Part shown: in pieces, positions 1-64,000 of the stretch
Layout: each line of letters starts with the position of its first letter
Position numbering within the stretch: position 1 is the first letter of the stretch
Position numbers and translations under genes: made by a program
The notes under the pieces: model-generated
What the model was told of the DNA's origin: nothing
Databases searched by the model: none
Seen by the model: only the letters and a program-made list of their open reading frames with translations
Assembly: GCF_032341995.1 (NCBI RefSeq)
Contig: NZ_CP135439.1
Span: forward strand, 434,001 to 498,000
Direction: 5' to 3'
Source: Domibacillus sp. DTU_2020_1001157_1_SI_ALB_TIR_016
Lineage (GTDB): Bacteria > Bacillota > Bacilli > Bacillales > Domibacillaceae
Length of the DNA stretch: 64,000 nucleotides

Positions 1-1286
1 AAACAATGCAAAATGCGATTCGAGAAAAAGAAGAAGAGCTGGCACCTCTTGAAGCGATCTTGAATACGAACCCAGAAGCAGAACATGAAGAGCTGCTGAA
101 GCAAATGGCGAGTCTTTCTTTTACAAAGGAATCGCTCAAGCAGGAACGGCAGCGCCTGCCGCTTTTTCAGTCGATCCAAGGAGAATGGCTGTCTCTGCTT
201 CAGGAAGCGAGCGATCACGATTTGGATGAAATCCGCAAGCTGTATGTAAAGCATGCGAACGTGATCGGCACCACCTGTGTGGCATCCGCGCGCAAGGACT
301 TTATCGGCAGCTATCCGGTTTTTGATGTGGTTATTATTGACGAAGTATCAAAAGCGACGCCACCGGAGCTTCTTTTACCAATGCTAAAAGGAAAGAAAGT
401 CATTTTAGTCGGTGACCATCACCAGCTGCCGCCGCTTTTAGGAAATGACACACTGGAAGAAACGCTGCAGGAGCTGGCGGAAGAAAACAAAGAGTTTGCC
501 GGAAAAGCGGAGCTGAAAGGATTGCTTGAGGAGTCGCTGTTTGAGCGCTTGTTTAAAAGCGTACCGGACACGAACAAAACGATGCTCGCCATTCAGTACC
601 GCATGCATGAAAATATTATGGAAACCATTACGCCATTTTATGAAGGGGAAAAAGACCGGCTTCAATGCGGCCTGCCGGACTCGGATGCAGTGCGCGACCA
701 CCTCCTGGAATCGCCGCTCATCCGCCGGAACAATCATTTGCTGTGGCTCGATATGCCGAATGAGCCGGCATTTTTCGAGGAACGCATGAAAGGCGGCAAA
801 AGCTTGTACAACCCGGCGGAGCTGCGGGAAATCGGTTCTCTGCTGAAAGAATTGGATGAAGCAACGGCACAGGCGATAGAAGCCGGCCGGATGAACGCAG
901 AGGAAAAGAAAAGTGTCGGCGTAATCAGCTTTTACGGAGAGCAGGTGAAAAAGTTGAACCGTCTCATTGAACAGGAGTTAGGGCTGCAACACCTGACGAT
1001 TCGTACAGGAACAGTGGACCGGTTCCAGGGCATGGAGATGGACGTTATTATCTTAAGTATGGTGCGTAATCACCAAAACAAGCATGACGATATCGGCTTT
1101 GCCCGAGACTATCGCCGCCTGAACGTCGCCCTCTCAAGAGCAAGAGAGCTGCTTGTGTTAGTCGGCAGTACGAAAATGTTTACCGAGCGGACGAAGCAGG
1201 CGGGCACAAGAAAGATGTACAAGCACGTATTAGAAACGGCCGAGCGGCAAAACGGCGTGCGCGTGTTTGAAGAAAGCAGAGGATAA
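1..1286 (+). CDS. Superfamily I DNA/RNA helicase, 5'-truncated by the window
   Basis: This is the C-terminal part of a UvrD/Upf1-like superfamily I helicase. The reading frame is open to the left edge, so the true start and the Walker A motif lie outside the window. Counting from the first visible Met (position 6), motif II appears as IDEVSKA (about 111-117), motif III as GDHHQLPPL (136-144), motif IV as QYRMHENIM (197-205), motif V as DRFQGMEMD (338-346) and motif VI as RLNVALSRAR (371-380). The order and spacing fit the AAA_11/AAA_12 helicase pair. The stop lies 5 bp before the next gene, so the two are probably cotranscribed. The substrate (DNA or RNA) cannot be read from the sequence. Confidence 0.9.
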   Translation, partial: TMQNAIREKEEELAPLEAILNTNPEAEHEELLKQMASLSFTKESLKQERQRLPLFQSIQGEWLSLLQEASDHDLDEIRKLYVKHANVIGTTCVASARKDFIGSYPVFDVVIIDEVSKATPPELLLPMLKGKKVILVGDHHQLPPLLGNDTLEETLQELAEENKEFAGKAELKGLLEESLFERLFKSVPDTNKTMLAIQYRMHENIMETITPFYEGEKDRLQCGLPDSDAVRDHLLESPLIRRNNHLLWLDMPNEPAFFEERMKGGKSLYNPAELREIGSLLKELDEATAQAIEAGRMNAEEKKSVGVISFYGEQVKKLNRLIEQELGLQHLTIRTGTVDRFQGMEMDVIILSMVRNHQNKHDDIGFARDYRRLNVALSRARELLVLVGSTKMFTERTKQAGTRKMYKHVLETAERQNGVRVFEESRG

Positions 1287-1291
1287 GCAGA

Positions 1292-2032
1292 ATGAAGAAA
1301 ACAATCGAAAAGCTGCGCGCAAACCTGCTCGAAAACCCGGCAGTGGAGATCAAAGAGTCAGCCGTATGGCAGTTGCCGGTCATTACTTATGCCGTCACGT
1401 TTAAACGGGTAAAGCGGCTGAAGATGGATATTTTAATGAAAATGCTGCTGCTCGCGTTCAACCAGACCGATATCCGCCGGGCGGCGAACCTGGCTGAAAT
1501 GCTGCTTGTCGAAGAGCTGTTTATTGAAGATTTAATTCAAAAGATGCTCAGGAGCGGCTCCATTCGGATGGAAAGAGAAGGCTACAAGCTGACAGAACGG
1601 GGCCAGGCACAGCTGGCAGAGGGCATTGTCGAAGAAGAAATGGATGAAGAAGAAACATCCCTTACCTACAGTCCGGTTCACGATGAGTTTTGGCCGGCAG
1701 CCGAAGAGCAGGAAGCAGGAGAGACGATCTACCGCTACCCAGCCGAACGGGAAATGACCGCTGAACGTCTGCTGCAGGCACTGGCTGAAGAAGACAATGA
1801 ACGGGCAGACGAAGAATTTCAAACACCCGTATCAGAAGTAACCGGGTTTGAAGAGCAGTTTACTTCACACGTTTCCTGCCTGGAGTTTCGGCTGTACAAC
1901 AAGGAGCAGGACGTTTTTTACGCGCGTGTCTGGAACACACATCTGGAGCACTGGGACGAAGCGCTCGAAAAACAAATCGAAGAACAAGAACGGCTGGAAT
2001 GGCGCGAAAGGTGGCTTTCAGCCAACGAATAA
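1292..2032 (+). CDS. Hypothetical protein, helicase partner with probable winged-helix N-terminus
   Basis: A 246-residue cytosolic protein with no signal peptide or membrane segment. Residues about 40-110 are helical and include a stretch resembling a winged-helix unit (RSGSIRMEREGYKLTERGQ), followed by a very acidic middle region (EEEMDEEETS) and a Trp/Glu-rich C-terminus. I do not recognise the family. Starting 5 bp after the helicase stop and ending at a terminator, it looks like an accessory subunit or regulator of that helicase; this is inferred from position only. Confidence 0.7.
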   Translation: MKKTIEKLRANLLENPAVEIKESAVWQLPVITYAVTFKRVKRLKMDILMKMLLLAFNQTDIRRAANLAEMLLVEELFIEDLIQKMLRSGSIRMEREGYKLTERGQAQLAEGIVEEEMDEEETSLTYSPVHDEFWPAAEEQEAGETIYRYPAEREMTAERLLQALAEEDNERADEEFQTPVSEVTGFEEQFTSHVSCLEFRLYNKEQDVFYARVWNTHLEHWDEALEKQIEEQERLEWRERWLSANE

Positions 2033-2063
2033 AGAGGGCGTCTTTAAGACAGCCCTCTTTTTT
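2033..2063 (+). terminator. Rho-independent terminator
   Basis: The stem AGAGGGC / GCCCTCT is followed by a run of T directly after the stop of the preceding gene. It ends the helicase operon and sits immediately before the first periodic GGCCGG element. Confidence 0.85.
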
Positions 2064-2065
2064 AT

Positions 2066-2171
2066 GGCCGGAAAATAGCACGTACGGCCGGAAAAAATGG
2101 ATTAGGGCCGGATTATTGTCCGTAATGGCCGGAAAAACGAGAATCCGGCCATCCAGCAAGCTTTTCCGGCC
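2066..2171. repeat. Periodic GGCCGG/CCGGCC intergenic element, copy A
   Basis: Forward cores GGCCGG start at 2066, 2086, 2106 and 2127, with steps of 20, 20 and 21 bp. Inverted cores CCGGCC follow at 2145 and 2166, a step of 21 bp. The centre, from last forward to first inverted core, is 18 bp. Forward cores are mostly followed by A-rich sequence and inverted cores are preceded by T- or A-rich sequence. The copy lies between convergent genes, after a terminator. Copies B and C share the plan. Function unknown. Confidence 0.85.
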
Positions 2172-2193
2172 CAAACAAAGAAATTTCTGGATC

Positions 2194-3201
2194 TTATCTT
2201 GTAATAAACATCTGTGTATAGTACCGATTGTAAACCCCGACGCCGATTTCTTTAAAAACTGGATTTAAAATATTGCTTCGGTGTCCGGGACTGTTCATCC
2301 AGCCTTCCATCACGGCTTCTGCATCTGCATACCCGGCGGCAATGTTTTCACCAGCGGTTGTGTAACGAAGGCCAAAGTCTGTTAACATATCAAACGGGCT
2401 GCCGTATGTCGGGGAGTTGTGGTCAAAATAACCCCGGTCGTGCATATCCTTTGATTTCGTCCGCGCGATAAAGCTGACGTCATTTGCCAGTTTAACAGGC
2501 GCAAGGCCAACTTTTGCCCGCTCCTCGTTCACAAGCTGTCCAATCGCTTTTTCAGTGGCATTCGGCACAAAGGAAGGATCGATCGTGTAATCCGGTTTTT
2601 CATCTGTTCCTAAAAAGTTATCAATATTCAGCATGAAAATCGCCATCTGTCCGCGTGTGACAATGCCGTCCGGACTGTACTGGTTATTGCCTGTACCGTT
2701 TGTCAGACCATTGGCTGCAAGTGCATTAATATAGGAAGCGTAAGGATGAGAAGCGGGTACATCGGTAAACGGCACATCAAGTGTTCCACTTAACCCAAGC
2801 GCTCTGACAACGGTGCGGGCAAGTTCTGCACGCGTTACTTTTGTGTCCGGATAAAAACGATTGCCAAGCTCGAATACATTCTGATAAGCATAGTAGGCGA
2901 TGTACGGAAAAGCAGCCTGGCTCGGGGCAACATCAGAATACGGAAGTTTTACATTTTGGTAGCCTGTAATCCCTTGAACACGTCCTAAAAAAATCGTACT
3001 CTGAGCGCGGGTGACCGGCTCGTTTTGGCGGAACGTCCCATCAGGGAAACCGGAAATCAGTCCGCGGTCAGCCATTTCTTCTACCGCTTCATACGCTTTT
3101 TCATTTGGATGTACGTCCGGGAAGGCGGCGGCATCTGCCGAATGGCCCCAGAGAGAGATGGTCAAAAGAAGGCTGGTCAACAAAGCGGTGAATTTCTTCA
3201 T
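2194..3201 (-). CDS. SLH-domain protein with C-terminal CAP (SCP/PR1, YkwD-like) domain
   Basis: A 335-residue exported protein. Residues 1-25 form a signal peptide ending ADAAA. Three SLH modules follow (about 26-70, 86-135, 145-190), recognisable by FPDV...GLISGFPDGTF...VTRAQ patterns; in this family SLH triplets bind pyruvylated secondary wall polymer. A CAP domain covers about 218-335, with the conserved His in YFDHNSP, Glu in GENIA, His in SPGHRSNIL and the IGVGV strand. CAP domains of YkwD type occur in many Bacillus surface proteins, with unsettled biochemical roles. The start ATG follows GGAGGG. The gene is monocistronic and convergent with the helicase operon. Confidence 0.9.
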   Translation of the reverse strand: MKKFTALLTSLLLTISLWGHSADAAAFPDVHPNEKAYEAVEEMADRGLISGFPDGTFRQNEPVTRAQSTIFLGRVQGITGYQNVKLPYSDVAPSQAAFPYIAYYAYQNVFELGNRFYPDTKVTRAELARTVVRALGLSGTLDVPFTDVPASHPYASYINALAANGLTNGTGNNQYSPDGIVTRGQMAIFMLNIDNFLGTDEKPDYTIDPSFVPNATEKAIGQLVNEERAKVGLAPVKLANDVSFIARTKSKDMHDRGYFDHNSPTYGSPFDMLTDFGLRYTTAGENIAAGYADAEAVMEGWMNSPGHRSNILNPVFKEIGVGVYNRYYTQMFITR

Positions 3202-3349
3202 TTTATTCCCTCCATTCTTTTTTATCCTATTCTATAAAACTATACCTCGTTCCATAAATTTGTAAAACTCATCCAGTTCGTAAAGTAGGGAAATTCTACT
3301 TATTTTTTTAATCCTTTATTTAATTTTAAAAAAATCCGCCGATAAACCT

Positions 3350-3433
3350 GGTAGGGTACAGCCGTAGAAATGCGGTGCCACAAAGCTATAGGGGCTAAAG
3401 CAATTTGCCAGGCCAGCCAGCTGCCATGCCCTA
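3350..3433 (+). promoter_or_regulatory. Cyclic di-GMP-I (GEMM-I) riboswitch 1
   Basis: The conserved GEMM-I core is present: CAAAGCTATAGGGGCTAA around 3380-3398, the tetraloop-receptor hairpin arm and the GCCAGCCAGCTGCC arm around 3412-3424. TAGGGTA (about 3351-3357) can pair with TGCCCTA near the 3' end as P1. The SD AGGAGG lies about 10 nt downstream and no T-run terminator intervenes, so translational control of the SLH-Ig gene is more likely than termination. That expression mode is inference. Confidence 0.9.
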
Positions 3434-3455
3434 AAGACAGAAGGAGGAACAGGGA

Positions 3456-4997
3456 ATGAAGAAAAAATGGACACCAGCCGTTGCAGCCGTGCTTGCAGCA
3501 GGCGTTATGTTTTCAGGAGAAGAAATCACGTTTGCGGCCCAGGCGGAGAGCATGCCGTACAACGTGCTTGCAAGCAAAAAAGAAAATCAGGGCCAGACGC
3601 AGCAGTTTAAATCAATCGATAAGCAGCTTGATAAAATCGAAGAAAAGCTGCTCGAATACAAAGAGAAAATGAACAAAATCAAGGAAGAAGAAAAGCAGGA
3701 AGAAAGCGATCAAACAGAAGAGGTGGTTCAGCCAGTAGCGCCAGCACCGACAGAAACGCCAGCTGAGACACCGGCTGAAACACCAGCTTCAAATGAAACG
3801 GTGACAACAAGCGCTGATTCTGTTGAAGAAACAGAAACAGACAGTGATGATGATTCAATGGTTGAAGAAGGAACAGAAGAAGAACAGGTAGAAAAAGACC
3901 TTGAAGGCCAGCCAGGCTACCGTGGGAAGTTCGGCGCACTCGAAAACCGCTTGAACGCTGTTTCCAGGCAGGTCGCATCTCTTTCTTCAAAAGGAGTGGA
4001 TGCAGCAGCAGTAGCGGAAAGACAAGCGCGCATTGATTCCTTAAAGAAGGACGTAGCAGCAGTTCTTGCATCTATCGGCCAAATTGAAAAAGACATTCAA
4101 GCGGAAATCAAAGCGGATAAAACCGTAAAGGAAAAAGCACTGAAAAAAGGCGTCACGCTGACAAAGAGCTGGACAATCAAGTTTAGCAAAAGTTTAGGCG
4201 CAGACACATTGTCTACACTGGACCTTGTTGTGATGGATGCAGCGGGAAGCCTTGTAGAAACAACATTCACGTATTCCGACAAAACAAAAACGATTACGCT
4301 GACTCCGCTTCAGCCATACCAAAAAGGCGTAACATACACGCTTTACATCGGTAAAGGCATTGAAGGCGCAAACGGCGTACCGCTCAAACATACTGTGAAA
4401 ATGGACTTCACAACGACAACAACAGGCACAACCGCTGCGGCAAGCATCAAAGCAGCTGGATTCTCTGATGTGTCAGACCGCTACCAGGAAGCGGTACAGG
4501 CAATGGTCGACCAGGGGATTACATCCGGTGTTGGCAACGACAAGTTTGGCATCGATCAGCAAATTAAACGGGTCGATGCAGCTGTGATGCTGGCAAAAGC
4601 ATTAAAGCTTGAGACTGGTTCTGCGCCAAATGCAGGTTTTAAAGACGTACCACAGCGTGCGCAGGCAGCGGTCAACGCACTTGTAAAAGCGGGCATTCTT
4701 TCCGGCAAAACAGCGACAACGTTTGGTGCTGATCAAACATTGACACGCGGGGAACTGGCGATTGTTTTAATGCGTACGCTTAAACTGTCGGGCGATTCCA
4801 CAACACTTGCATTCAAGGATGTGCCGGCACGCTATGAAGCAGCCGTAAAAGCGATGGTTGCAAACGACATTACAAACGGCAAAACAGCGACCGTTTTTGG
4901 CACAACCGATCCGGTTAAACGCGGCGACTTTGCGGTGTTCTTCCACAGAGCGAAAAATCAGCCTGCACAAGATTTAGAAGTGGTTGAGATTTCTTAA
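3456..4997 (+). CDS. SLH-anchored surface protein with coiled coils and an Ig-like domain
   Basis: 513 residues. A signal peptide covers about 1-28 (ending TFAAQ). A Lys/Glu coiled coil follows (about 45-90), then a TPAET-repeat, Glu-rich linker (about 90-150), a second helical stretch (150-220) and a Big_5/SbsA-type Ig-like domain (about 230-325, with TWTIKFSK-like and YTLYIGKGI strands). Three SLH modules end the protein (about 337-385, 395-443, 455-500). It is a wall-bound structural or adhesive protein by architecture. The c-di-GMP-I riboswitch directly upstream implies that the cell couples its synthesis to the sessile/motile second messenger. SD AGGAGG fits the ATG. Confidence 0.9.
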   Translation: MKKKWTPAVAAVLAAGVMFSGEEITFAAQAESMPYNVLASKKENQGQTQQFKSIDKQLDKIEEKLLEYKEKMNKIKEEEKQEESDQTEEVVQPVAPAPTETPAETPAETPASNETVTTSADSVEETETDSDDDSMVEEGTEEEQVEKDLEGQPGYRGKFGALENRLNAVSRQVASLSSKGVDAAAVAERQARIDSLKKDVAAVLASIGQIEKDIQAEIKADKTVKEKALKKGVTLTKSWTIKFSKSLGADTLSTLDLVVMDAAGSLVETTFTYSDKTKTITLTPLQPYQKGVTYTLYIGKGIEGANGVPLKHTVKMDFTTTTTGTTAAASIKAAGFSDVSDRYQEAVQAMVDQGITSGVGNDKFGIDQQIKRVDAAVMLAKALKLETGSAPNAGFKDVPQRAQAAVNALVKAGILSGKTATTFGADQTLTRGELAIVLMRTLKLSGDSTTLAFKDVPARYEAAVKAMVANDITNGKTATVFGTTDPVKRGDFAVFFHRAKNQPAQDLEVVEIS

Positions 4998-5005
4998 TGA
5001 ACGAC

Positions 5006-5039
5006 AAAAGAGCTGTCCTTGAGAGGACAGCTCTTTTTA
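5006..5039. terminator. Bidirectional terminator
   Basis: The stem AAAGAGCTGTCC / GGACAGCTCTTT with T-runs on both strands serves the SLH-Ig gene (+) and the convergent SH3b gene (-). Confidence 0.85.
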
Positions 5040-5040
5040 T

Positions 5041-5760
5041 TTATCTTGCTGTGACTTTTATCAACTCAGAGGTCGTTTTTCCGTTGTAGGTTTGCTTGAT
5101 GATTCCTGTATTAGGGGCATAGTAGTTGATAAAGCCTGCGCTTGATTTAACGGTGACAACACCTCTGAACTTGCCGGCTGCGGTTGTCAGAATACCGCCG
5201 GTGCCAGTGATTTTATACGTGACTCCACTTCCTTCAAGGCCATCACTCCACGTTTTTCCTACTTTAATTGGATAAGCAATTTCTGCGTAGTATTCAGACG
5301 CCCGCCAGCCAATGTAAAGTCCTTTATTGTTTTCATATACAAGATAAGTGCCGCCAGGGTTGGTTTCCTGCCACTCATCCCATCCATTGTACTTGCCCAC
5401 ATACGAGCTTTTAAATGTCACACCATTTGTTTTATACGTGTATATCTTCGTTTTGTCCATCAAGTAGCTGTACATGCGCAAGTATTTCGATGCAACATAG
5501 CCGCGCTTGCCTTTAAAACCAATTTCGCTCCAGCCGGACTTCGACTGCGAATAAACAGATACAGACACGTTGTTTTTCAGTGTACCAATAATTTTGTAGT
5601 TCGTTCCCGGACCGCTCCGGACATTCAGGACGCCGCTGGTAATACTGACATAGCCGACTTTGGCGCTGGCTGCTTTTGACTCGGAAGGCTGCAGGCTGAA
5701 TACGGCAGAAAAAGCCAGAATAAAAGCTAAAGCGAAAGAAACAAGTTTTTTCTTTTTCAT
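5041..5760 (-). CDS. Exported SH3b-domain protein
   Basis: 239 residues. The signal peptide (about 1-31) ends SKAAS. A bacterial SH3 domain spans about 33-95, shown by GVLNVRSGPGTNYKIIGTL and GWSEIGFKGKRGYVASKYL; such domains usually bind peptidoglycan. The remaining 140 residues form a beta-rich domain (YLVYENNKGLYIGWRASEYY, GVTYKITGTGG, NTGIIKQTYNGKT) that I do not recognise by name but that resembles secreted Bacillus lipoprotein-like beta domains. The start ATG is preceded by AAAGGAG; a TATAAT about 40 bp upstream is a candidate -10. No enzyme motif is visible. Confidence 0.8.
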   Translation of the reverse strand: MKKKKLVSFALAFILAFSAVFSLQPSESKAASAKVGYVSITSGVLNVRSGPGTNYKIIGTLKNNVSVSVYSQSKSGWSEIGFKGKRGYVASKYLRMYSYLMDKTKIYTYKTNGVTFKSSYVGKYNGWDEWQETNPGGTYLVYENNKGLYIGWRASEYYAEIAYPIKVGKTWSDGLEGSGVTYKITGTGGILTTAAGKFRGVVTVKSSAGFINYYAPNTGIIKQTYNGKTTSELIKVTAR

Positions 5761-5859
5761 CCTTTATTCTCCTTTACAATTGATAGGGATATTATACTGT
5801 ACAGCTGAGAAGAAATTTCCGAAAAAATAGAGAATAAAGAAATTTATTTATTAAAATAA

Positions 5860-5894
5860 AAACAGCCCAGCAGCATAGCTCTGGGCTGTTTTTT
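5860..5894. terminator. Terminator overlapping the 3' end of the SLH gene
   Basis: AACAGCCCAG / CTGGGCTGTT hairpin with T-rich flanks on both strands. It includes the stop codon of the minus-strand gene. Confidence 0.8.
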
Positions 5895-6849
5895 ATAGTA
5901 TTTCGTTCATTAAATCTTCTTTCATTTGCTTTTTCGCTGCTTCATATGCCGTTTTAAATGACTGTGCTTCAGAAGCGCTAAAGCCGGCTTTTGTTAAAGC
6001 TGCCGTTAGTTGTGTGTAAAGTGCATTAAAATCGGCGTCTGTTTCAGCTTCTACTTTTGAAGCAAGTGGAAAGTACTTGTTATAGACAGTCATCAAGTCA
6101 GCGCCGGCATCAAGTTCGGCTTTTGCCTGGCCGGCAAGAACGTCCAAATCGGCTTCTGCTTGGGCTTGCAGAGCTGTGAAATCATCTGCATATTCTGCTT
6201 TAATCTCGGCTGCTGTTTGAGTTCCGGGCACCGGCGTTCCTGGGACAGGTGCTTCAAACTTGCGGGCATTGTTTAAAAAGATCGCCATTTGGCCGCGTGT
6301 TACGACGCCAGCCGGGTCATATTTCCCATCACCAACGCCAGTTGTAATACCCGCTGCTGCGAGTGCACGAATATAAGAAGCGGCACCGTGTGTAGGCGAT
6401 ACATCCGTAAACGGCATCGCGGATGAAGCTGGAAGATCAAACGCACGTGTTAAAATAATCGCCATTTCAGAGCGGGAAAGCGGACGCCCCGGATAAAAGC
6501 GGCTGCTGTCGCTGAAAATACCGCGTTTCATTAACTCTGCTACATATGGGTAAGCACGCGAAGTGGAAGGAAGATCGGTAAAAGTTTTAGTAGAGGTGCT
6601 TACTTTAATTCCAAGTGCACGTCCAATTAAAATCGCACTTTCCGCGCGTGTCACAGATTGATACTGCTTAAATGTCCCGTCCGGGAAGCCTGAAATAACA
6701 CCCGCTTCCACCATCGCTTCCACCGCTTCGTAAGCACGGTGGCTCGTTTTAACATCCGGAAACTGGGCAGCGGAAACAGAAGAAACAAAAATAGAAGCGG
6801 CCAGCACAGGCGTTAGAGCAGCTGCCGCAGCTTTCTTTTTAAACGTCAT
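5893..6849 (-). CDS. SLH-domain protein with a C-terminal helical domain shared with the next gene
   Basis: 318 residues from the ATG at 6849. A GTG two codons upstream is also in frame but lies too close to AAGGAG. A signal peptide (ending SVSAA) is followed by three SLH modules (FPDVKTSHRAYEAVEAMVE, FTDLPSTSRAYPYVAELMK, FTDVSPTHGAASYIRALAA), a PGTPVPGT linker and a C-terminal domain of about 105 residues. That domain (TAAEIKAEYADDFTALQAQ ... VEAETDADFNALY) aligns along its length with the C-terminus of the neighbouring 7116-8027 product. It is alpha-helical with no recognised name. The wall-anchored form of a shared module is inferred. Confidence 0.88.
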   Translation of the reverse strand: MTFKKKAAAAALTPVLAASIFVSSVSAAQFPDVKTSHRAYEAVEAMVEAGVISGFPDGTFKQYQSVTRAESAILIGRALGIKVSTSTKTFTDLPSTSRAYPYVAELMKRGIFSDSSRFYPGRPLSRSEMAIILTRAFDLPASSAMPFTDVSPTHGAASYIRALAAAGITTGVGDGKYDPAGVVTRGQMAIFLNNARKFEAPVPGTPVPGTQTAAEIKAEYADDFTALQAQAEADLDVLAGQAKAELDAGADLMTVYNKYFPLASKVEAETDADFNALYTQLTAALTKAGFSASEAQSFKTAYEAAKKQMKEDLMNEIL

Positions 6850-7076
6850 GAACACATTCTCCTTTTAGATATAGTACAAGAATTATAGCATGGCAGTGGA
6901 AGAACTCCCAGGTTTTTCTTATTTTATAAGCTTCAAAGAGTGAAGGAAAGAATGCCGGGCTGCATTTCCAGTAAGCGGTTAAAAGGATTCTCTTTTTTAA
7001 TACGGTAGGATACTTTAATGAGAGAAAACGAGCACATTCCTTGTTTTTTAACACAGGATTTAAGTGTATCATTGCA

Positions 7077-7106
7077 TAGTAAAAGGACCTGCGGATGCAG
7101 ATCCTT
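7077..7106 (-). terminator. Terminator of the membrane-anchored gene
   Basis: An imperfect hairpin, AAAGGATCTGC / GCAGGTCCTTTT as read on the minus strand, with a short T-run just beyond the stop of 7116-8027. Confidence 0.65.
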
Positions 7107-7115
7107 TCCTATTAT

Positions 7116-8027
7116 TTATCCACCTGTTACTTTACTCATTAATTCATTGCGCAGCCCTTCTTTAGTTGCTTCATACTGCGCTTTGTATTCATCCGCAGCA
7201 GATGTGCCCAGGCCGTTTGCTTTCAGCTCGCTTGTCATCGACTTGTACAGGGAGTTAAAAGCAGAATCGGTTTTCGCTTCTACGCTTGATGCCGCACCGC
7301 TGTATTTTTGATAGAAATAAGCGGGGTTGATCGTTTCACCGGCCGCTTTTTTCGCTGCGTACTCGCTTTGTGCCTGGCCGACTAGGGCACCAAGCTGGCT
7401 TTGTGCCTGTCCCTGCAGGCTGTCAAATGAACCAGAGTAGCGCGACTTGATATTTGCTGCTGTAACACGGCCAGTTGACCCGGTTTCTCCTCCGGCAGCC
7501 GGAGCTGTTGAGCCGGAACCGTTAGAGGCAGATCCACCTGAGCTTGAACCGCCGGAAGAACTTGAATTACTGGAATTGCTAGAATCGGCTGTGCTGCCAG
7601 ACGAACCAGAATTGTTCGTTCCGCCAGTTGAAGCAGCCGTTCCTCCAGTACCGGAGCCGCCAGAAGCAGTGCTGCCAGCTGCTGTTTGATTGCCCGCTGT
7701 GGCAGCTGTGCCGCTTGTGCCAGCCGAGATCGCTTTATTATATTCCGGTGAGCTGAACCATTCATCAGTAGACATGGTAGAACCGTCTGCTAACACAAAG
7801 TCGCCTTTCTGATCGACAATGACCAGTCCTTCTTCATCTTTTTGAACCCCTTCAGGAAGCGGTGTCCCTTCCGGAAAAGAAATAGAATATGGATCTTCAA
7901 CAATCTTGTCCACCTGCTCATCAGCCACATCATACTTTTTTACCTTCGTAAAATAGTAAAGTGCGCCTCCTCCAGCTAGAGCAAGGAAAAGAACAACGAC
8001 CAGGGCAATTTTAACAAACCTTCGCAA
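7116..8027 (-). CDS. Membrane-anchored protein with Ser/Gly-rich stalk and shared C-terminal domain
   Basis: 303 residues. The start is TTG at 8027, 9 nt after GGGAGG. An N-terminal membrane helix (about 6-29, IALVVVLFLALAGGGALYYF) is followed by a small acidic region (about 30-95), a low-complexity Ser/Gly/Ala/Thr stalk of about 90 residues and a C-terminal helical domain (about 190-300, TAANIKSRYSGSFDSLQGQ ... VEAKTDSAFNSLYK). This domain is clearly paralogous to the end of the adjacent SLH protein. One copy is held in the membrane and the other on the wall. Function unknown; the pair may bridge or sense the membrane-wall space. Confidence 0.8.
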   Translation of the reverse strand: MRRFVKIALVVVLFLALAGGGALYYFTKVKKYDVADEQVDKIVEDPYSISFPEGTPLPEGVQKDEEGLVIVDQKGDFVLADGSTMSTDEWFSSPEYNKAISAGTSGTAATAGNQTAAGSTASGGSGTGGTAASTGGTNNSGSSGSTADSSNSSNSSSSGGSSSGGSASNGSGSTAPAAGGETGSTGRVTAANIKSRYSGSFDSLQGQAQSQLGALVGQAQSEYAAKKAAGETINPAYFYQKYSGAASSVEAKTDSAFNSLYKSMTSELKANGLGTSAADEYKAQYEATKEGLRNELMSKVTGG

Positions 8028-8211
8028 AAGTAAGTGCCTCCCTTTTTTGGATAATTTCTTATTTGTAGTATAACACGCAAAATTTAGAAAATAATATCAT
8101 TTGAATAATCTGATAATATATGAATTTAGTCTTGAGATTATTACAGTTATGTGTAGAACTATTGATTTTAGTAGGATGTTTCTGTATTCTTTTACCTGTG
8201 ATTACATAAAT

Positions 8212-8229
8212 ATTCTACTTTAGTAGAAT
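8212..8229. promoter_or_regulatory. Palindrome upstream of the large SLH gene
   Basis: ATTCTACT-TT-AGTAGAAT has 8-bp perfect arms and lies 32 bp before the TTG start, a plausible operator position or RNA hairpin. A looser AAGTAG...CTACTT copy lies at 3283-3301, upstream of riboswitch 1. No regulator is identified. Confidence 0.45.
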
Positions 8230-8260
8230 TATATAAAATGATAAAGAAGAGGTGACAAGA

Positions 8261-10390
8261 TTGATAAAAAAGTATCCGTTTAGCACAAGAGTAGCAAAAG
8301 CGATGATGGCCGCAACGATTGCATTGACCCCTATTGTGACAACTGCAGGCGTATTTGGAACAGAACAGGCAGAAGCTGCGTATGTTCAGATTAAAGATCA
8401 TTTTAAAGATATTCCGGCGTTTGAAGAGTACGCTAAATCTATCAAGAATTTAGCGAAGGGAGATAGCGATTCTGCTGATGAAGCGGTTTATATGAAGCTT
8501 TCTTCTAAAATCGATTCGGCAGATTGGAATACTTTATTAGCGCCTGTTCTACAAGGGAATGATCAAGCTAAAAAGGATGCAGTAATAAAGCTGTTAGAAC
8601 TTCAAGTGAAAATCTATACCGGTTCTTATAATGAGGGTGAATTACAAACTTTTATTGATGAGTACGGTGATGTATTTGGCACCCAGTCTGCTGCTGATTA
8701 CTTACAATACCTGGAGCTTGTTGAAGCAGCACTCTATGAAGAAGTAAGTGATAATCTAGCTTCTTTTAATTCAGATCCCACCTATGCATTGGTGTCAGGA
8801 TTAATCGACGCCGTTAAAGGAGTAGAATATAAAGGGATTGATAACATCGTAGCAGATGTATTAGTTGTGACAGACCCGGCAGTCAAAGAGACAGCAGGAA
8901 ATCTAAAATCTGCTTTTTTGACAGAGGATTTTACAGTAGATGAGTTGAAGTTAGCAGTAATGAATGCAGGGCTTGCATGGATGAGTCTTTACGGAAAAGA
9001 AGTCAGCAGCGGTGGCGGTGGCGGCAGCATACCAAATCCTGATCCGGACCCTGTTCCAGATGATGATGGAGAAGTGGATTCGCCATCAACTCCAGGTGCG
9101 CAGGTAGAAGTAACACCAGCGATCGTGACCTCTAATACAGGCGCTGTGACAGCTACCATCCCGCAGTCGCTTCAAGCGCAGATTATGAGTCACGTAACGG
9201 TGCAAACACCGGAAGTGAAAATCACACTTCCAGCCGTCGCGCAAGGACAGGCCGCAACATTGTCCATTCCAGGCTCACTGGCTGCTTCGGTTAAATCGGC
9301 CGCTCCAAATGCAGCCATTACCGTTACAGGACCAGCTGGAGTAAACTATGTGATCCCGATTAATAAAATGAACCTGGGCAGCATCAGTGCTGGTTCATTG
9401 AAAATCACGATCAAGCCGGCGACTCCTTCAGAGCGAAGTGCTTTGGTCAGCAAAGTAACGGCCAAGTTAAAAGGAACATCCGCTGCTTCATCCGAAACAA
9501 AAGCGGCGGTGCTTGTAGGGAATGTAACCATGCCGGCACCAGCCGTGACAGTAGAACTGGAAGCGGTCGTTGGCAGCCAGACCATTCCGCTCACAACATT
9601 CGGTGACATTTACGTACAGCGTGAATTCCCGCTGTCCGGCACAATCGATACAAACCGTACAACCGGTGTAACGATTACATCAGACGGTACGGTAAAAGCA
9701 TTGCCGACAACCTTTAAAACAGAGGATGGCCAGCAAAAAGCAGTGGTCAGCTCGCTCTTCAATTCTGACGATACGTACACAGTTCTTCAAAGTAATGTGA
9801 CGTTCCCGGATGTGAATAATGGCACAAACTGGGCGGAGAAATACATTGAGTCCCTTGCATCTAAATTTATCGTTTCCGGTACAACAGCCGGCACATACAA
9901 GCCAGATCAGGATATGACGCGTTCACAATTTGTTTTCCTGCTCAGCCGTGCACTTGGCCTGCCGGATACAACCGCATATGACAAACGCTTTTCGGATGTA
10001 AAAGGTGACGAATGGTTTAACACGAACGGTGAATTTATGGCTGCTGTTAAATACGGTGTTGTGGCCGGTAAACCAAACGGTACATTCGCGCCAAACGACA
10101 AAGTTACACGCGTAGAAGCAGCAGCGATGATTGGCCGCGCAATGGAACTGGGCTTCATCAGCTTTGATGACAGCGAACTAGATAGCACGAAAAAGCTATC
10201 GAGCTTTAAGGACGTAAAAGAAATCGGTGCGTCGACCCGCGCTGAAGTATTAAAAGTCTATCAGGCTGGCATTATGTCCGGTGCAAGCAATGGCGAATTT
10301 AACCCGAACGAGTACACAAAACGTGACCAAATGGCACGCATTCTGGCAGAATTCTTAATGAAAGCCGATTTAATGGAAGACATTAAATAA
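8261..10390 (+). CDS. Large SLH surface protein
   Basis: 709 residues from TTG 8261, which sits 7 nt after GAGGTG; the in-frame GTG at 8252 overlaps the ribosome site. A signal peptide ends near QAEAAY. Residues about 35-245 are acidic and helical with no known family. A GGGGGS/PDPDP linker (about 250-275) leads to a beta-rich middle domain (TPAIVTSNTGAVTATIPQS onward, to about 500). Three C-terminal SLH modules follow (FPDVNNGTNWAEKYIESLA, FSDVKGDEWFNTNGEFMAA, FKDVKEIGASTRAEVLKVY). It is a structural or adhesive wall protein by architecture. The long unrecognised N-terminal domain would carry the specific function. Confidence 0.88.
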   Translation: MIKKYPFSTRVAKAMMAATIALTPIVTTAGVFGTEQAEAAYVQIKDHFKDIPAFEEYAKSIKNLAKGDSDSADEAVYMKLSSKIDSADWNTLLAPVLQGNDQAKKDAVIKLLELQVKIYTGSYNEGELQTFIDEYGDVFGTQSAADYLQYLELVEAALYEEVSDNLASFNSDPTYALVSGLIDAVKGVEYKGIDNIVADVLVVTDPAVKETAGNLKSAFLTEDFTVDELKLAVMNAGLAWMSLYGKEVSSGGGGGSIPNPDPDPVPDDDGEVDSPSTPGAQVEVTPAIVTSNTGAVTATIPQSLQAQIMSHVTVQTPEVKITLPAVAQGQAATLSIPGSLAASVKSAAPNAAITVTGPAGVNYVIPINKMNLGSISAGSLKITIKPATPSERSALVSKVTAKLKGTSAASSETKAAVLVGNVTMPAPAVTVELEAVVGSQTIPLTTFGDIYVQREFPLSGTIDTNRTTGVTITSDGTVKALPTTFKTEDGQQKAVVSSLFNSDDTYTVLQSNVTFPDVNNGTNWAEKYIESLASKFIVSGTTAGTYKPDQDMTRSQFVFLLSRALGLPDTTAYDKRFSDVKGDEWFNTNGEFMAAVKYGVVAGKPNGTFAPNDKVTRVEAAAMIGRAMELGFISFDDSELDSTKKLSSFKDVKEIGASTRAEVLKVYQAGIMSGASNGEFNPNEYTKRDQMARILAEFLMKADLMEDIK

Positions 10391-10392
10391 GA

Positions 10393-10431
10393 TAAAAGAG
10401 GCAGCCCTCTGATGGAGGCTGCCTCTTTTTT
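10393..10431. terminator. Bidirectional terminator
   Basis: AAAAGAGGCAGCC / GGCTGCCTCTTTT stem with T-runs either side, shared by the SLH gene (+) and the tetR-type gene (-). Confidence 0.88.
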
Positions 10432-11044
10432 ATTCTATTGATGAAACGCGTGTGTTTCTTTGTAAACCGTAAAGCAAAACTGTGACAATATTGTTCGCGA
10501 GCTCAGGAGCTGTTTTTTCTCCTGTCCAAAGCTTCGTTAGCGCCAGCCTTTCAATCATGCCGACAAGCCCGCTGGCGACGATGCCTACGTCCACATTGGG
10601 ATACAAATGCTCAGCCGTGCTTTTTTCACGAAGCTGGGCTTCAATATGCTCAGCCATTTGGGTTTTTACCTCTGCTGCCGATGGGGATATACAAAAGCCG
10701 ATCCGCGCCAGACTGCGATGGTCCATAAAAAACTGAAGGACTTTCGTTAATCTTTCTTCCATTCGGCGGAAAGCTGTATAGTCATCAAACTTCTCATCCA
10801 CCAGACTGCCCATTGTGAGATGAGCAAGTTTCGTGCGAAACAAGTCTTCCAGCTCCTCAAAAATCGCTTCCTTGCTTTTAAAGTACAAATAAAACGTCGG
10901 CTGTGTGACATTCGCTTTTCGGACAATCGTACTAATTTTTGTGTCGTGGTAACCATGTTCTGCAAATTCATCCGCGGCGATTCGCAATAGAAGGGCACGG
11001 CTTGCTTCCCCGTCAGAACCTTTTTTTCTTCCTCGTTGCGCCAT
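10430..11044 (-). CDS. TetR-family transcriptional regulator
   Basis: 204 residues. The N-terminal helix-turn-helix (about 13-60) reads RIAADEFAEHGYHDTKIST...VTQPTFYLYFKSKEAIF, the usual TetR_N pattern. The C-terminal helical ligand and dimer domain (70-200) is of the YfiR/FadR-like type but its effector cannot be told. The ATG follows AAGGAGAG. The gene has its own promoter, with a palindrome inside the spacer, suggesting autorepression. The targets are not evident, since the neighbours are an SLH gene and a sigma factor. Confidence 0.88.
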   Translation of the reverse strand: MAQRGRKKGSDGEASRALLLRIAADEFAEHGYHDTKISTIVRKANVTQPTFYLYFKSKEAIFEELEDLFRTKLAHLTMGSLVDEKFDDYTAFRRMEERLTKVLQFFMDHRSLARIGFCISPSAAEVKTQMAEHIEAQLREKSTAEHLYPNVDVGIVASGLVGMIERLALTKLWTGEKTAPELANNIVTVLLYGLQRNTRVSSIE

Positions 11045-11094
11045 CTTTTTCTCTCCTTAACCGCTTTCTTTTCTCTCTTTGTATATACGTAAAT

Positions 11095-11123
11095 ATCATA
11101 CAATAGAGGAACCTCTAATACAA
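11095..11123 (-). promoter_or_regulatory. tetR-type promoter with spacer palindrome
   Basis: On the minus strand TTGTAT (11123-11118) and TATGAT (11100-11095) are separated by exactly 17 bp. The spacer holds TAGAGG-AA-CCTCTA as read on plus (11104-11117), an operator-like palindrome consistent with autoregulation by the TetR protein. Confidence 0.6.
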
Positions 11124-11437
11124 ATTGGTATTAAAAGGTAATCAGAGGATGGAGAATAAATAGTATCAACAAATAAAGTCCTCGCTTATTAGACACTATA
11201 CAGAGAAAATATTCCTCAATCAAAAGACCTCGCAAATCTTTAAAATATCTTGATAAAAAATTTACATCGTTCCTTCAAAAATGATAAATTTGACAGAAAA
11301 TGCGCTTTCACGCAGGTCGACAGCAAGCATTGTAACAAAGGCCCGTATGAAAAGCGAGATAAACGGAATTTATCCTTGTTTTTTGTAAAATTGGATTATA
11401 ATTGGTCTAATACTAGGTATTTGCACGCGTAAAATGG
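11124..11437. other. AT-rich intergenic stretch before the sigma factor gene
   Basis: No convincing coding region. A 60-codon open frame at 11250-11432 lacks a ribosome site and recognisable protein character. A TATAAT at 11397-11402 without a good -35 is a candidate -10 for the sigma gene leader. Confidence 0.4.
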
Positions 11438-11498
11438 TCCAATACGATGGTCATGCCCTTGAGGAGTAAACGGGGCTGGCGCGCTAGCCGGATTGGAT
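11438..11498 (+). promoter_or_regulatory. Structured leader of the sigma factor gene (candidate)
   Basis: TCCAAT can pair with ATTGGA to close a junction that holds a GCCC...GGGC helix and a GGCT...AGCC hairpin. The structure reaches the start codon. No strong SD lies near the ATG, so folding may control initiation. I could not match it to a known riboswitch class. Confidence 0.4.
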
Positions 11499-11988
11499 GT
11501 TACACATGCAATTTGAACAAATCGCGCAGCAATACAACCCGATGATCCACCGCATCATGAACAAGCTGCATATTTACAAGAACAAAGAGGATTTTCATCA
11601 GGTAGGGATGATCGCCCTATGGGAAGCATACACACGGTTTGATGAATCGAAAGGCGAGTTTGCGCCTTTTGCGTATTCGACCATTCAGGGACGCCTGAAG
11701 AATGCGCTGACGAAAGACGCCGCGTTCAGTGACGGAACCGTTCTTACTGGTGAACCGGCTTTGTTTGAAGGAGTAGACCCGGAGCCAACGCCCGAGGCTG
11801 CAACGCTTGTTCACTTATGTGGAGACTTACTAGAAGGACGGGCGAAGGATTGGTTTAACGACCCCATTCTCGGCGGCTTGTCGAATCCGGACATCGCCAG
11901 AAAGCACGGGGTTACCCCTGCGGCCGTCCGAAAGTGGCAGCAAGCAGCCGAAAAGAAACTGCACGATGAATTTGGCCGCATGAGATGA
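11497..11988 (+). CDS. Small sigma-70-family RNA polymerase sigma factor
   Basis: 163 residues. Region 2 is clear at about 1-70 (FEQIAQQYNPMIHRI, FHQVGMIALWEAYTRFD, FAPFAYSTIQGRLKNAL). Region 4-like helices come at the end (NPDIARKHGVTPAAVRKWQQAA). The size and composition fit the short competence/ECF-like sigma factors of Bacillales. ATG 11497 or ATG 11506 could be the start; both have only a weak GGAT-type ribosome site. The gene stands alone between structured RNA elements, immediately upstream of the EPS operon. Whether it controls that operon is unknown; the promoter there looks like sigma-A. Confidence 0.82.
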   Translation: MLHMQFEQIAQQYNPMIHRIMNKLHIYKNKEDFHQVGMIALWEAYTRFDESKGEFAPFAYSTIQGRLKNALTKDAAFSDGTVLTGEPALFEGVDPEPTPEAATLVHLCGDLLEGRAKDWFNDPILGGLSNPDIARKHGVTPAAVRKWQQAAEKKLHDEFGRMR

Positions 11989-12008
11989 GCGTTATAGATT
12001 GTTTCAGT

Positions 12009-12131
12009 GCCGGCTGCCAAAAGCCGAAGCCGATCTCAGTACTGAATGCAGAGGCAGGCGGGGAAGAGATTGTAAAGAGAGAACCCATGGCGTGTAAAAG
12101 GCTTGGGTAAATTCGCTTAAAGACGTACTGA
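12009..12131 (+). ncRNA. Unassigned structured RNA between sigma factor and EPS operon
   Basis: TCAGTAC (12036-12042) pairs perfectly with GTACTGA (12125-12131), enclosing an ACCCA...TGGGT hairpin and a GAGGCAGGCGGGGAAGAG stretch. CGGCT...AGCCG forms a further 5' hairpin (12011-12026). The GGGGAA ... AACCCA ... TGGGTAAATTC layout loosely recalls ydaO-type leaders, but the conserved 3' half is missing, so I do not assign a class. It is followed by a terminator. Confidence 0.45.
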
Positions 12132-12142
12132 TCATTTTATCA

Positions 12143-12192
12143 TGAGAAGCGGCAGTATCTTATCTCAGAAAGGGTAAGCTGCTTCTTTTTTT
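12143..12192 (+). terminator. Terminator after the sigma factor / structured RNA unit
   Basis: AGAAGCGGC (12145-12153) pairs with GCTGCTTCT (12178-12186) across a loop and a T7 run follows. It separates the sigma factor transcript from the EPS promoter. Confidence 0.75.
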
Positions 12193-12261
12193 CAATCAGC
12201 CCTTTTATCGATAGTTCCTTCTCAATTTGGAATTATTAGTCGAAAATTTACGAAAATGCCA

Positions 12262-12290
12262 TTAAATTAAATAATTCCCTGTGCTATAAT
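12262..12290 (+). promoter_or_regulatory. Sigma-A-type promoter of EPS operon 1
   Basis: TTAAAT (12262-12267), a 17-bp spacer and TATAAT (12285-12290). It lies 35 bp before the ATG of the Wzz-like gene. No GTTCTTT-type palindrome is seen here, unlike EPS operon 2. Confidence 0.75.
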
Positions 12291-12324
12291 GGCGAAGACA
12301 ATATTTACTAACAGGAGGAAAAGC

Positions 12325-13068
12325 ATGGAAGAAACCATCAGCCTGAAGGAGCTCGCCCAAACGTTAAAAAAGAGGCTGAAATTGATCGTGTTAATCACGG
12401 TTGCAGCAGCACTTATCAGCGGTATTATCAGTTACTTTGTCCTTACCCCTATCTATCAGTCTTCTACGCAGGTGCTTGTCAACCAGGCAAAAACCGAACA
12501 GCAGCTGTATAACCCAGCCGAAGTACAGACGAATCTTCAATTGATTAGTACATATAACGTCATTATGAAGTCGCCGGCAATTCTTGAAAAAGTTGCGCAA
12601 AATCTGGACTTGAATCTGACACCGGAGCAGCTCTCATCCAAGATTACGGTTGCAAGTGAACAAGATTCACAGGTTGTGAATATTACGGTGCAGGATGAGA
12701 ATCCGGGTCTTGCGGCAGACATTGCGAACGAAACAGCGCGTGTGTTCCAGGAAGATATCGTTAATATTATGAACGTTGATAACGTCAGCATCCTGGCTGC
12801 AGCAGAAATAGGAGAAAACCCGTCACCGGTAAAACCGCAGCCGCTTCTAAACATCGCGATTGCGATTGTGGTTGGTCTGATGGCCGGTGTAGGACTTGCG
12901 TTCTTGCTGGAGTATTTGGACAACACCATTAAGACAGAACAAGATATTGAGAAAACACTCGGTCTTCCTGTACTCGGCGGTGTAACGACAATTTCCGCCA
13001 ACAGTGGCCGTCCTGCCAAAAAAACACCGGCACCAAAGGCCGTAAGGAGTGAAACGATTGGCTCTTAA
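12325..13068 (+). CDS. Wzz/YveK-type chain-length modulator and kinase activator (EpsA-like)
   Basis: 247 residues from ATG 12325, preceded by AGGAGG; an upstream in-frame ATG at 12289 overlaps the -10 box and is rejected. Two membrane helices (about 20-40 and 170-190) bracket an extracellular Wzz domain (YQSSTQVLVNQAKTEQQLY). The C-terminal cytosolic tail should touch the BY-kinase encoded next. Proteins of this family set polymer length and activate the partner kinase in Gram-positive capsule systems. It overlaps the kinase start by 11 bp, which is typical for translational coupling. Confidence 0.92.
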   Translation: MEETISLKELAQTLKKRLKLIVLITVAAALISGIISYFVLTPIYQSSTQVLVNQAKTEQQLYNPAEVQTNLQLISTYNVIMKSPAILEKVAQNLDLNLTPEQLSSKITVASEQDSQVVNITVQDENPGLAADIANETARVFQEDIVNIMNVDNVSILAAAEIGENPSPVKPQPLLNIAIAIVVGLMAGVGLAFLLEYLDNTIKTEQDIEKTLGLPVLGGVTTISANSGRPAKKTPAPKAVRSETIGS

Positions 13069-13765
13069 GCGCAGCAAAGAAAAAACAGCTCCCGGTTCTG
13101 CCAAACGGAAGCTCATTACAAACACCGATCCAAAATCACCAATCTCAGAGCAGTACCGGACAATCCGGACGAATATCCTGTTTTCATCCGTTGACGAAAC
13201 GCTCCGCTCGATTTTGGTGACGTCCACAAGCCCGGGAGAAGGGAAGTCGACGACCGTTTCCAATCTTGCCGTCGTATTTGCGAACCAGGGAAAACGGGTG
13301 CTGCTTGTCGATGCGGACCTTCGCAAGCCGACGATGCATTATACATTCGGCCTTCAAAACGCAGTGGGACTCACCAATGTATTAACCAAACAGGCTTCAC
13401 TTGGACAAGCCATTGTCTCAACAGCCATTGAACACCTGTCCGCTCTTCCATCCGGCCCGATTCCGCCGAACCCGGCAGAGCTGCTTGGCTCTCAATCTAT
13501 GAAAGAGTTTATTGCCCAGGCAGAGAGCGAATTCGACTATGTGTTTTTTGATACACCACCGGTTCTTGCGGTCACGGATGCCCAGGTGCTGGCGAATCAG
13601 TGCGATGGAACCGTCCTTGTGATCAACAGCGGCAAAACTGAAATTGAATCCGCCCAAAAAGCGAAAGAACTACTCGATGCAGCCCAGGCGAAGCTGCTCG
13701 GTGCCGTACTGAATAACCAGAAAATAGCGGATTCTTCTTATTACTATTATTACGGAAATGAATAA
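13058..13765 (+). CDS. BY-type protein tyrosine kinase (EpsB/YwqD-like)
   Basis: 235 residues from TTG 13058, 8 nt after AAGGAG; the GTG at 13049 abuts the ribosome site and is unlikely. Walker A is TSPGEGKST (about 57-65), Walker A' LLVDADLRK (82-90) and Walker B VFFDTPP. A C-terminal tyrosine cluster (SSYYYYYGNE) is the autophosphorylation site in this family. It phosphorylates itself and enzymes of EPS precursor synthesis, and works with the preceding membrane modulator and the following phosphatase. Confidence 0.95.
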   Translation: MALKRSKEKTAPGSAKRKLITNTDPKSPISEQYRTIRTNILFSSVDETLRSILVTSTSPGEGKSTTVSNLAVVFANQGKRVLLVDADLRKPTMHYTFGLQNAVGLTNVLTKQASLGQAIVSTAIEHLSALPSGPIPPNPAELLGSQSMKEFIAQAESEFDYVFFDTPPVLAVTDAQVLANQCDGTVLVINSGKTEIESAQKAKELLDAAQAKLLGAVLNNQKIADSSYYYYYGNE

Positions 13766-13862
13766 ATTACTAAAAAAGTGTAAAAACGGAAAAAATTATC
13801 ACTAATTCCAGGTTTTTTATGATATACTACGTTTATCAAATTGATGAAAGGGGTATACGTCC

Positions 13863-14618
13863 ATGATTGACATTCATTGCCATATACTGCCGGGTGTAGA
13901 CGACGGTGCCCGTGACCTTGTAAAAAGCTTGGAAATGGCCGAAGCGGCCAAAAGAGAAGGCATTACAACCATTGTGGCGACCCCTCATCATAAAAATGGA
14001 TCGTACGAAAATGAAAAAGCATCAATCGAAGAGGACGTTGACTTTTTGAATAAGCAGCTCGTCAGTGCGGGCATCGACGTCAAGATTGCTGCGGGGCAGG
14101 AAGTCCGTCTGTACGGTGAACTGCTCGAAGACTATCAATCAAATAAATTACTGACTGTAAACCACTCAACACATATGCTTGTTGAATTTCCATCCAGCTC
14201 GATTCCTGGCTTTGCGGAACAGCTGCTTTTTGACATGCAGTTAAACGGCATTACCCCAATTATTGTGCACCCAGAGCGCAATGCGGCTATTGCCGAAAAC
14301 CCGGACCGCTTATACAAGCTCATTCAAAACGGAGCGCTGTCACAAGTAACGGCTGCTTCGGTAAATGGCTTGTTCGGGAAAAAAGCAAAAGCCCTCTCCT
14401 TACAGCTTATTGAGTCAAACCTGACACACTTTATTGCAACAGACGCCCACAACACGACATCTAGAGGCTTTGGCCTGTCGAAAGCCTACAATGAAATTCA
14501 CCCGGACTATGCTGCGTATTTTCAGGAAAATGCGGAAGCGATTTTTTCTGGCAGATATATAGAGAAGGAACCGCCGCAGCACGTTACGCGACGGAAGAAA
14601 TTTCTCGGACTATTTTAA
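13863..14618 (+). CDS. PHP-family tyrosine phosphatase (CpsB/YwqE-like)
   Basis: 251 residues beginning MIDIHCHILPGVDDGA, the HxH metal site of the PHP fold. Further metal ligands are seen in VATPHH, QEVRL, VHPERN and ATDAHN. These manganese-dependent phosphatases reverse the BY-kinase modification and so tune polymer export. A 97-bp gap with a possible TATACT -10 separates it from the kinase, so an internal promoter is possible. It is the last gene before the EAR element. Confidence 0.93.
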   Translation: MIDIHCHILPGVDDGARDLVKSLEMAEAAKREGITTIVATPHHKNGSYENEKASIEEDVDFLNKQLVSAGIDVKIAAGQEVRLYGELLEDYQSNKLLTVNHSTHMLVEFPSSSIPGFAEQLLFDMQLNGITPIIVHPERNAAIAENPDRLYKLIQNGALSQVTAASVNGLFGKKAKALSLQLIESNLTHFIATDAHNTTSRGFGLSKAYNEIHPDYAAYFQENAEAIFSGRYIEKEPPQHVTRRKKFLGLF

Positions 14619-14690
14619 TACTTGTGAGTAACAAGAATGCGTGTTTGGTCACTGGTCTTGCTAAGGTCATGTCTCCCATACCTTTATCAA

Positions 14691-14782
14691 TGGAGGCACT
14701 CGGCCGCGCGGTGGTGTTCCGGGAAACGGAACGCTTAGACGCCTGTCGTCAAGCGCGTGGCGTGAGGGCGGGTTAAATGCCC
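14691..14782 (+). ncRNA. EAR (eps-associated, epsC-leader) antitermination RNA
   Basis: The position, between the kinase/phosphatase genes and epsC, is that of the known Bacillales EAR element. The sequence folds strongly: GTTCC...GGAAC and CGCTT...AAGCG with an inner GAC...GTC, an outer CTCGGCCGCG / CGCGTGGCGTGAG helix, and a closing GGGC...GCCC hairpin. An intrinsic terminator follows within 30 nt. EAR is known to let polymerase read through such terminators in eps operons. Assignment is from memory of the family and position. Confidence 0.75.
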
Positions 14783-14808
14783 AATCTTTTTATAGATATA
14801 TAGAAAAA

Positions 14809-14858
14809 GCAGCTAATAAAAGCGCATTCAAAGAGTGCGTTTCTATTAGCTGTTTTCT
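14809..14858 (+). terminator. Attenuator-like terminator between EAR and epsC
   Basis: CAGCTAATA ... TATTAGCTG with an inner GCGCA / TGCGT helix forms a long hairpin followed by TTTTCTGTT. Lying inside the operon, it makes sense only if it is bypassed, as EAR does. Confidence 0.7.
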
Positions 14859-14898
14859 GTTGTGCAATTTTACCCTATAAAGAAAGAGGTGGCGTTTA

Positions 14899-16734
14899 TT
14901 GGCTGCGTATCAACGTAGACTGTCTTTTTTAATTGGCCTTGATTCAGTGATTGTCCTATTTTCTATTTATATTGGCTATTTTATTCTGCATCCTTATTTA
15001 AACATTTATAGCGCTCAAATGTTAATCATTAGTTCGATTGCCCTTTTGTCGAGTCACCACTTGTTTGCGGCTATTTACCGCTTATACCATAAAGCGTGGG
15101 AATACGCGAGTGTTGGCGAGCTGATTGCGATTGCCAAGGCAGTGACGTTCTCGGTTTCCTCTACCGCAATCGTTCAGCTGATTGTTAATCATGATGTCTA
15201 TATCCGTGTTCTGCTCATTACCTGGATGCTGCATATGTTGCTAATTGGCGGATCGCGCTTTTCGTGGCGTGTCTATCGTGACCGTTATATTAAAAAAGAC
15301 CATAACGGGCGCAAGCGGACGATGATCGTTGGAGCCGGTGCAGGCGGATCAACTGTGGTACGTCAGCTGTTAATGAATGACTCAGAGCTAGAACCTGTGC
15401 TATTTGTAGATGATGATTTAAACAAGCTGCGCCTGGAAATTTACGGTGTAACTGTGCTTGGCACTACACGTAATATTCCTTATCTCGTCGACCAGCATAA
15501 GATTGATAATATCATTATCGCGATTCCATCACTGAAACGGTATCAGATCAACCACATTTACGAGCAGTGCACAAAAACAAAAGCGAAGGTCCAAATCATA
15601 CCCCTTCTTGAAGATGTTTTTAGCGGCAAAGTATCCGTCAGCCAGTTGCGTGACGTAGCGGTAGAGGATTTGCTCGGGCGTGATCCGATTGAGCTTGATA
15701 TTGAATCCATCGCTGAAACCGTTACCGGTAAAACGGTTTTGGTTACAGGTGCGGGCGGCTCGATCGGCTCGGAAATTTGCCGGCAGATTTCTGTATTCCA
15801 GCCAAAGAAGCTTGTGTTGGTCGGTCACGGTGAAAACAGTATTTACCAGATTGATATGGAGATGCGCAAGCGTTACAAGGATTTAATCGACATTGTGCCA
15901 GTCATTGCTGATGTACAGGATCGTGAGCGTATGTTTGATGTGCTGGCTGAACATTCACCAGATGTTGTTTATCATGCAGCAGCACATAAACATGTTCCAC
16001 TGATGGAGTACAATCCGAAAGAAGCAGTAAAGAATAATATCTTTGGTACAAAAAATACGGCTGAAGCATCTGCGAGTGCAGGAGTAAAACGGTTTGTGCT
16101 CGTCTCAACCGACAAAGCTGTCAACCCTACGAACGTGATGGGTGCGACAAAGCGTGTCGCCGAAATGGTTGTCCAACAGCTGGATCGAGAATATCCTTAT
16201 ACGACTTTTACTGCGGTTCGATTCGGCAACGTACTTGGTTCACGCGGCTCGGTTATTCCATTGTTTAAAAAGCAACTCGCAGAAGGCGGCCCTTTAACGG
16301 TTACTCATAAAGATATGACACGGTACTTTATGACGATTCCAGAAGCTTCCCGCCTTGTCATCCAGTCGAGCGCACTCGCGCGTGGCGGTGAAATCTTTGT
16401 GCTTGATATGGGTGAACCGGTTAAAATTGTCGACCTGGCCCGTAATCTCATTAAGCTCTCCGGCTACTCTGAAGAGGAAGTCGGTATCCAATTTTCAGGA
16501 CTGCGACCGGGCGAGAAAATGTATGAAGAGCTTTTGAATGAAAATGAAATTCACCTGGAACAGGTGTTTCCGAAAATTCATATTGGAAAAGCCGGTGTGG
16601 TTGAAGGAGAAATTCTTTGGAAGTTTGTCGGCTGCCTTTCACAAAAAGAGAATAAAGAACTTCGTGATAATTTAATCCAAATTGCCAATACGAAAGAAAA
16701 CTTAAAAGAAGTAATGCAGGAAGTGGTTATATAA
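14899..16734 (+). CDS. epsC: EpsC/CapD-like UDP-sugar 4,6-dehydratase (copy 1)
   Basis: 611 residues from TTG 14899 after AGAGGTGG. Four N-terminal membrane helices (about 10-115) are followed by a first Rossmann unit (GAGAGGST, 145-152) and a catalytic SDR domain with TGAGGSIGSE (283-292) and STDKAVNPTNVMGATKR (about 395-411). This is the layout of PglF/EpsC/CapD enzymes that convert UDP-GlcNAc to its 4-keto-6-deoxy form, the first step towards UDP-bacillosamine or UDP-FucNAc. A paralogue of equal layout heads operon 2 (50216-52030). It is read downstream of EAR. Confidence 0.93.
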   Translation: MAAYQRRLSFLIGLDSVIVLFSIYIGYFILHPYLNIYSAQMLIISSIALLSSHHLFAAIYRLYHKAWEYASVGELIAIAKAVTFSVSSTAIVQLIVNHDVYIRVLLITWMLHMLLIGGSRFSWRVYRDRYIKKDHNGRKRTMIVGAGAGGSTVVRQLLMNDSELEPVLFVDDDLNKLRLEIYGVTVLGTTRNIPYLVDQHKIDNIIIAIPSLKRYQINHIYEQCTKTKAKVQIIPLLEDVFSGKVSVSQLRDVAVEDLLGRDPIELDIESIAETVTGKTVLVTGAGGSIGSEICRQISVFQPKKLVLVGHGENSIYQIDMEMRKRYKDLIDIVPVIADVQDRERMFDVLAEHSPDVVYHAAAHKHVPLMEYNPKEAVKNNIFGTKNTAEASASAGVKRFVLVSTDKAVNPTNVMGATKRVAEMVVQQLDREYPYTTFTAVRFGNVLGSRGSVIPLFKKQLAEGGPLTVTHKDMTRYFMTIPEASRLVIQSSALARGGEIFVLDMGEPVKIVDLARNLIKLSGYSEEEVGIQFSGLRPGEKMYEELLNENEIHLEQVFPKIHIGKAGVVEGEILWKFVGCLSQKENKELRDNLIQIANTKENLKEVMQEVVI

Positions 16735-16770
16735 ATGGGAAGAGACTTGACATGTGGGGGAAAACACAAA

Positions 16771-17652
16771 ATGAAAAAAGTAAAAAAAGCGATTATCCCA
16801 GCGGCAGGATTAGGTACAAGATTCCTCCCTGCTACAAAAGCGATGCCAAAAGAAATGCTACCAATTGTAGATAAGCCGACGATTCAATATATTGTCGAAG
16901 AAGCTGTAGCTTCCGGAATTGAAGACATCATTATTGTAACCGGCAAAGGAAAGCGTGCGATTGAAGACCATTTTGACCATGCATTTGAACTGGAAGAAAA
17001 CTTGATTCAAAAAGAGAAGTTTGACTTGCTTGCCAAAGTAAAAGAACCATCGAAAGTCGATATTCACTACATTCGTCAAAAGGAACCACAAGGTCTCGGC
17101 CATGCGGTCTGGTGTGCCCGTAAATTTATTGGTGACGAACCATTTGCCATATTGCTGGGTGATGACATTGTCCAAGCCGACACACCATGCTTACGTCAGC
17201 TCATGGATGAATACGAAGCGACGCAAGGCTCCGTCATAGGCGTCCAAACCGTACCTGACAACGAAACACATCGGTACGGAATCGTCGATGCAGGCACACA
17301 AACCGGCAGACGCTATAATGTCAACCATTTCATCGAAAAGCCAAAACAAGGTACAGCTCCATCGAACTTAGCGATCATGGGACGCTATATTCTGAAGCCT
17401 GAGATCTTCACCTTCTTAGACAAACAAGAACGCGGTGCCGGCGGCGAGATCCAACTGACCGATGCCATCCAGCAGCTGAATCAGCATCAGCCTATATATG
17501 CCTACGAATTCGAAGGGACGCGCTACGACGTCGGCGAAAAACTCGGCTTTATCAAAACAACCATCGACATCGCCATGCAAAACCAGGAATTAAAACAAGA
17601 CGTTCAGGCTTACCTGGAGCAAGTATTGAATAAGCTAAAACAACAAGCATAA
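16771..17652 (+). CDS. galU: UTP-glucose-1-phosphate uridylyltransferase (copy 1)
   Basis: 293 residues from ATG 16771, which has GGGGGA at proper spacing; an in-frame ATG at 16735 lacks one. [19 protein letters not shown] is the nucleotidyltransferase signature, followed by [18 protein letters not shown] and the FIEKP motif. It makes UDP-glucose for polymer, teichoic acid and glycolipid synthesis (GtaB/YngB type). A near-identical reading frame recurs at 55027-55947. A terminator follows, after which the base composition drops. Confidence 0.95.
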
Positions 17653-17658
17653 GAAAGC

Positions 17659-17705
17659 ACCCCCCTATTCCGTGAATTTTTTGGCAAGAAGAGGGGTTTT
17701 TTTAT
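17659..17705 (+). terminator. Terminator at the end of the conserved EPS head
   Basis: ACCCC ... GGGGT stem over a wide loop, followed by T7. It marks the boundary with the AT-rich island. Confidence 0.6.
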
Positions 17706-18105
17706 GAGGTGATTATATGTATCGATTCCAAAAGATTTACGCTCATTTACGTTTCTTTTCACCATTCAATCTGTCAGAAGTTTGACTATATTGAATGGTT
17801 GATGGGAACTAACTATCGAGATTAGATAACATGCTGAAAGCCTTGTAGAATAAGGATTTTGAGCGATTTCGGTGAGAATTATAGATTGATTGAATGGTAT
17901 ACATAATGGGAAGAAACTCGGTTGAGAGTGGTTTTATAGTGAATATCTATTTTGTATTTGCATGATAGATTGAATAGATATGACGAGGTGGATATAAGAC
18001 GTAGGTACATTCTTAGTGGTTTAGTAGTTAGTTGGAATGGGAGAGTAACAGATTCTAATTAAGCCCTAATCTACTAAAGAACAAATTTTAAAGGAGTGTA
18101 GCTGG
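17706..18105. other. AT-rich gap with inverted repeat
   Basis: No gene recognised. ACCATTCAAT (17761-17770) and ATTGAATGGT (17790-17799) form a perfect 10-bp inverted repeat. Related TTGAATGGT and TTGAATAGA words recur near 17890 and 17950. A 22-codon open frame behind GAGGTG (from 17717) is too short to judge. This is the left edge of the low-G+C island. Confidence 0.5.
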
Positions 18106-18735
18106 ATGTACATGAAGGTTAAAAGACTGATAGATATCATTCTTTCTTTAATTGGAATGATAGTATTATCACCGGTTTTTTTAATTCTAATTATTACTAT
18201 TAAGATTGAATCAAAAGGTCCAGTTCTATTTAAGCAAAAACGCATTGGTATCAACAAGACACATTTCAATATTTTGAAGTTTCGTACTATGAGAATAAAC
18301 ACGCCCAAAGACACTCCAACTCATTTATTAGAGAATCCAGAACAGTACATTACAAAGGTGGGCCAGTTTCTAAGAAAGACCTCACTTGATGAGCTTCCTC
18401 AGATTTGGAATATTTTTACTGGGAAGATGAGTATTATAGGGCCAAGACCGGCTTTGTGGAACCAGTATGATTTGATCGATGAAAGAGACAAATATGGTGC
18501 TAACAATGTACCACCTGGACTTACTGGTTGGGCGCAAATTAATGGACGTGATGAGCTTCCAATTGAAGTAAAGGCTAAGTTAGATGGCGAGTATGTTGAA
18601 AAGATTAGTCTCTGGATGGATGTTAAGTGTTTCTTTGGAACCATCTTGAGTGTAGTGAAGAGTGATGGGGTTGTTGAAGGTGGAACTGGTGTAAAGAAGG
18701 AAGTTGCAAGTACTAAGGAGACGGGATCTTCATGA
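18106..18735 (+). CDS. Undecaprenyl-phosphate sugar phosphotransferase (PglC/EpsL class)
   Basis: 209 residues. An N-terminal re-entrant membrane helix (IIDIILSLIGMIVLSPVFLI-like, residues 6-28) is followed by the Bac_transf core: SKGPVLFKQKRIG, FRTM, TKVGQFLRKTSLDELPQ and MSIIGPRPAL. This monotopic phosphoglycosyl transferase starts the repeat unit by placing a sugar-1-phosphate on undecaprenyl phosphate. It begins the island operon with AAGGAG 9 nt from ATG. A second enzyme of the class lies at 62028-62651. Confidence 0.93.
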   Translation: MYMKVKRLIDIILSLIGMIVLSPVFLILIITIKIESKGPVLFKQKRIGINKTHFNILKFRTMRINTPKDTPTHLLENPEQYITKVGQFLRKTSLDELPQIWNIFTGKMSIIGPRPALWNQYDLIDERDKYGANNVPPGLTGWAQINGRDELPIEVKAKLDGEYVEKISLWMDVKCFFGTILSVVKSDGVVEGGTGVKKEVASTKETGSS

Positions 18736-18763
18736 AAGTAAATAGAGTAATAGAGGTGTTGAA

Positions 18764-19663
18764 ATGCTTTTAGTCACAGGAATCACTGGTCATACGGGCA
18801 GATACTTTTTACAAGAACTAATTAATCATAAATATGAAGGCCCTATTCGGTGTATTGTCAGAGAAACTTCTAATACTTCACTCCTAGAAAAGAGTGGGTT
18901 AAATATAGAAAAAATTATTGGGGATTTAAATGATCCCGAATTCATTGATAAAGTGATGGATGGTGTTAATACTGTAATGCATATCTATAATATTCACCAT
19001 TCACCCATGATAGTTCAATCTGCTATTAAGAAAAAAGTAAAAAGAACTATATTAGTACACACCACAGGAATTTACTCGGAATTTAAGTATGCTTCTGAAG
19101 GGTACAAGAAAATCGAACAAAAAATCAATGAACTAAATAACGATCCTGAGTGTTTGACAAATATTACAATCCTAAGGCCTTCTATGATATATGGAGATCT
19201 TTGTGATAGAAATATGAGTAAGTTTATTAAGATGGTAGACAAAATCAGAATCCTGCCTATCATCAGTGGTGGAAATAGTTTAATCCAGCCAGTTAATGCT
19301 AGAGACTTAGGCAAAGCATTTTTTACTGTATTAATTTCACCGCAAGAAACTGCTGGTAAAGCTTATGATCTATCGGGAGAAAGGCCAATTAAAATGATTG
19401 ATGTTTTCAAATTAATAAGTAAAGAACTTAATAAAAAGACAATATTTATCAGCGTACCTTTGAGCTTAGGAGTGCTGATGGCAAAGATTCTTAAATTTCT
19501 AACGTTAGGACGAATTGATTTTATAGAGAAAGTACAAAGAATGGGAGAAAACAGAAGTTATTCTCACGATAATGCTACTAATGATTTTGGATATTCTCCC
19601 ATGACTTTTGAAAAAGGAATTCAAATAGAAGTGCAAGAGTACTTAGAGGAAAATAGAAATTAG
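18764..19663 (+). CDS. NAD(P)-binding atypical SDR / NmrA-like protein
   Basis: 299 residues starting LLVTGITGHTGRYFLQEL, a Rossmann GxxGxxG motif. The family signature YxxxK is not in its usual place; SEGYKKIEQKI is the nearest match. This suits the atypical SDR group seen beside EpsF-like glycosyltransferases in O-antigen and capsule clusters. A sugar 4-reductase or epimerase role is possible but unproven. The RBS is GAGGTG. The spacing to the next gene is short, so the genes are likely cotranscribed. Confidence 0.75.
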   Translation: MLLVTGITGHTGRYFLQELINHKYEGPIRCIVRETSNTSLLEKSGLNIEKIIGDLNDPEFIDKVMDGVNTVMHIYNIHHSPMIVQSAIKKKVKRTILVHTTGIYSEFKYASEGYKKIEQKINELNNDPECLTNITILRPSMIYGDLCDRNMSKFIKMVDKIRILPIISGGNSLIQPVNARDLGKAFFTVLISPQETAGKAYDLSGERPIKMIDVFKLISKELNKKTIFISVPLSLGVLMAKILKFLTLGRIDFIEKVQRMGENRSYSHDNATNDFGYSPMTFEKGIQIEVQEYLEENRN

Positions 19664-19686
19664 CCAATATGAGTAGGAGCATTGAT

Positions 19687-20796
19687 ATGAAAATAGCTAT
19701 ACTTTCAAGCCATACTTCATCATTGTTTTGGTTTCGTATGGATATGATGAAAGAATTTATAAAGAAAGGTCATACTGTTATTGCATTAGGCTCTGAGCCT
19801 GAAGCGGAATGGAAGAAAAAGTTTCAAGAATACAATATTGATTATAGGCAGCTATATGTTGAACGAAACGGTATGAATCCACTTAAAGATTTGAAAACCT
19901 TAAGGTCTCTTTATACATTCATGAAAAAGGAAAGACCTGACAAAGTGTTCGCATACCAAGCTAAAACAGTTGTTTATGGAAGTTTAGCAGCAAAGATAAA
20001 TGGTATTTCTGAAGTCTACCCTCTAATAGCTGGACTTGGTTCGATATTTAGAGGGAAAGGCTTCAAAAATAAAATAGTAAAAACAATAATGAAAATTGAA
20101 TACTGGGCTGCTTGTAAATCTAGTAAAAAGGTATTCTTTCAGAATCAAGATGATAAAAATGAGTTTATTTTAAACGGTTTAATACAGGACGATAAGACTG
20201 TTATTATAAATGGTTCCGGAGTAAATCTTGAAAAGTTCAAACCAACTCCATTACCACAAGAACCTGCCTTTCTTTTTATCGGAAGACTTATTAAAGATAA
20301 AGGAATAATGGAATATTTAGAAGCCTGTAAAGAGGTCAAAACAAAACATCCGCAGGTTCGCTGTTTATTAGTAGGACCTTTTGATAGCAACCCTTCTGCT
20401 TTAAAGCCAGAAGAACTGACCGCCTATGTAGATAGTGGAGTTATTGAATATTTTGGGGAACAAAATGATGTGAGACCATTCATCTCTCAATGTAGCACAT
20501 ATTTATTACCATCTTATCATGAAGGGACGCCCAAAACTGTACTAGAGGCTATGGCCATGGGAAGGCCTATCATTACGACTGATTCTCCTGGTTGTAGAGA
20601 GACTGTTATTGAAGGGTTAAATGGATATTTGGTAAAAGTAAAAGATACCCAGGGGCTCATAAGTAAGATGGAGTACTTAATATCTAACCAACATATTTGC
20701 AAAAACATGGGGGAAGAAAGCGCGAAGATCGCAAGCGAAAAATATGACGTGAAGATTGTTAATCAATCGGTTATGAAGGAAATGGGAATAATATGA
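19687..20796 (+). CDS. Glycosyltransferase family 4 (i1)
   Basis: 369 residues from ATG 19687, 7 nt after AGGAG; an in-frame ATG at 19669 has no ribosome site. GT-B fold: the N-terminal acceptor half begins KIAILSSHTSSLFWFRMDM, and the C-terminal nucleotide-sugar half holds FLFIGRLIKDKGIMEYLEA and the E-x7-E motif in YHEGTPKTVLEAMAMGRPI. It adds one sugar to the lipid-linked repeat unit on the cytosolic face. The WffM/PglA-like N-terminus suggests action early, right after the priming transferase. Confidence 0.9.
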   Translation: MKIAILSSHTSSLFWFRMDMMKEFIKKGHTVIALGSEPEAEWKKKFQEYNIDYRQLYVERNGMNPLKDLKTLRSLYTFMKKERPDKVFAYQAKTVVYGSLAAKINGISEVYPLIAGLGSIFRGKGFKNKIVKTIMKIEYWAACKSSKKVFFQNQDDKNEFILNGLIQDDKTVIINGSGVNLEKFKPTPLPQEPAFLFIGRLIKDKGIMEYLEACKEVKTKHPQVRCLLVGPFDSNPSALKPEELTAYVDSGVIEYFGEQNDVRPFISQCSTYLLPSYHEGTPKTVLEAMAMGRPIITTDSPGCRETVIEGLNGYLVKVKDTQGLISKMEYLISNQHICKNMGEESAKIASEKYDVKIVNQSVMKEMGII

Positions 20797-20812
20797 AAAA
20801 GGAGAATTCAAT

Positions 20813-22195
20813 GTGAACTTATATCAAAAGATTGTTAATAGAGAAGAAAAAATTTCATTAGTTGGACTTGGCTATGTTGGCATGCCGATAGCTGTTGCTT
20901 TTGCAAAAAAGGCTGATGTGATTGGTTTTGACGTAAACAAACAAAAAGTTGATCTATATAAAAATGGTATAGATCCCACTAAAGAGGTTGGCAATGATGT
21001 AATCAAAAATACTACTGTTCATTTTACTTCAGACGAAGCTAGTCTCAGGGAGGCGAAGTTTCATATTGTAGCCGTGCCAACGCCAGTAAAAGATGATCAT
21101 ACACCTGATTTAACACCGATAGAATTTGCGAGCCGCACGTTGGGGAGAAACCTGACAAAAGGTTCTATAGTTGTCTTTGAATCTACTGTGTTTCCTGGTG
21201 TAACTGAAGATATCTGTGTTCCAATATTAGAAAAAGAATCCGGATTAAAGTGTGGTGTAGATTTTAAAGTTGGTTATTCACCAGAAAGAATTAATCCCGG
21301 TGATAAAGTTCATAGACTAGAGACCATTATAAAAGTTGTATCAGGTCAAGATGAAGAAACTTTAGATATTGTTGCGAGAGTGTATGAGTTAGTTGTTGAT
21401 GCTGGTATTTATAAAGCGCAAAGTATTAAAGTAGCTGAGGCTGCAAAGGTCATAGAGAATTCACAACGTGATATTAATATTGCCTTTATGAATGAACTTT
21501 CTATCATATTTAATAAAATGGGAATTGATACAAAAGCTGTACTTGAAGCAGCGGGAACGAAGTGGAACTTCCTTAATTTCTCTCCAGGACTAGTTGGTGG
21601 TCACTGTATTGGGGTTGATCCATATTACCTCACGTATAAAGCAGAACAAATGGGTTACCATTCCCAAATCATACTTTCAGGAAGAAAGATAAATGATGAT
21701 ATGGGCAAATATGTTGCTGAAAGTACAGTAAAGAAAATGATTAAAGCTAATAAGCATATAAATGGTGCGAAAGTAGCTATATTTGGTGTTACGTTTAAAG
21801 AGAACTGTCCCGATGTTCGAAATACAAAAGTAGTCGACGTAATAAAAGAATTAGAAGAGTACGGAGTAGACGTCAAAGTTGTAGATCCTGCAGCGGATAA
21901 AGAAGATTTATGGCGTGAATATAGAATCAATCTTTGTGAAGTAGAAGATATTAAAGAGATGGATGCAGTAATATTCGCCGTTCCACATGATGAATTTAAA
22001 GCTATTCAACTGGAAGATGTAAAAACGATGTTTGGGACAACTGGATATGTAAATTCAGAAGTTGTGAATGAAGTAGCTGCATCATCAGAGTTTGATATAG
22101 ACAATGATAGAAAAGATTGCGTACTAATGGATCTCAAAGGAATGTTTAATAGAAAAGAAGCAGACGATGCTGGATTTATATATTGGAGGTTATGA
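20813..22195 (+). CDS. UDP-N-acetylhexosamine 6-dehydrogenase (TviB/WbpA class)
   Basis: 460 residues from GTG 20813 with AAGGAG 8 nt upstream. The NAD-binding motif is VGLGYVGMPIA (about 17-27). The central domain and the catalytic Cys265 in GGHCIGVDPYYL are intact, as is the C-terminal UDP-binding domain (FKENCPDVRNTKV). It oxidises UDP-GlcNAc or UDP-GalNAc at C6 to the uronate. The TviC-type epimerase is the next gene, so a UDP-GalNAcA product is the likely purpose. Confidence 0.93.
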   Translation: MNLYQKIVNREEKISLVGLGYVGMPIAVAFAKKADVIGFDVNKQKVDLYKNGIDPTKEVGNDVIKNTTVHFTSDEASLREAKFHIVAVPTPVKDDHTPDLTPIEFASRTLGRNLTKGSIVVFESTVFPGVTEDICVPILEKESGLKCGVDFKVGYSPERINPGDKVHRLETIIKVVSGQDEETLDIVARVYELVVDAGIYKAQSIKVAEAAKVIENSQRDINIAFMNELSIIFNKMGIDTKAVLEAAGTKWNFLNFSPGLVGGHCIGVDPYYLTYKAEQMGYHSQIILSGRKINDDMGKYVAESTVKKMIKANKHINGAKVAIFGVTFKENCPDVRNTKVVDVIKELEEYGVDVKVVDPAADKEDLWREYRINLCEVEDIKEMDAVIFAVPHDEFKAIQLEDVKTMFGTTGYVNSEVVNEVAASSEFDIDNDRKDCVLMDLKGMFNRKEADDAGFIYWRL

Positions 22196-22198
22196 AAA

Positions 22199-23173
22199 AT
22201 GGGATATAAAAATATAAATTTTCCAGAGGGTAGTAAATTCTTAGTTACTGGCTCAGCAGGTTTTATTGGTTCCAATTTAGTCGAAGCCATACTTAAATTA
22301 GGCTATAAAGTTAGAGGGCTTGATAATTTTTCAACTGGGAAAAAAGAAAATGTAGAAGAATATTTAGATAATCCAGATTACGAATTTATCGAAGGAGATA
22401 TCCGGGATCTTGACACATGTATGAAAGCTTGTGAGGGAATCGATTATGTTTTAAATCAAGCCGCATGGGGGAGCGTTCCAAGAAGTATTGAGATGCCTTT
22501 GTTTTATGAAGAGGTAAATATAAAAGGTACTTTAAATATGATGGAAGCCGCAAGGCAAACAGGTGTAAAGAAATTTGTTTATGCTTCTAGTTCATCAGTG
22601 TATGGAGACGAGCCCAATCTTCCAAAAACAGAGGGAAGAGAGGGTAACGTATTATCCCCTTATGCACTTACAAAAAAAGTAGATGAAGAATATGGAAAAC
22701 TTTATACAAAATTGTATGGGCTTGATACTTATGGTATGCGTTATTTTAATGTGTTTGGTAGAAGACAAGACCCTAATGGTGCTTATGCAGCGGTAATTCC
22801 AAAATTTATTAAACAGTTACTTAATGATGAGCAACCAACTATTAATGGTGATGGAAAGCAGAGTAGAGATTTTACTTACATCGAGAATGTAATAGAGGCT
22901 AACTTGAAAGCTTGTAATGCATCTCATGAAGCAGCAGGACAAGCCTATAATATTGCTTATGGTGGAAGAGAGTTTTTGATTGATATCTACACCCATTTGT
23001 TGAATGCATTAGGAAAAGATATTCAACCGATTTTTGGACCTGATCGAAAAGGTGATATTAAGCATAGTAATGCTGATATAAGCAAAGCAAAAGAAATGTT
23101 GGGATATAATCCAGATTGGAGTTTTGAGCGAGGTATTGAGGCTGCTATACAGTGGTATAAGGAGAACCTATAA
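22199..23173 (+). CDS. UDP-GlcNAc(A) 4-epimerase (TviC/WbpP class)
   Basis: 324 residues of extended SDR. The Rossmann motif is VTGSAGFIGSNLVE, the catalytic Ser/Tyr/Lys are in YASSSSVYGD and SPYALTKKVDE, and the substrate loop RYFNVFGRRQDPNGAYAA is typical of the WbpP/TviC group that prefers N-acetylated substrates. It begins 3 bp after the dehydrogenase stop and overlaps the next gene by one base, so the genes form one translational unit. With the dehydrogenase it supplies an N-acetylgalactosaminuronic acid donor. Confidence 0.92.
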   Translation: MGYKNINFPEGSKFLVTGSAGFIGSNLVEAILKLGYKVRGLDNFSTGKKENVEEYLDNPDYEFIEGDIRDLDTCMKACEGIDYVLNQAAWGSVPRSIEMPLFYEEVNIKGTLNMMEAARQTGVKKFVYASSSSVYGDEPNLPKTEGREGNVLSPYALTKKVDEEYGKLYTKLYGLDTYGMRYFNVFGRRQDPNGAYAAVIPKFIKQLLNDEQPTINGDGKQSRDFTYIENVIEANLKACNASHEAAGQAYNIAYGGREFLIDIYTHLLNALGKDIQPIFGPDRKGDIKHSNADISKAKEMLGYNPDWSFERGIEAAIQWYKENL

Positions 23174-24312
23174 TGTCTGAACCATTAAGAGTTTTGCAGG
23201 TATTTGCTGAAATGAATAGAGGCGGTGCAGAAACTATGATAATGAATCTGTACCGCAATATTAATCGTTCAAAGGTTCAGTTTGACTTCGTCGTCCATAC
23301 TAAAAATAAATGTGCTTTCGATGATGAGATTAGGTCAATGGGTGGGAATATTTATAATGTTCCCGCCTATAGTGGGAGAAATCATTTTGAATATAAAAAA
23401 GCTTGGGAGAGTTTTTTTAAAGAGCATCCAGAATATAAGGTTATTCATGGTCATGTAAGAAGTACAGCATCAATTTACCTTAATACAGCAAAAAAGTATG
23501 GATTAACAACCATAGCACATAGTCATAACACTTCCTCGGGATCAGGTATATCAGCATTCGTGAAAAATTTATTACAATATCAAATCAGGTATATTGCTGA
23601 TTACCTTTTTGCGTGTTCTCAAAATGCTGGAACATGGTTATTTGGAGAAAAGGCATGTAAAAATGATAATTTTTTTATTTTAAATAATGCTATAGAAGCA
23701 AAAAAGTTTGTCTTAAATAAGGATATTCGAGACAAAAAAAGAAAAGAACTTCAACTAGAAGATTTTTTCGTTGTAGGTCATATTGGAAGGTTCCATCCGC
23801 AAAAAAATCATACTTTTATAGTTGATATTTTTAAAGAGATAAGTGAGAAAAACAGCAAAGTGAAACTATTGCTGGTTGGAGAAGGAACTTTACGAGAAGA
23901 AATTGAGAAGAAGGTTAATAACCTAGGGTTAAGTGATAAAGTTATTTTTACTGGTGTAAGACCAGATATACCAGAACTTCTTCAGGCAATGGATGTATTT
24001 TTATTTCCATCCCTTTTTGAAGGATTGCCAGTTACATTAGTAGAAGCACAAGCTTCCGGAATCAAAATATTTGCATCGGATACTATATCAAAAGAAGCAG
24101 CTATTACTGATTTAATAAATTATTATTCCTTAAACTCAACATCAGTTGAATGGGCAAATAATATTTTGAAAAGTAAATACTCAATTAAAAGGAAGAATTA
24201 TTTATCTGAAATCGAAAATGCCAATTATGATATAGAAAAAAATTCATTATGGCTTGAAGAATTCTATAAGAACATTATATTGAAACAAGAAATGGGAGTA
24301 AATAATGGATAA
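23173..24312 (+). CDS. Glycosyltransferase family 4 (i2), EpsF-like
   Basis: 379 residues. The opening RVLQVFAEMNRGGAETMIM and the donor-site motif PSLFEGLPVTLVEAQASGI define a GT4 enzyme of the EpsF type. HGHVRSTASIYLNTAKKYG and IAHSHNT match the acceptor half of that group. It starts on the TAATG overlap of the epimerase and overlaps the next gene by 8 bp. It is similar in layout to the enzyme at 26684-27778. The donor sugar cannot be read from the sequence. Confidence 0.9.
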   Translation: MSEPLRVLQVFAEMNRGGAETMIMNLYRNINRSKVQFDFVVHTKNKCAFDDEIRSMGGNIYNVPAYSGRNHFEYKKAWESFFKEHPEYKVIHGHVRSTASIYLNTAKKYGLTTIAHSHNTSSGSGISAFVKNLLQYQIRYIADYLFACSQNAGTWLFGEKACKNDNFFILNNAIEAKKFVLNKDIRDKKRKELQLEDFFVVGHIGRFHPQKNHTFIVDIFKEISEKNSKVKLLLVGEGTLREEIEKKVNNLGLSDKVIFTGVRPDIPELLQAMDVFLFPSLFEGLPVTLVEAQASGIKIFASDTISKEAAITDLINYYSLNSTSVEWANNILKSKYSIKRKNYLSEIENANYDIEKNSLWLEEFYKNIILKQEMGVNNG

Positions 24313-25450
24313 AAAAATGATATATGTTCTAAATCATTATTCAAGTAAATCTGTTCAACATTTTTATCATGTATTAAATCTACTAATTACTATGGCGGAT
24401 AAAGGTGTGAAAATAGCACTGATAATCGAAAAGTGTGATGATATTCCTTCTATAAATCATAAGAACATCGAAGTAATCTGCCAAAAGGAAAAAAATAAAT
24501 TCAAAAGAGTAATTGAACTATATACTATTTTGACTAATTTAATAAAAAATGGATACAAGAAAATATATGTCAGAATTACTTTAAACTCAGCAATTATTTC
24601 AATTATTTCGTCAAGGTTACATGGGGCTGAAACATTTTATTGGCATAGCGGAACTACTCACGAAGTAGATATGGATCAGAATTTTTTTAAAAAGTTAAAA
24701 TGGCTATTGCTTTCATACTCTAAATTTTGGTTTGTAAAGAAAAGTGTAAGTTATTTTGTTACTGGTCCAGAGTCAATGATTGATTACTATGTTAATGAAT
24801 TGAAAATCAAAAGAGAGAAAATGTTACTACTGTATAATGATATAGACATAAAAAGGTTTAACACCCCTTCCGTAGAAGAAAAACAGAAGATTAAAGAACG
24901 CTTAGGATTTAATTCTTCCGAAAAAATTATTCTTATGGTCCATAGATTGTCACCGGTAAGAAAAACAGATCTTTATATTCCTTATATTATGGAGGATGAG
25001 TCATTAACTGATCATAATGCAACATTAGTAATAATAGGTGAAGGGCCGGAAAAAGCAAATCTTGAATATTTAATAAAAAAATCTCCTGCAAATAATAGAA
25101 TTAAACTATTAGGTTCAAAACCAAATAGAGAGGTTCAAGAATATTATAGAGCTGCGGATATATTCATAAACCCTTCTTATACAGAGGGGTTTCCACGTGT
25201 TGTAATAGAAGCGATGGCATGTGGGCTCCCAATCGTAGCTACAGATGCTGGAGGGACTAATGATATCTTTGAAAACTTACAAAAACAATATGTAGTTCCT
25301 AAAAAGGATAGAAAAATGTTCCGAGATAAGCTTAGTACTTTAATGGGTGATGAGGCAAAATTGGCAGAATTATCGAAAGAAAATTTAAGAACTGTTCAAA
25401 AGTATTCAACAGAAGCAGTAAGTGATATGTATATAGAAAGGATATTTTAA
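24305..25450 (+). CDS. Glycosyltransferase family 4 (i3)
   Basis: 381 residues. The C-terminal half carries ILMVHRLSPVRKTDLYIPY and PSYTEGFPRVVIEAMACGL, the GT4 donor site. The N-terminal half is diverged and Lys-rich (FYWHSGTTHEVD). It overlaps its predecessor by 8 bp and ends one base before the next start, so it belongs to the same operon. Strong codon bias towards A/T matches the rest of the island. Confidence 0.88.
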   Translation: MDKKMIYVLNHYSSKSVQHFYHVLNLLITMADKGVKIALIIEKCDDIPSINHKNIEVICQKEKNKFKRVIELYTILTNLIKNGYKKIYVRITLNSAIISIISSRLHGAETFYWHSGTTHEVDMDQNFFKKLKWLLLSYSKFWFVKKSVSYFVTGPESMIDYYVNELKIKREKMLLLYNDIDIKRFNTPSVEEKQKIKERLGFNSSEKIILMVHRLSPVRKTDLYIPYIMEDESLTDHNATLVIIGEGPEKANLEYLIKKSPANNRIKLLGSKPNREVQEYYRAADIFINPSYTEGFPRVVIEAMACGLPIVATDAGGTNDIFENLQKQYVVPKKDRKMFRDKLSTLMGDEAKLAELSKENLRTVQKYSTEAVSDMYIERIF

Positions 25451-26548
25451 ATGAAGAGGTTACTTCACATAAGCCCTAACGAATTTCCAAAATTAAGTGT
25501 TAATCATGCAACCAAAAAGATTTGGTGTGAACTTGCAAAGGACTTTGATCAATACCATATTTTAGCCAGGTCAAAAGATAATAGATTCCATACCTATAAA
25601 GAAGGAAATATATTCTTACATTTGGTACCTAATCTTAGTAAATCGAGGTCTTTCTTTTTTACAAGCTTATATATGATTAAGATAATTCGTAAATACAATA
25701 TCAATACAATATTATCGCAGTGTCCTCTAGTAGGTGGATTTATTGCAACGCTTATATCGAAAGCAACAAAAATCCCATTAATGGTTGAGATACACGGAAT
25801 GGAATACTTTAGAGTATTAGATAGTAATAAAGTATACAATAGGATTATTGCAAAAATGATTAGGTATTCTTTTGCAAATGCAAAAAAAGTACGTTCATTA
25901 AGTAAGAAGATGACAGATATGTTAATTGAACGCAATGTTGAGGCAAATATAGTTGAGATTCCCAATAGAGTTAATTGTAAATTGTTTAATAAGCCTAAAT
26001 GTAACAATTCGTTAAATCAAAGAATTAAAGTAGTAAGTGTTGGTAGATTTGTTTGGGAAAAAGCGTATGACATTGCTATTAAAGCAATTATAGAATTGCA
26101 ACAAAAATATGATTTAGAGTTAACATTAATTGGTGGAGGTCCGCTTTTGGATGAATATAAAAAATTAGTTAAAGACCATAAAAATATCAACTTTGTAACA
26201 TGGGTCCCACAAGAAAAGTTTGTTCCCATTCTAAATCAATCAGATATATATATCCAACCCTCCATAAGTGAAGGCATGCCAAGAACTATACTAGAAGCAA
26301 TGGCATTAAGATTACCTGTTATTGTAAGTGATGTTGGTGCTATCTCCGGGATTATTAACAATAAAATTAATGGATTGCTTATTGAACCAGGTAAAATAGA
26401 ATCATTAATAGAAGCAATAGAAGAATTAATTAGTAATCCTCAACTTAGGAAAGACATTGCAAATAATGGATATGAAAATGCAACTACTAAGTATGAATGG
26501 AATGTCGTCTTTGAAAAATATAGGTCAGAATTAATAAATATGAAATAA
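25451..26548 (+). CDS. Glycosyltransferase family 4 (i4)
   Basis: 365 residues. GT-B signature elements: VEIHGMEYFRV in the acceptor half, VVSVGRFVWEKAYDIAIKA and PSISEGMPRTILEAMALRL in the donor half. It begins directly after the stop of i3. A 135-bp AT-rich gap without visible terminator separates it from the next transferase. Confidence 0.88.
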   Translation: MKRLLHISPNEFPKLSVNHATKKIWCELAKDFDQYHILARSKDNRFHTYKEGNIFLHLVPNLSKSRSFFFTSLYMIKIIRKYNINTILSQCPLVGGFIATLISKATKIPLMVEIHGMEYFRVLDSNKVYNRIIAKMIRYSFANAKKVRSLSKKMTDMLIERNVEANIVEIPNRVNCKLFNKPKCNNSLNQRIKVVSVGRFVWEKAYDIAIKAIIELQQKYDLELTLIGGGPLLDEYKKLVKDHKNINFVTWVPQEKFVPILNQSDIYIQPSISEGMPRTILEAMALRLPVIVSDVGAISGIINNKINGLLIEPGKIESLIEAIEELISNPQLRKDIANNGYENATTKYEWNVVFEKYRSELINMK

Positions 26549-26683
26549 ATGTTATATATTTTAATAATATTAGTGACTAGTTAATGTATTTAGAATTTGT
26601 ATTAAAATTATTTTGCATGAAAGTGGTTTTATGATTTAAATTGTACTGATTATATAGTAAAAAGATTTTGTAGGTGATGAATT

Positions 26684-27778
26684 ATGATTAAAATACTACA
26701 TTATGGTCTTAGCTCCAATAGGGGAGGGATTGAAACATATCTGCACAAAATATGGACGCATGTTGATAGGTCTAAATTTCATTTTGATTTTATAGATACC
26801 AATATTGAAACACCAAGTTATTATGATGAGTTTTCTAAGCTGGGTAGTAACTTTTATAAGATTACACCGCGACATCAATCAATAATGCAGAATAAAAAAG
26901 ATTTAGAAAATTTATTTAAAAGCGAAACGTTTGATATACTTCACTGTCATCTAAATACTTTAAGTTATATAGAACCGATAAAATTAGGATTAAGAAATGA
27001 TTGTAAGGTAATTTTGCATAGTAGAAGTGCTGGTGCCTCCAATTCTGTTATAACAAATACATTTCATTATATTAATTCTTTCAGATTGCCTAAGAACCAA
27101 GTTAAAAAGGTGGCAGTTTCAGAGTTAGCCGGAAGATGGTTATTCGGTAAAAACTCCGAATTTCAAACTTTAAATAATGGGATTGATATAGAGAAATTTA
27201 AATTTAATAAAGAAAAACGTGAAATAGTACGTAAAGAATTGAAAGTTGAAGATAAATTAGTAGTGGGGAATGTTGGCGCGTTTTTATATGCTAAGAACCA
27301 TAAATTTATAATTAAGATATTCCATAAGTTAGTTCAAAAAAAACCAGAATCGGTATTATTATTAGTCGGAACAGGTTTCTTAAAAGAAAAGATTCAAGAA
27401 ATGGTGAACCAAATGGGATTGCAAGAAAAAGTACTTTTTCTAGGAAGAAGAACTGATGTTCATGATTTGCTCTCGGCGATGGATTGCTTTTTATTTCCTT
27501 CTTTTTATGAGGGCTTTCCAAATGCTGTTTTAGAGGCACAAACATCAGGATTGCCATCTGTGATTTCAGATACAATTACAGATGAGGTAGTTCTTACAAA
27601 TAGTTGTGTTCAATTGTCCTTAACCCATTCTCCAGATTATTGGGCAAACCAAATAATCAATAATTTTAATAAAGTCGAAGATAGGATTTTTGACAGTCAA
27701 ATTGTAAAAAATGCTGGATTTTCTGTAACAGAAGAAGTTAAAAGGGTGGAGACGCTATATTATGAATCTCTTTCTTAA
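26684..27778 (+). CDS. Glycosyltransferase family 4 (i5), EpsF-like
   Basis: 364 residues: ILHYGLSSNRGGIETYLHK at the start, HCHLNTLSYIEPI, then VGNVGAFLYAKNHKFIIKI and PSFYEGFPNAVLEAQTSGL. It is related to i2 by layout and probably arose from the same EpsF-like stock. The start ATG follows GTAGGTGA. Downstream lies an IS3-type relic, which now separates it from the polymerase gene. Confidence 0.88.
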   Translation: MIKILHYGLSSNRGGIETYLHKIWTHVDRSKFHFDFIDTNIETPSYYDEFSKLGSNFYKITPRHQSIMQNKKDLENLFKSETFDILHCHLNTLSYIEPIKLGLRNDCKVILHSRSAGASNSVITNTFHYINSFRLPKNQVKKVAVSELAGRWLFGKNSEFQTLNNGIDIEKFKFNKEKREIVRKELKVEDKLVVGNVGAFLYAKNHKFIIKIFHKLVQKKPESVLLLVGTGFLKEKIQEMVNQMGLQEKVLFLGRRTDVHDLLSAMDCFLFPSFYEGFPNAVLEAQTSGLPSVISDTITDEVVLTNSCVQLSLTHSPDYWANQIINNFNKVEDRIFDSQIVKNAGFSVTEEVKRVETLYYESLS

Positions 27779-27995
27779 AGTAACGGATAATAATCATTTA
27801 TAAATTTTGAAAAAATTCCAACAGTACGGTCAGAATTAGGTGCACCTTTAAGGTAAATTTACTCTACTAATAGCAAGAAAATACTTCTTATTTTAAATAA
27901 TTCAATGTGCTAATTGGTAAACGTGGAGTTAGTATAGTTTCATGGATACAGTTTAATTAAGTTCTTACAATTATTTTTGAGAGGATGTGTCCGAA

Positions 27996-28973
27996 TTGGA
28001 ACGTAAACCTGCAGGCAAAAAATATAACGAAGACTTTAAGAAAACGATTGTGGATTTGTATCATTCCGGCAGCCCAGTTAAAGAATTAAGCAGCGAATAT
28101 GGCGTATCAGAAGTAATGATTTTATAGAGGAACACAAAGATCAATACCCCGTCCAGAAAATGTGCAAAGTGCTGGCCGTGCCAAGAAGCAGCTACTATGA
28201 TTCCCTTGAAAAAACAACGTCAAAGCGTGAACTGGAAAACCAGGAACTGACAAAGGAAATCCAACGGATTATCTAGAAAGCAAGGCACGTTATAGCGCTC
28301 CGAAAATTCATAAAACCTTATTAAACAGGGGGTTTTGTCTAAGTCTAAAGCGTGTCCAGCGCTTAATGAGAAAGGCTGGCATCCGTTTGATTACCAGAAA
28401 AAATACCGTCCTTCTCTCTCAATAGAAAAGGTCGTGCAGCTGGATAATCTTTTAAAACAAGACTTTTCTACCTGCACGATCAATGAGAAATGGGTGGCGG
28501 ATATTACGTATATTCCTACGGTAAGAGACGGCTGGTGCTATCTGGCCTCGGTATTGGATCTGCATTCGAAAAAAATCATTGGCTATTCTTTTTCTCGTTT
28601 TATGACATCGGAATTGGTAATCGAAGCGCTTCAAAACGCCTGTTTTTCTCAAAAGCCCCAAAGGGGCTTAATTCTTCATACTGATCTTGCCTCACAATAC
28701 ACCAGCAGTGAGTTTACTCGGCATGTTCAAAAATACGGAATCAAGTAATCTTTCAGCCAGAAAGGGTATCCTTATGACAATGCCTGTATAGAGTCGTTTC
28801 ACGCCATATTAAAGAAAGAAGAAGTTTATCATACACAGTATACAGACTATCGGGCAGCGAAGCTGGCCATGTTTCAGTTTATAGAAGGCTGGTATAACCG
28901 AAAAAGAATCCATAACAGCATCGGCTATCAGACACCTCAAGCCATAGAGGATCAGATTAGAAGAACCGCTTAA
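27996..28973 (+). pseudogene. Degenerate IS3-family transposase (orfA and orfB)
   Basis: The orfA part begins at TTG 27996 (ERKPAGKKYNEDFKKTIVD...) and is cut after about 40 codons. orfB fragments follow in changing frames: EEHKDQYPVQKMCKVLAVP, a frameshift near 28274, ARYSAPKIHKTLLNRGF, another shift near 28385, then the DDE core (WVADITYIPT, LILHTDLASQY) at 28335-28748. A nonsense codon TAA at 28746 replaces an expected sense codon before SFSQKGYPYDNACIESFHA, and RRTA-stop ends it. At least three lesions make it dead. Base composition is higher in G+C than the surrounding island. Confidence 0.88.
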
Positions 28974-29105
28974 GACTTAACTTTTCTGTGTCCAAATTAT
29001 TGACTCAAATCCAAAAGTTAATAAAAAACTTATGGGGAATAATAGTTATTTAACCTGGCTGAAAGTAGAGTAGCATTAATTTAAAAAGAAATTGGCAGGT
29101 GTGAA

Positions 29106-30326
29106 ATGTTGATACTAATAAAGATGATATTACCTATAGTAATGGTGATTTTTTTCATAATTTACTATATGAAAAACAAAGTTTATACTAAAAACTTGGA
29201 ATTTTTCACATTTGTGTTTATTGCTGTAGCCCCATACATGTCTTCTAACTTCTCATTGCCTTTTTACAGACCTTTATTACAAGTTATTGCAATTATAGGT
29301 TTTATTAAACTTATTATTATTTTTCTTAATAAAAAAAAGCATCTATTAATCAATAAATACGAATTTATCTTTTTGATTGTTATTATTATCTCAGGAATTA
29401 ATGCAAGTTATAATAATTCATTTTTTAGTGGAATTATTAATTATATATATATATTAATAGTTCTAGTTTTAGTAAGAAGCAATGTTAACTCGGAAAATAT
29501 AAAAAGCTGCTTTGCTTCGATTATAATTAATGGAATATTATTATCTGTTTTATCCTGTTTAGAATTTATAATTTTGAATGAAAGAACTGAGGTTGTATTT
29601 TCTAACTCAAACTATTTAGGGTTTTACTTGGTTTTTTCTTCAATTGTTTACTTATATTTATTTAAAAGTACTTTATATAATTATAAGACCCTTTTTGTAT
29701 TAGTCATATTCACATTAGGAATCTTAGCGACTGGCTCTGATTCTGTAATTATTGCTTTTATTACTGCAATTTTAATAGGATTAAAAATAGATATAAAGAA
29801 ATTATTTAAATTAATACCTATTGGAGTAATAGGTGTTATAATTTTCTTTTTCTTGACAAAAGGTTATTTATTACATCAAGTTGCGGAATATTTAAGTGAT
29901 AGTAATGCACAGAGAATAGGTATTTGGTCAATAGCTATAGATGGATTTTTAGATAATCCATTTATAGGAGTAGGTTATAACAATTTTCCTAATTACTTTA
30001 TGGATAATAAATATAATTATGTGGATTACTCATTTTTAAGTGCTTTTTTTCAATATGACTACTTAGTAACCCATAATGATTTTATTAGGATTCTCACAGA
30101 AACTGGGGGGATAGGCTTTCTATTATTTATGTTTTATGTTAAAGAGTTAATCAAAATTACCATACGAATAAATCAAGTTAATGTAAGGAAAATGTGTTTA
30201 GCTCTAATTTTTACCGTAATTATTTTTATTTCTACTCATAATAATATAAATGCGTTCGATACATGGTGGATACTCGGATTACCTTTATTTTTTACAAAAA
30301 ATAACATTTTAATTAAAGTAAAATAA
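29106..30326 (+). CDS. Wzy-type polysaccharide polymerase (island)
   Basis: 406 residues with about ten to eleven hydrophobic helices and a large loop before the last helices. The motif region IGVGYNNFPNYFMDNK and THNDFIRILTETGGIGFLLFM is characteristic of the O-antigen ligase/polymerase family (Wzy_C). It would link undecaprenyl-carried repeat units on the outer face. The neighbouring Wzx gene supports this. Very AT-rich. Confidence 0.85.
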   Translation: MLILIKMILPIVMVIFFIIYYMKNKVYTKNLEFFTFVFIAVAPYMSSNFSLPFYRPLLQVIAIIGFIKLIIIFLNKKKHLLINKYEFIFLIVIIISGINASYNNSFFSGIINYIYILIVLVLVRSNVNSENIKSCFASIIINGILLSVLSCLEFIILNERTEVVFSNSNYLGFYLVFSSIVYLYLFKSTLYNYKTLFVLVIFTLGILATGSDSVIIAFITAILIGLKIDIKKLFKLIPIGVIGVIIFFFLTKGYLLHQVAEYLSDSNAQRIGIWSIAIDGFLDNPFIGVGYNNFPNYFMDNKYNYVDYSFLSAFFQYDYLVTHNDFIRILTETGGIGFLLFMFYVKELIKITIRINQVNVRKMCLALIFTVIIFISTHNNINAFDTWWILGLPLFFTKNNILIKVK

Positions 30327-30519
30327 ATGTGCTAGTATTAGGATATTATAGAATTTTTAAAATTTAAGAATATTGTCTAATCCCAGGTATTTTCTATTTA
30401 AAATTTTTATGATTATATCATATTTTTTATACATTCCATACTGCCAGGTTTTATTAAAATTTTGTGACATATGGTTTTAAATAGAGAATTATTCCCATAA
30501 GAGGAAGGAGAGTTAATCA
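30327..30519. other. AT-rich gap, nothing recognised
   Basis: 193 bp between polymerase and acyltransferase with no hairpin terminator or ORF of note. AGGAAGGAG at its end serves the acyltransferase. Confidence 0.5.
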
Positions 30520-31116
30520 ATGATTATGTTACTAAAAACTATAAAGGGATATCTCCAACATAAAAAAATGGAAAAAAATAAAAAAAAGTATGGGTCAGTT
30601 GGTAAAAATGTGATATTACAAACAACAATGAAGAACATTTCTAGACCTGAAAATATTTATTTAGGTGATTATGTCTCATTAGGCTCTGATCTTGTAATGT
30701 ATGCAACAAGTAATTCAAGAATAATTATAGGTGATGGTAGCATTATAGCACCTAGATGTAAATTAATAACATCTAATCATAATTATGACTCTAAAAACAT
30801 GAAATCTATTCCTTTCGACAATCTCAACCTTGTTCAGGATATTGTAATTGAGGAAGGAGTATGGATTGGAGATTCTGTGTTAGTATTACCCGGAGTAAGG
30901 ATAGGAAAAGGTGCAGTTATCGGTGGGGGGAGTGTTGTAACAAAAGACATTCCGGAGTATGCTATTGTTGCCGGCAATCCAGCTAAAGTGCTTAAATATA
31001 GAGATGAATACGTTTTCAATGAATTATTAAGTCAAAAAAAATTCTACAGATCCATAGATTGGAAAAGATACGGTGGTAAAGAGTTTGTTAAGAAAGATAA
31101 AGTAGAAAGTAGGTGA
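30520..31116 (+). CDS. Hexapeptide-repeat (left-handed beta helix) O-acyltransferase
   Basis: 198 residues. Imperfect hexapeptide repeats run through about 40-160 (IIIGDGSIIAPRCKLI, VWIGDSVLVLPGVRIGKGA, GGGSVVTKDIPEYAIVAGN), ending in the NPAK motif typical of WcaF/Maa-type acetyltransferases. It likely acetylates a sugar of the repeat unit. The stop overlaps the GTG of the flippase gene by 4 bp. Confidence 0.88.
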   Translation: MIMLLKTIKGYLQHKKMEKNKKKYGSVGKNVILQTTMKNISRPENIYLGDYVSLGSDLVMYATSNSRIIIGDGSIIAPRCKLITSNHNYDSKNMKSIPFDNLNLVQDIVIEEGVWIGDSVLVLPGVRIGKGAVIGGGSVVTKDIPEYAIVAGNPAKVLKYRDEYVFNELLSQKKFYRSIDWKRYGGKEFVKKDKVESR

Positions 31117-32519
31117 ATAATATATTTACCATAGGAAGAAGAGATGTATTAATAAGTTATGTAGGATATTTTTTAAAGTTTTTCTCGTCAATAATTGTAT
31201 TACCCTTTATACTCTCATCATTAACAACTAGTGAATACGCAATTTGGAATATATTTTTAGCATTGAATGCTTTTGTAATATTATTTGATATGGGATATGG
31301 TGTAGTAATATCAAGATATACTATGTACGCTTATTCTGGAGCTAAAGAAACTGATATTGAGAAGAAACTACGTACTAAGGGCTCAAATGAGCCTAATTAT
31401 TTCTTTCTATATCAAATAATGATAGCCTCTAAAAAAATATATTCAAAGATTGGTAAGTATGTTGTAATTGTCCTAATAGCTATGACATTCTACATTTTAT
31501 ATATAACCAAAAGTAGTATAAACATGAGTGAAGTATTTATTGCTTGGGTTATTTTTTCAATAAGTGTTTACATTAACATGCTTGTTTTATCTGAAGCAGC
31601 CATAATTAAGGGACTAGGGAAGATTAAAGAATTACAGTTAATAACAATTATTAATACTACTCTTGGTATTATTATTAAAATTGCCTTACTGCAACTCGGG
31701 TTTAAACTAATTGGACTTTCAATAGCCTATTTAGCTACGGCAATCCTATTAGCAGTTCAATATTTAAAAGTTACAAATATTATTAGAAAAGTTAAAGAAG
31801 TTGATTATGAAAAAGCAAAAAGTACTTTTGATAATCAATTTAAAAAGACTTTTGAGGTAATTTCTAGGAAAAGTAGAGGTATTGGTGGAGTATTAATAAG
31901 TAACTTTATTCAGAATCAATTAATCTTATTGATAGCTCCTATATATTTATCGCTTAAAGTTGTTGGAACATATGGTTTATCGTGGCAACTTGTTAGTGTA
32001 ATAGGTGCTTTGTCAAGTGTAACATTTAACACATACTTAATGAAAATGGGTAACCTTATGGTAAGGAATAGTAGAGAAAAATTAAAAGAAACTTTCTCTA
32101 TATCTACTTCTATTTTTACAATGTTGTTTGCTATCGGAGCATTAATTTTAATATTATTTGGGGAAGAAATATTAAAAGTTTTCAACTCAAATACAAATGT
32201 TTTACCGAGTATTCCTCTAATAATTATGCTTTTACAAGGATTTATATTGCAGTCAATTCAAAAGAGTACTAATGTAATTTCTTTATCAAATGATCAAAGT
32301 TATGTAAAAGCCCTTATTATATCAAGTACAATCATAATATCTCTACAAATAGCAATACTAAATTTTATTCCTAATATAACTTATGTATTACTATGTAATG
32401 TTATCATCCAACTTTCCTATAATTTTTGGAAGTGGAGTAAGACTTCTATGGAACAATGTGACGTAGTATTTAGTGATTTCTTGCGGTTACCACTTAAGAA
32501 AATTAGATCTTATTTTTAA
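31113..32519 (+). CDS. Wzx-type polysaccharide flippase (island)
   Basis: 468 residues from GTG 31113, with 12 or more predicted membrane helices. The start (VLISYVGYFLKFFSSIIVL, DMGYGVVISRY) is typical of the polysaccharide-transport MATE-like family. It flips undecaprenyl-linked repeat units outward for Wzy. It ends about 25 bp before the truncated galE, so the right end of the original cluster has been rearranged. Confidence 0.88.
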   Translation: MNNIFTIGRRDVLISYVGYFLKFFSSIIVLPFILSSLTTSEYAIWNIFLALNAFVILFDMGYGVVISRYTMYAYSGAKETDIEKKLRTKGSNEPNYFFLYQIMIASKKIYSKIGKYVVIVLIAMTFYILYITKSSINMSEVFIAWVIFSISVYINMLVLSEAAIIKGLGKIKELQLITIINTTLGIIIKIALLQLGFKLIGLSIAYLATAILLAVQYLKVTNIIRKVKEVDYEKAKSTFDNQFKKTFEVISRKSRGIGGVLISNFIQNQLILLIAPIYLSLKVVGTYGLSWQLVSVIGALSSVTFNTYLMKMGNLMVRNSREKLKETFSISTSIFTMLFAIGALILILFGEEILKVFNSNTNVLPSIPLIIMLLQGFILQSIQKSTNVISLSNDQSYVKALIISSTIIISLQIAILNFIPNITYVLLCNVIIQLSYNFWKWSKTSMEQCDVVFSDFLRLPLKKIRSYF

Positions 32520-32544
32520 TATATTATATAATAATGTTATTTTT

Positions 32545-33348
32545 AACAATTTTAAAGTTGATGGTGTGATTCATTTGGCGGGTCTTAAGGCTGTTGGAGA
32601 ATCAGTAGAAATACCATTAGAGTATTATTATAACAATATTGTCAGCACTATTGTCCTTGCTAAGGCCTGCCAAGAACATGGTGTGAAACGATTTGTCTTT
32701 AGTTCATCTGCAACAGTATATGGAGACATAAATGGACCTTTTGTAGAAACAATGGACCTTTTACCTACTACAAATCCTTACGGTGAAACAAAAGCTATGA
32801 GTGAGAGGATTCTAACGGATACAGCTAAAGAAAATCAAGAGTTTTCAGTTGCCCTTCTTCGATATTTTAATCCAGTAGGTGCCCATGAAAGTGGACTAAT
32901 TGGTGAAGTACCTAATGGCATTCCCAATAACCTAATGCCTTATGTTACTCAGGTTGCCAAAGGAAAACTGGATAAACTTAGTATATTTAGGAATTATTAT
33001 CCAATGATAGATGGCACTGGTGTAAGAGATTATATACATATCTTAGATCTAGCAGAAGGACATGTTGCAGCATTAGATAATCTTAAAGAAGGTGCTCATA
33101 TTTATAATTTAGGAACGGGTCAAGGTACCAGCGTGCTAGAGTTAGTAAAAGCATTTGAAGAAGCTAATGGTATTGAAGTCCCTTATGAAATAGTAGAGCG
33201 AAGACCTGGAGATATTGCTTCATGCTATGCGGATGCTTCAAAAGCTAAAAGAGAACTAGGTTGGACAGCTAAACGTGATATTATAGCCATGTGCCGTGAT
33301 GCTTGGAGGTTCGAAAAGAATTATAAGGATTTAGCTGAATCTGATTAA
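32545..33348 (+). pseudogene. galE: 5'-truncated UDP-glucose 4-epimerase
   Basis: The frame at 32545-33348 matches GalE from the strand VIHLAGLKAVGES onward, with YGETKAMSE (catalytic Tyr/Lys), RYFNPVGAH and the C-terminus complete. The N-terminal NAD-binding part (TGGAGYIGSH and about 45 further residues) is absent. The sequence before it is the end of the flippase gene and AT-rich filler. An open frame from 32473 simply reads through that filler. It cannot bind NAD and is probably inactive. An intact galE is at 53244-54278. Confidence 0.88.
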
Positions 33349-33541
33349 GTGGCTTGGCGGGTTTATTTGTCTTTATTCAATCAATTTTAGTAAATAAACA
33401 TCCACTATAAAAAGGAGTATGCATTTCTTGACATAATCCTTTTAGACTATTCCTTCCTGTATGTCAATGCCGGTTTATTTTCGGCTCTCCTGCTATTTTG
33501 GTGAAAAGAAATTTAGGGAATAGAAAGAGTAAAACCTGTGA

Positions 33542-33919
33542 TTGGATGTAAATACGGTGAATATTCATTCCTTCTACCCTAACTGGTACTTACTTGGTTT
33601 TCTGCAATTACCTGATTCTGTTCATTTATATCTTGAATCGACTGTTTCTAGCAGGCACTCCATCAAATTGTTGTCACAGCTGATACTGGCGCAAAATACT
33701 GGACCAACTTTTGTTTTCAAAAACAGTAGGCGTGTTTTAAGAAGCCGGAAGTTCTTTTGTGACCAGCCTTCCTGTAAACAAAAAATCTTTAAAGAGCGCC
33801 ATCCTGAACAGTGTCAGCTTTATTCTAGACAGACTTCACACTTCTATCGGTTTCCAAAGAAAATTGGGTCGCTTCTGCTTGACTTCCAGCAGGTGATGAA
33901 AGGTTGGAAATACCTGTAA
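33542..33919 (+). pseudogene. ISL3-family transposase N-terminal fragment
   Basis: Within this open stretch, residues about 60-105 (SRKFFCDQPSCKQKIFKER, then PEQCQLYSRQT) match the zinc-finger-like segment of ISL3 transposases, whose usual form is RRFFCDNPxCxRRIFxERxP. The upstream CPxCG half is corrupted and the catalytic part is absent. No terminal repeats could be fixed. It marks a second transposition event at the right edge of the island. Confidence 0.65.
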
Positions 33920-34256
33920 TCCCTGTAATCCCTTGAGGGATGGATGAAAGAGGCATCGAATAATTCAATTCTAGAATTTCAACAGTCCAATACTTATTTA
34001 ATATCAGATTGGACGGCTGTGCAGAACGCCTATCTTTCAAAACGGAGCAACGGATCCGTAGAAGTATAGGTCACACGGATTAAGCTGATCAAGCGGCAAA
34101 TATATGGCTGTACAAATTTCGATTTGATCCGTCAGAAAGTTCTTTTCTCCTTCTCTTAAATTTTAAAAAATGAAAATTGCTTTACAACTTCATATATATC
34201 ACTTCACCAAAGTAGCGGGAGAGCCAAAAGTAAATCGTTGTTGAAATATGGTTGTC

Positions 34257-34434
34257 GGCAGGCACGCAATTGTCAATACGGGTTTGATTATTTATTGAGC
34301 GTACCGTTGACGATTATACCTATTTTTCTAGTGGCTGTGTGGTCGGGGGCGATGCGTACATTGGAACAGAAGCTTATTTGAAATCAGGGACAGTTGTGGT
34401 GCAAAATGAACGAATAGAAATCGGATCTTCTTAA
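34257..34434 (+). pseudogene. Relic of a PglD/EpsM-like acetyltransferase
   Basis: Two frames joined by a shift near 34296 read HAIVNTGLIIY and then ERTVDDYTYFSSGCVVGGD, then AYIGTEAYLKSGTVV, ending at TAA 34432-34434. This is the C-terminal hexapeptide-repeat part (HAIVNTG..VEHD..IGDYAHLSPG pattern) of NeuD/PglD/EpsM enzymes, which N-acetylate the 4-amino sugar made by EpsC and EpsN. Frameshift and missing N-terminus make it inactive. Confidence 0.7.
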
Positions 34435-34468
34435 AAGAAGCGTCGATTGCTTTTTGTTATGCCTTTTT

Positions 34469-34499
34469 GTTCGTTATAAAGAATATTGTGTGTTATAAT
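34469..34499 (+). promoter_or_regulatory. Candidate SinR-type site and -10 box before the 39-aa gene
   Basis: GTTCGTTATAAAGAAT (34469-34484) resembles the GTTCTTTATAAAGAAC palindromes elsewhere, and TATAAT follows at 34494-34499. The same word also occurs inside the intact aminotransferase gene at 52863-52878, so it may instead be a coding relic. The call is uncertain. Confidence 0.35.
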
Positions 34500-34544
34500 A
34501 GGTCAACCTTCCTTTGAGGGAATTTGCTTGAAGAGGTGATCCCT

Positions 34545-34664
34545 ATGAATGATATTTCTCATGAAGGAGATATTCGTGTTGGAATAGCCTGGGCATGTGT
34601 GCTGAGTCTACCGCTTTGGATTTCGATTTTTGGCTGGCTCAAGATCTTTAGCATGGTTTTATAA
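34545..34664 (+). CDS. Small single-span membrane protein (39 aa)
   Basis: An unlisted short gene: ATG 34545 follows AAGAGGTG at good spacing, and TAA is at 34662-34664. The product starts MNDISHEGDIRVGIAWACVL and consists of a polar N-terminus and one hydrophobic helix (about 12-37, rich in Trp, Leu and Ile). A hairpin terminator follows about 36 bp later. No family recognised. Good ribosome site, -10 box and terminator support a real gene. Confidence 0.6.
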   Translation: MNDISHEGDIRVGIAWACVLSLPLWISIFGWLKIFSMVL

Positions 34665-34699
34665 GATAAATAAATGATTTAAGTAAGAACAGATACCGG

Positions 34700-34730
34700 A
34701 CCTAGTCTTAAAAAGGCTAGGTTATTTTAT
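34700..34730 (+). terminator. Terminator after the 39-aa gene
   Basis: ACCTAG ... CTAGGT hairpin followed by TATTTTAT. Moderate strength. Confidence 0.55.
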
Positions 34731-34779
34731 TTGGAATTTTTTCTCTTTAATACAGTGAATACATAAAAGGAAGGGCGGT

Positions 34780-35340
34780 ATGATGAGGAAAAAAGAAAAA
34801 TATGGACTTCTTGTGGTGATTGGATTTTTAATCGTCTTTTTATTCGCCAGATGGCTGCTTATTGTGGATGAAGAGCCGAAACAAGCGGATGTCATTATGG
34901 CATTGAGCGGAGATGCAGGCCGCCTTGAAAAAGCAGCAGACTTATACCACAAAGGTTATGCAGAGAAGGTAATGCTGTCAAATTCTATTGAAGCAGGAAC
35001 AACCTTAGAGGAAGCGACAGCGCTCGGAGTACCAGAACCAGATATTATTCTGGAGGAAGAGGCAACCAGTACATACACAAATGCAGTTTATACAAAAAAA
35101 CTTATGGAAGAACAAGGATTTGATTCTGCTGTAGTTGTCTCATCTGATTATCATATGGGAAGAGTTAAGCTTATTTATGAACGGACATACCGGGACACTG
35201 ACATTGAACTGACCTATGTTGCATCATTGCGCAGTGATAAATCATGGTATCTTGATAAAACAAATATTCTGTTTACAGCTAAGGAGTATATTAAACTGCT
35301 TGCATACATACTTGGCCTTTACAAATTTATTGATCTATAG
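34780..35340 (+). CDS. DUF218/YdcF-SanA-like membrane-anchored protein
   Basis: 186 residues: an N-terminal signal anchor (about 9-29), then the DUF218 fold with ADVIMALSGDAGRLEKAADLY, EEATSTYTNAVYTKKLM and VVVSSDYHMGRV. The family includes SanA and ElyC, which affect envelope polysaccharide or lipid-carrier metabolism. The motif set (D, STYTNA, S-DYHM) is intact. It is the first gene of a short operon, 11 bp before the next gene. A role in undecaprenyl-linked glycan handling is a family-level guess. Confidence 0.82.
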   Translation: MMRKKEKYGLLVVIGFLIVFLFARWLLIVDEEPKQADVIMALSGDAGRLEKAADLYHKGYAEKVMLSNSIEAGTTLEEATALGVPEPDIILEEEATSTYTNAVYTKKLMEEQGFDSAVVVSSDYHMGRVKLIYERTYRDTDIELTYVASLRSDKSWYLDKTNILFTAKEYIKLLAYILGLYKFIDL

Positions 35341-35351
35341 GAGGGGCGGAG

Positions 35352-35921
35352 ATGAAGAAAAAGTGGATGATCGCCGTAAGCAGCGCCATTGTCATAATGG
35401 CTGTGGCAGCTATCTGGTCGCCAGGTAAACAAGAACAAGAGCAAGCGGAGCCAGCTGTTGAAAAAAACAAGCCAGTTGTTGAACAAATTGACTCTGTCAA
35501 AGAGCATGTGGCCGAAAAAGAAGCTGAAAGCAAAGAAGCGACAACTGAAGAAACACCTAAAGAAACACCTAAAGAAACAGCGATAGAACCAGCAGAACAA
35601 CCAACCTCTCAAGTAACCGAAATTCCCGCTGAAGCAAATGAGCTATTAAAAGAGGCGGAAAAGGAAGCATATTCGGAACAAGCACCAGCTCCAAAAGCGG
35701 AAACAGGTTCAACCGATTCTGGAACAGGCGGCCTGCGCTTTAGCTCAAGAGAAGAAGCGATGCAGTTTGTATTGAGCCGTTTTTCCAAAGAAGAAATCGT
35801 CCTTTACAATAAGGTATCGGCAAATGGGCTGACGGCAGAGCAGCAGCAAATGGCTCTGCAAATCGCCTACTCCCGCTTTAGTGCTGAAGAGATTGCAGCG
35901 ATTGAAGCTGCATTGAAGTAA
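35352..35921 (+). CDS. Membrane-anchored protein with Glu/Pro/Thr stalk and C-terminal helical domain
   Basis: 189 residues: membrane helix (about 5-23), then an acidic low-complexity stalk (about 28-125, including TPKETPKET), then a compact helical end (about 130-189) that contains the word SRFSxEEI twice (SRFSKEEIVLYNK and SRFSAEEIAAIEA). No known family recognised. It is exported by orientation. The arrangement (anchor, stalk, small helical domain) matches that of the 7116-8027 product, though the C-terminal domains differ. The RBS AGGAGGGG abuts the DUF218 stop. Confidence 0.72.
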   Translation: MKKKWMIAVSSAIVIMAVAAIWSPGKQEQEQAEPAVEKNKPVVEQIDSVKEHVAEKEAESKEATTEETPKETPKETAIEPAEQPTSQVTEIPAEANELLKEAEKEAYSEQAPAPKAETGSTDSGTGGLRFSSREEAMQFVLSRFSKEEIVLYNKVSANGLTAEQQQMALQIAYSRFSAEEIAAIEAALK

Positions 35922-35944
35922 GTGGATTAGGAAAATAAATGGAA

Positions 35945-35991
35945 TTTGTCGAACGAATAAGCTTACGCACCCGAAAGGGAAGTTTTATAAT
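35945..35991 (+). promoter_or_regulatory. Promoter with perfect 0A-like box (SGNH-fold gene)
   Basis: TTTGTCGAA (35945-35953) matches the Spo0A box consensus exactly. A TATAAT (35986-35991) lies 41 bp from the start of the box; no good -35 is present, as is common at Spo0A-activated promoters. Two further promoters in this region repeat the plan (37051-37096, 38949-38996). Confidence 0.55.
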
Positions 35992-36026
35992 GGAATTGTA
36001 AACCATTATTGGTAAAGGAGAAGAAA

Positions 36027-36857
36027 ATGCCGAAAAACTTTCTGTTTATCCTAGCTATCGTTTCAACCATTTCCATTTTGTTTGCAGGGAAGCTGCATTA
36101 CGATGAGAAGATCAAAGCGCAGGGACAGACAGCTTATGAGACCTTCAAACAGAAAGAAGATCGGCAAGCGCTGCTGGACTCTTTGAACCCCGAACGGAAT
36201 CCTGATCAATCTCTTGTTGATTACCTGTATTATAAGTCCCTCACACAAGAGCAAGTAAGGATCTCCCTGTTTGGCAGCAGTGGAACCGCTGGAATTGGAG
36301 CGAGCGGCCCGAATTATGCGCTGGGAAGCCGGCTCGAAGCCGAGATTCAGGCTTTAGGGAACGACTTTCAACACGTACACGTACATATTCACGGATTTCC
36401 CGAATACTCTACAGCCAGATTAGTGAAAGAGGCTAAAGTAAAAAGTGTCATACGTGATAAGCCCGACCTGGTTATTTTTGAAACCGCCCTGTTTCATAAT
36501 TATGACCAGCACGTACCGATGGACGAAACAAAAAAGGACATAGAGGCGATTGTTCAGTCTATACAACAACATGTACCTGAAGCGAAAATCCTTTTAACCT
36601 CGTCTAATCCCGTTTCACTGGTGTCGGAAGAAAGAACCCAAAATAACATTGGCTATACGTACAACGACTACATTCGAGCAATAACTCAACTCACTAAAGA
36701 AAAGAGCTGGGTGTACGCCAATATTCATAATGACATGGAGGCTCGTCTTGCTGCTGAGAATACAAAGCTGCCTACAATCTTAATAGAGGGTACCTACCCC
36801 AATGATGAGGGGTACTTACTATGGGCGGAAAAGCTGGTAGAGTATATGGCTCAATAG
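36027..36857 (+). CDS. SGNH/GDSL-fold exported protein, catalytic residues altered
   Basis: 276 residues from ATG 36027, 6 nt after AAAGGAG; an upstream in-frame start at 36009 lacks a site. A signal anchor covers about 4-21. The block I region reads LFGSSGTAG (82-89 area) where GDS is usual, so the Ser may be kept. The block V region near the C-terminus reads EGTYPNDEGY where the catalytic DxxHP is expected, with Tyr257 in place of His and no Asp. The fold is kept (KPDLVIFETALFHNY; ILLTSSNPVS) but the Asp-His dyad is missing. It may be a pseudoenzyme or use other residues. EPS-locus SGNH proteins often act on acyl groups of the polymer. Confidence 0.78.
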   Translation: MPKNFLFILAIVSTISILFAGKLHYDEKIKAQGQTAYETFKQKEDRQALLDSLNPERNPDQSLVDYLYYKSLTQEQVRISLFGSSGTAGIGASGPNYALGSRLEAEIQALGNDFQHVHVHIHGFPEYSTARLVKEAKVKSVIRDKPDLVIFETALFHNYDQHVPMDETKKDIEAIVQSIQQHVPEAKILLTSSNPVSLVSEERTQNNIGYTYNDYIRAITQLTKEKSWVYANIHNDMEARLAAENTKLPTILIEGTYPNDEGYLLWAEKLVEYMAQ

Positions 36858-37050
36858 CTTCCCCATTTGAGTGAATGGAGAAAGCAGCTGGGTACACTTA
36901 AATCAAAGCGTTCAAGAACCCCAAGGAATCGTTGATTGTGGTTCCTTGGACGCTGTTTGTTGATTTCTAAGTTTGTGTAAAGATAAAAGGAGGGAGCTTG
37001 ACTATGCCTGGTTTTCCTCGTAGCCTTCTTGTACGGCAAAACTGTCACAA

Positions 37051-37096
37051 TTTGTCGATAGAAAAAGGTGGCATTTTCTGGTTTTTATAGGATAAT
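37051..37096 (+). promoter_or_regulatory. Second 0A-like box promoter
   Basis: TTTGTCGAT (37051-37059, last base off consensus) and GATAAT (37091-37096), 40 bp apart start to start. It shares its design with 35945 and 38949. Confidence 0.45.
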
Positions 37097-37259
37097 AGAC
37101 TTATAAGATATCTCAGTATCAAACTAATGAATCTAGCATGCCTGCACATATTATTAGAAGCTATAGACAGGTTTTGGATTTATAAAAGTGGTTTTGGTAA
37201 CTTAACTTTAGGGCTCCTTCTCTTTAAAAAGCAATCTGTTTCATTTTTCTGCTTAACTC

Positions 37260-37288
37260 GTTCTTTATAAAGAACAATGTCATATAAT
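37260..37288 (+). promoter_or_regulatory. Perfect SinR-type palindrome overlapping a promoter
   Basis: GTTCTTTATAAAGAAC (37260-37275) is a perfect 16-bp palindrome made of two GTTCTTT half-sites, the known SinR consensus being GTTCTYT. TATAAT lies at 37283-37288, so the palindrome covers the -35 region, a repressing position. It lies upstream of the first Rok-like gene. Confidence 0.65.
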
Positions 37289-37502
37289 AAAGGTAAGTGA
37301 CAGAACAAAAAGCGGAAAGGTGGGTGTGCCGGCAGATAAAAGGGAAGAAATCAGGTGTTAAACCATTGTGCTTATCGCAGTGCGGAGTGTAACTATTTTT
37401 GGCATATTTGAAATGCGTATTTGGGTAAAAAGAATCATAGGTTTGTATACTTTTAAACGTCTAATAGAAATATATTTTTGATTCGAGAGAAGGGTAGATG
37501 CA

Positions 37503-37925
37503 ATGGTGAAAGCAGCGTTTGGAGAACGGGAAGCGATTCAAAGTCGGCTTCAGCAAATTGACCAGACAGAAAGAGAAATTAAACGGCATTTCGATCAGGA
37601 ACGAAAGCAATTGGAACTCAGACTGGCGATGATTGGGCTGCCGAATGCCAAAAAGAGAGCCGGCAGTGTAAAGGAACGGCGGCGGTCAGCGTATGTAGAC
37701 TATTTGCAGGAAGTGATTGTGGCGTATTTAAAAGAGGAGAAGCGGCCTGTCCGCGGCTTTGCGATTCAGCAGTTTGTGGAAGACCAGACCGGCCACCATA
37801 TTGGCAATATGAGCGCCTTTATGAATACGCTGATGCCAAAACACCAAGAGGTCCGCAAGCTTGGACGCGGAATGTATGTATACGAGGAAACAGTGCTGTC
37901 GCGCGTGCAGGGCCAAGTCAAGTAA
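37503..37925 (+). CDS. Rok-like DNA-binding repressor 1
   Basis: 140 residues. The N-terminal coiled coil (EREAIQSRLQQIDQTEREI) matches the oligomerisation start of Bacillus Rok (EREALRLRLEQLNEAE). The C-terminal winged-helix part (VRGFAIQQFVEDQTG, then NMSAFMNTLMP, EVRKLGRGMYVYE) matches the Rok DNA-binding end, including the NMxxFMxxL and RGxY words. The linker is shorter than in Rok, similar to sRok. Rok proteins silence AT-rich acquired DNA in B. subtilis. A paralogue follows 184 bp downstream. Regulated from a promoter with a SinR-type palindrome. Confidence 0.75.
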   Translation: MVKAAFGEREAIQSRLQQIDQTEREIKRHFDQERKQLELRLAMIGLPNAKKRAGSVKERRRSAYVDYLQEVIVAYLKEEKRPVRGFAIQQFVEDQTGHHIGNMSAFMNTLMPKHQEVRKLGRGMYVYEETVLSRVQGQVK

Positions 37926-38108
37926 TGTTTTTCAATGAAGAAAAAGCGCGCAAAATGGGTCTTTATCGTTGTGGAACAACAAAAAGAAATTTATTATTTT
38001 TTAGTAACTTAATCAGACCAAAAGTCACCCTTTTATAGTATAATATGGAATGATATGAAATATTCAAAAAGATCATCTATTATTTCCTAGGAGGGAACGG
38101 GATCCATT

Positions 38109-38501
38109 TTGAGCGGAAGATTTACGGAACAACAAGCAATTAAAACAAGACTAAGCCAAATTGATCAAGCGGAAGCACAGATGCTGGATGCACTGCAGGA
38201 AGAGCGGGACGCACTTTTAAAAAGGCTGCAAGAGCTGGAAAACAGTGAAGGCAGAGAGAAGGAGCATGCAGTAAGCCGCCGCCCGAGAGAAAATGTACAC
38301 GAGCTGCGAGAGGTGGCCGTTGCTTATTTAAAAGAACGGAAGGAACCGGTTCGTGCAGTGGAAATTCAGGAGTTTGTCGAGCTGGCTACCAGCAAGCGCA
38401 TTTCAAACATGAGCTCCTTTATGAAAGCATTAGAGCCCGAGTATGACCGCGTTGTGAGGCTGGGACGAGGCTTGTATATTTATGAATATGGAGTAAAGTA
38501 A
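38109..38501 (+). CDS. Rok-like DNA-binding repressor 2
   Basis: 130 residues from TTG 38109; AGGAGGG lies rather far upstream (about 13 nt). The layout equals that of repressor 1: coiled coil (EQQAIKTRLSQIDQAEAQM) and winged-helix end (VRAVEIQEFVELATSKRI, NMSSFMKALEP, RLGRGLYIYE). A TATAAT at 38039-38044 gives it its own promoter. A tandem pair next to an AT-rich polysaccharide island suggests local silencing, perhaps with hetero-oligomers. This is inference. Confidence 0.75.
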   Translation: MSGRFTEQQAIKTRLSQIDQAEAQMLDALQEERDALLKRLQELENSEGREKEHAVSRRPRENVHELREVAVAYLKERKEPVRAVEIQEFVELATSKRISNMSSFMKALEPEYDRVVRLGRGLYIYEYGVK

Positions 38502-38502
38502 G

Positions 38503-38533
38503 AAAAAGCCGCCTTTAAAAAGAGCGGCTTTTT
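38503..38533 (+). terminator. Terminator after Rok-like 2
   Basis: AAAAAGCCGC / GCGGCTTTTT hairpin with T-run. Confidence 0.85.
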
Positions 38534-38948
38534 CGTGTCGGGGATCAGGTGGAATGGAAACTGCCATATAAGCACTGTGAATGAATCAGTTCTATATAAA
38601 TAGTGCGGGATTGTTTTTTATAAACGGACAGAACCATTCATTTGTAAGGCAAAATACCTACCAATAAACCCTTCTTTTCCAAAAAAAGAACTGTTTATTA
38701 TTTCCTTTTTGGATATGGATCTTTGTTATGTATATTTTTTCTTTTATCCTGGGAACGGGCACTGGAAGTTCTTTTCCTGTGAAATCCTGTATGTACTGTG
38801 TATGTAGTGTATTGATTTTAGAGTGGCAGAAAACTACATTATATTAAATAAATATCATTCAAAATATAAACATTTTTTAGCGATATAGGTCGAAAGTGTA
38901 CTTTTGAGGAGGACACGAAAAAACCTTTAACGACGCGTTTTGTAGGAA
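38534..38948. other. AT-rich gap with SinR-type half-sites
   Basis: No gene seen. Single GTTCTTT-type half-sites occur at 38685-38691 (reverse) and 38768-38774 (forward), and a GTTCTATATAAATAGT near-palindrome around 38589. Upstream of the riboswitch promoter. Confidence 0.4.
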
Positions 38949-38996
38949 TTTGTCGAGCGAATATGCCTATATTTCTAGCGGTTTTTTCTTTATAAT
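38949..38996 (+). promoter_or_regulatory. Third 0A-like box promoter, driving riboswitch 2
   Basis: TTTGTCGAG (38949-38957) and TATAAT (38991-38996), 42 bp apart. Predicted transcription start about 39003, just before the c-di-GMP aptamer. The first 15 bp of the box region closely match those at 35945. Confidence 0.55.
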
Positions 38997-39017
38997 AAAG
39001 ACACTACGAACATTGTG

Positions 39018-39096
39018 CGAAAAGGCAAAATCGTTGAAAAGCGATGACGCAAAACTATAGGGGCTAAAGGGGATCTATGCCAGCCAGTTGTCGAAT
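39018..39096 (+). promoter_or_regulatory. Cyclic di-GMP-I riboswitch 2
   Basis: AATCG...CGAT hairpin, then GACGCAAAACTATAGGGGC (one A-for-G change from the usual CAAAGCTA), then GCCAGCCAGTTGTC. It shares AAAAGGCAAA at its 5' end with riboswitch 3. About 35 nt later comes the strong SD of a 42-codon gene. No terminator lies between, so translational control is likely. Confidence 0.85.
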
Positions 39097-39133
39097 ACGA
39101 TCTCAAACACTCATATAAGGGAGGGCATCTATT

Positions 39134-39262
39134 ATGCCGTTATACAGTATGAAGGAGATCTGGACGCCGCTAAAATGGGTAGGCATCAAATTCTTTAAAA
39201 CGCTGGATGATGGAAGCTACTATGTGAAAGTCGGAAGCCGTCCAAGAAAGAGAATCAGCTGA
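39134..39262 (+). CDS. Riboswitch-controlled small basic protein (42 aa)
   Basis: ATG 39134 follows AGGGAGGG with an 8-nt spacing; TGA is at 39260-39262. The product begins MPLYSMKEIWTPLKWVGIKF and ends in a basic GSRPRKRIS tail. It is aromatic and cationic with an amphipathic rather than membrane-spanning profile. No family recognised. It has its own promoter, a c-di-GMP-I aptamer and a terminator, all of which argue that it is real and that the aptamer exists for it. Confidence 0.75.
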   Translation: MPLYSMKEIWTPLKWVGIKFFKTLDDGSYYVKVGSRPRKRIS

Positions 39263-39318
39263 CCAGCAGGCGTTCATGGCAGTTAGCCTCGAAAACGTAA
39301 AATGGTCACAAAAACAAG

Positions 39319-39350
39319 AAAACCGCCCCGGCATGCAGGGCGGTTTTTTT
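39319..39350. terminator. Bidirectional terminator
   Basis: AACCGCCC / GGGCGGTT with T-runs both ways, between the 42-aa gene (+) and the chemoreceptor gene (-). Confidence 0.88.
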
Positions 39351-41403
39351 ATATTTTAAAGGTACTTGTTAAAGCCTGCAGCTCTTCGGCCATGGAAGCA
39401 AGCGATGCGGAAGACGATGAAATCTCCTGCATCGCAGCCATTTGGTCTTCGGTTGAAGAGGAGACCTGCTGGGTGCTGGCGGCCGTTTCATGTGAATGAG
39501 AGGTTACGAGGCGGATTACCTCCTGGACCTGCTCGGTGCCCGACTGAAGCTGTTTCACAGAGGCAGAGACCGCTTCGATATGGTCCGATACTTCCCGGGC
39601 CGCTCCGTGAATGCTTTGGAACGACTCACCGGAATGATGAACCGATTCGATTCCTGCCGCGACTTCGCCGATCACTCGTTTCATCGATTGAACCGAGCGG
39701 GTGATCTCAGACTGGACAGCGGCAATCAGCCCATTGATCCGGGCAGCCGATTCGGATGACTGCTCGGCTAACGTCCGCACTTCTTCGGCGACGACCGCGA
39801 AGCCTTTGCCGTGCTCGCCGGCCCGGGCTGCTTCAATCGCCGCATTCAGTGCCAGCATGTTCGTCTGGCCGGCAATCGTCGTAATAACTTCTGTGAATGT
39901 ACCGATTTCCTGGGAACGCCTGCCGAGCTCTTCAATCACCGAAGCTGTTTCATGCACGGTTTCCTGGATCGTATGCATCTGGGTCACAGCTGTTTGAATC
40001 GACGTGCTTCCTTCCTGTGACTTTGAAAGGGACTCGCCGGCACTGAGCATCATCTGCTCAGAGCGCTCGGCGATTTGCCCGACGCCGGCTGACATGCCTT
40101 CAACCATCCGCGCCATATCCTCAACGCTTTGCCGCTGTTCATCGGCAGCTGCTGCGACACTCGCAACCGTGGAGAAAATTTGTTCAGATGCGCTGCTCAT
40201 TTCCTCGGCATTGGCCGTCAGCTCCTCGGAGGAAGCGGCTACTTGCTCGGTATGCGTAGAGATCTGGGTAATCACATGGCGCAGCTGCCCGGTCATTTTG
40301 CTGAATGAAGCGGACAGGCGCCCGATTTCATCCTCACTGTGAAGAACCGTGCCTTCTATCCGTAAATCTCCTGCGGCCATTCTTTCAGATTGATCCGCCA
40401 TATCGCGGAGCGGCTTTAATGTCCATCTCACGATCCAGATGAAAACGGCAGAAAACAGTGAAGCAACTAAAAGAGTGCTGACGATCGATTGAACAATATT
40501 ATCCCTCAGCGACTGCTCTACTTCACTGAGCGTTTTTTGGGCTATAGAAGCATTGGCGAAATAAGGAACGGTATCGATTTGTGCAGACAGCACGTAAACG
40601 GCTTTTCCATTTTTCATCACAGGATAAAAAATATCCGCCCTTTGCTGGTTCACATGCATCTGCGGCTTTCCACTTTTCAGCACGGCTCCAATATTGTCGT
40701 TTTGGATGATGTCTCCTTGTTTCCAAAGCGGTTTTTCACCCTCTGCCGTATTTCCTGTTAAAACAAGCCCGTCCGGACTGAGCAGGTAAATGCCTTTTAT
40801 TCCATTTCCCTTGTGAATATAGGTTTTTAAGGATGAATCAAAAATATCGGCATTCATCGCGGCTTCGAGTACGCCGCGTCCATCCGCTCTTGGAACAATC
40901 ATAAACTTAAAGATTTCCATTGTTTCTTGCTTTAAAATAAGCGGCTCCGCAATAACCGGCGTTTTTCCGTCGAGAACCGAGCGGTACGCTTCGTTAAACG
41001 AAAATAAATTCAGCCCGAGTGAAGCTTCCTCCGTAGATTGCGTAAACACGCCCTGCCGGTTCGTCAGGTAAAGATCCGTCATGCCGGTTTGTTTGGCTAT
41101 TGCTTCAAGATCCGCGTTTGTCAGCTGGCGTGCAGTATCCATCTGCTGAAGGGTATAGGCCGCATTTAACATCGTTTTATCCACCTGTTCTTCAAGCGAA
41201 ACGAGGTGATTTGACATATTGGCCGTTAATTCGGTCAGTTCTTCCTGGACACTTTTTTGGGAGTTCTCATTCATGTGTGCAGAAGCGGCATCCATTTCCC
41301 TTTTCAAGGACCGGGACTCGATCCATTGCAGAAAACTGGAGCATGTGAGAAGTAAAACAATCAGCACAACAAGCAAACTAATCATCTTTCTTTGTACAGA
41401 CAA
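39349..41403 (-). CDS. Methyl-accepting chemotaxis protein
   Basis: 684 residues from TTG 41403 (AAGAAGG 8 nt upstream). Membrane helix 1 (about 8-27), extracellular dCache-type sensor (about 35-300; [31 protein letters not shown]), membrane helix 2 (about 305-325), HAMP ([19 protein letters not shown]) and the signalling hairpin with its conserved tip ([20 protein letters not shown]). The ligand is unknown. It faces c-di-GMP-controlled genes, which suits a motile-sessile switch region, but no regulatory link is visible. The gene is monocistronic. Confidence 0.95.
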
Positions 41404-41616
41404 GCAGATAACCTTCTTTCTGAAAATGTATATATATAGGTAAAATGACCTGTATTTTACCTTGAAATTGAGACATGCCTTTAAAAGAATAGTTTAATTT
41501 TCCTGCTTAAGCAATACTTTCTTTCTTTTTTCTCCTTTTTTAATTCTCTTCTGGAAGACTGCTATTCTCTCAATCTGCTTATGCTATACTAGTTTCAAAA
41601 AGCAGGGAGGTTTTCC

Positions 41617-43971
41617 ATGAAAAGGGTAAGGGCAGGGCTGCTCGCACTGATGCTGCTGTTTCCGACGTGGGCGCAGGCGGCAGTTACAGATGAATTTGAT
41701 GTTTCGAATGGGGTAACGTATACCGAAATCGTAGAGGAAGGAACCGCCCCCCAGTCGGTCCGCGTAATGGAAATCGATACGACAGACCCGTACACAAAAG
41801 TTCAGGCGGGGGTGCCAAATCCGCTTAATAAGCTGGTGCAGACGTCTAAGCAGGCGCTGGCAGCAAGCGGGGAAGGGCATGAAGTGATCGGGGCGATTAA
41901 CGGTTCGTTTTTTAACCGGGAGCCGATGCCGCTTTACTTTGTCGCAATCGACAATTACCTGGTGAACAGCGGCATGATCGAAACGAGCAAGGATGAGTTT
42001 GTCAGCGAGAAAATCGCTTTTGGCATCAACAAAGAAGGAAAAGGCGAGATTGACGAGTATTCAACAACCTTTACATACACGCACAATGGCAGCACCGGAA
42101 CGATGGCAGGCCATAACGGCCAGCGCTATCCAAATACGACGATGGTGTATACACCTAACTTTTCATCCGGTGTAACGACGACGAACCCGTACGGCTATGA
42201 AGTGATTGTATCCGGGGCCGGTGACCCGTCGCTTCAGTTTGGCGGCACGTTAACGGGGAAAGTGACGGGCTTTCGTCCATATGGTCAAACGGCAGGAGCG
42301 GTGATTCCGAAGGACGGCTTTGTCCTGTCCGCGCATGGAACCGAAACAGAAGCACTCCGCAGCATGAAAATCGGTGATACCGTATCTGTATCGGTCGATG
42401 TAGATGAAAAATGGCAGGGAGCCGATTTTATGATCGGCAGCGGGCCGTTACTCGTGAAAGACGGGAAAGTGGCGCTGACGATGAACCCAAACAGCCCGAA
42501 AGCACGCGAAAGGGCGCCGCGTACGGCTGTAGCGATTGACCAAACAGGCGAAAAAGTAGCGTTTATTACCGTCGATGGACGCCAGCCGGGCTACAGCACC
42601 GGTATGAGTTTATCAGAATTTGCGTCGTACATTCAGTCACTCGGCTATGATCGGGCGCTTAATATGGACGGCGGCGGCTCTACCACGATGCTGGCGCGCG
42701 AGCCGGGTGATTTTACAGCAACGATTCAAAATAAGCCGTCTGACCCGTGGGGAGAGCGGCCGGTATCCACCTTTTTAATGGCGATTACGACTGCGCCAAA
42801 GGGTGTACCAACAACCATCAACGCCAGCCTGTCATCGGGCGCACCGCTGGCCATTGGAGAATCGGTTGATGTGAAGATTGAGTCGATCATGGATGAATAC
42901 GGCAATCCAGTTAAGATAGAGAATGTCGCGGTTACATCTGATCTTGGAACGGTATCTGGCACAACCTTTACCGCTGTTAAATCAGGTTCAGGCTTTATAT
43001 CAGTCAAAAAAGGAACGGCCGAAGTGAAGCTGCCGGTCACCGTTAAAGCGGCGCCGGAAAGTAAAGCGAGTTTGTTAGATTCATTTGAAGGCGCCAGCTG
43101 GTCGGTTCCATCTGTCAGTACGTTTTATTATGACGGCAGCCGCTCTCTGAAAGTAGATGGCACTGTTCGGCCGGTTCAGCCGATCGCACTGTCCGGCAGC
43201 CCGTCGTTTGTCAGCCTGCGTGTATACGGACAGGCGGACGGGGCGGAAGTGACCGGCACGTTCCTTGATGCAAAAGGAACCGCTCATCAAGCGTCTTTCG
43301 GAAGCGTAACATGGAACGGCTGGAAGAATGTGCGCGTACCGGTGCAGGCAGGCTGGACGAAGATGTCCGCTCTTTCCTCCTCAAAGCCGGGCGTTTACGT
43401 AGATGCACTAAAAGCAGTCTATGGCACTTCGTACAAAGAAGAATTATTCCGCGATGTGCCGGTGGACTTCCGGGCTGAAAGTGATATTGCGTCACTTGTA
43501 GACCGGGCCGTGATCAGCGGCTTTCCGAACGGCACGTTTGAACCGCAGGAAACCTTAACGCGCGTACAGGCGGCGATTATGCTGCAGCGTGCGATGAAGC
43601 TGCCGACAGATAGTGTGAAAGATCCAGGCTTTTCTGATGTGCCAAAGACGTATGCGTTTTATGGAAGTATTGCTGCTGTCACACAGGCCGGCATTATGTT
43701 TGGCCGGACAGACGGCACGTTTGACGCACAGGCAAAGCTGACACGGGCCGAAATGGCTGCGGTTTTAGCGCGGGCGCTTAAGCTTTCAGAAGCAGACCGG
43801 AATTATTTCCCGGACAATAATGCCGGCACGTTTGCGTACAACTCCGTAAATGCACTGGCTGCATCCGGCATTACGCAGGGATTCCCGGATGGCACGTTCC
43901 GGCCGGGTGAACCGATCAAGCGCGCTGATTTTAGTATCTTTTTGAACCGGGGATTAGAAAAAACAAATTAA
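41617..43971 (+). CDS. SLH-anchored phosphodiester glycosidase (NagPA-domain)
   Basis: 784 residues. Signal peptide about 1-23. The NAGPA/DUF2233 catalytic domain spans about 30-385, with VIGAINGSFF and the hallmark RALNMDGGGSTTML. A Big-type Ig domain (about 390-475) and a jelly-roll-like carbohydrate-binding region (480-615) follow, then three SLH modules (FRDVPVDFRAESDIASLVD, FSDVPKTYAFYGSIAAVTQ, FPDNNAGTFAYNSVNALAA). Enzymes of this family cleave sugar-phosphodiester bonds, so teichoic acid or phosphoglycan trimming on the wall is plausible. An extended -10 (TATGCTATACT) lies about 40 bp upstream of the ATG. Confidence 0.92.
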   Translation: MKRVRAGLLALMLLFPTWAQAAVTDEFDVSNGVTYTEIVEEGTAPQSVRVMEIDTTDPYTKVQAGVPNPLNKLVQTSKQALAASGEGHEVIGAINGSFFNREPMPLYFVAIDNYLVNSGMIETSKDEFVSEKIAFGINKEGKGEIDEYSTTFTYTHNGSTGTMAGHNGQRYPNTTMVYTPNFSSGVTTTNPYGYEVIVSGAGDPSLQFGGTLTGKVTGFRPYGQTAGAVIPKDGFVLSAHGTETEALRSMKIGDTVSVSVDVDEKWQGADFMIGSGPLLVKDGKVALTMNPNSPKARERAPRTAVAIDQTGEKVAFITVDGRQPGYSTGMSLSEFASYIQSLGYDRALNMDGGGSTTMLAREPGDFTATIQNKPSDPWGERPVSTFLMAITTAPKGVPTTINASLSSGAPLAIGESVDVKIESIMDEYGNPVKIENVAVTSDLGTVSGTTFTAVKSGSGFISVKKGTAEVKLPVTVKAAPESKASLLDSFEGASWSVPSVSTFYYDGSRSLKVDGTVRPVQPIALSGSPSFVSLRVYGQADGAEVTGTFLDAKGTAHQASFGSVTWNGWKNVRVPVQAGWTKMSALSSSKPGVYVDALKAVYGTSYKEELFRDVPVDFRAESDIASLVDRAVISGFPNGTFEPQETLTRVQAAIMLQRAMKLPTDSVKDPGFSDVPKTYAFYGSIAAVTQAGIMFGRTDGTFDAQAKLTRAEMAAVLARALKLSEADRNYFPDNNAGTFAYNSVNALAASGITQGFPDGTFRPGEPIKRADFSIFLNRGLEKTN

Positions 43972-43981
43972 CGTTGTGCTG

Positions 43982-44087
43982 GGCCGGAATCTTTTATTTT
44001 GGGCCGGTATATCGGGCGTTTAGGCCGGAAAATACTTTTTCCGGCCCAGGCGAAGCAGATTCCGGCCCAAATGTAACAATTCCGGCC
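43982..44087. repeat. Periodic GGCCGG/CCGGCC intergenic element, copy B
   Basis: Forward cores start at 43982, 44002 and 44023 (steps 20, 21). Inverted cores start at 44041, 44062 and 44082 (steps 21, 20). The centre step is 18 bp. The copy is thus a symmetrical 3+3 array between the stop of a plus-strand gene and a bidirectional terminator. Confidence 0.88.
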
Positions 44088-44106
44088 CAGGAAGCGGCTT
44101 ATCATT

Positions 44107-44145
44107 AAAAAAACGGGCTTATCCAACTGGATAAGCCCGTTTTTT
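44107..44145. terminator. Bidirectional terminator
   Basis: AAACGGGCTTATCC / GGATAAGCCCGTTT with T-runs on both sides, serving 41617-43971 (+) and the ABC permease gene (-). Confidence 0.9.
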
Positions 44146-44147
44146 CG

Positions 44148-45470
44148 TTATTCAAACCGAAGCGCATGGCTTGGCCTCATTCGTGCAGCTTTAAGCGCTG
44201 GATAGATGCCGAACAAGCCGCCAATGACAATTGTAGAGCCGAGAGCGAGCTGGATAGCCCAGAGGGGAAGAGCCAGCGTAAACGCCTCAATATAATGATT
44301 CCATAGTTCAATAAATGCATAGCCGAGGCCAATGCCGAACAATCCGCCGATCATACAAAGAAGGAGGGTTTCAAAGAAAAACTGGGCCATAATTTCAAAG
44401 GTGGTGGCGCCGATCGCTTTGCGGATGCCAATCTCCCGGGTACGTTCCCTCACGGACATAACCATCACATTCATAATACCTGTACCGCTAATAAACAGTG
44501 CAACAGCGGTAATACCGAGCAGCATGACTTGTAAAATTACGGTTACATTATCGATAGCTCCGAGCATTTGGTCCTGCTTGACGACACTAAAATCGATCTC
44601 TTTATGATTTTGTTTGATCGCGGAGAACACAGCCCCATCTACTTCATCGATTACATCGGTGCTGTTTGCTTCGACGATCATTTTGTTTAAGAACTTCATA
44701 TCTGTGTTGGCGAGTGCTGTTTCAATCGGCATAATGACGTTGTTATCCGTGCTCGATCCAAGTGTGGCATTCGGTTTGAGTACACCAATGACGGTGTATT
44801 CCTTTTCGCCAATGGTGAGCTTTTGGCCAACCAGCGTGGTTCCTTCGGCAGACACAACTGTACCTGCCATGAATGAATCGAGGGCGCGCTGCCACCATGT
44901 TTTTTCTTCAGGAGCCGGGGTGCCTATGCTTCCTGACCGGGGCTCTGCTGTTTTTCCGAGCAGCGCGTCGTGAATATTGCTGCCAAGCACAATCACGTTT
45001 TCTTTCGACTGCTGTTCTTCCTCTGTAAAAAAGCGTCCTTCTGCCAGGGCAGCATGCTGAACACGGTTGTATTGATGGGTGCTGCCGACCAGAACAGCCT
45101 GGACGTTTTGCTCTCCATATGCTGCATTCGAAACCGTTTCAAGCTGAGGTGTCACCGACTTAACATTCGGCACCGCTTCAACGGCTTTGGCATCTTCGTA
45201 CGTTAACGTGCTGGGCACGCTTGTAATACCGCTTAAAAAGTCTTTCTGCCCATTCGCGGAATCGAGGACGCGGCCTGGCATCACGAGAATTTGCTCGGCA
45301 CCGAGGCTTCCCATCTGCTTCAGCAACGTATCTTTTACGCCTACCGCAATGGCAATAAGGACAATGACCGCGAAAAGGCCAATCACAATGCCCATCATGG
45401 CAGACAGGACACGAAATTTGTTCGCCCAGAGACCGAGACAGGCGAGCTTTAATGCATTCCCGAGCCTCAT
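44148..45470 (-). CDS. MacB/FtsX-type ABC transporter permease
   Basis: 440 residues. Membrane helix about 20-45 (VLSAMMGIVIGLFAVIVLI), a large extracellular MacB periplasmic-core-like domain (about 50-310) and three C-terminal helices with the FtsX motif (MSVRERTREIGIRKAIGAT). It pairs with the ATPase encoded upstream and overlaps it by 4 bp. The family exports peptides or moves lipoproteins by mechanotransmission. The substrate is not evident; no bacteriocin gene is adjacent. Confidence 0.9.
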   Translation of the reverse strand: MRLGNALKLACLGLWANKFRVLSAMMGIVIGLFAVIVLIAIAVGVKDTLLKQMGSLGAEQILVMPGRVLDSANGQKDFLSGITSVPSTLTYEDAKAVEAVPNVKSVTPQLETVSNAAYGEQNVQAVLVGSTHQYNRVQHAALAEGRFFTEEEQQSKENVIVLGSNIHDALLGKTAEPRSGSIGTPAPEEKTWWQRALDSFMAGTVVSAEGTTLVGQKLTIGEKEYTVIGVLKPNATLGSSTDNNVIMPIETALANTDMKFLNKMIVEANSTDVIDEVDGAVFSAIKQNHKEIDFSVVKQDQMLGAIDNVTVILQVMLLGITAVALFISGTGIMNVMVMSVRERTREIGIRKAIGATTFEIMAQFFFETLLLCMIGGLFGIGLGYAFIELWNHYIEAFTLALPLWAIQLALGSTIVIGGLFGIYPALKAARMRPSHALRFE

Positions 45471-46126
45471 GCGAGCACACCATCCTTTAAATGAATAACC
45501 CGCTGTGCACGGTCTGCCACTTCCTGGTCATGGGTAATAACCACAATGGTCGTACCCTGCTGATGAACGCGGTCAAACAGCTGCAAAATCGTTTCAGTTG
45601 TTGCTTCATCCAGGCTTCCCGTCGGCTCATCTGCCAGCAGAATCGACGGTTCATTCACGAGCGCCCGTGCAATCGCAGCCCGCTGCTTTTCTCCTCCGGA
45701 CAGCCGGGAAGGCTTTTGCTTTTTTTTATCGGCCAGTCCTACTTCTTCTAACAGCTGCAGAACCCGCGCTTTTTTTCTTCCCAGTTTTTTTCGTCCATAT
45801 GTAAGGGGGAGAAGCACATTTTGATAAACAGATAAATTCGGAATAAGCTGGAATTGCTGAAAAACAAAGCCGATTTCGGTGTTTCGAAGAGCGGTCCGTT
45901 TCGACTGCCGCATTTTATGGACGGGCTTGCCGGCTAGTATGTATTCACCTGAATCAGCGGAGTCGAGCGCGCCGAGTATGTTCAGCAGTGTGCTTTTCCC
46001 AGAGCCGGATTTTCCCATGATTGCGACATATTCTCCCGGATTGATCTGCAAATCCACACTGCGTAAAATGTCTTGCTTGCTGCTGCCGGTCTGAAACGCT
46101 TTTTGAACACGGCGAAGCGTAATCAT
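45467..46126 (-). CDS. ABC transporter ATP-binding protein (MacB/LolD class)
   Basis: 219 residues from ATG 46126, which has GGGAGGT at 7 nt; nine upstream in-frame codons lack one. Walker A MGKSGSGKST, Q-loop FVFQQFQLIP, signature LSGGEKQRAAIARAL, Walker B SILLADEPTG and H-loop VVITHD are all intact. It is the power unit for the permease. A perfect 18-bp palindrome lies just upstream (46152-46169). Confidence 0.93.
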   Translation of the reverse strand: MITLRRVQKAFQTGSSKQDILRSVDLQINPGEYVAIMGKSGSGKSTLLNILGALDSADSGEYILAGKPVHKMRQSKRTALRNTEIGFVFQQFQLIPNLSVYQNVLLPLTYGRKKLGRKKARVLQLLEEVGLADKKKQKPSRLSGGEKQRAAIARALVNEPSILLADEPTGSLDEATTETILQLFDRVHQQGTTIVVITHDQEVADRAQRVIHLKDGVLA

Positions 46127-46151
46127 CTTATAACCTCCCATAGATTCTGTC

Positions 46152-46169
46152 ATGCTAGCATGCTAGCAT
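46152..46169. promoter_or_regulatory. Perfect 18-bp palindrome upstream of the ABC transporter genes
   Basis: ATGCTAGCATGCTAGCAT is self-complementary over all 18 bases and lies 26 bp before the ABC start, between it and the divergent SGNH gene. It is a likely operator for a dimeric regulator, possibly GntR-like; the regulator is not in the window. Confidence 0.55.
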
Positions 46170-46215
46170 ACGTGCTATAAATTTCCCAGTCCTATCCATA
46201 CTAATTCATAAAATA

Positions 46216-46224
46216 TGGTATAAT
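46216..46224 (+). promoter_or_regulatory. Extended -10 promoter of the SH3b-SGNH gene
   Basis: TGGTATAAT (TG at 46216, TATAAT 46219-46224) about 45 bp before the start codon; no clear -35 box. Confidence 0.5.
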
Positions 46225-46267
46225 CGTTTGTTGGAGACTATTATACTAGTAAGTGGGGGAAGTTGTT

Positions 46268-47176
46268 TTGAAGAAATATCATGTACTGGCTGCTGTGCTG
46301 TTGTTTTTCACACTTGCAGCAGTGTTCAGCAATACAGCCAAAGCAGCCGAGCCGATGCCGGCAAAAGTCGTCGCTCCTTCTTTATCGGTACGGGAAAATG
46401 CAAGTCCGCGTGCGAAAGTGATCGGGTCACTGGCCAGGTATACTGCGCTATCTGTTTACGGGCAGGCGCCGGGCGGATGGTCGGAGATCCGGTTTCAAAA
46501 CCGCAGGGCATACGTCCCGTCCAGCCAGCTGAAAACGGCAAAATCGACGATCGTGGTTACGTTTGGCGACAGTAATACGCAGGGAACGAACTGGAAGCAG
46601 AATCCATCTTATCCGCAGGCGGCAAAATGGGCCGTAAAGCTCGGACAGACATATACCGTTGTGAATTCCGGTATTGGAGGCGATACATCCGTCATGGGAC
46701 GCGACCGTTTTCAGCAGGATGTGTTAAACAAGCAACCGGATGTGGTTACCATTATGTTCGGGACAAATGATGCCGTGATCCGGTCTAATGGGCAGGCGCG
46801 TGTTTCTAAAGCAAAGTTTGAGCAGAATATCCGCTACTTTACCGACACGCTCAAAGCGAAAAAAATTAGGGTTGTACTGATGACCACACCGCCTGTTATT
46901 CAAGGGCTGTTTTATAGCCGTTATGACGAAAAACTGTACAAAAAGTACAGTGGCGCCCGGCTGTGGAATGATTCTTACAATGCGATCATCCGTAAGGTGG
47001 CCAGGGAAGAAAGGGTAACGTTGATCGACAACTATCAAAATATGAATCTGGCAGCCGGCGGCGCGACCGATCAGAAGTTGATCCTATCGGGATTAATCGA
47101 CTCTTCGGGCACGCATTTAACGCCAAGAGGCGCTGACATGATTTATCAGTCTGTCAATCGGGTGTTAAGCCGTTAA
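46268..47176 (+). CDS. Exported SH3b-SGNH/GDSL hydrolase
   Basis: 302 residues from TTG 46268 after GGGGGAA. The signal peptide ends near TAKAAE. An SH3b wall-binding domain spans about 35-92 (APSLSVRENASPRAKVIGS, GWSEIRFQNRRAYVP). The SGNH domain covers about 95-302 with all blocks intact: TFGDSNTQG, GIGGDTS, MFGTNDAV and the catalytic D-x-x-H in DSSGTHLTPRG. It is likely an esterase acting on acylated wall or exopolysaccharide. It contrasts with the SGNH-fold protein at 36027-36857, which lacks the Asp-His pair. Confidence 0.9.
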   Translation: MKKYHVLAAVLLFFTLAAVFSNTAKAAEPMPAKVVAPSLSVRENASPRAKVIGSLARYTALSVYGQAPGGWSEIRFQNRRAYVPSSQLKTAKSTIVVTFGDSNTQGTNWKQNPSYPQAAKWAVKLGQTYTVVNSGIGGDTSVMGRDRFQQDVLNKQPDVVTIMFGTNDAVIRSNGQARVSKAKFEQNIRYFTDTLKAKKIRVVLMTTPPVIQGLFYSRYDEKLYKKYSGARLWNDSYNAIIRKVAREERVTLIDNYQNMNLAAGGATDQKLILSGLIDSSGTHLTPRGADMIYQSVNRVLSR

Positions 47177-47232
47177 AAAAGGGAGTGTCTCTAAGCCGGG
47201 AAACTGGCTGATGAGACAGTCCTTCTTTTTAT
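47177..47232 (+). terminator. Terminator after the SH3b-SGNH gene
   Basis: A bulged AAGGGAGTGTCTC / GAGACAGTCCTTC stem with T5. It runs straight into repeat copy C. Confidence 0.65.
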
Positions 47233-47359
47233 GACCGGAAAACAGCACGCAACGGCCGGATTTTTATACGGAATGGCCGGAAAAAGCTGATTATGGCCGA
47301 AAAAAAGAGAATCCGGCCCGGCCGTAGCACTTTCCGGCCCTGATTCTTATTTTTTGGCC
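47233..47359. repeat. Periodic GGCCGG/CCGGCC intergenic element, copy C
   Basis: Forward cores start at 47233 (GACCGG), 47254, 47275 and 47295 (GGCCGA), with steps 21, 21, 20. Inverted cores start at 47313, 47334 and 47354 (degenerate TTGGCC), with steps 21 and 20. The centre step is again 18 bp. The first unit and the unit before the centre are very close in sequence to those of copy A. It lies between a terminator and the riboswitch-controlled protease gene. Confidence 0.87.
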
Positions 47360-47483
47360 CAAAAAGAACTAAGCCTTAACTTATAGTTATATTTTCATGT
47401 GAATGCAAAAAAAGATAGAAAATGAGCTTAAGTTCGGTGAAAATCTTCCGATATAAAAATAGGCAGTTAGACTGCTTTAATAT

Positions 47484-47562
47484 GAAAAGGCAAATCTGTG
47501 GAAATGCAGAGACGCAAAGCTATAGGGGCTAAGCCGTTTTGGTATGCCAGCCAGCTACCAGG
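47484..47562 (+). promoter_or_regulatory. Cyclic di-GMP-I riboswitch 3
   Basis: GACGCAAAGCTATAGGGGC, flanked by CTGTGGAAATGCAG (P2) and GCCAGCCAGCTACC, is a textbook GEMM-I aptamer. The 3' end abuts the SD GGGAGG (47561-47566), which favours control of translation of the protease gene. Confidence 0.92.
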
Positions 47563-47575
47563 GAGGAAATGCATC

Positions 47576-49468
47576 ATGAAGAAAGCTGCAGCTAGTTTGT
47601 TAGCCACTGGTTTGCTTGTTGCTTCTTTTGGTCCAAATGCTGCGTTTGCGGCGCAGGAAGAGGAAGAAAATGTCATTGTCATTTTTGATGAGAAAGTAGA
47701 TAAAAAGGCGATTGCAGAGGCGGAAGGGGAAATTGACCAGACGTTTAAGCAGCTGCCGATCGCTTCTGTAACACTTCCGGCAGATGAAGTGAAAGAGCTG
47801 AAGCAGGATAAAGATGTGGTCCGTGTAGAAAAAGATATTACGGTTCACGCATCGGCCGACACACTCGACTGGGGAATTGGAGCGACAAATGTGCCGGTTT
47901 CCTGGAATGCAGGATTTACGGGCAAAGGTGTGAAAATTGCCGTTGTAGATACAGGAGTGGCCGCGCATTCGGATTTAGCGGTTGCTGGCGGTGCTTCTTT
48001 TGTTTCCTATACAACGTCTTACCAGGATGATAACGGGCACGGCACGCACGTAGCCGGCATTATTGGAGCCGAGAACAACGGCTTTGGCACAAAAGGGGTT
48101 GCACCGGATGCAGATGTGTATGCGGTTAAATCATTAGAAAAAAGCGGTTCAGGCAGTTTGTCGAGCATTTTAGCCGGCATTGACTGGGCGATTACAAATA
48201 AAATGGATATTATCAATTTAAGTCTTGGCACGCAAACGAACTCGGCCGCTTTTCAGGCACTGGTCGATAAAGCATACGCGAGCGGCATCTTGGTCGTAGC
48301 AGCGGCAGGAAATGACGGATCGCTTTCTGGAACAGATGACACTGTAGATTATCCGGCACGTTATGACTCGGCGATTGCCGTTGGCGCTGTAGATTCTTCT
48401 TTGAAACGCGCGTCTTTTTCTTCTACCGGAAGCACGGTTGAAATTGCTGCGCCGGGACAAAGCATTGTTTCCACTTATTTGAACAATGGATATGCGCGTA
48501 TGAGCGGTACATCGATGGCTGCGCCGTACGTATCCGGTGAGCTTGCGCTGTTAAAGCAGGCGAATCCGACAGCCGATGCTGTCCGGCTCCGGACGATCTT
48601 AAAAGATACAAGCAAGGATTTGGGCACAGCGGGAAGAGATCCGTGGTTTGGCTATGGATTAATGCAGGCGCCGGCGAGTGCCGCACCGCAGACAGCTCAA
48701 ACGGCTCCGGCTGTAAGCCCGGCGGTTTCCAGCCTGACAGCCAGCACCACTTCGGTTTCGGCGCTGCCGGGTGAAACAAAAGCGATCACACTTACAGCTT
48801 CTTATAAAGATAGAACAAAAGCAGACCGAACAAAAGAAGCCGCATGGACATCGAGCAATCCAGCTGTTGCAACCGTTGAAGGCGGCATCATTGCGATCCA
48901 CCAGTTTGGCAAAGCGGTCATCAGTGCAGCAGACGGCGGTAAAACGGCAAAGGTATCTGTTGACGCGACGGTGCGGTCTCTTACAGCCAGCACGGTGCGT
49001 ATTGCAGGAAAACCGCAGGACACAAAAACAGTCCGCCTGACGGCTGTACGTTCAAATGGAACGAAGATGGATGTAAGCGAAGCCGCTCAATGGAAAACAG
49101 CAGATAGCAAAGTAGCCACTGCTGCTTCTGGCGCCGTAACGATTCAAAACTATGGTAAAACGACGGTTTCCGGATCATACGGCGGTAAAACGGTGAATAT
49201 CACAGTAGACGCCAGCGTACGCAGCTTAAGTGTCAGCACAAAGCGCGTAGCCGGAAAACCTGGAACAGTGCAGCAAGTAGCCGTTACAGCTCTTCTGTCC
49301 AGCGGGCAGCGCGTTGATGTCACGCCGCTTGTGACATGGAAGGTGCTGAACCAGCAGGTAGCGAGCGTATCAGGCAGCATGATTTCCATTTCGCAATATG
49401 GCAGAACGTATGCCGCTCCCGTTTTTATGGGGAAATCCGTGAATATTTTAATTGAAAGCAAAAAATAA
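47576..49468 (+). CDS. Subtilisin-like serine protease (S8) with three C-terminal Ig-like repeats
   Basis: 630 residues from ATG 47576; an open frame from 47498 runs through the riboswitch and is not the start. Signal peptide about 1-26. The I9 propeptide spans about 28-90 (VIVIFDEKVDKKAI). The catalytic triad is Asp in VVDTGVAAHSDL, His in NGHGTHVAG and Ser in GTSMAAPYVSG. Three tandem Big-type repeats of about 75 residues follow (start words SLTASTTSV, SLTASTVRI, SLSVSTKRV). It is a secreted protease that could process matrix or adhesin proteins. The c-di-GMP-I aptamer upstream suggests control by sessility. Confidence 0.93.
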   Translation: MKKAAASLLATGLLVASFGPNAAFAAQEEEENVIVIFDEKVDKKAIAEAEGEIDQTFKQLPIASVTLPADEVKELKQDKDVVRVEKDITVHASADTLDWGIGATNVPVSWNAGFTGKGVKIAVVDTGVAAHSDLAVAGGASFVSYTTSYQDDNGHGTHVAGIIGAENNGFGTKGVAPDADVYAVKSLEKSGSGSLSSILAGIDWAITNKMDIINLSLGTQTNSAAFQALVDKAYASGILVVAAAGNDGSLSGTDDTVDYPARYDSAIAVGAVDSSLKRASFSSTGSTVEIAAPGQSIVSTYLNNGYARMSGTSMAAPYVSGELALLKQANPTADAVRLRTILKDTSKDLGTAGRDPWFGYGLMQAPASAAPQTAQTAPAVSPAVSSLTASTTSVSALPGETKAITLTASYKDRTKADRTKEAAWTSSNPAVATVEGGIIAIHQFGKAVISAADGGKTAKVSVDATVRSLTASTVRIAGKPQDTKTVRLTAVRSNGTKMDVSEAAQWKTADSKVATAASGAVTIQNYGKTTVSGSYGGKTVNITVDASVRSLSVSTKRVAGKPGTVQQVAVTALLSSGQRVDVTPLVTWKVLNQQVASVSGSMISISQYGRTYAAPVFMGKSVNILIESKK

Positions 49469-49495
49469 GCTTTCATTCCCTTTGAATAAAATGAG

Positions 49496-49528
49496 CAAAA
49501 GCCCGGGCATCGGATGCCGGGCTTTTTT
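49496..49528. terminator. Bidirectional terminator
   Basis: AAAAGCCCGG / CCGGGCTTTT stem with T-run; it ends the protease gene (+) and the SinR-like gene (-). Confidence 0.85.
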
Positions 49529-49859
49529 AGTGGGATTTTTTAAATTTGATAAACGCCATGTATCGCTGGACTTCTTCCAAATCTTCTTTCGTAATGTCTT
49601 CCTCTAACCCATCTCTCAGCAAATTGATCCATTCCTGGCTGCACGGCTTATCTGCTTTTTGTCCCGTATCTTCCATAAAATAGTTCGGGGACGTATCCAG
49701 TGCTTCTGCAATTTTTGTTAATACTTGAAGAGACGGGTTCGTTCCTGGATTTTTTTCTAAATACGACAAATAGGATTTGGATATTTGCGCTTTTTTGGCC
49801 AGCTGGGTAATGGAATACCCTCTTTCTGTACGCAAATATTTCAATTTAACCCCGATCAT
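49527..49859 (-). CDS. SinR-like biofilm master repressor
   Basis: 110 residues from ATG 49859 with AAAGGAG 9 nt upstream; 15 additional in-frame codons lack a site. The length equals that of SinR (111). The XRE-type helix-turn-helix (MIGVKLKYLRTERGYSITQ, KSYLSYLEKNPGTNPSLQ) follows B. subtilis SinR closely, and the C-terminal part (QEWINLLRDGLEEDITKED, MAFIKFKK) matches its SinI-binding oligomerisation domain. SinR represses matrix operons. It is divergent from EPS operon 2, whose control region carries four GTTCTTT-type palindromes. No sinI-like antagonist gene is seen in the window. Confidence 0.88.
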   Translation of the reverse strand: MIGVKLKYLRTERGYSITQLAKKAQISKSYLSYLEKNPGTNPSLQVLTKIAEALDTSPNYFMEDTGQKADKPCSQEWINLLRDGLEEDITKEDLEEVQRYMAFIKFKKSH

Positions 49860-49961
49860 GTTATCCCACTCCTTTGCTCGTCTGTTTGATTCACTATAAC
49901 GCACAAAAACATGAAATGGCTATTAAAAAAGATCTTAAACACTCTTTAATAAGCATATATT

Positions 49962-49977
49962 GTTCTTGATAAAGAAC
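49962..49977. promoter_or_regulatory. SinR-type operator O1
   Basis: GTTCTTGATAAAGAAC, a near-perfect palindrome of two SinR-like half-sites, about 100 bp upstream of the SinR-like gene start. A further AAAGAAC half-site lies at 49988-49994. Confidence 0.65.
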
Positions 49978-50037
49978 AAATAGACCAAAAGAACTATTAT
50001 CGTTCCAGGAAGTATATGGTATGCTGAAAAAAACGTC

Positions 50038-50053
50038 GTTCATTATATAGAAC
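50038..50053. promoter_or_regulatory. SinR-type operator O2
   Basis: GTTCATTATATAGAAC, an imperfect palindrome about 44 bp upstream of the -35 box of EPS operon 2. Confidence 0.5.
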
Positions 50054-50096
50054 AAGAAATACTAAAAACGACAATAGGAAAAATTGGAGATAATGG

Positions 50097-50125
50097 TTTA
50101 CAAATCAAGGTCTCCTCACTATAAT
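50097..50125 (+). promoter_or_regulatory. Sigma-A promoter of EPS operon 2
   Basis: TTTACA (50097-50102), 17-bp spacer, TATAAT (50120-50125). The transcript starts about 50132, within operator O3. Confidence 0.75.
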
Positions 50126-50163
50126 ATTCTCTATAAAGAACGGCGGTGTTTTTTATAAAGAAC
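50126..50163. promoter_or_regulatory. SinR-type operators O3 and O4
   Basis: ATTCTCTATAAAGAAC (50126-50141) directly abuts the -10, and GTTTTTTATAAAGAAC (50148-50163) follows at a 22-bp step. Both would block initiation or early elongation when occupied. Together with O1 and O2 they make the control region a SinR-type array. Confidence 0.68.
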
Positions 50164-50215
50164 AAATGGCTGTTCGAAGAAAACATTTTTATTACGGGGG
50201 TAGGGGAGGACAGCT

Positions 50216-52030
50216 ATGGGTTATCGAAGAAAAATGACAATGATGCTGCTGGTGGATATGTTCCTGGTCTGTGCCGCTGTGTTTACAGGAAAAATGATTA
50301 TAGGTGCACCCGCTGATCAAGTATTTGTATCTGCTCTGCTTTTAATGGCGGGCTATTATGTATTTGCTTTCTATTATGGATTATATAAGAAGGCCTGGTC
50401 ATATGCGAGTATTGGGGACATGCTGGCACTCATTAAAACCATTACGCTGTCTGCTGTCATTACAGGCGCGGTTCAATGGCTGTTCCTAAATCCAGAAAAC
50501 GTCCGCCATACCATTGTGGCCTGGCAGCTTTTGCTGATCATGATGGGAACGATCCGATTATCGGAACGAATGCTGCGGGATGTAGAACTGGTGAAAAGCA
50601 AAAGGAAAAAGCGGACGCTCATTGTCGGTGCCGGTTCTGCCGGAACACTGGTAGTACGGCAGCTACTTCGGGACCGTCAAACAAACCTTGTACCGGCTGC
50701 TTTCGTTGATGATGATCCCCGCAAGCACCAGCTGCAGCTTTTAGGCGTTCCGGTTGCCGGGTCGATTGGGGAAATTGAGAAAGCAGTCACAGCCTACAAA
50801 ATTGATCATATTGTGATTGCCATCCCGTCGCTGGGCAAAGAAGAACTGGATCGTGTGCGTGCACTTTGTGCAAAAACAAATGTCCGAACACAAATTTTGC
50901 CAAGAATTGAGCAGCTTATTTTAGACAAGGGGACAATGCCGAAGCTGCAGGATATCCAGCCCGAAGCGCTGCTTGCACGCGAGCCGGTCACATTGAATAC
51001 AGAGGAAATCGCCGGTTCCATTACAGGCAAGGTCGTGCTTGTCACCGGTGCGGGCGGATCAATCGGATCCGAAATCTGCCGGCAGCTCAGCGTCTTTAAG
51101 CCTTCACAGCTGCTCCTGCTCGGGCACGGTGAAAACAGTATTTATTCTATTGAAATGGAGCTGCGCGAAGCTGCAGGCGATGATATGAAAGTGGTGCCGA
51201 TTATTGCGGATATTCAAGACCGAGCCCGTATTTTCCGTATTATGGATCAATACCGGCCGGCCGTTGTGTACCATGCAGCTGCCCACAAGCATGTGCCGCT
51301 GATGGAGGCTAACCCGCATGAAGCAGTGAAAAACAACGTAATCGGCACAAAAAATGTGGCAGAGGCAGCGGCCAAACACGGCGTACAAACTTTTGTGATG
51401 GTGTCGTCAGACAAAGCTGTGAAGCCAACGAGTGTAATGGGTGCCACAAAGCGCGTTGCCGAGCTCCTTATTCAGCAGATGGACCGCGCCAGCCAGACCC
51501 GTTTTGTAGCAGTGCGGTTTGGAAATGTTCTCGGCAGCCGGGGCAGTGTCATTCCGCTGTTTAAAAGCCAGATTGAGCGGGGAGGACCGGTGACCATTAC
51601 ACATCCGGATATGGAACGTTACTTTATGACCATTCCGGAAGCGTCGAGGCTTGTTATACAGGCGGGGGCACTTGCCAAAGGCGGCGAAATCTTTGTGCTG
51701 GATATGGGAGAGCCGGTGAAAATCACAGACCTGGCGAAAAACCTCATTCAGCTGTCAGGCTACACGCTTGATGAAATTGGCATTCGCTACACAGGAATGC
51801 GCCCGGGAGAAAAAATGTATGAGGAACTGCTTGATGCAAGTGAAATTCATGAGAAACAAATTTATCCGAAAATTTACATCGGCAAATCCACCGTCCAGGA
51901 TATGAAATGGGTGGAGTACCTTCTTGTGAAATTTACAGTTTTAGAAGAACGGGCATTGGCCGCTCTGCTGCTTGATATTGCTCATAACCGTGTGAACAGT
52001 CAGCCAAACTTAATTGCCGCAAGTCAGTAA
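50216..52030 (+). CDS. epsC: EpsC/CapD-like UDP-sugar 4,6-dehydratase (copy 2)
   Basis: 604 residues; ATG preceded by GGGGAGG. Same layout as copy 1: four N-terminal membrane helices, first Rossmann unit (VGAGSAGTLVVRQL), catalytic domain with TGAGGSIGSE and SSDKAVKPTSVMGATKR. Together with the next gene (EpsN-like) it should make the UDP-4-amino-4,6-dideoxy-GlcNAc intermediate. The first gene of the SinR-type-controlled operon. No EAR element is seen in front of it. Confidence 0.93.
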   Translation: MGYRRKMTMMLLVDMFLVCAAVFTGKMIIGAPADQVFVSALLLMAGYYVFAFYYGLYKKAWSYASIGDMLALIKTITLSAVITGAVQWLFLNPENVRHTIVAWQLLLIMMGTIRLSERMLRDVELVKSKRKKRTLIVGAGSAGTLVVRQLLRDRQTNLVPAAFVDDDPRKHQLQLLGVPVAGSIGEIEKAVTAYKIDHIVIAIPSLGKEELDRVRALCAKTNVRTQILPRIEQLILDKGTMPKLQDIQPEALLAREPVTLNTEEIAGSITGKVVLVTGAGGSIGSEICRQLSVFKPSQLLLLGHGENSIYSIEMELREAAGDDMKVVPIIADIQDRARIFRIMDQYRPAVVYHAAAHKHVPLMEANPHEAVKNNVIGTKNVAEAAAKHGVQTFVMVSSDKAVKPTSVMGATKRVAELLIQQMDRASQTRFVAVRFGNVLGSRGSVIPLFKSQIERGGPVTITHPDMERYFMTIPEASRLVIQAGALAKGGEIFVLDMGEPVKITDLAKNLIQLSGYTLDEIGIRYTGMRPGEKMYEELLDASEIHEKQIYPKIYIGKSTVQDMKWVEYLLVKFTVLEERALAALLLDIAHNRVNSQPNLIAASQ

Positions 52031-52058
52031 GGGAAAATCAGGATGGAGGGTGAAGAGC

Positions 52059-53231
52059 ATGGCACTGATGTCACCGAATGAAAAGCGGATTTATTTGTCG
52101 CCGCCGCATATGAGCGGTCTCGAGCAGAAATACGTGAAAGAAGCCTTTGACACCAACTGGATTGCGCCGCTCGGACCGCATGTGGATGAATTTGAAAAAA
52201 GAATGGCCGCTTACGCCGGAACAAAAGGGGGCGCGGCGGTCAATTCAGGAACGGCGGCGATTCACCTGGCATTGCTTCTGCTCGGTGTAACAAAAGGAGA
52301 TACTGTTTTTTGCTCGACGCTTACCTTTGTGGCCAGCGCAAATCCAATTGTCTACCTTGGAGCTGAACCGGTTTTTATTGATTCAGAGGCAGACTCGTGG
52401 AACATGTCACCACAGGCATTGGAGCGGGCACTGCACGAAGCCAAACGGCAAAACAAGCTTCCGAAAGCGGTGCTGATCGTTCATTTATATGGACAGAGTG
52501 CCAAAATGGAGGAGCTTTTATCGATCTGCCGCTATTACGGTGTAGCCGTTGTGGAAGACGCCGCCGAATCCCTTGGAACAGAGTACAAGGAAAGAAAAAG
52601 CGGCAGTATGGGCGACTTCGGCATTTATTCATTTAACGGCAACAAAATTATCACAACGTCCGGCGGCGGCATGCTCGTATCGAATGACACGGAAAGCCTT
52701 GACCGTGCCCGCAGCCTTGCCGCTCAGGCAAGAGATCCAGTCCCGTATTACCAGCATCAGCAGACCGGGTACAACTACAGAATGAGCAACATCCTCGCAG
52801 GGGTCGGCATTGCACAGCTCGGGGTATTAGATGAACGGGTGGCGGCTAAACGCGCGCTGTTTGTTCGTTATAAAGAATATTTAGGTTCGTTAGAAGGAAT
52901 TCATTTCGCTGAAGAAATAGAAGGAAGTAAATCAAACCGGTGGCTGACGGCACTGACCATTGATGAATCAGTGACCGGCCTGCGGGCGAGCTCCCTTATT
53001 ATCGCATTAGAAAAAGAAAATATTGAAGCACGGCACGTCTGGAAGCCGCTTCACACACAGCCGCTCTTTAAAGGCTGCGCTTATTTTCCGCACAGCGAGG
53101 AGGAAAGTGTATCCGACCGGCTGTTTGAACAGGGCCTATGCCTTCCGTCCGGCTCGGGTTTGACCGAAGCAGAGCAGGACCGGGTGATTGGAGTTATTCA
53201 AACGCAGTTCAAGCTTCGATTCAATAAATAG
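52059..53231 (+). CDS. epsN: PLP-dependent sugar aminotransferase (EpsN/PglE-like)
   Basis: 390 residues from ATG 52059 after GGAGGG; an upstream in-frame extension to 52014 lacks a site. The DegT/DnrJ/EryC1 fold is shown by YLSPPHMSGLEQKYVKEAF, DTNWIAPLGPHVDEFE and VEDAAESLGT. The PLP-binding Lys lies in FNGNKIITTSGGGML. It converts the 4-keto sugar made by EpsC to the 4-amino sugar. The EpsM-type acetyltransferase that should follow is not in this operon; the only such sequence in the window is a relic at 34257-34434. Confidence 0.92.
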   Translation: MALMSPNEKRIYLSPPHMSGLEQKYVKEAFDTNWIAPLGPHVDEFEKRMAAYAGTKGGAAVNSGTAAIHLALLLLGVTKGDTVFCSTLTFVASANPIVYLGAEPVFIDSEADSWNMSPQALERALHEAKRQNKLPKAVLIVHLYGQSAKMEELLSICRYYGVAVVEDAAESLGTEYKERKSGSMGDFGIYSFNGNKIITTSGGGMLVSNDTESLDRARSLAAQARDPVPYYQHQQTGYNYRMSNILAGVGIAQLGVLDERVAAKRALFVRYKEYLGSLEGIHFAEEIEGSKSNRWLTALTIDESVTGLRASSLIIALEKENIEARHVWKPLHTQPLFKGCAYFPHSEEESVSDRLFEQGLCLPSGSGLTEAEQDRVIGVIQTQFKLRFNK

Positions 53232-53243
53232 GGGGGGATTTCG

Positions 53244-54278
53244 ATGACGGTTCTTATTACAGGGGGAGCAGGGTATATTGGCAGTCATACATGTGTGGAG
53301 CTGATCAAGGCCGGTTACGATATCGTACTGATCGATAGTTTTGCCAACAGCAGTCCGGACGTCATTGAGCGGATCAGCATGATAACGGGGAAAACCGTAA
53401 CGTTTTATAAAGGAGATTTATTGGACTCCGCTTTTTTGGATAAAGTGTTCAGCCGCCATTCAATCGAGGCGGTCGTTCACTTTGCTGGATTAAAAGCTGT
53501 TGGGGAATCGGTGGAGAAGCCGACCTCGTATTACTACACAAACCTGGTCAGCACCCTCCATTTGCTGCAGGTAATGGGCAAGTATGACGTGCAAAGGCTC
53601 GTATTCAGCTCATCCGCTACCGTCTATGGGGATGGAAATAAGATGCCGCTAAAGGAAAATGCGCGCCTGCAGGCTGCCAATCCGTACGGGCGTACAAAGC
53701 TCATGATTGAAGAAATGCTGGATGATCATTACCGCGCCCATCCGAACTGGCGGTTTGTCATTCTTCGTTATTTTAATCCGATCGGCGCTCATCCAAGCGG
53801 ACTGATCGGAGAAGAACCGGCCGGGCGCCCAAACAACTTAATGCCCTATGTCACGCAGGTGGCTGCTGGCAGGCTGCCGGAATTGAACGTGTTCGGCGCT
53901 GATTATCCGACGCACGACGGGACGGGCGTCAGAGATTATATCCATGTGGTAGACCTTGCGCGCGGCCATATTCAAGCACTCAAGAAAACCGCCAGCACCG
54001 GCTTCCATACATACAATCTCGGAACGGGCCGTGGTTATAGCGTTTTGGATGTGGTGCGGACATTTGAAAAAGTAAATGGGCAGCCTGTTCCGTACCAGAT
54101 GCAGAGCAGAAGGGCAGGGGATACAGCTGTCTGCTACGCGGATGCCGCAAAAGCGAAAGCAGAGCTCGGATGGGAAGCGGTGAAAACCTTAGAGGATATG
54201 TGCAGGGATGCCTGGCATTGGCAGGTCTGCAACCCGAACGGGTACCGGAAAAAGCAGTATGTACAGTCAAACGGTTAA
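53244..54278 (+). CDS. galE: UDP-glucose 4-epimerase, intact copy
   Basis: 344 residues: LITGGAGYIGSHTCVELI (NAD site), HFAGLKAVGESVEKP, SSSATVYGD and catalytic Tyr/Lys in NPYGRTKLMIE, RYFNPIGAHPSGLIGE. It interconverts UDP-glucose and UDP-galactose, supplying galactose donors for operon 2. The truncated copy at 32545-33348 is homologous from the sixth strand on. Confidence 0.95.
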   Translation: MTVLITGGAGYIGSHTCVELIKAGYDIVLIDSFANSSPDVIERISMITGKTVTFYKGDLLDSAFLDKVFSRHSIEAVVHFAGLKAVGESVEKPTSYYYTNLVSTLHLLQVMGKYDVQRLVFSSSATVYGDGNKMPLKENARLQAANPYGRTKLMIEEMLDDHYRAHPNWRFVILRYFNPIGAHPSGLIGEEPAGRPNNLMPYVTQVAAGRLPELNVFGADYPTHDGTGVRDYIHVVDLARGHIQALKKTASTGFHTYNLGTGRGYSVLDVVRTFEKVNGQPVPYQMQSRRAGDTAVCYADAAKAKAELGWEAVKTLEDMCRDAWHWQVCNPNGYRKKQYVQSNG

Positions 54279-54310
54279 TAGAAAACAAGCAGGTGAAAGG
54301 CGGGGTTTGA

Positions 54311-55009
54311 GTGGATGTACAGGAAAGCAAAGTGAATGATTTTCTTCGCGTAATAGGAAGAAGATGGCCGGTGGTTGTGGTCATTACACTCCTTTTCACC
54401 ATCGGTGCAGGGCTGGTCAGTTTTTTTGTTTTACCTTCCGAATATGAAGCAACGTCAAAGGTGCTGGTCAATGAAACGAATCCGAAAGCCGCGGCAGGAG
54501 AAGCAGCAGGAGATCCAGCCACTTCTTATTACAAAATGGAAACGTCTTTTAAATTGTTTGAAACGTTTATGGTCATTGGCCAAAGCCCTCAAGTACTCGA
54601 CCAGGTGATCCACAACCTGCAGCTCAGTGAGTCCTACAGCCAGCTGAGTGAGAAAGTTACAATCAGCCGCGTTGGGGAGTCGCTTGTTTTCGAAATTAGG
54701 GCAAACGATGAAAATCCTGATCAGGCGATCAGCATTGTGAATGAAATTTCAAAGGTGTTAAACCAGGAAATCAGCAAAATTTACGGGGAAAATCAAATCT
54801 CTGTTTTACAAACAGGCAATGAGAGCGATGCAATGAGCCCTGTTAGTCCAAAACCATTCCTTAATATGGTCGTTGCGTTTTTGGCCGGATTGGTTCTTTC
54901 GGTTCTTATCGCTGCCCTGCTTGAATGGGTAAAAAAACCGAAGCTTGTATCGGTTGAAGCGCATTCAGAAAACAATGCCATGTACAGCAGCAAGATTTCT
55001 ACTAAATAA
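54311..55009 (+). CDS. Wzz/YveK-type chain-length modulator (operon 2)
   Basis: 232 residues from GTG 54311. Two membrane helices (about 22-42 and 178-198) bracket a Wzz domain ([19 protein letters not shown]). A Pro-rich [12 protein letters not shown] motif precedes the second helix, as in polymer co-polymerases. No BY-kinase is encoded next to it, in contrast to operon 1, so it may act alone or use the operon 1 kinase. Confidence 0.88.
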
Positions 55010-55026
55010 AGAAAAGAGGGATTGAA

Positions 55027-55947
55027 TTGTCTCAAGTCAGAAAAGCCATCATTCCTGCTGCCGGTCTCGGCACACGTTTTTTGCCAGCTACAAAAGCGAT
55101 GCCAAAAGAAATGCTGCCGATCGTGGATAAACCAACGATTCAATATATTGTCGAAGAAGCGATTGCCTCCGGTATTCATGAAATCATTATCGTTACCGGT
55201 AAAGGAAAGCGGGCGATTGAAGACCATTTTGATCACCACTTCGAGCTTGAAGGCCACCTGCTTGAAAAAGAAAAATTTGCGCTGCTTGAGGAAATCCGCA
55301 ATGTATCTACGATGGTCGATATTCATTATATCCGTCAAAAAGAACCGAAAGGACTGGGGCATGCGGTCTGGTGCGCGCGTAATTTTATCGGGGATGAACC
55401 GTTCGCAGTCCTTCTCGGTGACGACATCGTTCAATCAGAAGTTCCCTGTATGAAGCAGATGATCGATGTCTATGAAAAAACCCAGTCCTCGGTTCTCGGC
55501 GTGAAAAAAGTGCCGCAGGAAGAGGTAAGCCGGTACGGCATTGCTGCCGTAAAATCATGCGGACCGCGCCTTCATGAAGTCATGGAGCTTGTGGAAAAGC
55601 CCACTGCTGAAACAGCACCGTCCGACCTGGCCATTATGGGCCGCTACATTTTAACTCCGAGTATTTTTGCCCTGTTGGAGGGGCAGGAGAGCGGTGTCGG
55701 CGGTGAGATTCAGCTGACGGACGCGATCGCACGGCTGCAACAGACAGAGCAGGTATTTGCGTACGAATTTAATGGCAGCCGCTACGACGTCGGGGAAAAA
55801 ATGGGGTTCGTGCAGACAACGATCGAATTTGCCCTGCAAAAACCGGAACTCCGGGAGCCGCTGCTTCATTACTTGTCAGCGCTTGTGACTGCAGAGACGA
55901 AAAAGAACAATACGAGAAGCGGTTTGCATAAAGCTGTCCATCTCTGA
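55027..55947 (+). CDS. galU: UTP-glucose-1-phosphate uridylyltransferase (copy 2)
   Basis: 306 residues from TTG 55027 after [36 protein letters not shown] and GEIQLTDAI are intact, so it is expected to be active. It differs from copy 1 mainly in the C-terminal third. Dedicated UDP-glucose supply for operon 2. Confidence 0.94.
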
Positions 55948-55965
55948 GAAAACAGGTGATGCGCT

Positions 55966-57405
55966 ATGATCGGTCATTTTTTGACCTATTTTATCGCCAG
56001 AGGCCTGCCGGGTATTATCAATTTTCTGGCGATTTTTCTTTACAGCCGGCTGCTCGCGCCGGAGCAATACGGAAAATACGCGATCATTCTCGCGGCTGCC
56101 GCTTTGATCAACGCCTTCTTATTAAGCTGGCTCCGGCTGGGGGTGCTTCGCTATTACCCATCCTATAACGAACATGATCGAAAGCGTTTTTTAAGTACCG
56201 TTCTGGTCGCTTTTGGGGCGTATTCAGCCGTATCAGGGCTGCTTGTTTTTGCCGCTTCGCTGTTCGGTGTGTTTGACAGCGGCTATTCAACCATTTGGCT
56301 GCTCGGTCTTTGCCTTTTATGGGTAAGCGGCTTTTTTGAGATCAATCTGGAAATCTTTCGAGCGGATTTATCACCGAAAAGCTACGGCTTGTTCTATGCA
56401 AGCAAAGCGGTTCTTACCTTAACAGTTTCGCTGGCGATTATCTGGTTTTTTCATCTTGGGGCCGGAGCGTTAGTGGCTGGTTCCATTGCAGCATCACTCA
56501 TTCCGCTTGCGGTTGTGATGCCAAAAGTATGGAGAGGCCTGGATATTCGGCTGTTTGACTGGACCATTCTCCGTCAGCTGCTCGTGTATGGACTGCCGTT
56601 GACACTGACACAGACCATGGCGTTTATTATCGACAGCTCTGACCGTCTTCTGCTCGGCTGGCTGAGCGGTACTGCAGCCGCGGGGCTTTACGCCGTCACG
56701 TACGATTTCGCCCAGCAGACAATTATCTTGATGATGACGATCGTAAATTTGGCGGCCTATCCATTGATTATTCATGCAATGGAAAAAGGGCGCATGGCTG
56801 AAGTAAAGAACCGGATGGAACAAAATATTGTCTACTTGCTGGCGATCGCCCTTCCAGCAGCTGGAGGAATGGCGATACTTAGCGGGAACTTGTCCGGGAT
56901 ATTTTTTGGTGAAGCGTATCGCGAGGCTGCCAGCCTGGTCATCCCGTGGATTGCGATTGTTTCGCTTGTGCAGGGCTTTAAAGTGTTTTATCTGGATCTG
57001 GCGTTTCAATTAAGCAAGCAAACGAGCAAGCAAATTGTGTCTGTTTTATCGGGATCACTGTTAAATATCGTACTGAATGTATGGTGGATTCCGATTTATG
57101 GAATTAAAGGCGCCCTTGCTGCAACAGCCGCCGCTTATGCGGTTTCTTCTCTTATGAGCTGGCAGCTGGGAAAAGCTCATTTTTCTCTTCCTTTTCCGAA
57201 AAGAGAAGTATTGAAAGTGGGAGCGTCTACGGGGATTATGCTGGCTGCTTTGTATCCGGTTCACACGGTTATAGGGCCTGTTGCGCTTATGCTTCAGGTG
57301 CTGCTCGGCCTTCTTGTATACGGATCCTGCATCTGGCTGTTTAACGTGCTGGACGTTCGTTCGGCAGTGAACATTGGATGGTTCAAACTGAAAGTAAAGG
57401 GGTGA
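55966..57405 (+). CDS. Wzx-type polysaccharide flippase (operon 2)
   Basis: 479 residues with about 12-14 membrane helices. It starts IGHFLTYFIARGLPGIINF and has LLAPEQYGKYAIIL, typical of the polysaccharide biosynthesis C family. It moves lipid-linked repeat units across the membrane. The higher G+C codon use clearly separates it from the island flippase at 31113-32519. Confidence 0.9.
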   Translation: MIGHFLTYFIARGLPGIINFLAIFLYSRLLAPEQYGKYAIILAAAALINAFLLSWLRLGVLRYYPSYNEHDRKRFLSTVLVAFGAYSAVSGLLVFAASLFGVFDSGYSTIWLLGLCLLWVSGFFEINLEIFRADLSPKSYGLFYASKAVLTLTVSLAIIWFFHLGAGALVAGSIAASLIPLAVVMPKVWRGLDIRLFDWTILRQLLVYGLPLTLTQTMAFIIDSSDRLLLGWLSGTAAAGLYAVTYDFAQQTIILMMTIVNLAAYPLIIHAMEKGRMAEVKNRMEQNIVYLLAIALPAAGGMAILSGNLSGIFFGEAYREAASLVIPWIAIVSLVQGFKVFYLDLAFQLSKQTSKQIVSVLSGSLLNIVLNVWWIPIYGIKGALAATAAAYAVSSLMSWQLGKAHFSLPFPKREVLKVGASTGIMLAALYPVHTVIGPVALMLQVLLGLLVYGSCIWLFNVLDVRSAVNIGWFKLKVKG

Positions 57406-57410
57406 ACACG

Positions 57411-58505
57411 ATGGAAACAAAAAAAGTGGCGTTATTTCTTCCATCTTTAGTAGGCGGGGGAGCGGAAAGAGTAATGCTGAGCCTGGCATCTGAGTTTGCC
57501 GACCAGGGGCACCATGTTGATCTCGTTTTAGCAAAGGCAACGGGTGATTATATGCACCAGGTACCGGCCAATGTGCATATTGTTGATCTGGATACACCAA
57601 GGGTTTTGTACAGCTTATTTCCGCTGATCCGGTACTTAAAGGAGCATAAGCCGCAGTCCGTTCTCTCCGCACTAGATCATACAAACGTTGTCGCCATTTG
57701 TGCTGTGTCACTGGCAAACATCAATGCCAAAACAGTTGTCAGCATTCACAATAATTTAACCCAATTCGCAAAGGTAAGGAAAAAAAGCATGATTATGCGG
57801 CTGATCCCTTCATTGATGAAGTGGAGCTTTAAGCGGGCACACAAGGTAATCGCAGTCTCCCAGGGAGTAGCGGATGACGTGATTGAGCAGCTGCAACTTC
57901 CTGAGGAGAAAGTGCAGGTGATTTACAACCCGGTTGTAGATGATGCGCTCATTCAAAAAGCAAATGAACCTCTTTTTCATCCGTGGTTTCAAAAAGGAGA
58001 GCCGCCGGTTCTGCTGGCAGTCGGCCGGCTGACACCCGAAAAAGACTTCCCGAATTTGCTGCGGGCGTTTGCGAAGCTGCGCCAGCAAAAAGAAGCGCGT
58101 CTTATCATTCTCGGTGAAGGCGGCAAACGGGCAGAGCTTGAAGAGTTGATCGCCGAGCTTGGGGTAGCAGAAGACGTACAGATGCCTGGATTTGTAGACA
58201 ATCCATACGCATACATGAAAAATGCCCGGCTGTTCGTTTTATCTTCTTACTGCGAAGGGCTGCCGACAGTCTTAATCGAGGCACTGGCATGCGGAACGGA
58301 AGTGGTGTCTACTGACTGCCCAAGCGGACCGAAGGAAATTTTAAAAGGCGGCCGGTACGGATCACTTGTCGAAATCGACAACAGTGATGCGCTGTTTCAA
58401 GCGATCCTTGAACAGCTGGACACGCCAAAGGCGGAAGCAAACAGGGAAGCCTATGAGCCGTTTTGGAAAACGAACGTGTCCCGCCAGTATTTAGAAATCC
58501 TATGA
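57411..58505 (+). CDS. Glycosyltransferase family 4 (ii1)
   Basis: 364 residues from ATG 57411 after AAAGGGGTG; an extension to 57378 lies in the flippase gene. VALFLPSLVGGGAERVMLSLA matches the PglJ/WbnK-type GT4 group that often transfers GalNAc. The donor motif is SSYCEGLPTVLIEALACGT. Acts on the lipid-linked repeat unit. Confidence 0.9.
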   Translation: METKKVALFLPSLVGGGAERVMLSLASEFADQGHHVDLVLAKATGDYMHQVPANVHIVDLDTPRVLYSLFPLIRYLKEHKPQSVLSALDHTNVVAICAVSLANINAKTVVSIHNNLTQFAKVRKKSMIMRLIPSLMKWSFKRAHKVIAVSQGVADDVIEQLQLPEEKVQVIYNPVVDDALIQKANEPLFHPWFQKGEPPVLLAVGRLTPEKDFPNLLRAFAKLRQQKEARLIILGEGGKRAELEELIAELGVAEDVQMPGFVDNPYAYMKNARLFVLSSYCEGLPTVLIEALACGTEVVSTDCPSGPKEILKGGRYGSLVEIDNSDALFQAILEQLDTPKAEANREAYEPFWKTNVSRQYLEIL

Positions 58506-58512
58506 AGGGCTG

Positions 58513-59706
58513 GTGGGTGCGGTGAGGCACATTCCGTTTCTTTTCCTGCTGCTGACAATCTTTGCGATTCCGTGGGAAAACGCTGTGGTGCTGCCCGGTC
58601 TTGGCACGATTGTCCGGCCAATTGGCATTCTTGCTTTTCTGCTGACAGCGCTGCTCGTTGTGAAAAATGGCACATATCGAAAGCTCGCCCCCATTCATTA
58701 TGCGTTGCTCATCTTTATTCTCTGGAGCGGGCTGAGCATTATCTGGTCGGTTGATCCGGAGTTAACGCTCACCCGCATCAAGACATATGCGCAGCTGTTT
58801 ATTATGATATGGCTGATTTGGGAGCTTGTCCGCACTGAAGCCCAAATGAACATTGTCCTACAGGCATATGTGCTGGGCGCCTGGGTAGCCGTTGCAAGCA
58901 CGGTTTTTAATTTTTTAACAGCCGACCAGGTGATGTATGGCCGGTATTCGGCGAACGGATTTGATCCAAATGATCTCGGCGTGATGCTCGCACTCGGCAT
59001 TCCCATTGCCTGGTACTTGTTTATGAAACAGAAAAACTGGTTTTTCCGTTTATCGAATGCCGCTTACCTGGCTATGGCGATGTGGACGATCAGTTTAACC
59101 GCTTCACGGACTGCTTTTGTCGTGGGGTTAATCGGCCTTCTCTATGTGGGGTTTACCTTCAGCCATTTGACAAAGAGGATGAAAATACTGCTCGTTTTGT
59201 TTTTGGCAGTAGGTGTTACATATGGTATTCAGTCGGTACCAGCCGAGTCCTTAAAGCGTATTGAAACGATTGGAGAAGATGTCGGACAGGGTGATTTAAA
59301 CGGCCGGGGAGCTTTCTGGGCCGCTGGTTTTACGATGGTTGAGGAGCAGCCGTTGATTGGTATCGGTGCGGGTGCTTATCCAAGAGAGATGGAGATTCTG
59401 ATCGATAAACATGATTTGAGCCATAATACACCGCTTGCCGTTCTTGCGGAAACGGGGATCATCGGGCTGCTTCTGTTTCTCAGTATCATTGTTTCCTTTG
59501 TTTACACGGCTTCGAAAACATCTTATCTGGAGGCGGTGCTGTTTTTAAGCCTGCTCGCTGTCTGGGGACTCTCGACCATGTTTTTAACGTGGGAAATGCG
59601 CAAGCCGACCTGGCTGCTGTTTGGGCTTATCGCTCTTGAATCAGCCAAATGGCAGGTGCGTCCCGCCCTTTTATTCGCAAAACGCATTCAATTTGTAAGG
59701 GAGTGA
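58513..59706 (+). CDS. Wzy-type polysaccharide polymerase (operon 2)
   Basis: 397 residues with about ten membrane helices. The Wzy_C region reads LIGIGAGAYPREMEILIDK and DLSHNTPLAVLAETGIIGLL, the classic H-N-x-x-L-x-x-x-A-E-x-G motif. GTG 58513 and GTG 58522 are both possible starts. It joins repeat units flipped by the operon 2 Wzx. Confidence 0.88.
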   Translation: MGAVRHIPFLFLLLTIFAIPWENAVVLPGLGTIVRPIGILAFLLTALLVVKNGTYRKLAPIHYALLIFILWSGLSIIWSVDPELTLTRIKTYAQLFIMIWLIWELVRTEAQMNIVLQAYVLGAWVAVASTVFNFLTADQVMYGRYSANGFDPNDLGVMLALGIPIAWYLFMKQKNWFFRLSNAAYLAMAMWTISLTASRTAFVVGLIGLLYVGFTFSHLTKRMKILLVLFLAVGVTYGIQSVPAESLKRIETIGEDVGQGDLNGRGAFWAAGFTMVEEQPLIGIGAGAYPREMEILIDKHDLSHNTPLAVLAETGIIGLLLFLSIIVSFVYTASKTSYLEAVLFLSLLAVWGLSTMFLTWEMRKPTWLLFGLIALESAKWQVRPALLFAKRIQFVRE

Positions 59707-59712
59707 CCTCTA

Positions 59713-60846
59713 GTGGTGCCGATTCTGTTTTTAATTACCGGGTTAAACACCGGTGGTGCTGAAATGCAGGTATACCAAGTGATTAAAACGCTCCGTGCTC
59801 AAAAGCCCATTTACCGGCCGATTGTCGTTTCTCTTCTGCCGCCGGGCCAGGTAGGCCAAAAGCTTGAGCAGGAAAACATACCGGTCTATTCGCTTGAAAT
59901 GGAACGGGGACGCCCAAGCATGATGGCAATTGTAAGGCTCAATCAGATTATCAAAAAAGAAAACATTCAGCTTATTCATTCACATATGTACCATGCCAAT
60001 CTGCTCGGGCGGCTGATCAAATTTCTTCATCCTGACATCAAGCTTGTGAATACGATTCATAACATCCATATTGGCGGCCGAAATCGGGAGCGGATGCTGC
60101 GGCTGACCAACCGTCTGGCTGATTCCGTGACGATTATCAGCGAAACAGCGAGAACATATTTTGTTGAGTCAGGAACAGTCCGTCCTGAGAAGCTTTTGTT
60201 TTTGCCTAACGGAGTCAATACGAAGCTTTATCAGGAGAAGCCGGGTGCAGGAGAAGCGATCAAACGGGAGCTGCAGCTGCCGGACACAGCGTTTACCTGG
60301 CTTGCGGTCGGGCGGTTTGATGAGCAGAAAAACTATCCCAATCTTCTTCAAGCATTTCAGCGTGTTGTACAAAAGGAGCCGGATACTGTGCTGCTGATTG
60401 CCGGTGTGGGCCCGCTTTTAGATCAAACGAAGAAGCTGGCTGCTGATCTCGGACTCTCAAGCCGGGTGCGCTTTCTCGGCTACCGGACAGATATCCCCGA
60501 TATGATGAGTGCCGCAGACGCGTACGTGATGTCGTCAGATTGGGAAGGGATGCCGCTTGTGCTTCAGGAAGCATCATCAGTCGGACTGCCGATTGTCTGC
60601 ACGGATGTCGGCGGAAACAAAGAAGTTGTCATTGAAGGGGAAACCGGTTTTATCGTTCAGCCTAAAAGTTCTTTTGCTCTGGCAGAAGGCATGCTCCGTC
60701 TTCTTCGGATGGACCCGGAAAGCCGGACACAAATGGGGGAGGCAGGAAAAGACTATATGCAGTCTACTTTTGAAATGGACCGGGTTGCTGAAAAATGGCA
60801 TGCCCTGTATAAACAGGTGCTTGAGCCGCAAATACAGATTGTATAA
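59713..60846 (+). CDS. Glycosyltransferase family 4 (ii2)
   Basis: 377 residues from GTG 59713 (GGGAGTG upstream). ILFLITGLNTGGAEMQVYQ, HSHMYHANLLGRLIKFLHP and the donor motif SSDWEGMPLVLQEASSVGL define a GT4 enzyme of EpsF type. Member of the continuous operon, 6 bp after Wzy. Confidence 0.9.
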   Translation: MVPILFLITGLNTGGAEMQVYQVIKTLRAQKPIYRPIVVSLLPPGQVGQKLEQENIPVYSLEMERGRPSMMAIVRLNQIIKKENIQLIHSHMYHANLLGRLIKFLHPDIKLVNTIHNIHIGGRNRERMLRLTNRLADSVTIISETARTYFVESGTVRPEKLLFLPNGVNTKLYQEKPGAGEAIKRELQLPDTAFTWLAVGRFDEQKNYPNLLQAFQRVVQKEPDTVLLIAGVGPLLDQTKKLAADLGLSSRVRFLGYRTDIPDMMSAADAYVMSSDWEGMPLVLQEASSVGLPIVCTDVGGNKEVVIEGETGFIVQPKSSFALAEGMLRLLRMDPESRTQMGEAGKDYMQSTFEMDRVAEKWHALYKQVLEPQIQIV

Positions 60847-60858
60847 GGGGGACAGCGT

Positions 60859-62031
60859 ATGAGGGAGCAATCAGTTCGGCCAAAGGCAGCATTCGTTGCC
60901 TCTGTTTACCGGCACTTGGCTGCATTTCATATTCCATACATGAAATGGTTCCAGCTGAATGGATTTGATGTACATGCCTATGCTCTTCCGGATCACGGGA
61001 AAGAAGAAGTGGAACGGATCGGGGTTGTTTGTCACGATATTCCTTTTCAGCGGTCTCCATTTCAAGCGGATAACCTCCGGGCATTGAAACAGCTGACGGA
61101 CAGCTTTCAAGAAGAAAGCTTTCAAGTGGTGCACGTTCATACGCCGGTAGCGAGCGTATTGGGGCGCATCGCCGCAAAGCGAAGCAGCGTTCCGACGGTT
61201 TTGTATACAGCCCACGGCTTCCACTTTTTTAAAGGCGCTCCGCTGAAAAACTGGCTGACCTTTTACCCGGTGGAACGGATCATGGCGAAATACACCGATT
61301 ACCTGATTACAATGAACGACGAGGATTTCACCCGGGCCAAGCGTTTTCCTGTTAAACAGGAAGTGCTGTTTGTAAAAGGAGTCGGTGTGGATCGAAGCGG
61401 ATTCAGCAGCCAAAGTGAACAGCGCCGGCAGGAAACAAGAGGGAAGCTCGGCATTAGTGATGACGGCTTTGTCATTGCCTGCGTGGCAGAACTGAGCGCG
61501 CGAAAAAACCAGGTGCAGCTTCTTGAAGCACTTCATCAGCTGAACACGAGTGTACCCGTTACATGCCTGCTTGTCGGGAATGGAGAGGCGGAGGAAGACC
61601 TGAAAGCCATCGTTAAACGAGACGGTCTTTCGGAGAGAGTACAGTTTCTGGGCTTCCGGAAGGATATACCGGAACTGATTGAAGCAGCCGATGCCATTAC
61701 GCTTTTATCAAAGCAGGAAGGCCTGCCGCGTGCCCTAATGGAAGGACTTGCGGCTGGAAAACCGATCATCACGACCAATGTAAGGGGGAACCGTGATTTA
61801 GTGATCCACGGGGAAAACGGGTATGTGGTCGAGCTTGGCAATGTAAAGGAAACGGTATGGGCGCTGGAGCAGCTGATCAGCCGGCCGGATGAGCGGAAAA
61901 AGATGGGGATGAAAAGCCGTGAGCTGTCCTGCCAATATGATGAGGCGTTTATTTTAAAAGAAATGTCACACCTTTACGAAAAAGCGACGCAGCGTGTGGC
62001 GTATGGGGTTGGACAGGAGGAGATCGGATGA
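60859..62031 (+). CDS. Glycosyltransferase family 4 (ii3), EpsD-like
   Basis: 390 residues. VASVYRHLAAFHIPYMKWF and YTAHGFHFFKGAPLKNWL are hallmarks of the EpsD/CapM group, which acts just after the priming enzyme on the bacillosamine-type sugar. Donor motif LSKQEGLPRALMEGLAAGK. It overlaps the priming transferase by 4 bp, matching the functional order. Confidence 0.92.
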   Translation: MREQSVRPKAAFVASVYRHLAAFHIPYMKWFQLNGFDVHAYALPDHGKEEVERIGVVCHDIPFQRSPFQADNLRALKQLTDSFQEESFQVVHVHTPVASVLGRIAAKRSSVPTVLYTAHGFHFFKGAPLKNWLTFYPVERIMAKYTDYLITMNDEDFTRAKRFPVKQEVLFVKGVGVDRSGFSSQSEQRRQETRGKLGISDDGFVIACVAELSARKNQVQLLEALHQLNTSVPVTCLLVGNGEAEEDLKAIVKRDGLSERVQFLGFRKDIPELIEAADAITLLSKQEGLPRALMEGLAAGKPIITTNVRGNRDLVIHGENGYVVELGNVKETVWALEQLISRPDERKKMGMKSRELSCQYDEAFILKEMSHLYEKATQRVAYGVGQEEIG

Positions 62032-62651
62032 TTCAGCTTGCAGTAAAAAGAGGCCTGGACACGCTGGTTGCTCTAACGGCTTTAATCATGCTGTCTGGTG
62101 TCCTGTGTTTAATCAGTCTTGCGATCAAATTAGATTCAAAAGGGCCGGTTTTATTTAAGCAGGAACGGCTGGGCAAAGACGGGCGCGTTTTTTTGATTTA
62201 CAAGTTTAGAACCATGATTGTAGGAGCGGAAAGCAAAGGAAGAGGGATCTTTCAAAGTGAAAACGATGATCGTATCACCAAGGTAGGCCGGCTGCTGCGA
62301 AAAACGAGCCTTGATGAGTTGCCGCAGCTGTTTAATATTTTAAAAGGCGAAATGAGCTTTATCGGTCCGCGGCCGCCGCTGACGTACTACCCGTATCCGG
62401 CTGACGGCTATTCGGATGAACAGAAAATCCGCTTCCGCTTTTTGCCTGGCATGACAGGATACGCCCAGGTGATGGGGCGGAATTCATTAAGATGGGAGGA
62501 AAAAATCCACTACGACGTAGATTACGTGGACAATTACAGCCTTGGACTGGATTTGAAAATATTCATTTTAACGATTTATAAAATCGTCCAACAAGAGCAT
62601 GTGCATCATCCGGAGACGTCAGATTTAAAACAGGCCGACGAAAAAGTGTAA
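62028..62651 (+). CDS. epsL: EpsL-like undecaprenyl-phosphate sugar phosphotransferase
   Basis: 207 residues. Re-entrant membrane helix (about 10-32), then SKGPVLFKQERLGKDGRVF, KFRTM, ITKVGRLLRKTSLDELPQL and MSFIGPRPPL. The monotopic priming transferase for operon 2; by homology to PglC/EpsL it would transfer a di-N-acetyl-bacillosamine phosphate. Coupled to the EpsD-like gene by an ATGA overlap. Confidence 0.92.
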   Translation: MIQLAVKRGLDTLVALTALIMLSGVLCLISLAIKLDSKGPVLFKQERLGKDGRVFLIYKFRTMIVGAESKGRGIFQSENDDRITKVGRLLRKTSLDELPQLFNILKGEMSFIGPRPPLTYYPYPADGYSDEQKIRFRFLPGMTGYAQVMGRNSLRWEEKIHYDVDYVDNYSLGLDLKIFILTIYKIVQQEHVHHPETSDLKQADEKV

Positions 62652-62675
62652 CAGCAGAAAAAAGGAGGCATCTTT

Positions 62676-63764
62676 ATGATCGAGGAAACAACCGCCTACG
62701 AGCTGCTGAGCAGCAGGGAAGGGGACAGGTGGAACAGACTTGTAGAGTCATGCGAATCATATGATGTATTTTCTCTGGCAGATTACCTGGCGCTTTATGA
62801 ACAGCGCGGCGAAGGAAGTGCACGGCTGTTTGTTTACGAGGAAAGCAGCAATCGCTACGTGCTGTACCCGTTTCTGCTCCGGGATATTCCGGAGCGAGTA
62901 GGCGGGGAAACATATTTTGATATTATCACCCCTTACGGATACGGGGGGCCTCTTTATTCCGGCCGGGCTGCCAAAAACGATTTGGCCTTTAACAGGCGCT
63001 TCCGGGAAACATTCAGCCGCTATTGCCGGTTGGAAGGCATCGTGAGCGAATTTATCCGATTTCATCCCTATCAGGACAATGAGCAGGCAATTCAGGACCA
63101 CATGGTTGTGTCAGACGTGGGGGACATTGTCTACAATAACCTGCTTTTGCCCGAAGAAGACATTTGGGCCGATACCGCTCCAAGCAAAAAAAGGCGTATT
63201 AAGAAAAGTAAAAAAAATGGGGTCGCCGTCCAGTTTACAGAGGGAACAGACGTTACAGCAGCAGATATCGAAATGTTTCACACGATGTATACAGAAACGA
63301 TGGATAAAAAACATGCATCACCTTTTTATTACTTTCCACTTCCCTTTTTAAACAATTATTTTCAAGCGCTCGCGCCCTATATTACTCTGGCATGGTCCAT
63401 CCATGACGGTCAGCCCGTTGCTGCGAATCTTATTTTGAAGACGGGGGAATTTGCAACCATCCATTTGAGTGCGTCTGTAAAAGAGCATCTGCCGCTTTGC
63501 CCGAACTGCCGCCTGCGCTATGCATGCATTCTTTGGGCGAAAGAAAATGGATTTACGGTGCTGGACCACGGAGGAGGAAAAGAAAAAGGGGATTCCCTAT
63601 TTGCTTATAAAAGGCAATTTTCAAAGAATCTGCTTACGTACAAAACAGGTAAAAAAATTCATTTAACAGATATATACGAATCACTGGCCAGCCGGCTGCC
63701 CGGCCGACTTGAAAGGGAGAGGGCAGACTTTTTTCCGGAGTATCGTAAAGCCGCCTTACATTAG
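62676..63764 (+). CDS. FemAB/GNAT-fold acyltransferase
   Basis: 362 residues. Two tandem GNAT-like halves as in FemAB proteins and Acetyltransf_6: YDVFSLADYLALYEQ, YPFLLRDIPERV and, near the end, VLDHGGGKEKGDSLFAYKRQF. Proteins of this type attach amino acids or acyl groups to wall or polysaccharide sugars. As operon 2 lacks an EpsM-type acetyltransferase, it might modify the amino sugar, though that is speculation. RBS AAAGGAGG. Confidence 0.8.
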   Translation: MIEETTAYELLSSREGDRWNRLVESCESYDVFSLADYLALYEQRGEGSARLFVYEESSNRYVLYPFLLRDIPERVGGETYFDIITPYGYGGPLYSGRAAKNDLAFNRRFRETFSRYCRLEGIVSEFIRFHPYQDNEQAIQDHMVVSDVGDIVYNNLLLPEEDIWADTAPSKKRRIKKSKKNGVAVQFTEGTDVTAADIEMFHTMYTETMDKKHASPFYYFPLPFLNNYFQALAPYITLAWSIHDGQPVAANLILKTGEFATIHLSASVKEHLPLCPNCRLRYACILWAKENGFTVLDHGGGKEKGDSLFAYKRQFSKNLLTYKTGKKIHLTDIYESLASRLPGRLERERADFFPEYRKAALH

Positions 63765-63836
63765 GGGGCGAGCTAAGAAAAAGTAACGGAGCTGAAAGGA
63801 CCCACAACATTCACTGTACGGAAAGGGGAATGATCT

Positions 63837-64000
63837 ATGTTTTTAGTGAAGAAAAAACCAATGCTGACAGCGGGAAGCCTTTTGATTGCCTCAAGTGTAA
63901 TGGCGGGTTTCGCTTATAACAAAAAATATTCACCGGCGATTTGGTCGATTCATGTATCGAAGACGGACGTTCCCATCACCCGGCTGGATCAGGCGGCTGA
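63837..64000 (+). CDS. 3'-truncated exported or membrane protein (cut by the window)
   Basis: ATG 63837 follows AAAGGGG at good spacing and the frame is open to the right edge (54 codons visible). The visible part begins MFLVKKKPMLTAGSLLIASS, a basic start and hydrophobic stretch of a signal or anchor, followed by AYNKKYSPAIWSIHVSKTD. The function cannot be told from this fragment. It probably continues EPS operon 2 with a gap of about 70 bp. Confidence 0.65.
   Translation, partial: MFLVKKKPMLTAGSLLIASSVMAGFAYNKKYSPAIWSIHVSKTDVPITRLDQAA

What the first reader, a model, noticed from the sequence alone, without database searches (positions are those of the whole stretch)
47233..47359. Intergenic element built from GGCCGG cores at strict 20-21-bp steps that invert at a constant 18-bp centre (copy C, best preserved)
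Seven cores lie at 47233, 47254, 47275, 47295 | 47313, 47334, 47354. The steps are 21, 21, 20, then 18, then 21, 20. The first four read GGCCGG plus mostly A-rich sequence, the last three the inverse. Two other copies in the window have the same geometry, including the 18-bp centre. A step close to two DNA turns suggests a filament or array of protein dimers on one face of the helix. Alternatively the RNA would form nested helices, each core pairing with its mirror core. I know of no named Bacillales repeat with this plan, but I could not search.
Basis: seen in the sequence. Interest (0 to 1): 0.82.

Follow-up and report, generated by a model that had tools for sequence, protein, structure and literature searches.

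The report
Phased mirror-image DNA arrays in Domibacillus
Between genes of the bacterium Domibacillus lie short mirror-image rows of a GC-rich DNA word repeated about every 20.5 base pairs, two turns of the double helix; some relatives keep the spacing at the same places but use a different word, which suggests docking rows for an unknown DNA-binding protein.

Summary
The array is real and belongs to an apparently undescribed repeat family of the genus Domibacillus. The window holds three copies (2066-2171, 43982-44087, 47233-47359) and the genome about ten. Each is a mirror pair of arms of a unit [G/A]GCCGGAWW. Counted at GGCC, the lattice runs unbroken through the centre at 20.50 ± 0.04 bp, so the "18-bp centre" is an indexing effect. 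Copy C is the most worn of the three; copy B is best preserved. Between orthologs cores change about five times less than spacers (3.1% against 16.2%), and arrays gain or lose whole units. They follow gene ends (24 convergent, 12 tandem, 0 divergent of 36).

In this strain all ten lie near the replication origin, as do many in two relatives, but in another species they are dispersed. At two orthologous loci the spacing stays while the core differs on both arms (GGCCGG, CGCCGGTA or CGCCGA, GGGCGG, GGTCGA, GGCGCA). Selected RNA pairing of spacers is not supported by ortholog changes, though some copies fold well.

Best reading: a phased docking array for an unknown DNA-binding protein with a chromosome-structure role. 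No protein was identified. Rivals: a hairpin or terminator element, or a REP-like repeat without host function. Gyrase fits poorly.

The parts
2066..2171 (.). Copy A: four GGCCGG cores (2066, 2086, 2106, 2127) and two CCGGCC cores (2145, 2166); between convergent genes
   Evidence: the sibling strain lacks one left 20-bp unit and has one extra right unit
2034..2063 (+). Hairpin with T-run (terminator-like) just before copy A, read by eye
   Evidence: not returned by the mechanical scan
43982..44087 (.). Copy B: three GGCCGG (43982, 44002, 44023) and three CCGGCC (44041, 44062, 44082), all exact; best preserved copy; between convergent genes
   Evidence: nested fold z -8.55
44113..44140 (.). 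Bidirectional terminator-like hairpin beside copy B, read by eye
   Evidence: not returned by the mechanical scan
47233..47359 (.). Copy C (the finding): seven lattice positions, four exact cores, three worn
   Evidence: in the sibling strain the first core reads GGCCGG but three units are missing
47206..47231 (+). Terminator-like stem-loop with T-rich tail before copy C
   Evidence: stem 47206-47221
46253..47176 (+). GDSL lipase-like gene before copy C
   Evidence: Pfam
47479..47562 (+). c-di-GMP-I riboswitch after copy C, leading a subtilase gene (likely start 47576 by eye, end 49468)
   Evidence: Rfam; Pfam

Best explanation
Each element is a mirror-symmetric docking array for a DNA-binding protein that has not been identified. 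One subunit or dimer would read each core (GGCCGG, then A, then two A/T pairs, perhaps in the minor groove). Cores two helical turns apart put all subunits on one face, so that they can join into a filament or wrap the DNA. Arms point towards a central dyad. Because arrays lie behind gene ends and were never found between divergent genes, the role is probably chromosome structure (anchoring, condensation, domain or supercoil control) and not promoter control. Shown: geometry, slow-evolving cores, gene-end location, core differences at orthologous loci. Inferred: the protein, its cooperative binding, and the role.
For: Period 20.497 +/- 0.043 bp in 27 elements with at least 6 cores. 190 of 195 steps are 20 or 21, 95 each (the walker looked only at 18-23). 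Without that limit, of 126 successive GCCGGA pairs no more than 45 bp apart 84 are 20/21 bp apart and 25 are 40/41. Adjacent steps alternate 20/21 in 112 of 157 cases, against a shuffle mean of 74.9 and maximum of 97. The lattice passes through the dyad. Ortholog substitutions over pairwise comparisons at 9 loci (pairs not independent): core 18/576, AWW 25/288, spacer 187/1152. +6 is A or T in all and +7 in 99% of 140 units. Whole units come and go. 0 divergent of 36 placed elements, by mechanical ORF calls. Orthologous loci carry different cores with the lattice kept. In G002, 26 matches to CGCCGGTA-N10-15-CGCCG, 24 of them at 20/21 steps, reversed control 2.
Against: No protein was found. 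G010 carries a GGCGCA array at one locus while its five other elements seen are GGCCGG, and G003 has both GGTCGA and GGGCGG arrays, so one reader with one taste does not explain all. Part of the alternation and uniformity may be descent, or unit duplication (two identical neighbouring units in L206). Origin-proximal clustering holds in G000 and for many arrays of G061 and G008 but not in G002. Some copies fold as strong hairpins, and L113 is an almost perfect palindrome. A few steps do change (3-bp loss in L205).
Confidence: 0.48

Rival explanations
1. A hairpin element: the transcribed 3' region folds into a rod of nested GC helices and acts as a terminator, mRNA 3' shield or bidirectional insulator between genes.
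For: Copy B fold z -8.55, A -3.63, C -2.29. Bases -4 to -2 outside cores pair with the mirror arm 89/177 against 0.38 expected, and 184/513 = 0.36 for non-mirror levels. Core-fixed spacer shuffles give mean fold z -0.72 +/- 0.30 (about -0.5 without L113, by hand). Of spacer changes at paired positions 21 of 39 kept pairing, against 54 of 123 in slid controls. Cores differ on both arms together. Orthologous loci in G001 and G002 hold plain hairpins with T-rich tails (by eye).
Against: Ortholog spacer changes: 3 compensatory nested (two of them the same change) against 13 in four slid controls; paired spacer positions change at 14.1%, unpaired at 17.5%. First core base: 8 G/T and 7 A/C against 1 A/T beside 43 G/C, so almost no compensation. 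Inner A/T positions hardly complementary beyond composition (0.67 against 0.62, p 0.04; 0.11 without L113). Arms are unequal. No terminator-like hit inside copies A-C. Pairing does not need all levels to share one core, nor a 20.5-bp lattice. G006 copies show no excess.
Confidence: 0.24
2. A REP/BIME-like dispersed repeat without host function, spread by an unknown mobilising enzyme and kept uniform by unit slippage, template switching and gene conversion; core types are subfamilies.
For: Location behind genes; at least 14 copies in G006 with somewhat similar spacers (7 of 91 pairs above 60%; mean 0.36, against 0.31 in G000 and 0.25 for shuffles). G003 carries two very similar arrays 1.1 kb apart. 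Unit gain and loss. Different core types within one genome (G010, G003).
Against: Loci are shared between species, so many arrays are old and vertical. Cores change 5 times less than spacers at shared loci. The two places where G000 lacks a sibling array are deletions that leave an array remnant, not empty insertion sites. No linked mobiliser was seen; two Y1 transposase matches lie elsewhere in the genome.
Confidence: 0.2
3. A strong wrapping site for a topoisomerase or general nucleoid protein (gyrase-like), read by bendability and not by sequence.
For: Dyad symmetry, GC/AT phasing over up to 166 bp, gene-end location, and different cores at one locus. The E. coli gyrase motif is a symmetric 130-bp GC-phased pattern (passages of PMC6379681).
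Against: The gyrase motif has a 10.75-bp period; here it is 20.50 +/- 0.04 = 2 x 10.25. The turn between cores is not GC-enriched above genome level. A shape reader would not need one 6-mer with five of its six positions at 96-99% and the first at 86% (140 units).
Confidence: 0.08

Closest known systems
REP/BIME elements of enterobacteria (recalled; BIME-gyrase link read in PMC6379681 passages)
   Same: Extragenic, behind gene ends, palindromic, dispersed; the E. coli REP outer stem GCCGGAT..ATCCGGC (recalled) resembles the unit
   Different: Here several cores per arm sit on a fixed 20.5-bp lattice; unit number varies; the core differs between species while the lattice stays; no linked RAYT seen
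RacA ram sites of B. subtilis (PMC6593407 passages: centromere-like, dense near the origin but spread along the chromosome)
   Same: Origin-proximal in G000 and largely in G061 and G008; several motif copies per site (recalled for ram)
   Different: No RacA identified; ram sequence differs (recalled); arrays are dispersed in G002; no 20.5-bp lattice known to me for ram
Plasmid iterons and other phased operator arrays (recalled)
   Same: Direct repeats about two helical turns apart, cooperative binding
   Different: Chromosomal, mirrored around a dyad, at many loci, not at an origin
Strong gyrase sites (PMC6379681 passages)
   Same: Symmetric, GC/AT-phased, of similar length
   Different: Period 10.25 not 10.75 bp; a defined core word
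Intrinsic terminators
   Same: Same intergenic positions; orthologous loci may hold a hairpin with T-rich tail instead
   Different: No T-run at the core stems of copies A-C; several copies lie beside a separate terminator-like hairpin

Membership tests
REP/BIME | Extragenic, at gene 3' ends | tested here: met
   24 convergent, 12 tandem, 0 divergent of 36
REP/BIME | Single 35-40 nt palindromes or pairs of them, without a fixed multi-core lattice (recalled) | tested here: not met
   3-9 cores at 20/21 bp
REP/BIME | Associated RAYT (Y1) transposase flanked by the repeats | tested here: inconclusive
   Two Y1_Tnp matches in the genome, each with an internal TAG, not beside arrays; typing as RAYT not done
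RacA ram sites | Clustered around the origin | tested here: inconclusive
   Met in G000; 7 of 11 array loci of G061 and 3 of 5 of G008 share the dnaA contig; not met in G002
RacA ram sites | RacA present | tested here: inconclusive
   15 MerR_1 matches; 2 of 15 scanned with NCBIfam, no RacA model hit; no RacA query was used
Gyrase strong site | 10.75-bp GC phasing | tested here: not met
   20.50 +/- 0.04 per two turns
Gyrase strong site | Dyad symmetry over about 130 bp | tested here: met
   lengths vary with unit number
Intrinsic terminator | GC stem followed directly by a T-run | tested here: not met
   No scan hit inside copies A-C; other copies not scanned
Catalogued RNA family | Rfam match at gathering score | tested here: not met
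   4 matches in the window, none over an array
Structured RNA element | Compensatory change in helices | tested here: inconclusive
   Spacers: none above control. Cores: both arms differ together between species
CRISPR array | cas genes and repeats of 20+ bp | not tested
   Cores of 6-8 bp and mirrored arms make it implausible; no cas search done

The most novel reading that the evidence does not exclude
A new class of bacterial chromosome-organising element defined by geometry: a mirror-symmetric 20.5-bp docking lattice whose core word and unknown reader protein co-evolve quickly, so that related species carry the same sites in the same places written in a different word.
Probability: 0.3. 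Interest if true: 0.88.

Novelty: new variant of a known kind. Interest (0 to 1): 0.66.

Why it matters
If these are protein docking lattices, a set of about ten to twenty chromosomal sites has changed its recognition word between close species while keeping helical phase and, at the loci compared, position. That would be a tractable bacterial case of fast DNA-protein co-evolution, like centromeres. A single pull-down could name the protein. If they are repeats without host function, the strict 20.5-bp phase still needs an explanation.

Tried and rejected
RNA-pairing tests were run three ways. A first signal at offsets -1, +5 and +6 came partly from mixing GGCC- and CGCC-type species; after separating them it vanished at -1 and shrank at the inner A/T positions, while the -4 to -2 signal remained.

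The idea that copies are recent insertions: the two places where G000 lacks a sibling array (L210, L211) keep an array remnant, so they are deletions.

Gyrase was attractive until the period was compared.

A single reader with one fixed specificity was weakened by G010 and G003.

The idea that arrays mark the origin region in general was dropped after G002.

RacA candidates: two MerR-type proteins gave no RacA hit.

Other taxa: the strict three-core pattern in genome contigs gave 86 stretches, 80 of them listed. I printed 16, 12 of them non-Domibacillus, and ran the lattice scan on the 65 non-Domibacillus loci: 13 gave a hit of five or more cores. The five of these 13 that I read (L119, L146, L163, L167, L176) are tandem repeats or GC-rich DNA, not AT-spaced mirror arrays; the other eight were not read. 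Viral contigs gave 0 for the strict pattern.

Rows dropped before counts: from the walker's elements, three false positives (single hits judged coding) were removed, leaving 49; 11 orthologs from G061 and G008 were then removed, leaving 38. These 38 still include cross-species orthologs (G010, G008), so they are not all independent. One search placed 36 of 38; two lack a callable neighbour on one side. Elements below four exact cores in the scanned stretch (for example in L102 and L208) were never counted.

Full report
WHAT IS THERE. The finding is real. Copy C reads GACCGG, GGCCGG, GGCCGG, GGCCGA, then CCGGCC, CCGGCC, TTGGCC at the stated positions and steps. Copies A (2066-2171) and B (43982-44087) have the same plan. 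Copy C is the most worn; B has six exact cores. A scan that assumes no core word finds exactly these three in the window and none in three shuffles.

THE LATTICE. Each unit is [G/A]GCCGGAWW followed by a variable stretch (140 units of 21 elements). Counted from GGCC to GGCC the steps are 20 and 21, mostly in alternation, and the centre is itself 20 or 21 (22 and 16 of 38), so the lattice crosses the dyad without a break; only the word's direction flips. In 38 elements, 190 of 195 steps are 20 or 21, 95 each (the walker looked at 18-23 only). In 27 elements with at least six cores the slope is 20.497 ± 0.043 bp. Up to a distance of 45 bp, 84 of 126 successive GCCGGA pairs are 20/21 bp apart and 25 are 40/41. 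Adjacent steps alternate in 112 of 157 cases, against 74.9 expected and at most 97 in 5000 shuffles; shared descent may add to this. Other step lengths give 0-3 hits against 63 (the 63 include repeats of one element, and scans with a shifted centre still gave 23 and 37).

WHICH ORGANISM, HOW MANY. The strict pattern in genome contigs names Domibacillus species among others. One relative, G061, has a contig of the same length (409,954) as one of D. indicus MSL 225.1.2, and G061 is labelled the same species as the window's genome G000, so I take G000 as Domibacillus. G000 has nine elements by the three-core pattern plus copy C. Outside the genus the pattern gives 0-3 matches per genome (49 genomes). 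Inside it, arrays are clear in G000, G006, G008, G010 and G011 and, with another core, in G002 and G005; the seven matches of G001 look like background.

WHERE. In G000 dnaA lies at C2:84 kb. C2 starts with an rRNA operon (Rfam) and then lysS, and ends with mcsB-clpC-radA-..-ispD-ispF. This is the order lysS-rrn-ctsR-mcsB-clpC of B. subtilis (recalled), so C2 very probably closes on itself; no overlap proves it. The ten elements then lie 108-397 kb on one side and 172-211 kb on the other side of dnaA, within about 608 kb of a 5.10-Mb genome. In G061, 7 of 11 array loci share the dnaA contig (112-354 kb away); in G008, 3 of 5 (116-322 kb). In G002, however, CGCCGGTA matches lie on nine contigs, at about 21 places after merging near neighbours and leaving out one match of another length that G000, G061 and G008 share almost letter for letter, so the clustering is not a family rule. 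Of 36 elements with two callable neighbours, 24 lie between convergent genes, 12 between tandem genes and none between divergent genes (mechanical ORF calls). Several lie next to a terminator-like hairpin (read by eye); one fills the gap between two stop codons (271-kb locus).

HOW IT EVOLVES. Between strains, orthologous arrays gain or lose whole units. At shared loci core substitutions are 18/576, AWW 25/288 and spacers 187/1152 over pairwise comparisons that are not independent. L206 carries two identical neighbouring units, so units duplicate. Two arrays of G061 are lost in G000 by deletions that leave a remnant.

THE CORE CHANGES, THE LATTICE STAYS. Behind the HAD-type gene at 271 kb, G000, G061, G008 and G010 have GGCCGGA; G003 has GGTCGA with steps 21, 21, 20, 21; G005 has CGCCGA/CCGGCG; G002 and G001 have plain hairpins; five genomes lack the gene at the cut-off used. 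Behind the 6-phosphogluconate dehydrogenase gene at 409 kb, G061, G008, G011 and G006 have GGCCGGA (G000 keeps a remnant); G002 and G005 CGCCGGTA; G001 and G003 GGGCGG; G010 GGCGCA, with steps 21, 21, 21 and 21, 21 but a centre half a step longer; G004, G009 and G007 none, G007 being only 77% alike and perhaps a paralog. G003 has a second GGTCGA array elsewhere. It was the only match among 13 genomes, but the reversed control matched nine times, so that count alone proves nothing. In G002, 24 of 26 matches to CGCCGGTA-N10-15-CGCCG are at 20/21 steps.

RNA OR DNA. For pairing: copy B folds at z -8.55, A -3.63, C -2.29; bases -4 to -2 outside cores pair with the mirror arm 89/177 against 0.38 expected; real arrays fold somewhat better than core-fixed spacer shuffles (z -0.72 ± 0.30, L113 alone -8.4); of spacer changes at paired positions 21 of 39 kept pairing, against 54 of 123 in slid controls; both arms differ in core together. 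Against: no compensatory excess in ortholog spacers (3, two of them one change, against 13 in four controls); core mismatches G/T 8 and A/C 7 against one A/T; W positions hardly mirror-complementary (0.67 against 0.62, p 0.04; p 0.11 without L113); arms unequal; no reason for a 20.5-bp lattice in RNA. I judge the DNA reading better, the hairpin reading open.

MECHANISM. Most likely a protein reads each core, and neighbours two turns apart join on one face into a filament or wrap. That the lattice outlasts the word argues that contact between proteins across two turns is the essential feature. Gene-end position points to chromosome structure. The protein is unknown; two MerR-type candidates gave no RacA hit. 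Gyrase is a poor fit: its motif has a 10.75-bp period (passages of PMC6379681) against 10.25 here.

KNOWN OR NEW. No Rfam family covers the arrays in the window. Literature searches for Domibacillus (15 of 77 papers listed), REP-type terms (listing) and intergenic palindromic repeats in Bacillus/Firmicutes (10 of 30 listed) showed no description in what was listed; the library lacks most subscription papers. RacA ram sites were seen in passages of PMC6593407. RefZ papers were seen as listing only. REP sequence, ram sequence, iterons and B. subtilis gene order are recalled.

Noticed in passing
G000:C1 and C2 ends (L217-L220): Both contigs start with an rRNA operon in the same orientation; gene order suggests C2 (3.39 Mb) closes on itself, so C1 (1.71 Mb, with its own rRNA operon) may be a second large replicon.
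   Followed up: partly
window 3345-3428, 39014-39095, 47479-47562: Three c-di-GMP-I riboswitches in one 64-kb window; the third precedes a subtilase gene right after copy C.
   Followed up: no
window 14664-14783: epsC RNA (RF01735), ahead of a long run of + strand ORFs.
   Followed up: no
L113 4001-4064 (G000:C2:3303 kb): This array is an almost perfect palindrome, spacers included; the sibling copy (L209) has lost part of the match. May be a fresh template-switch product.
   Followed up: partly
L255 2977-3082 and 4116-4221 (G003): Two arrays 1.1 kb apart are very similar in spacers, as if one had copied the other.
   Followed up: partly
L148, L149, L165, L168, L182, L194 (Prevotella sp. RGIG9172 MAG): Several GGCCGGAAT/ATTCCGGCC elements, most with a third core 21 bp away and TTTT/AAAA flanks; perhaps an unrelated repeat with similar spacing.
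   Followed up: partly
G000:C2:2813462-2813824 (L214): Y1 transposase domain with an internal TAG; not near any array.
   Followed up: no
L251 (G010, 409-kb locus): GGCGCA array whose centre is 29 bp instead of 18, about one helical turn longer.
   Followed up: partly
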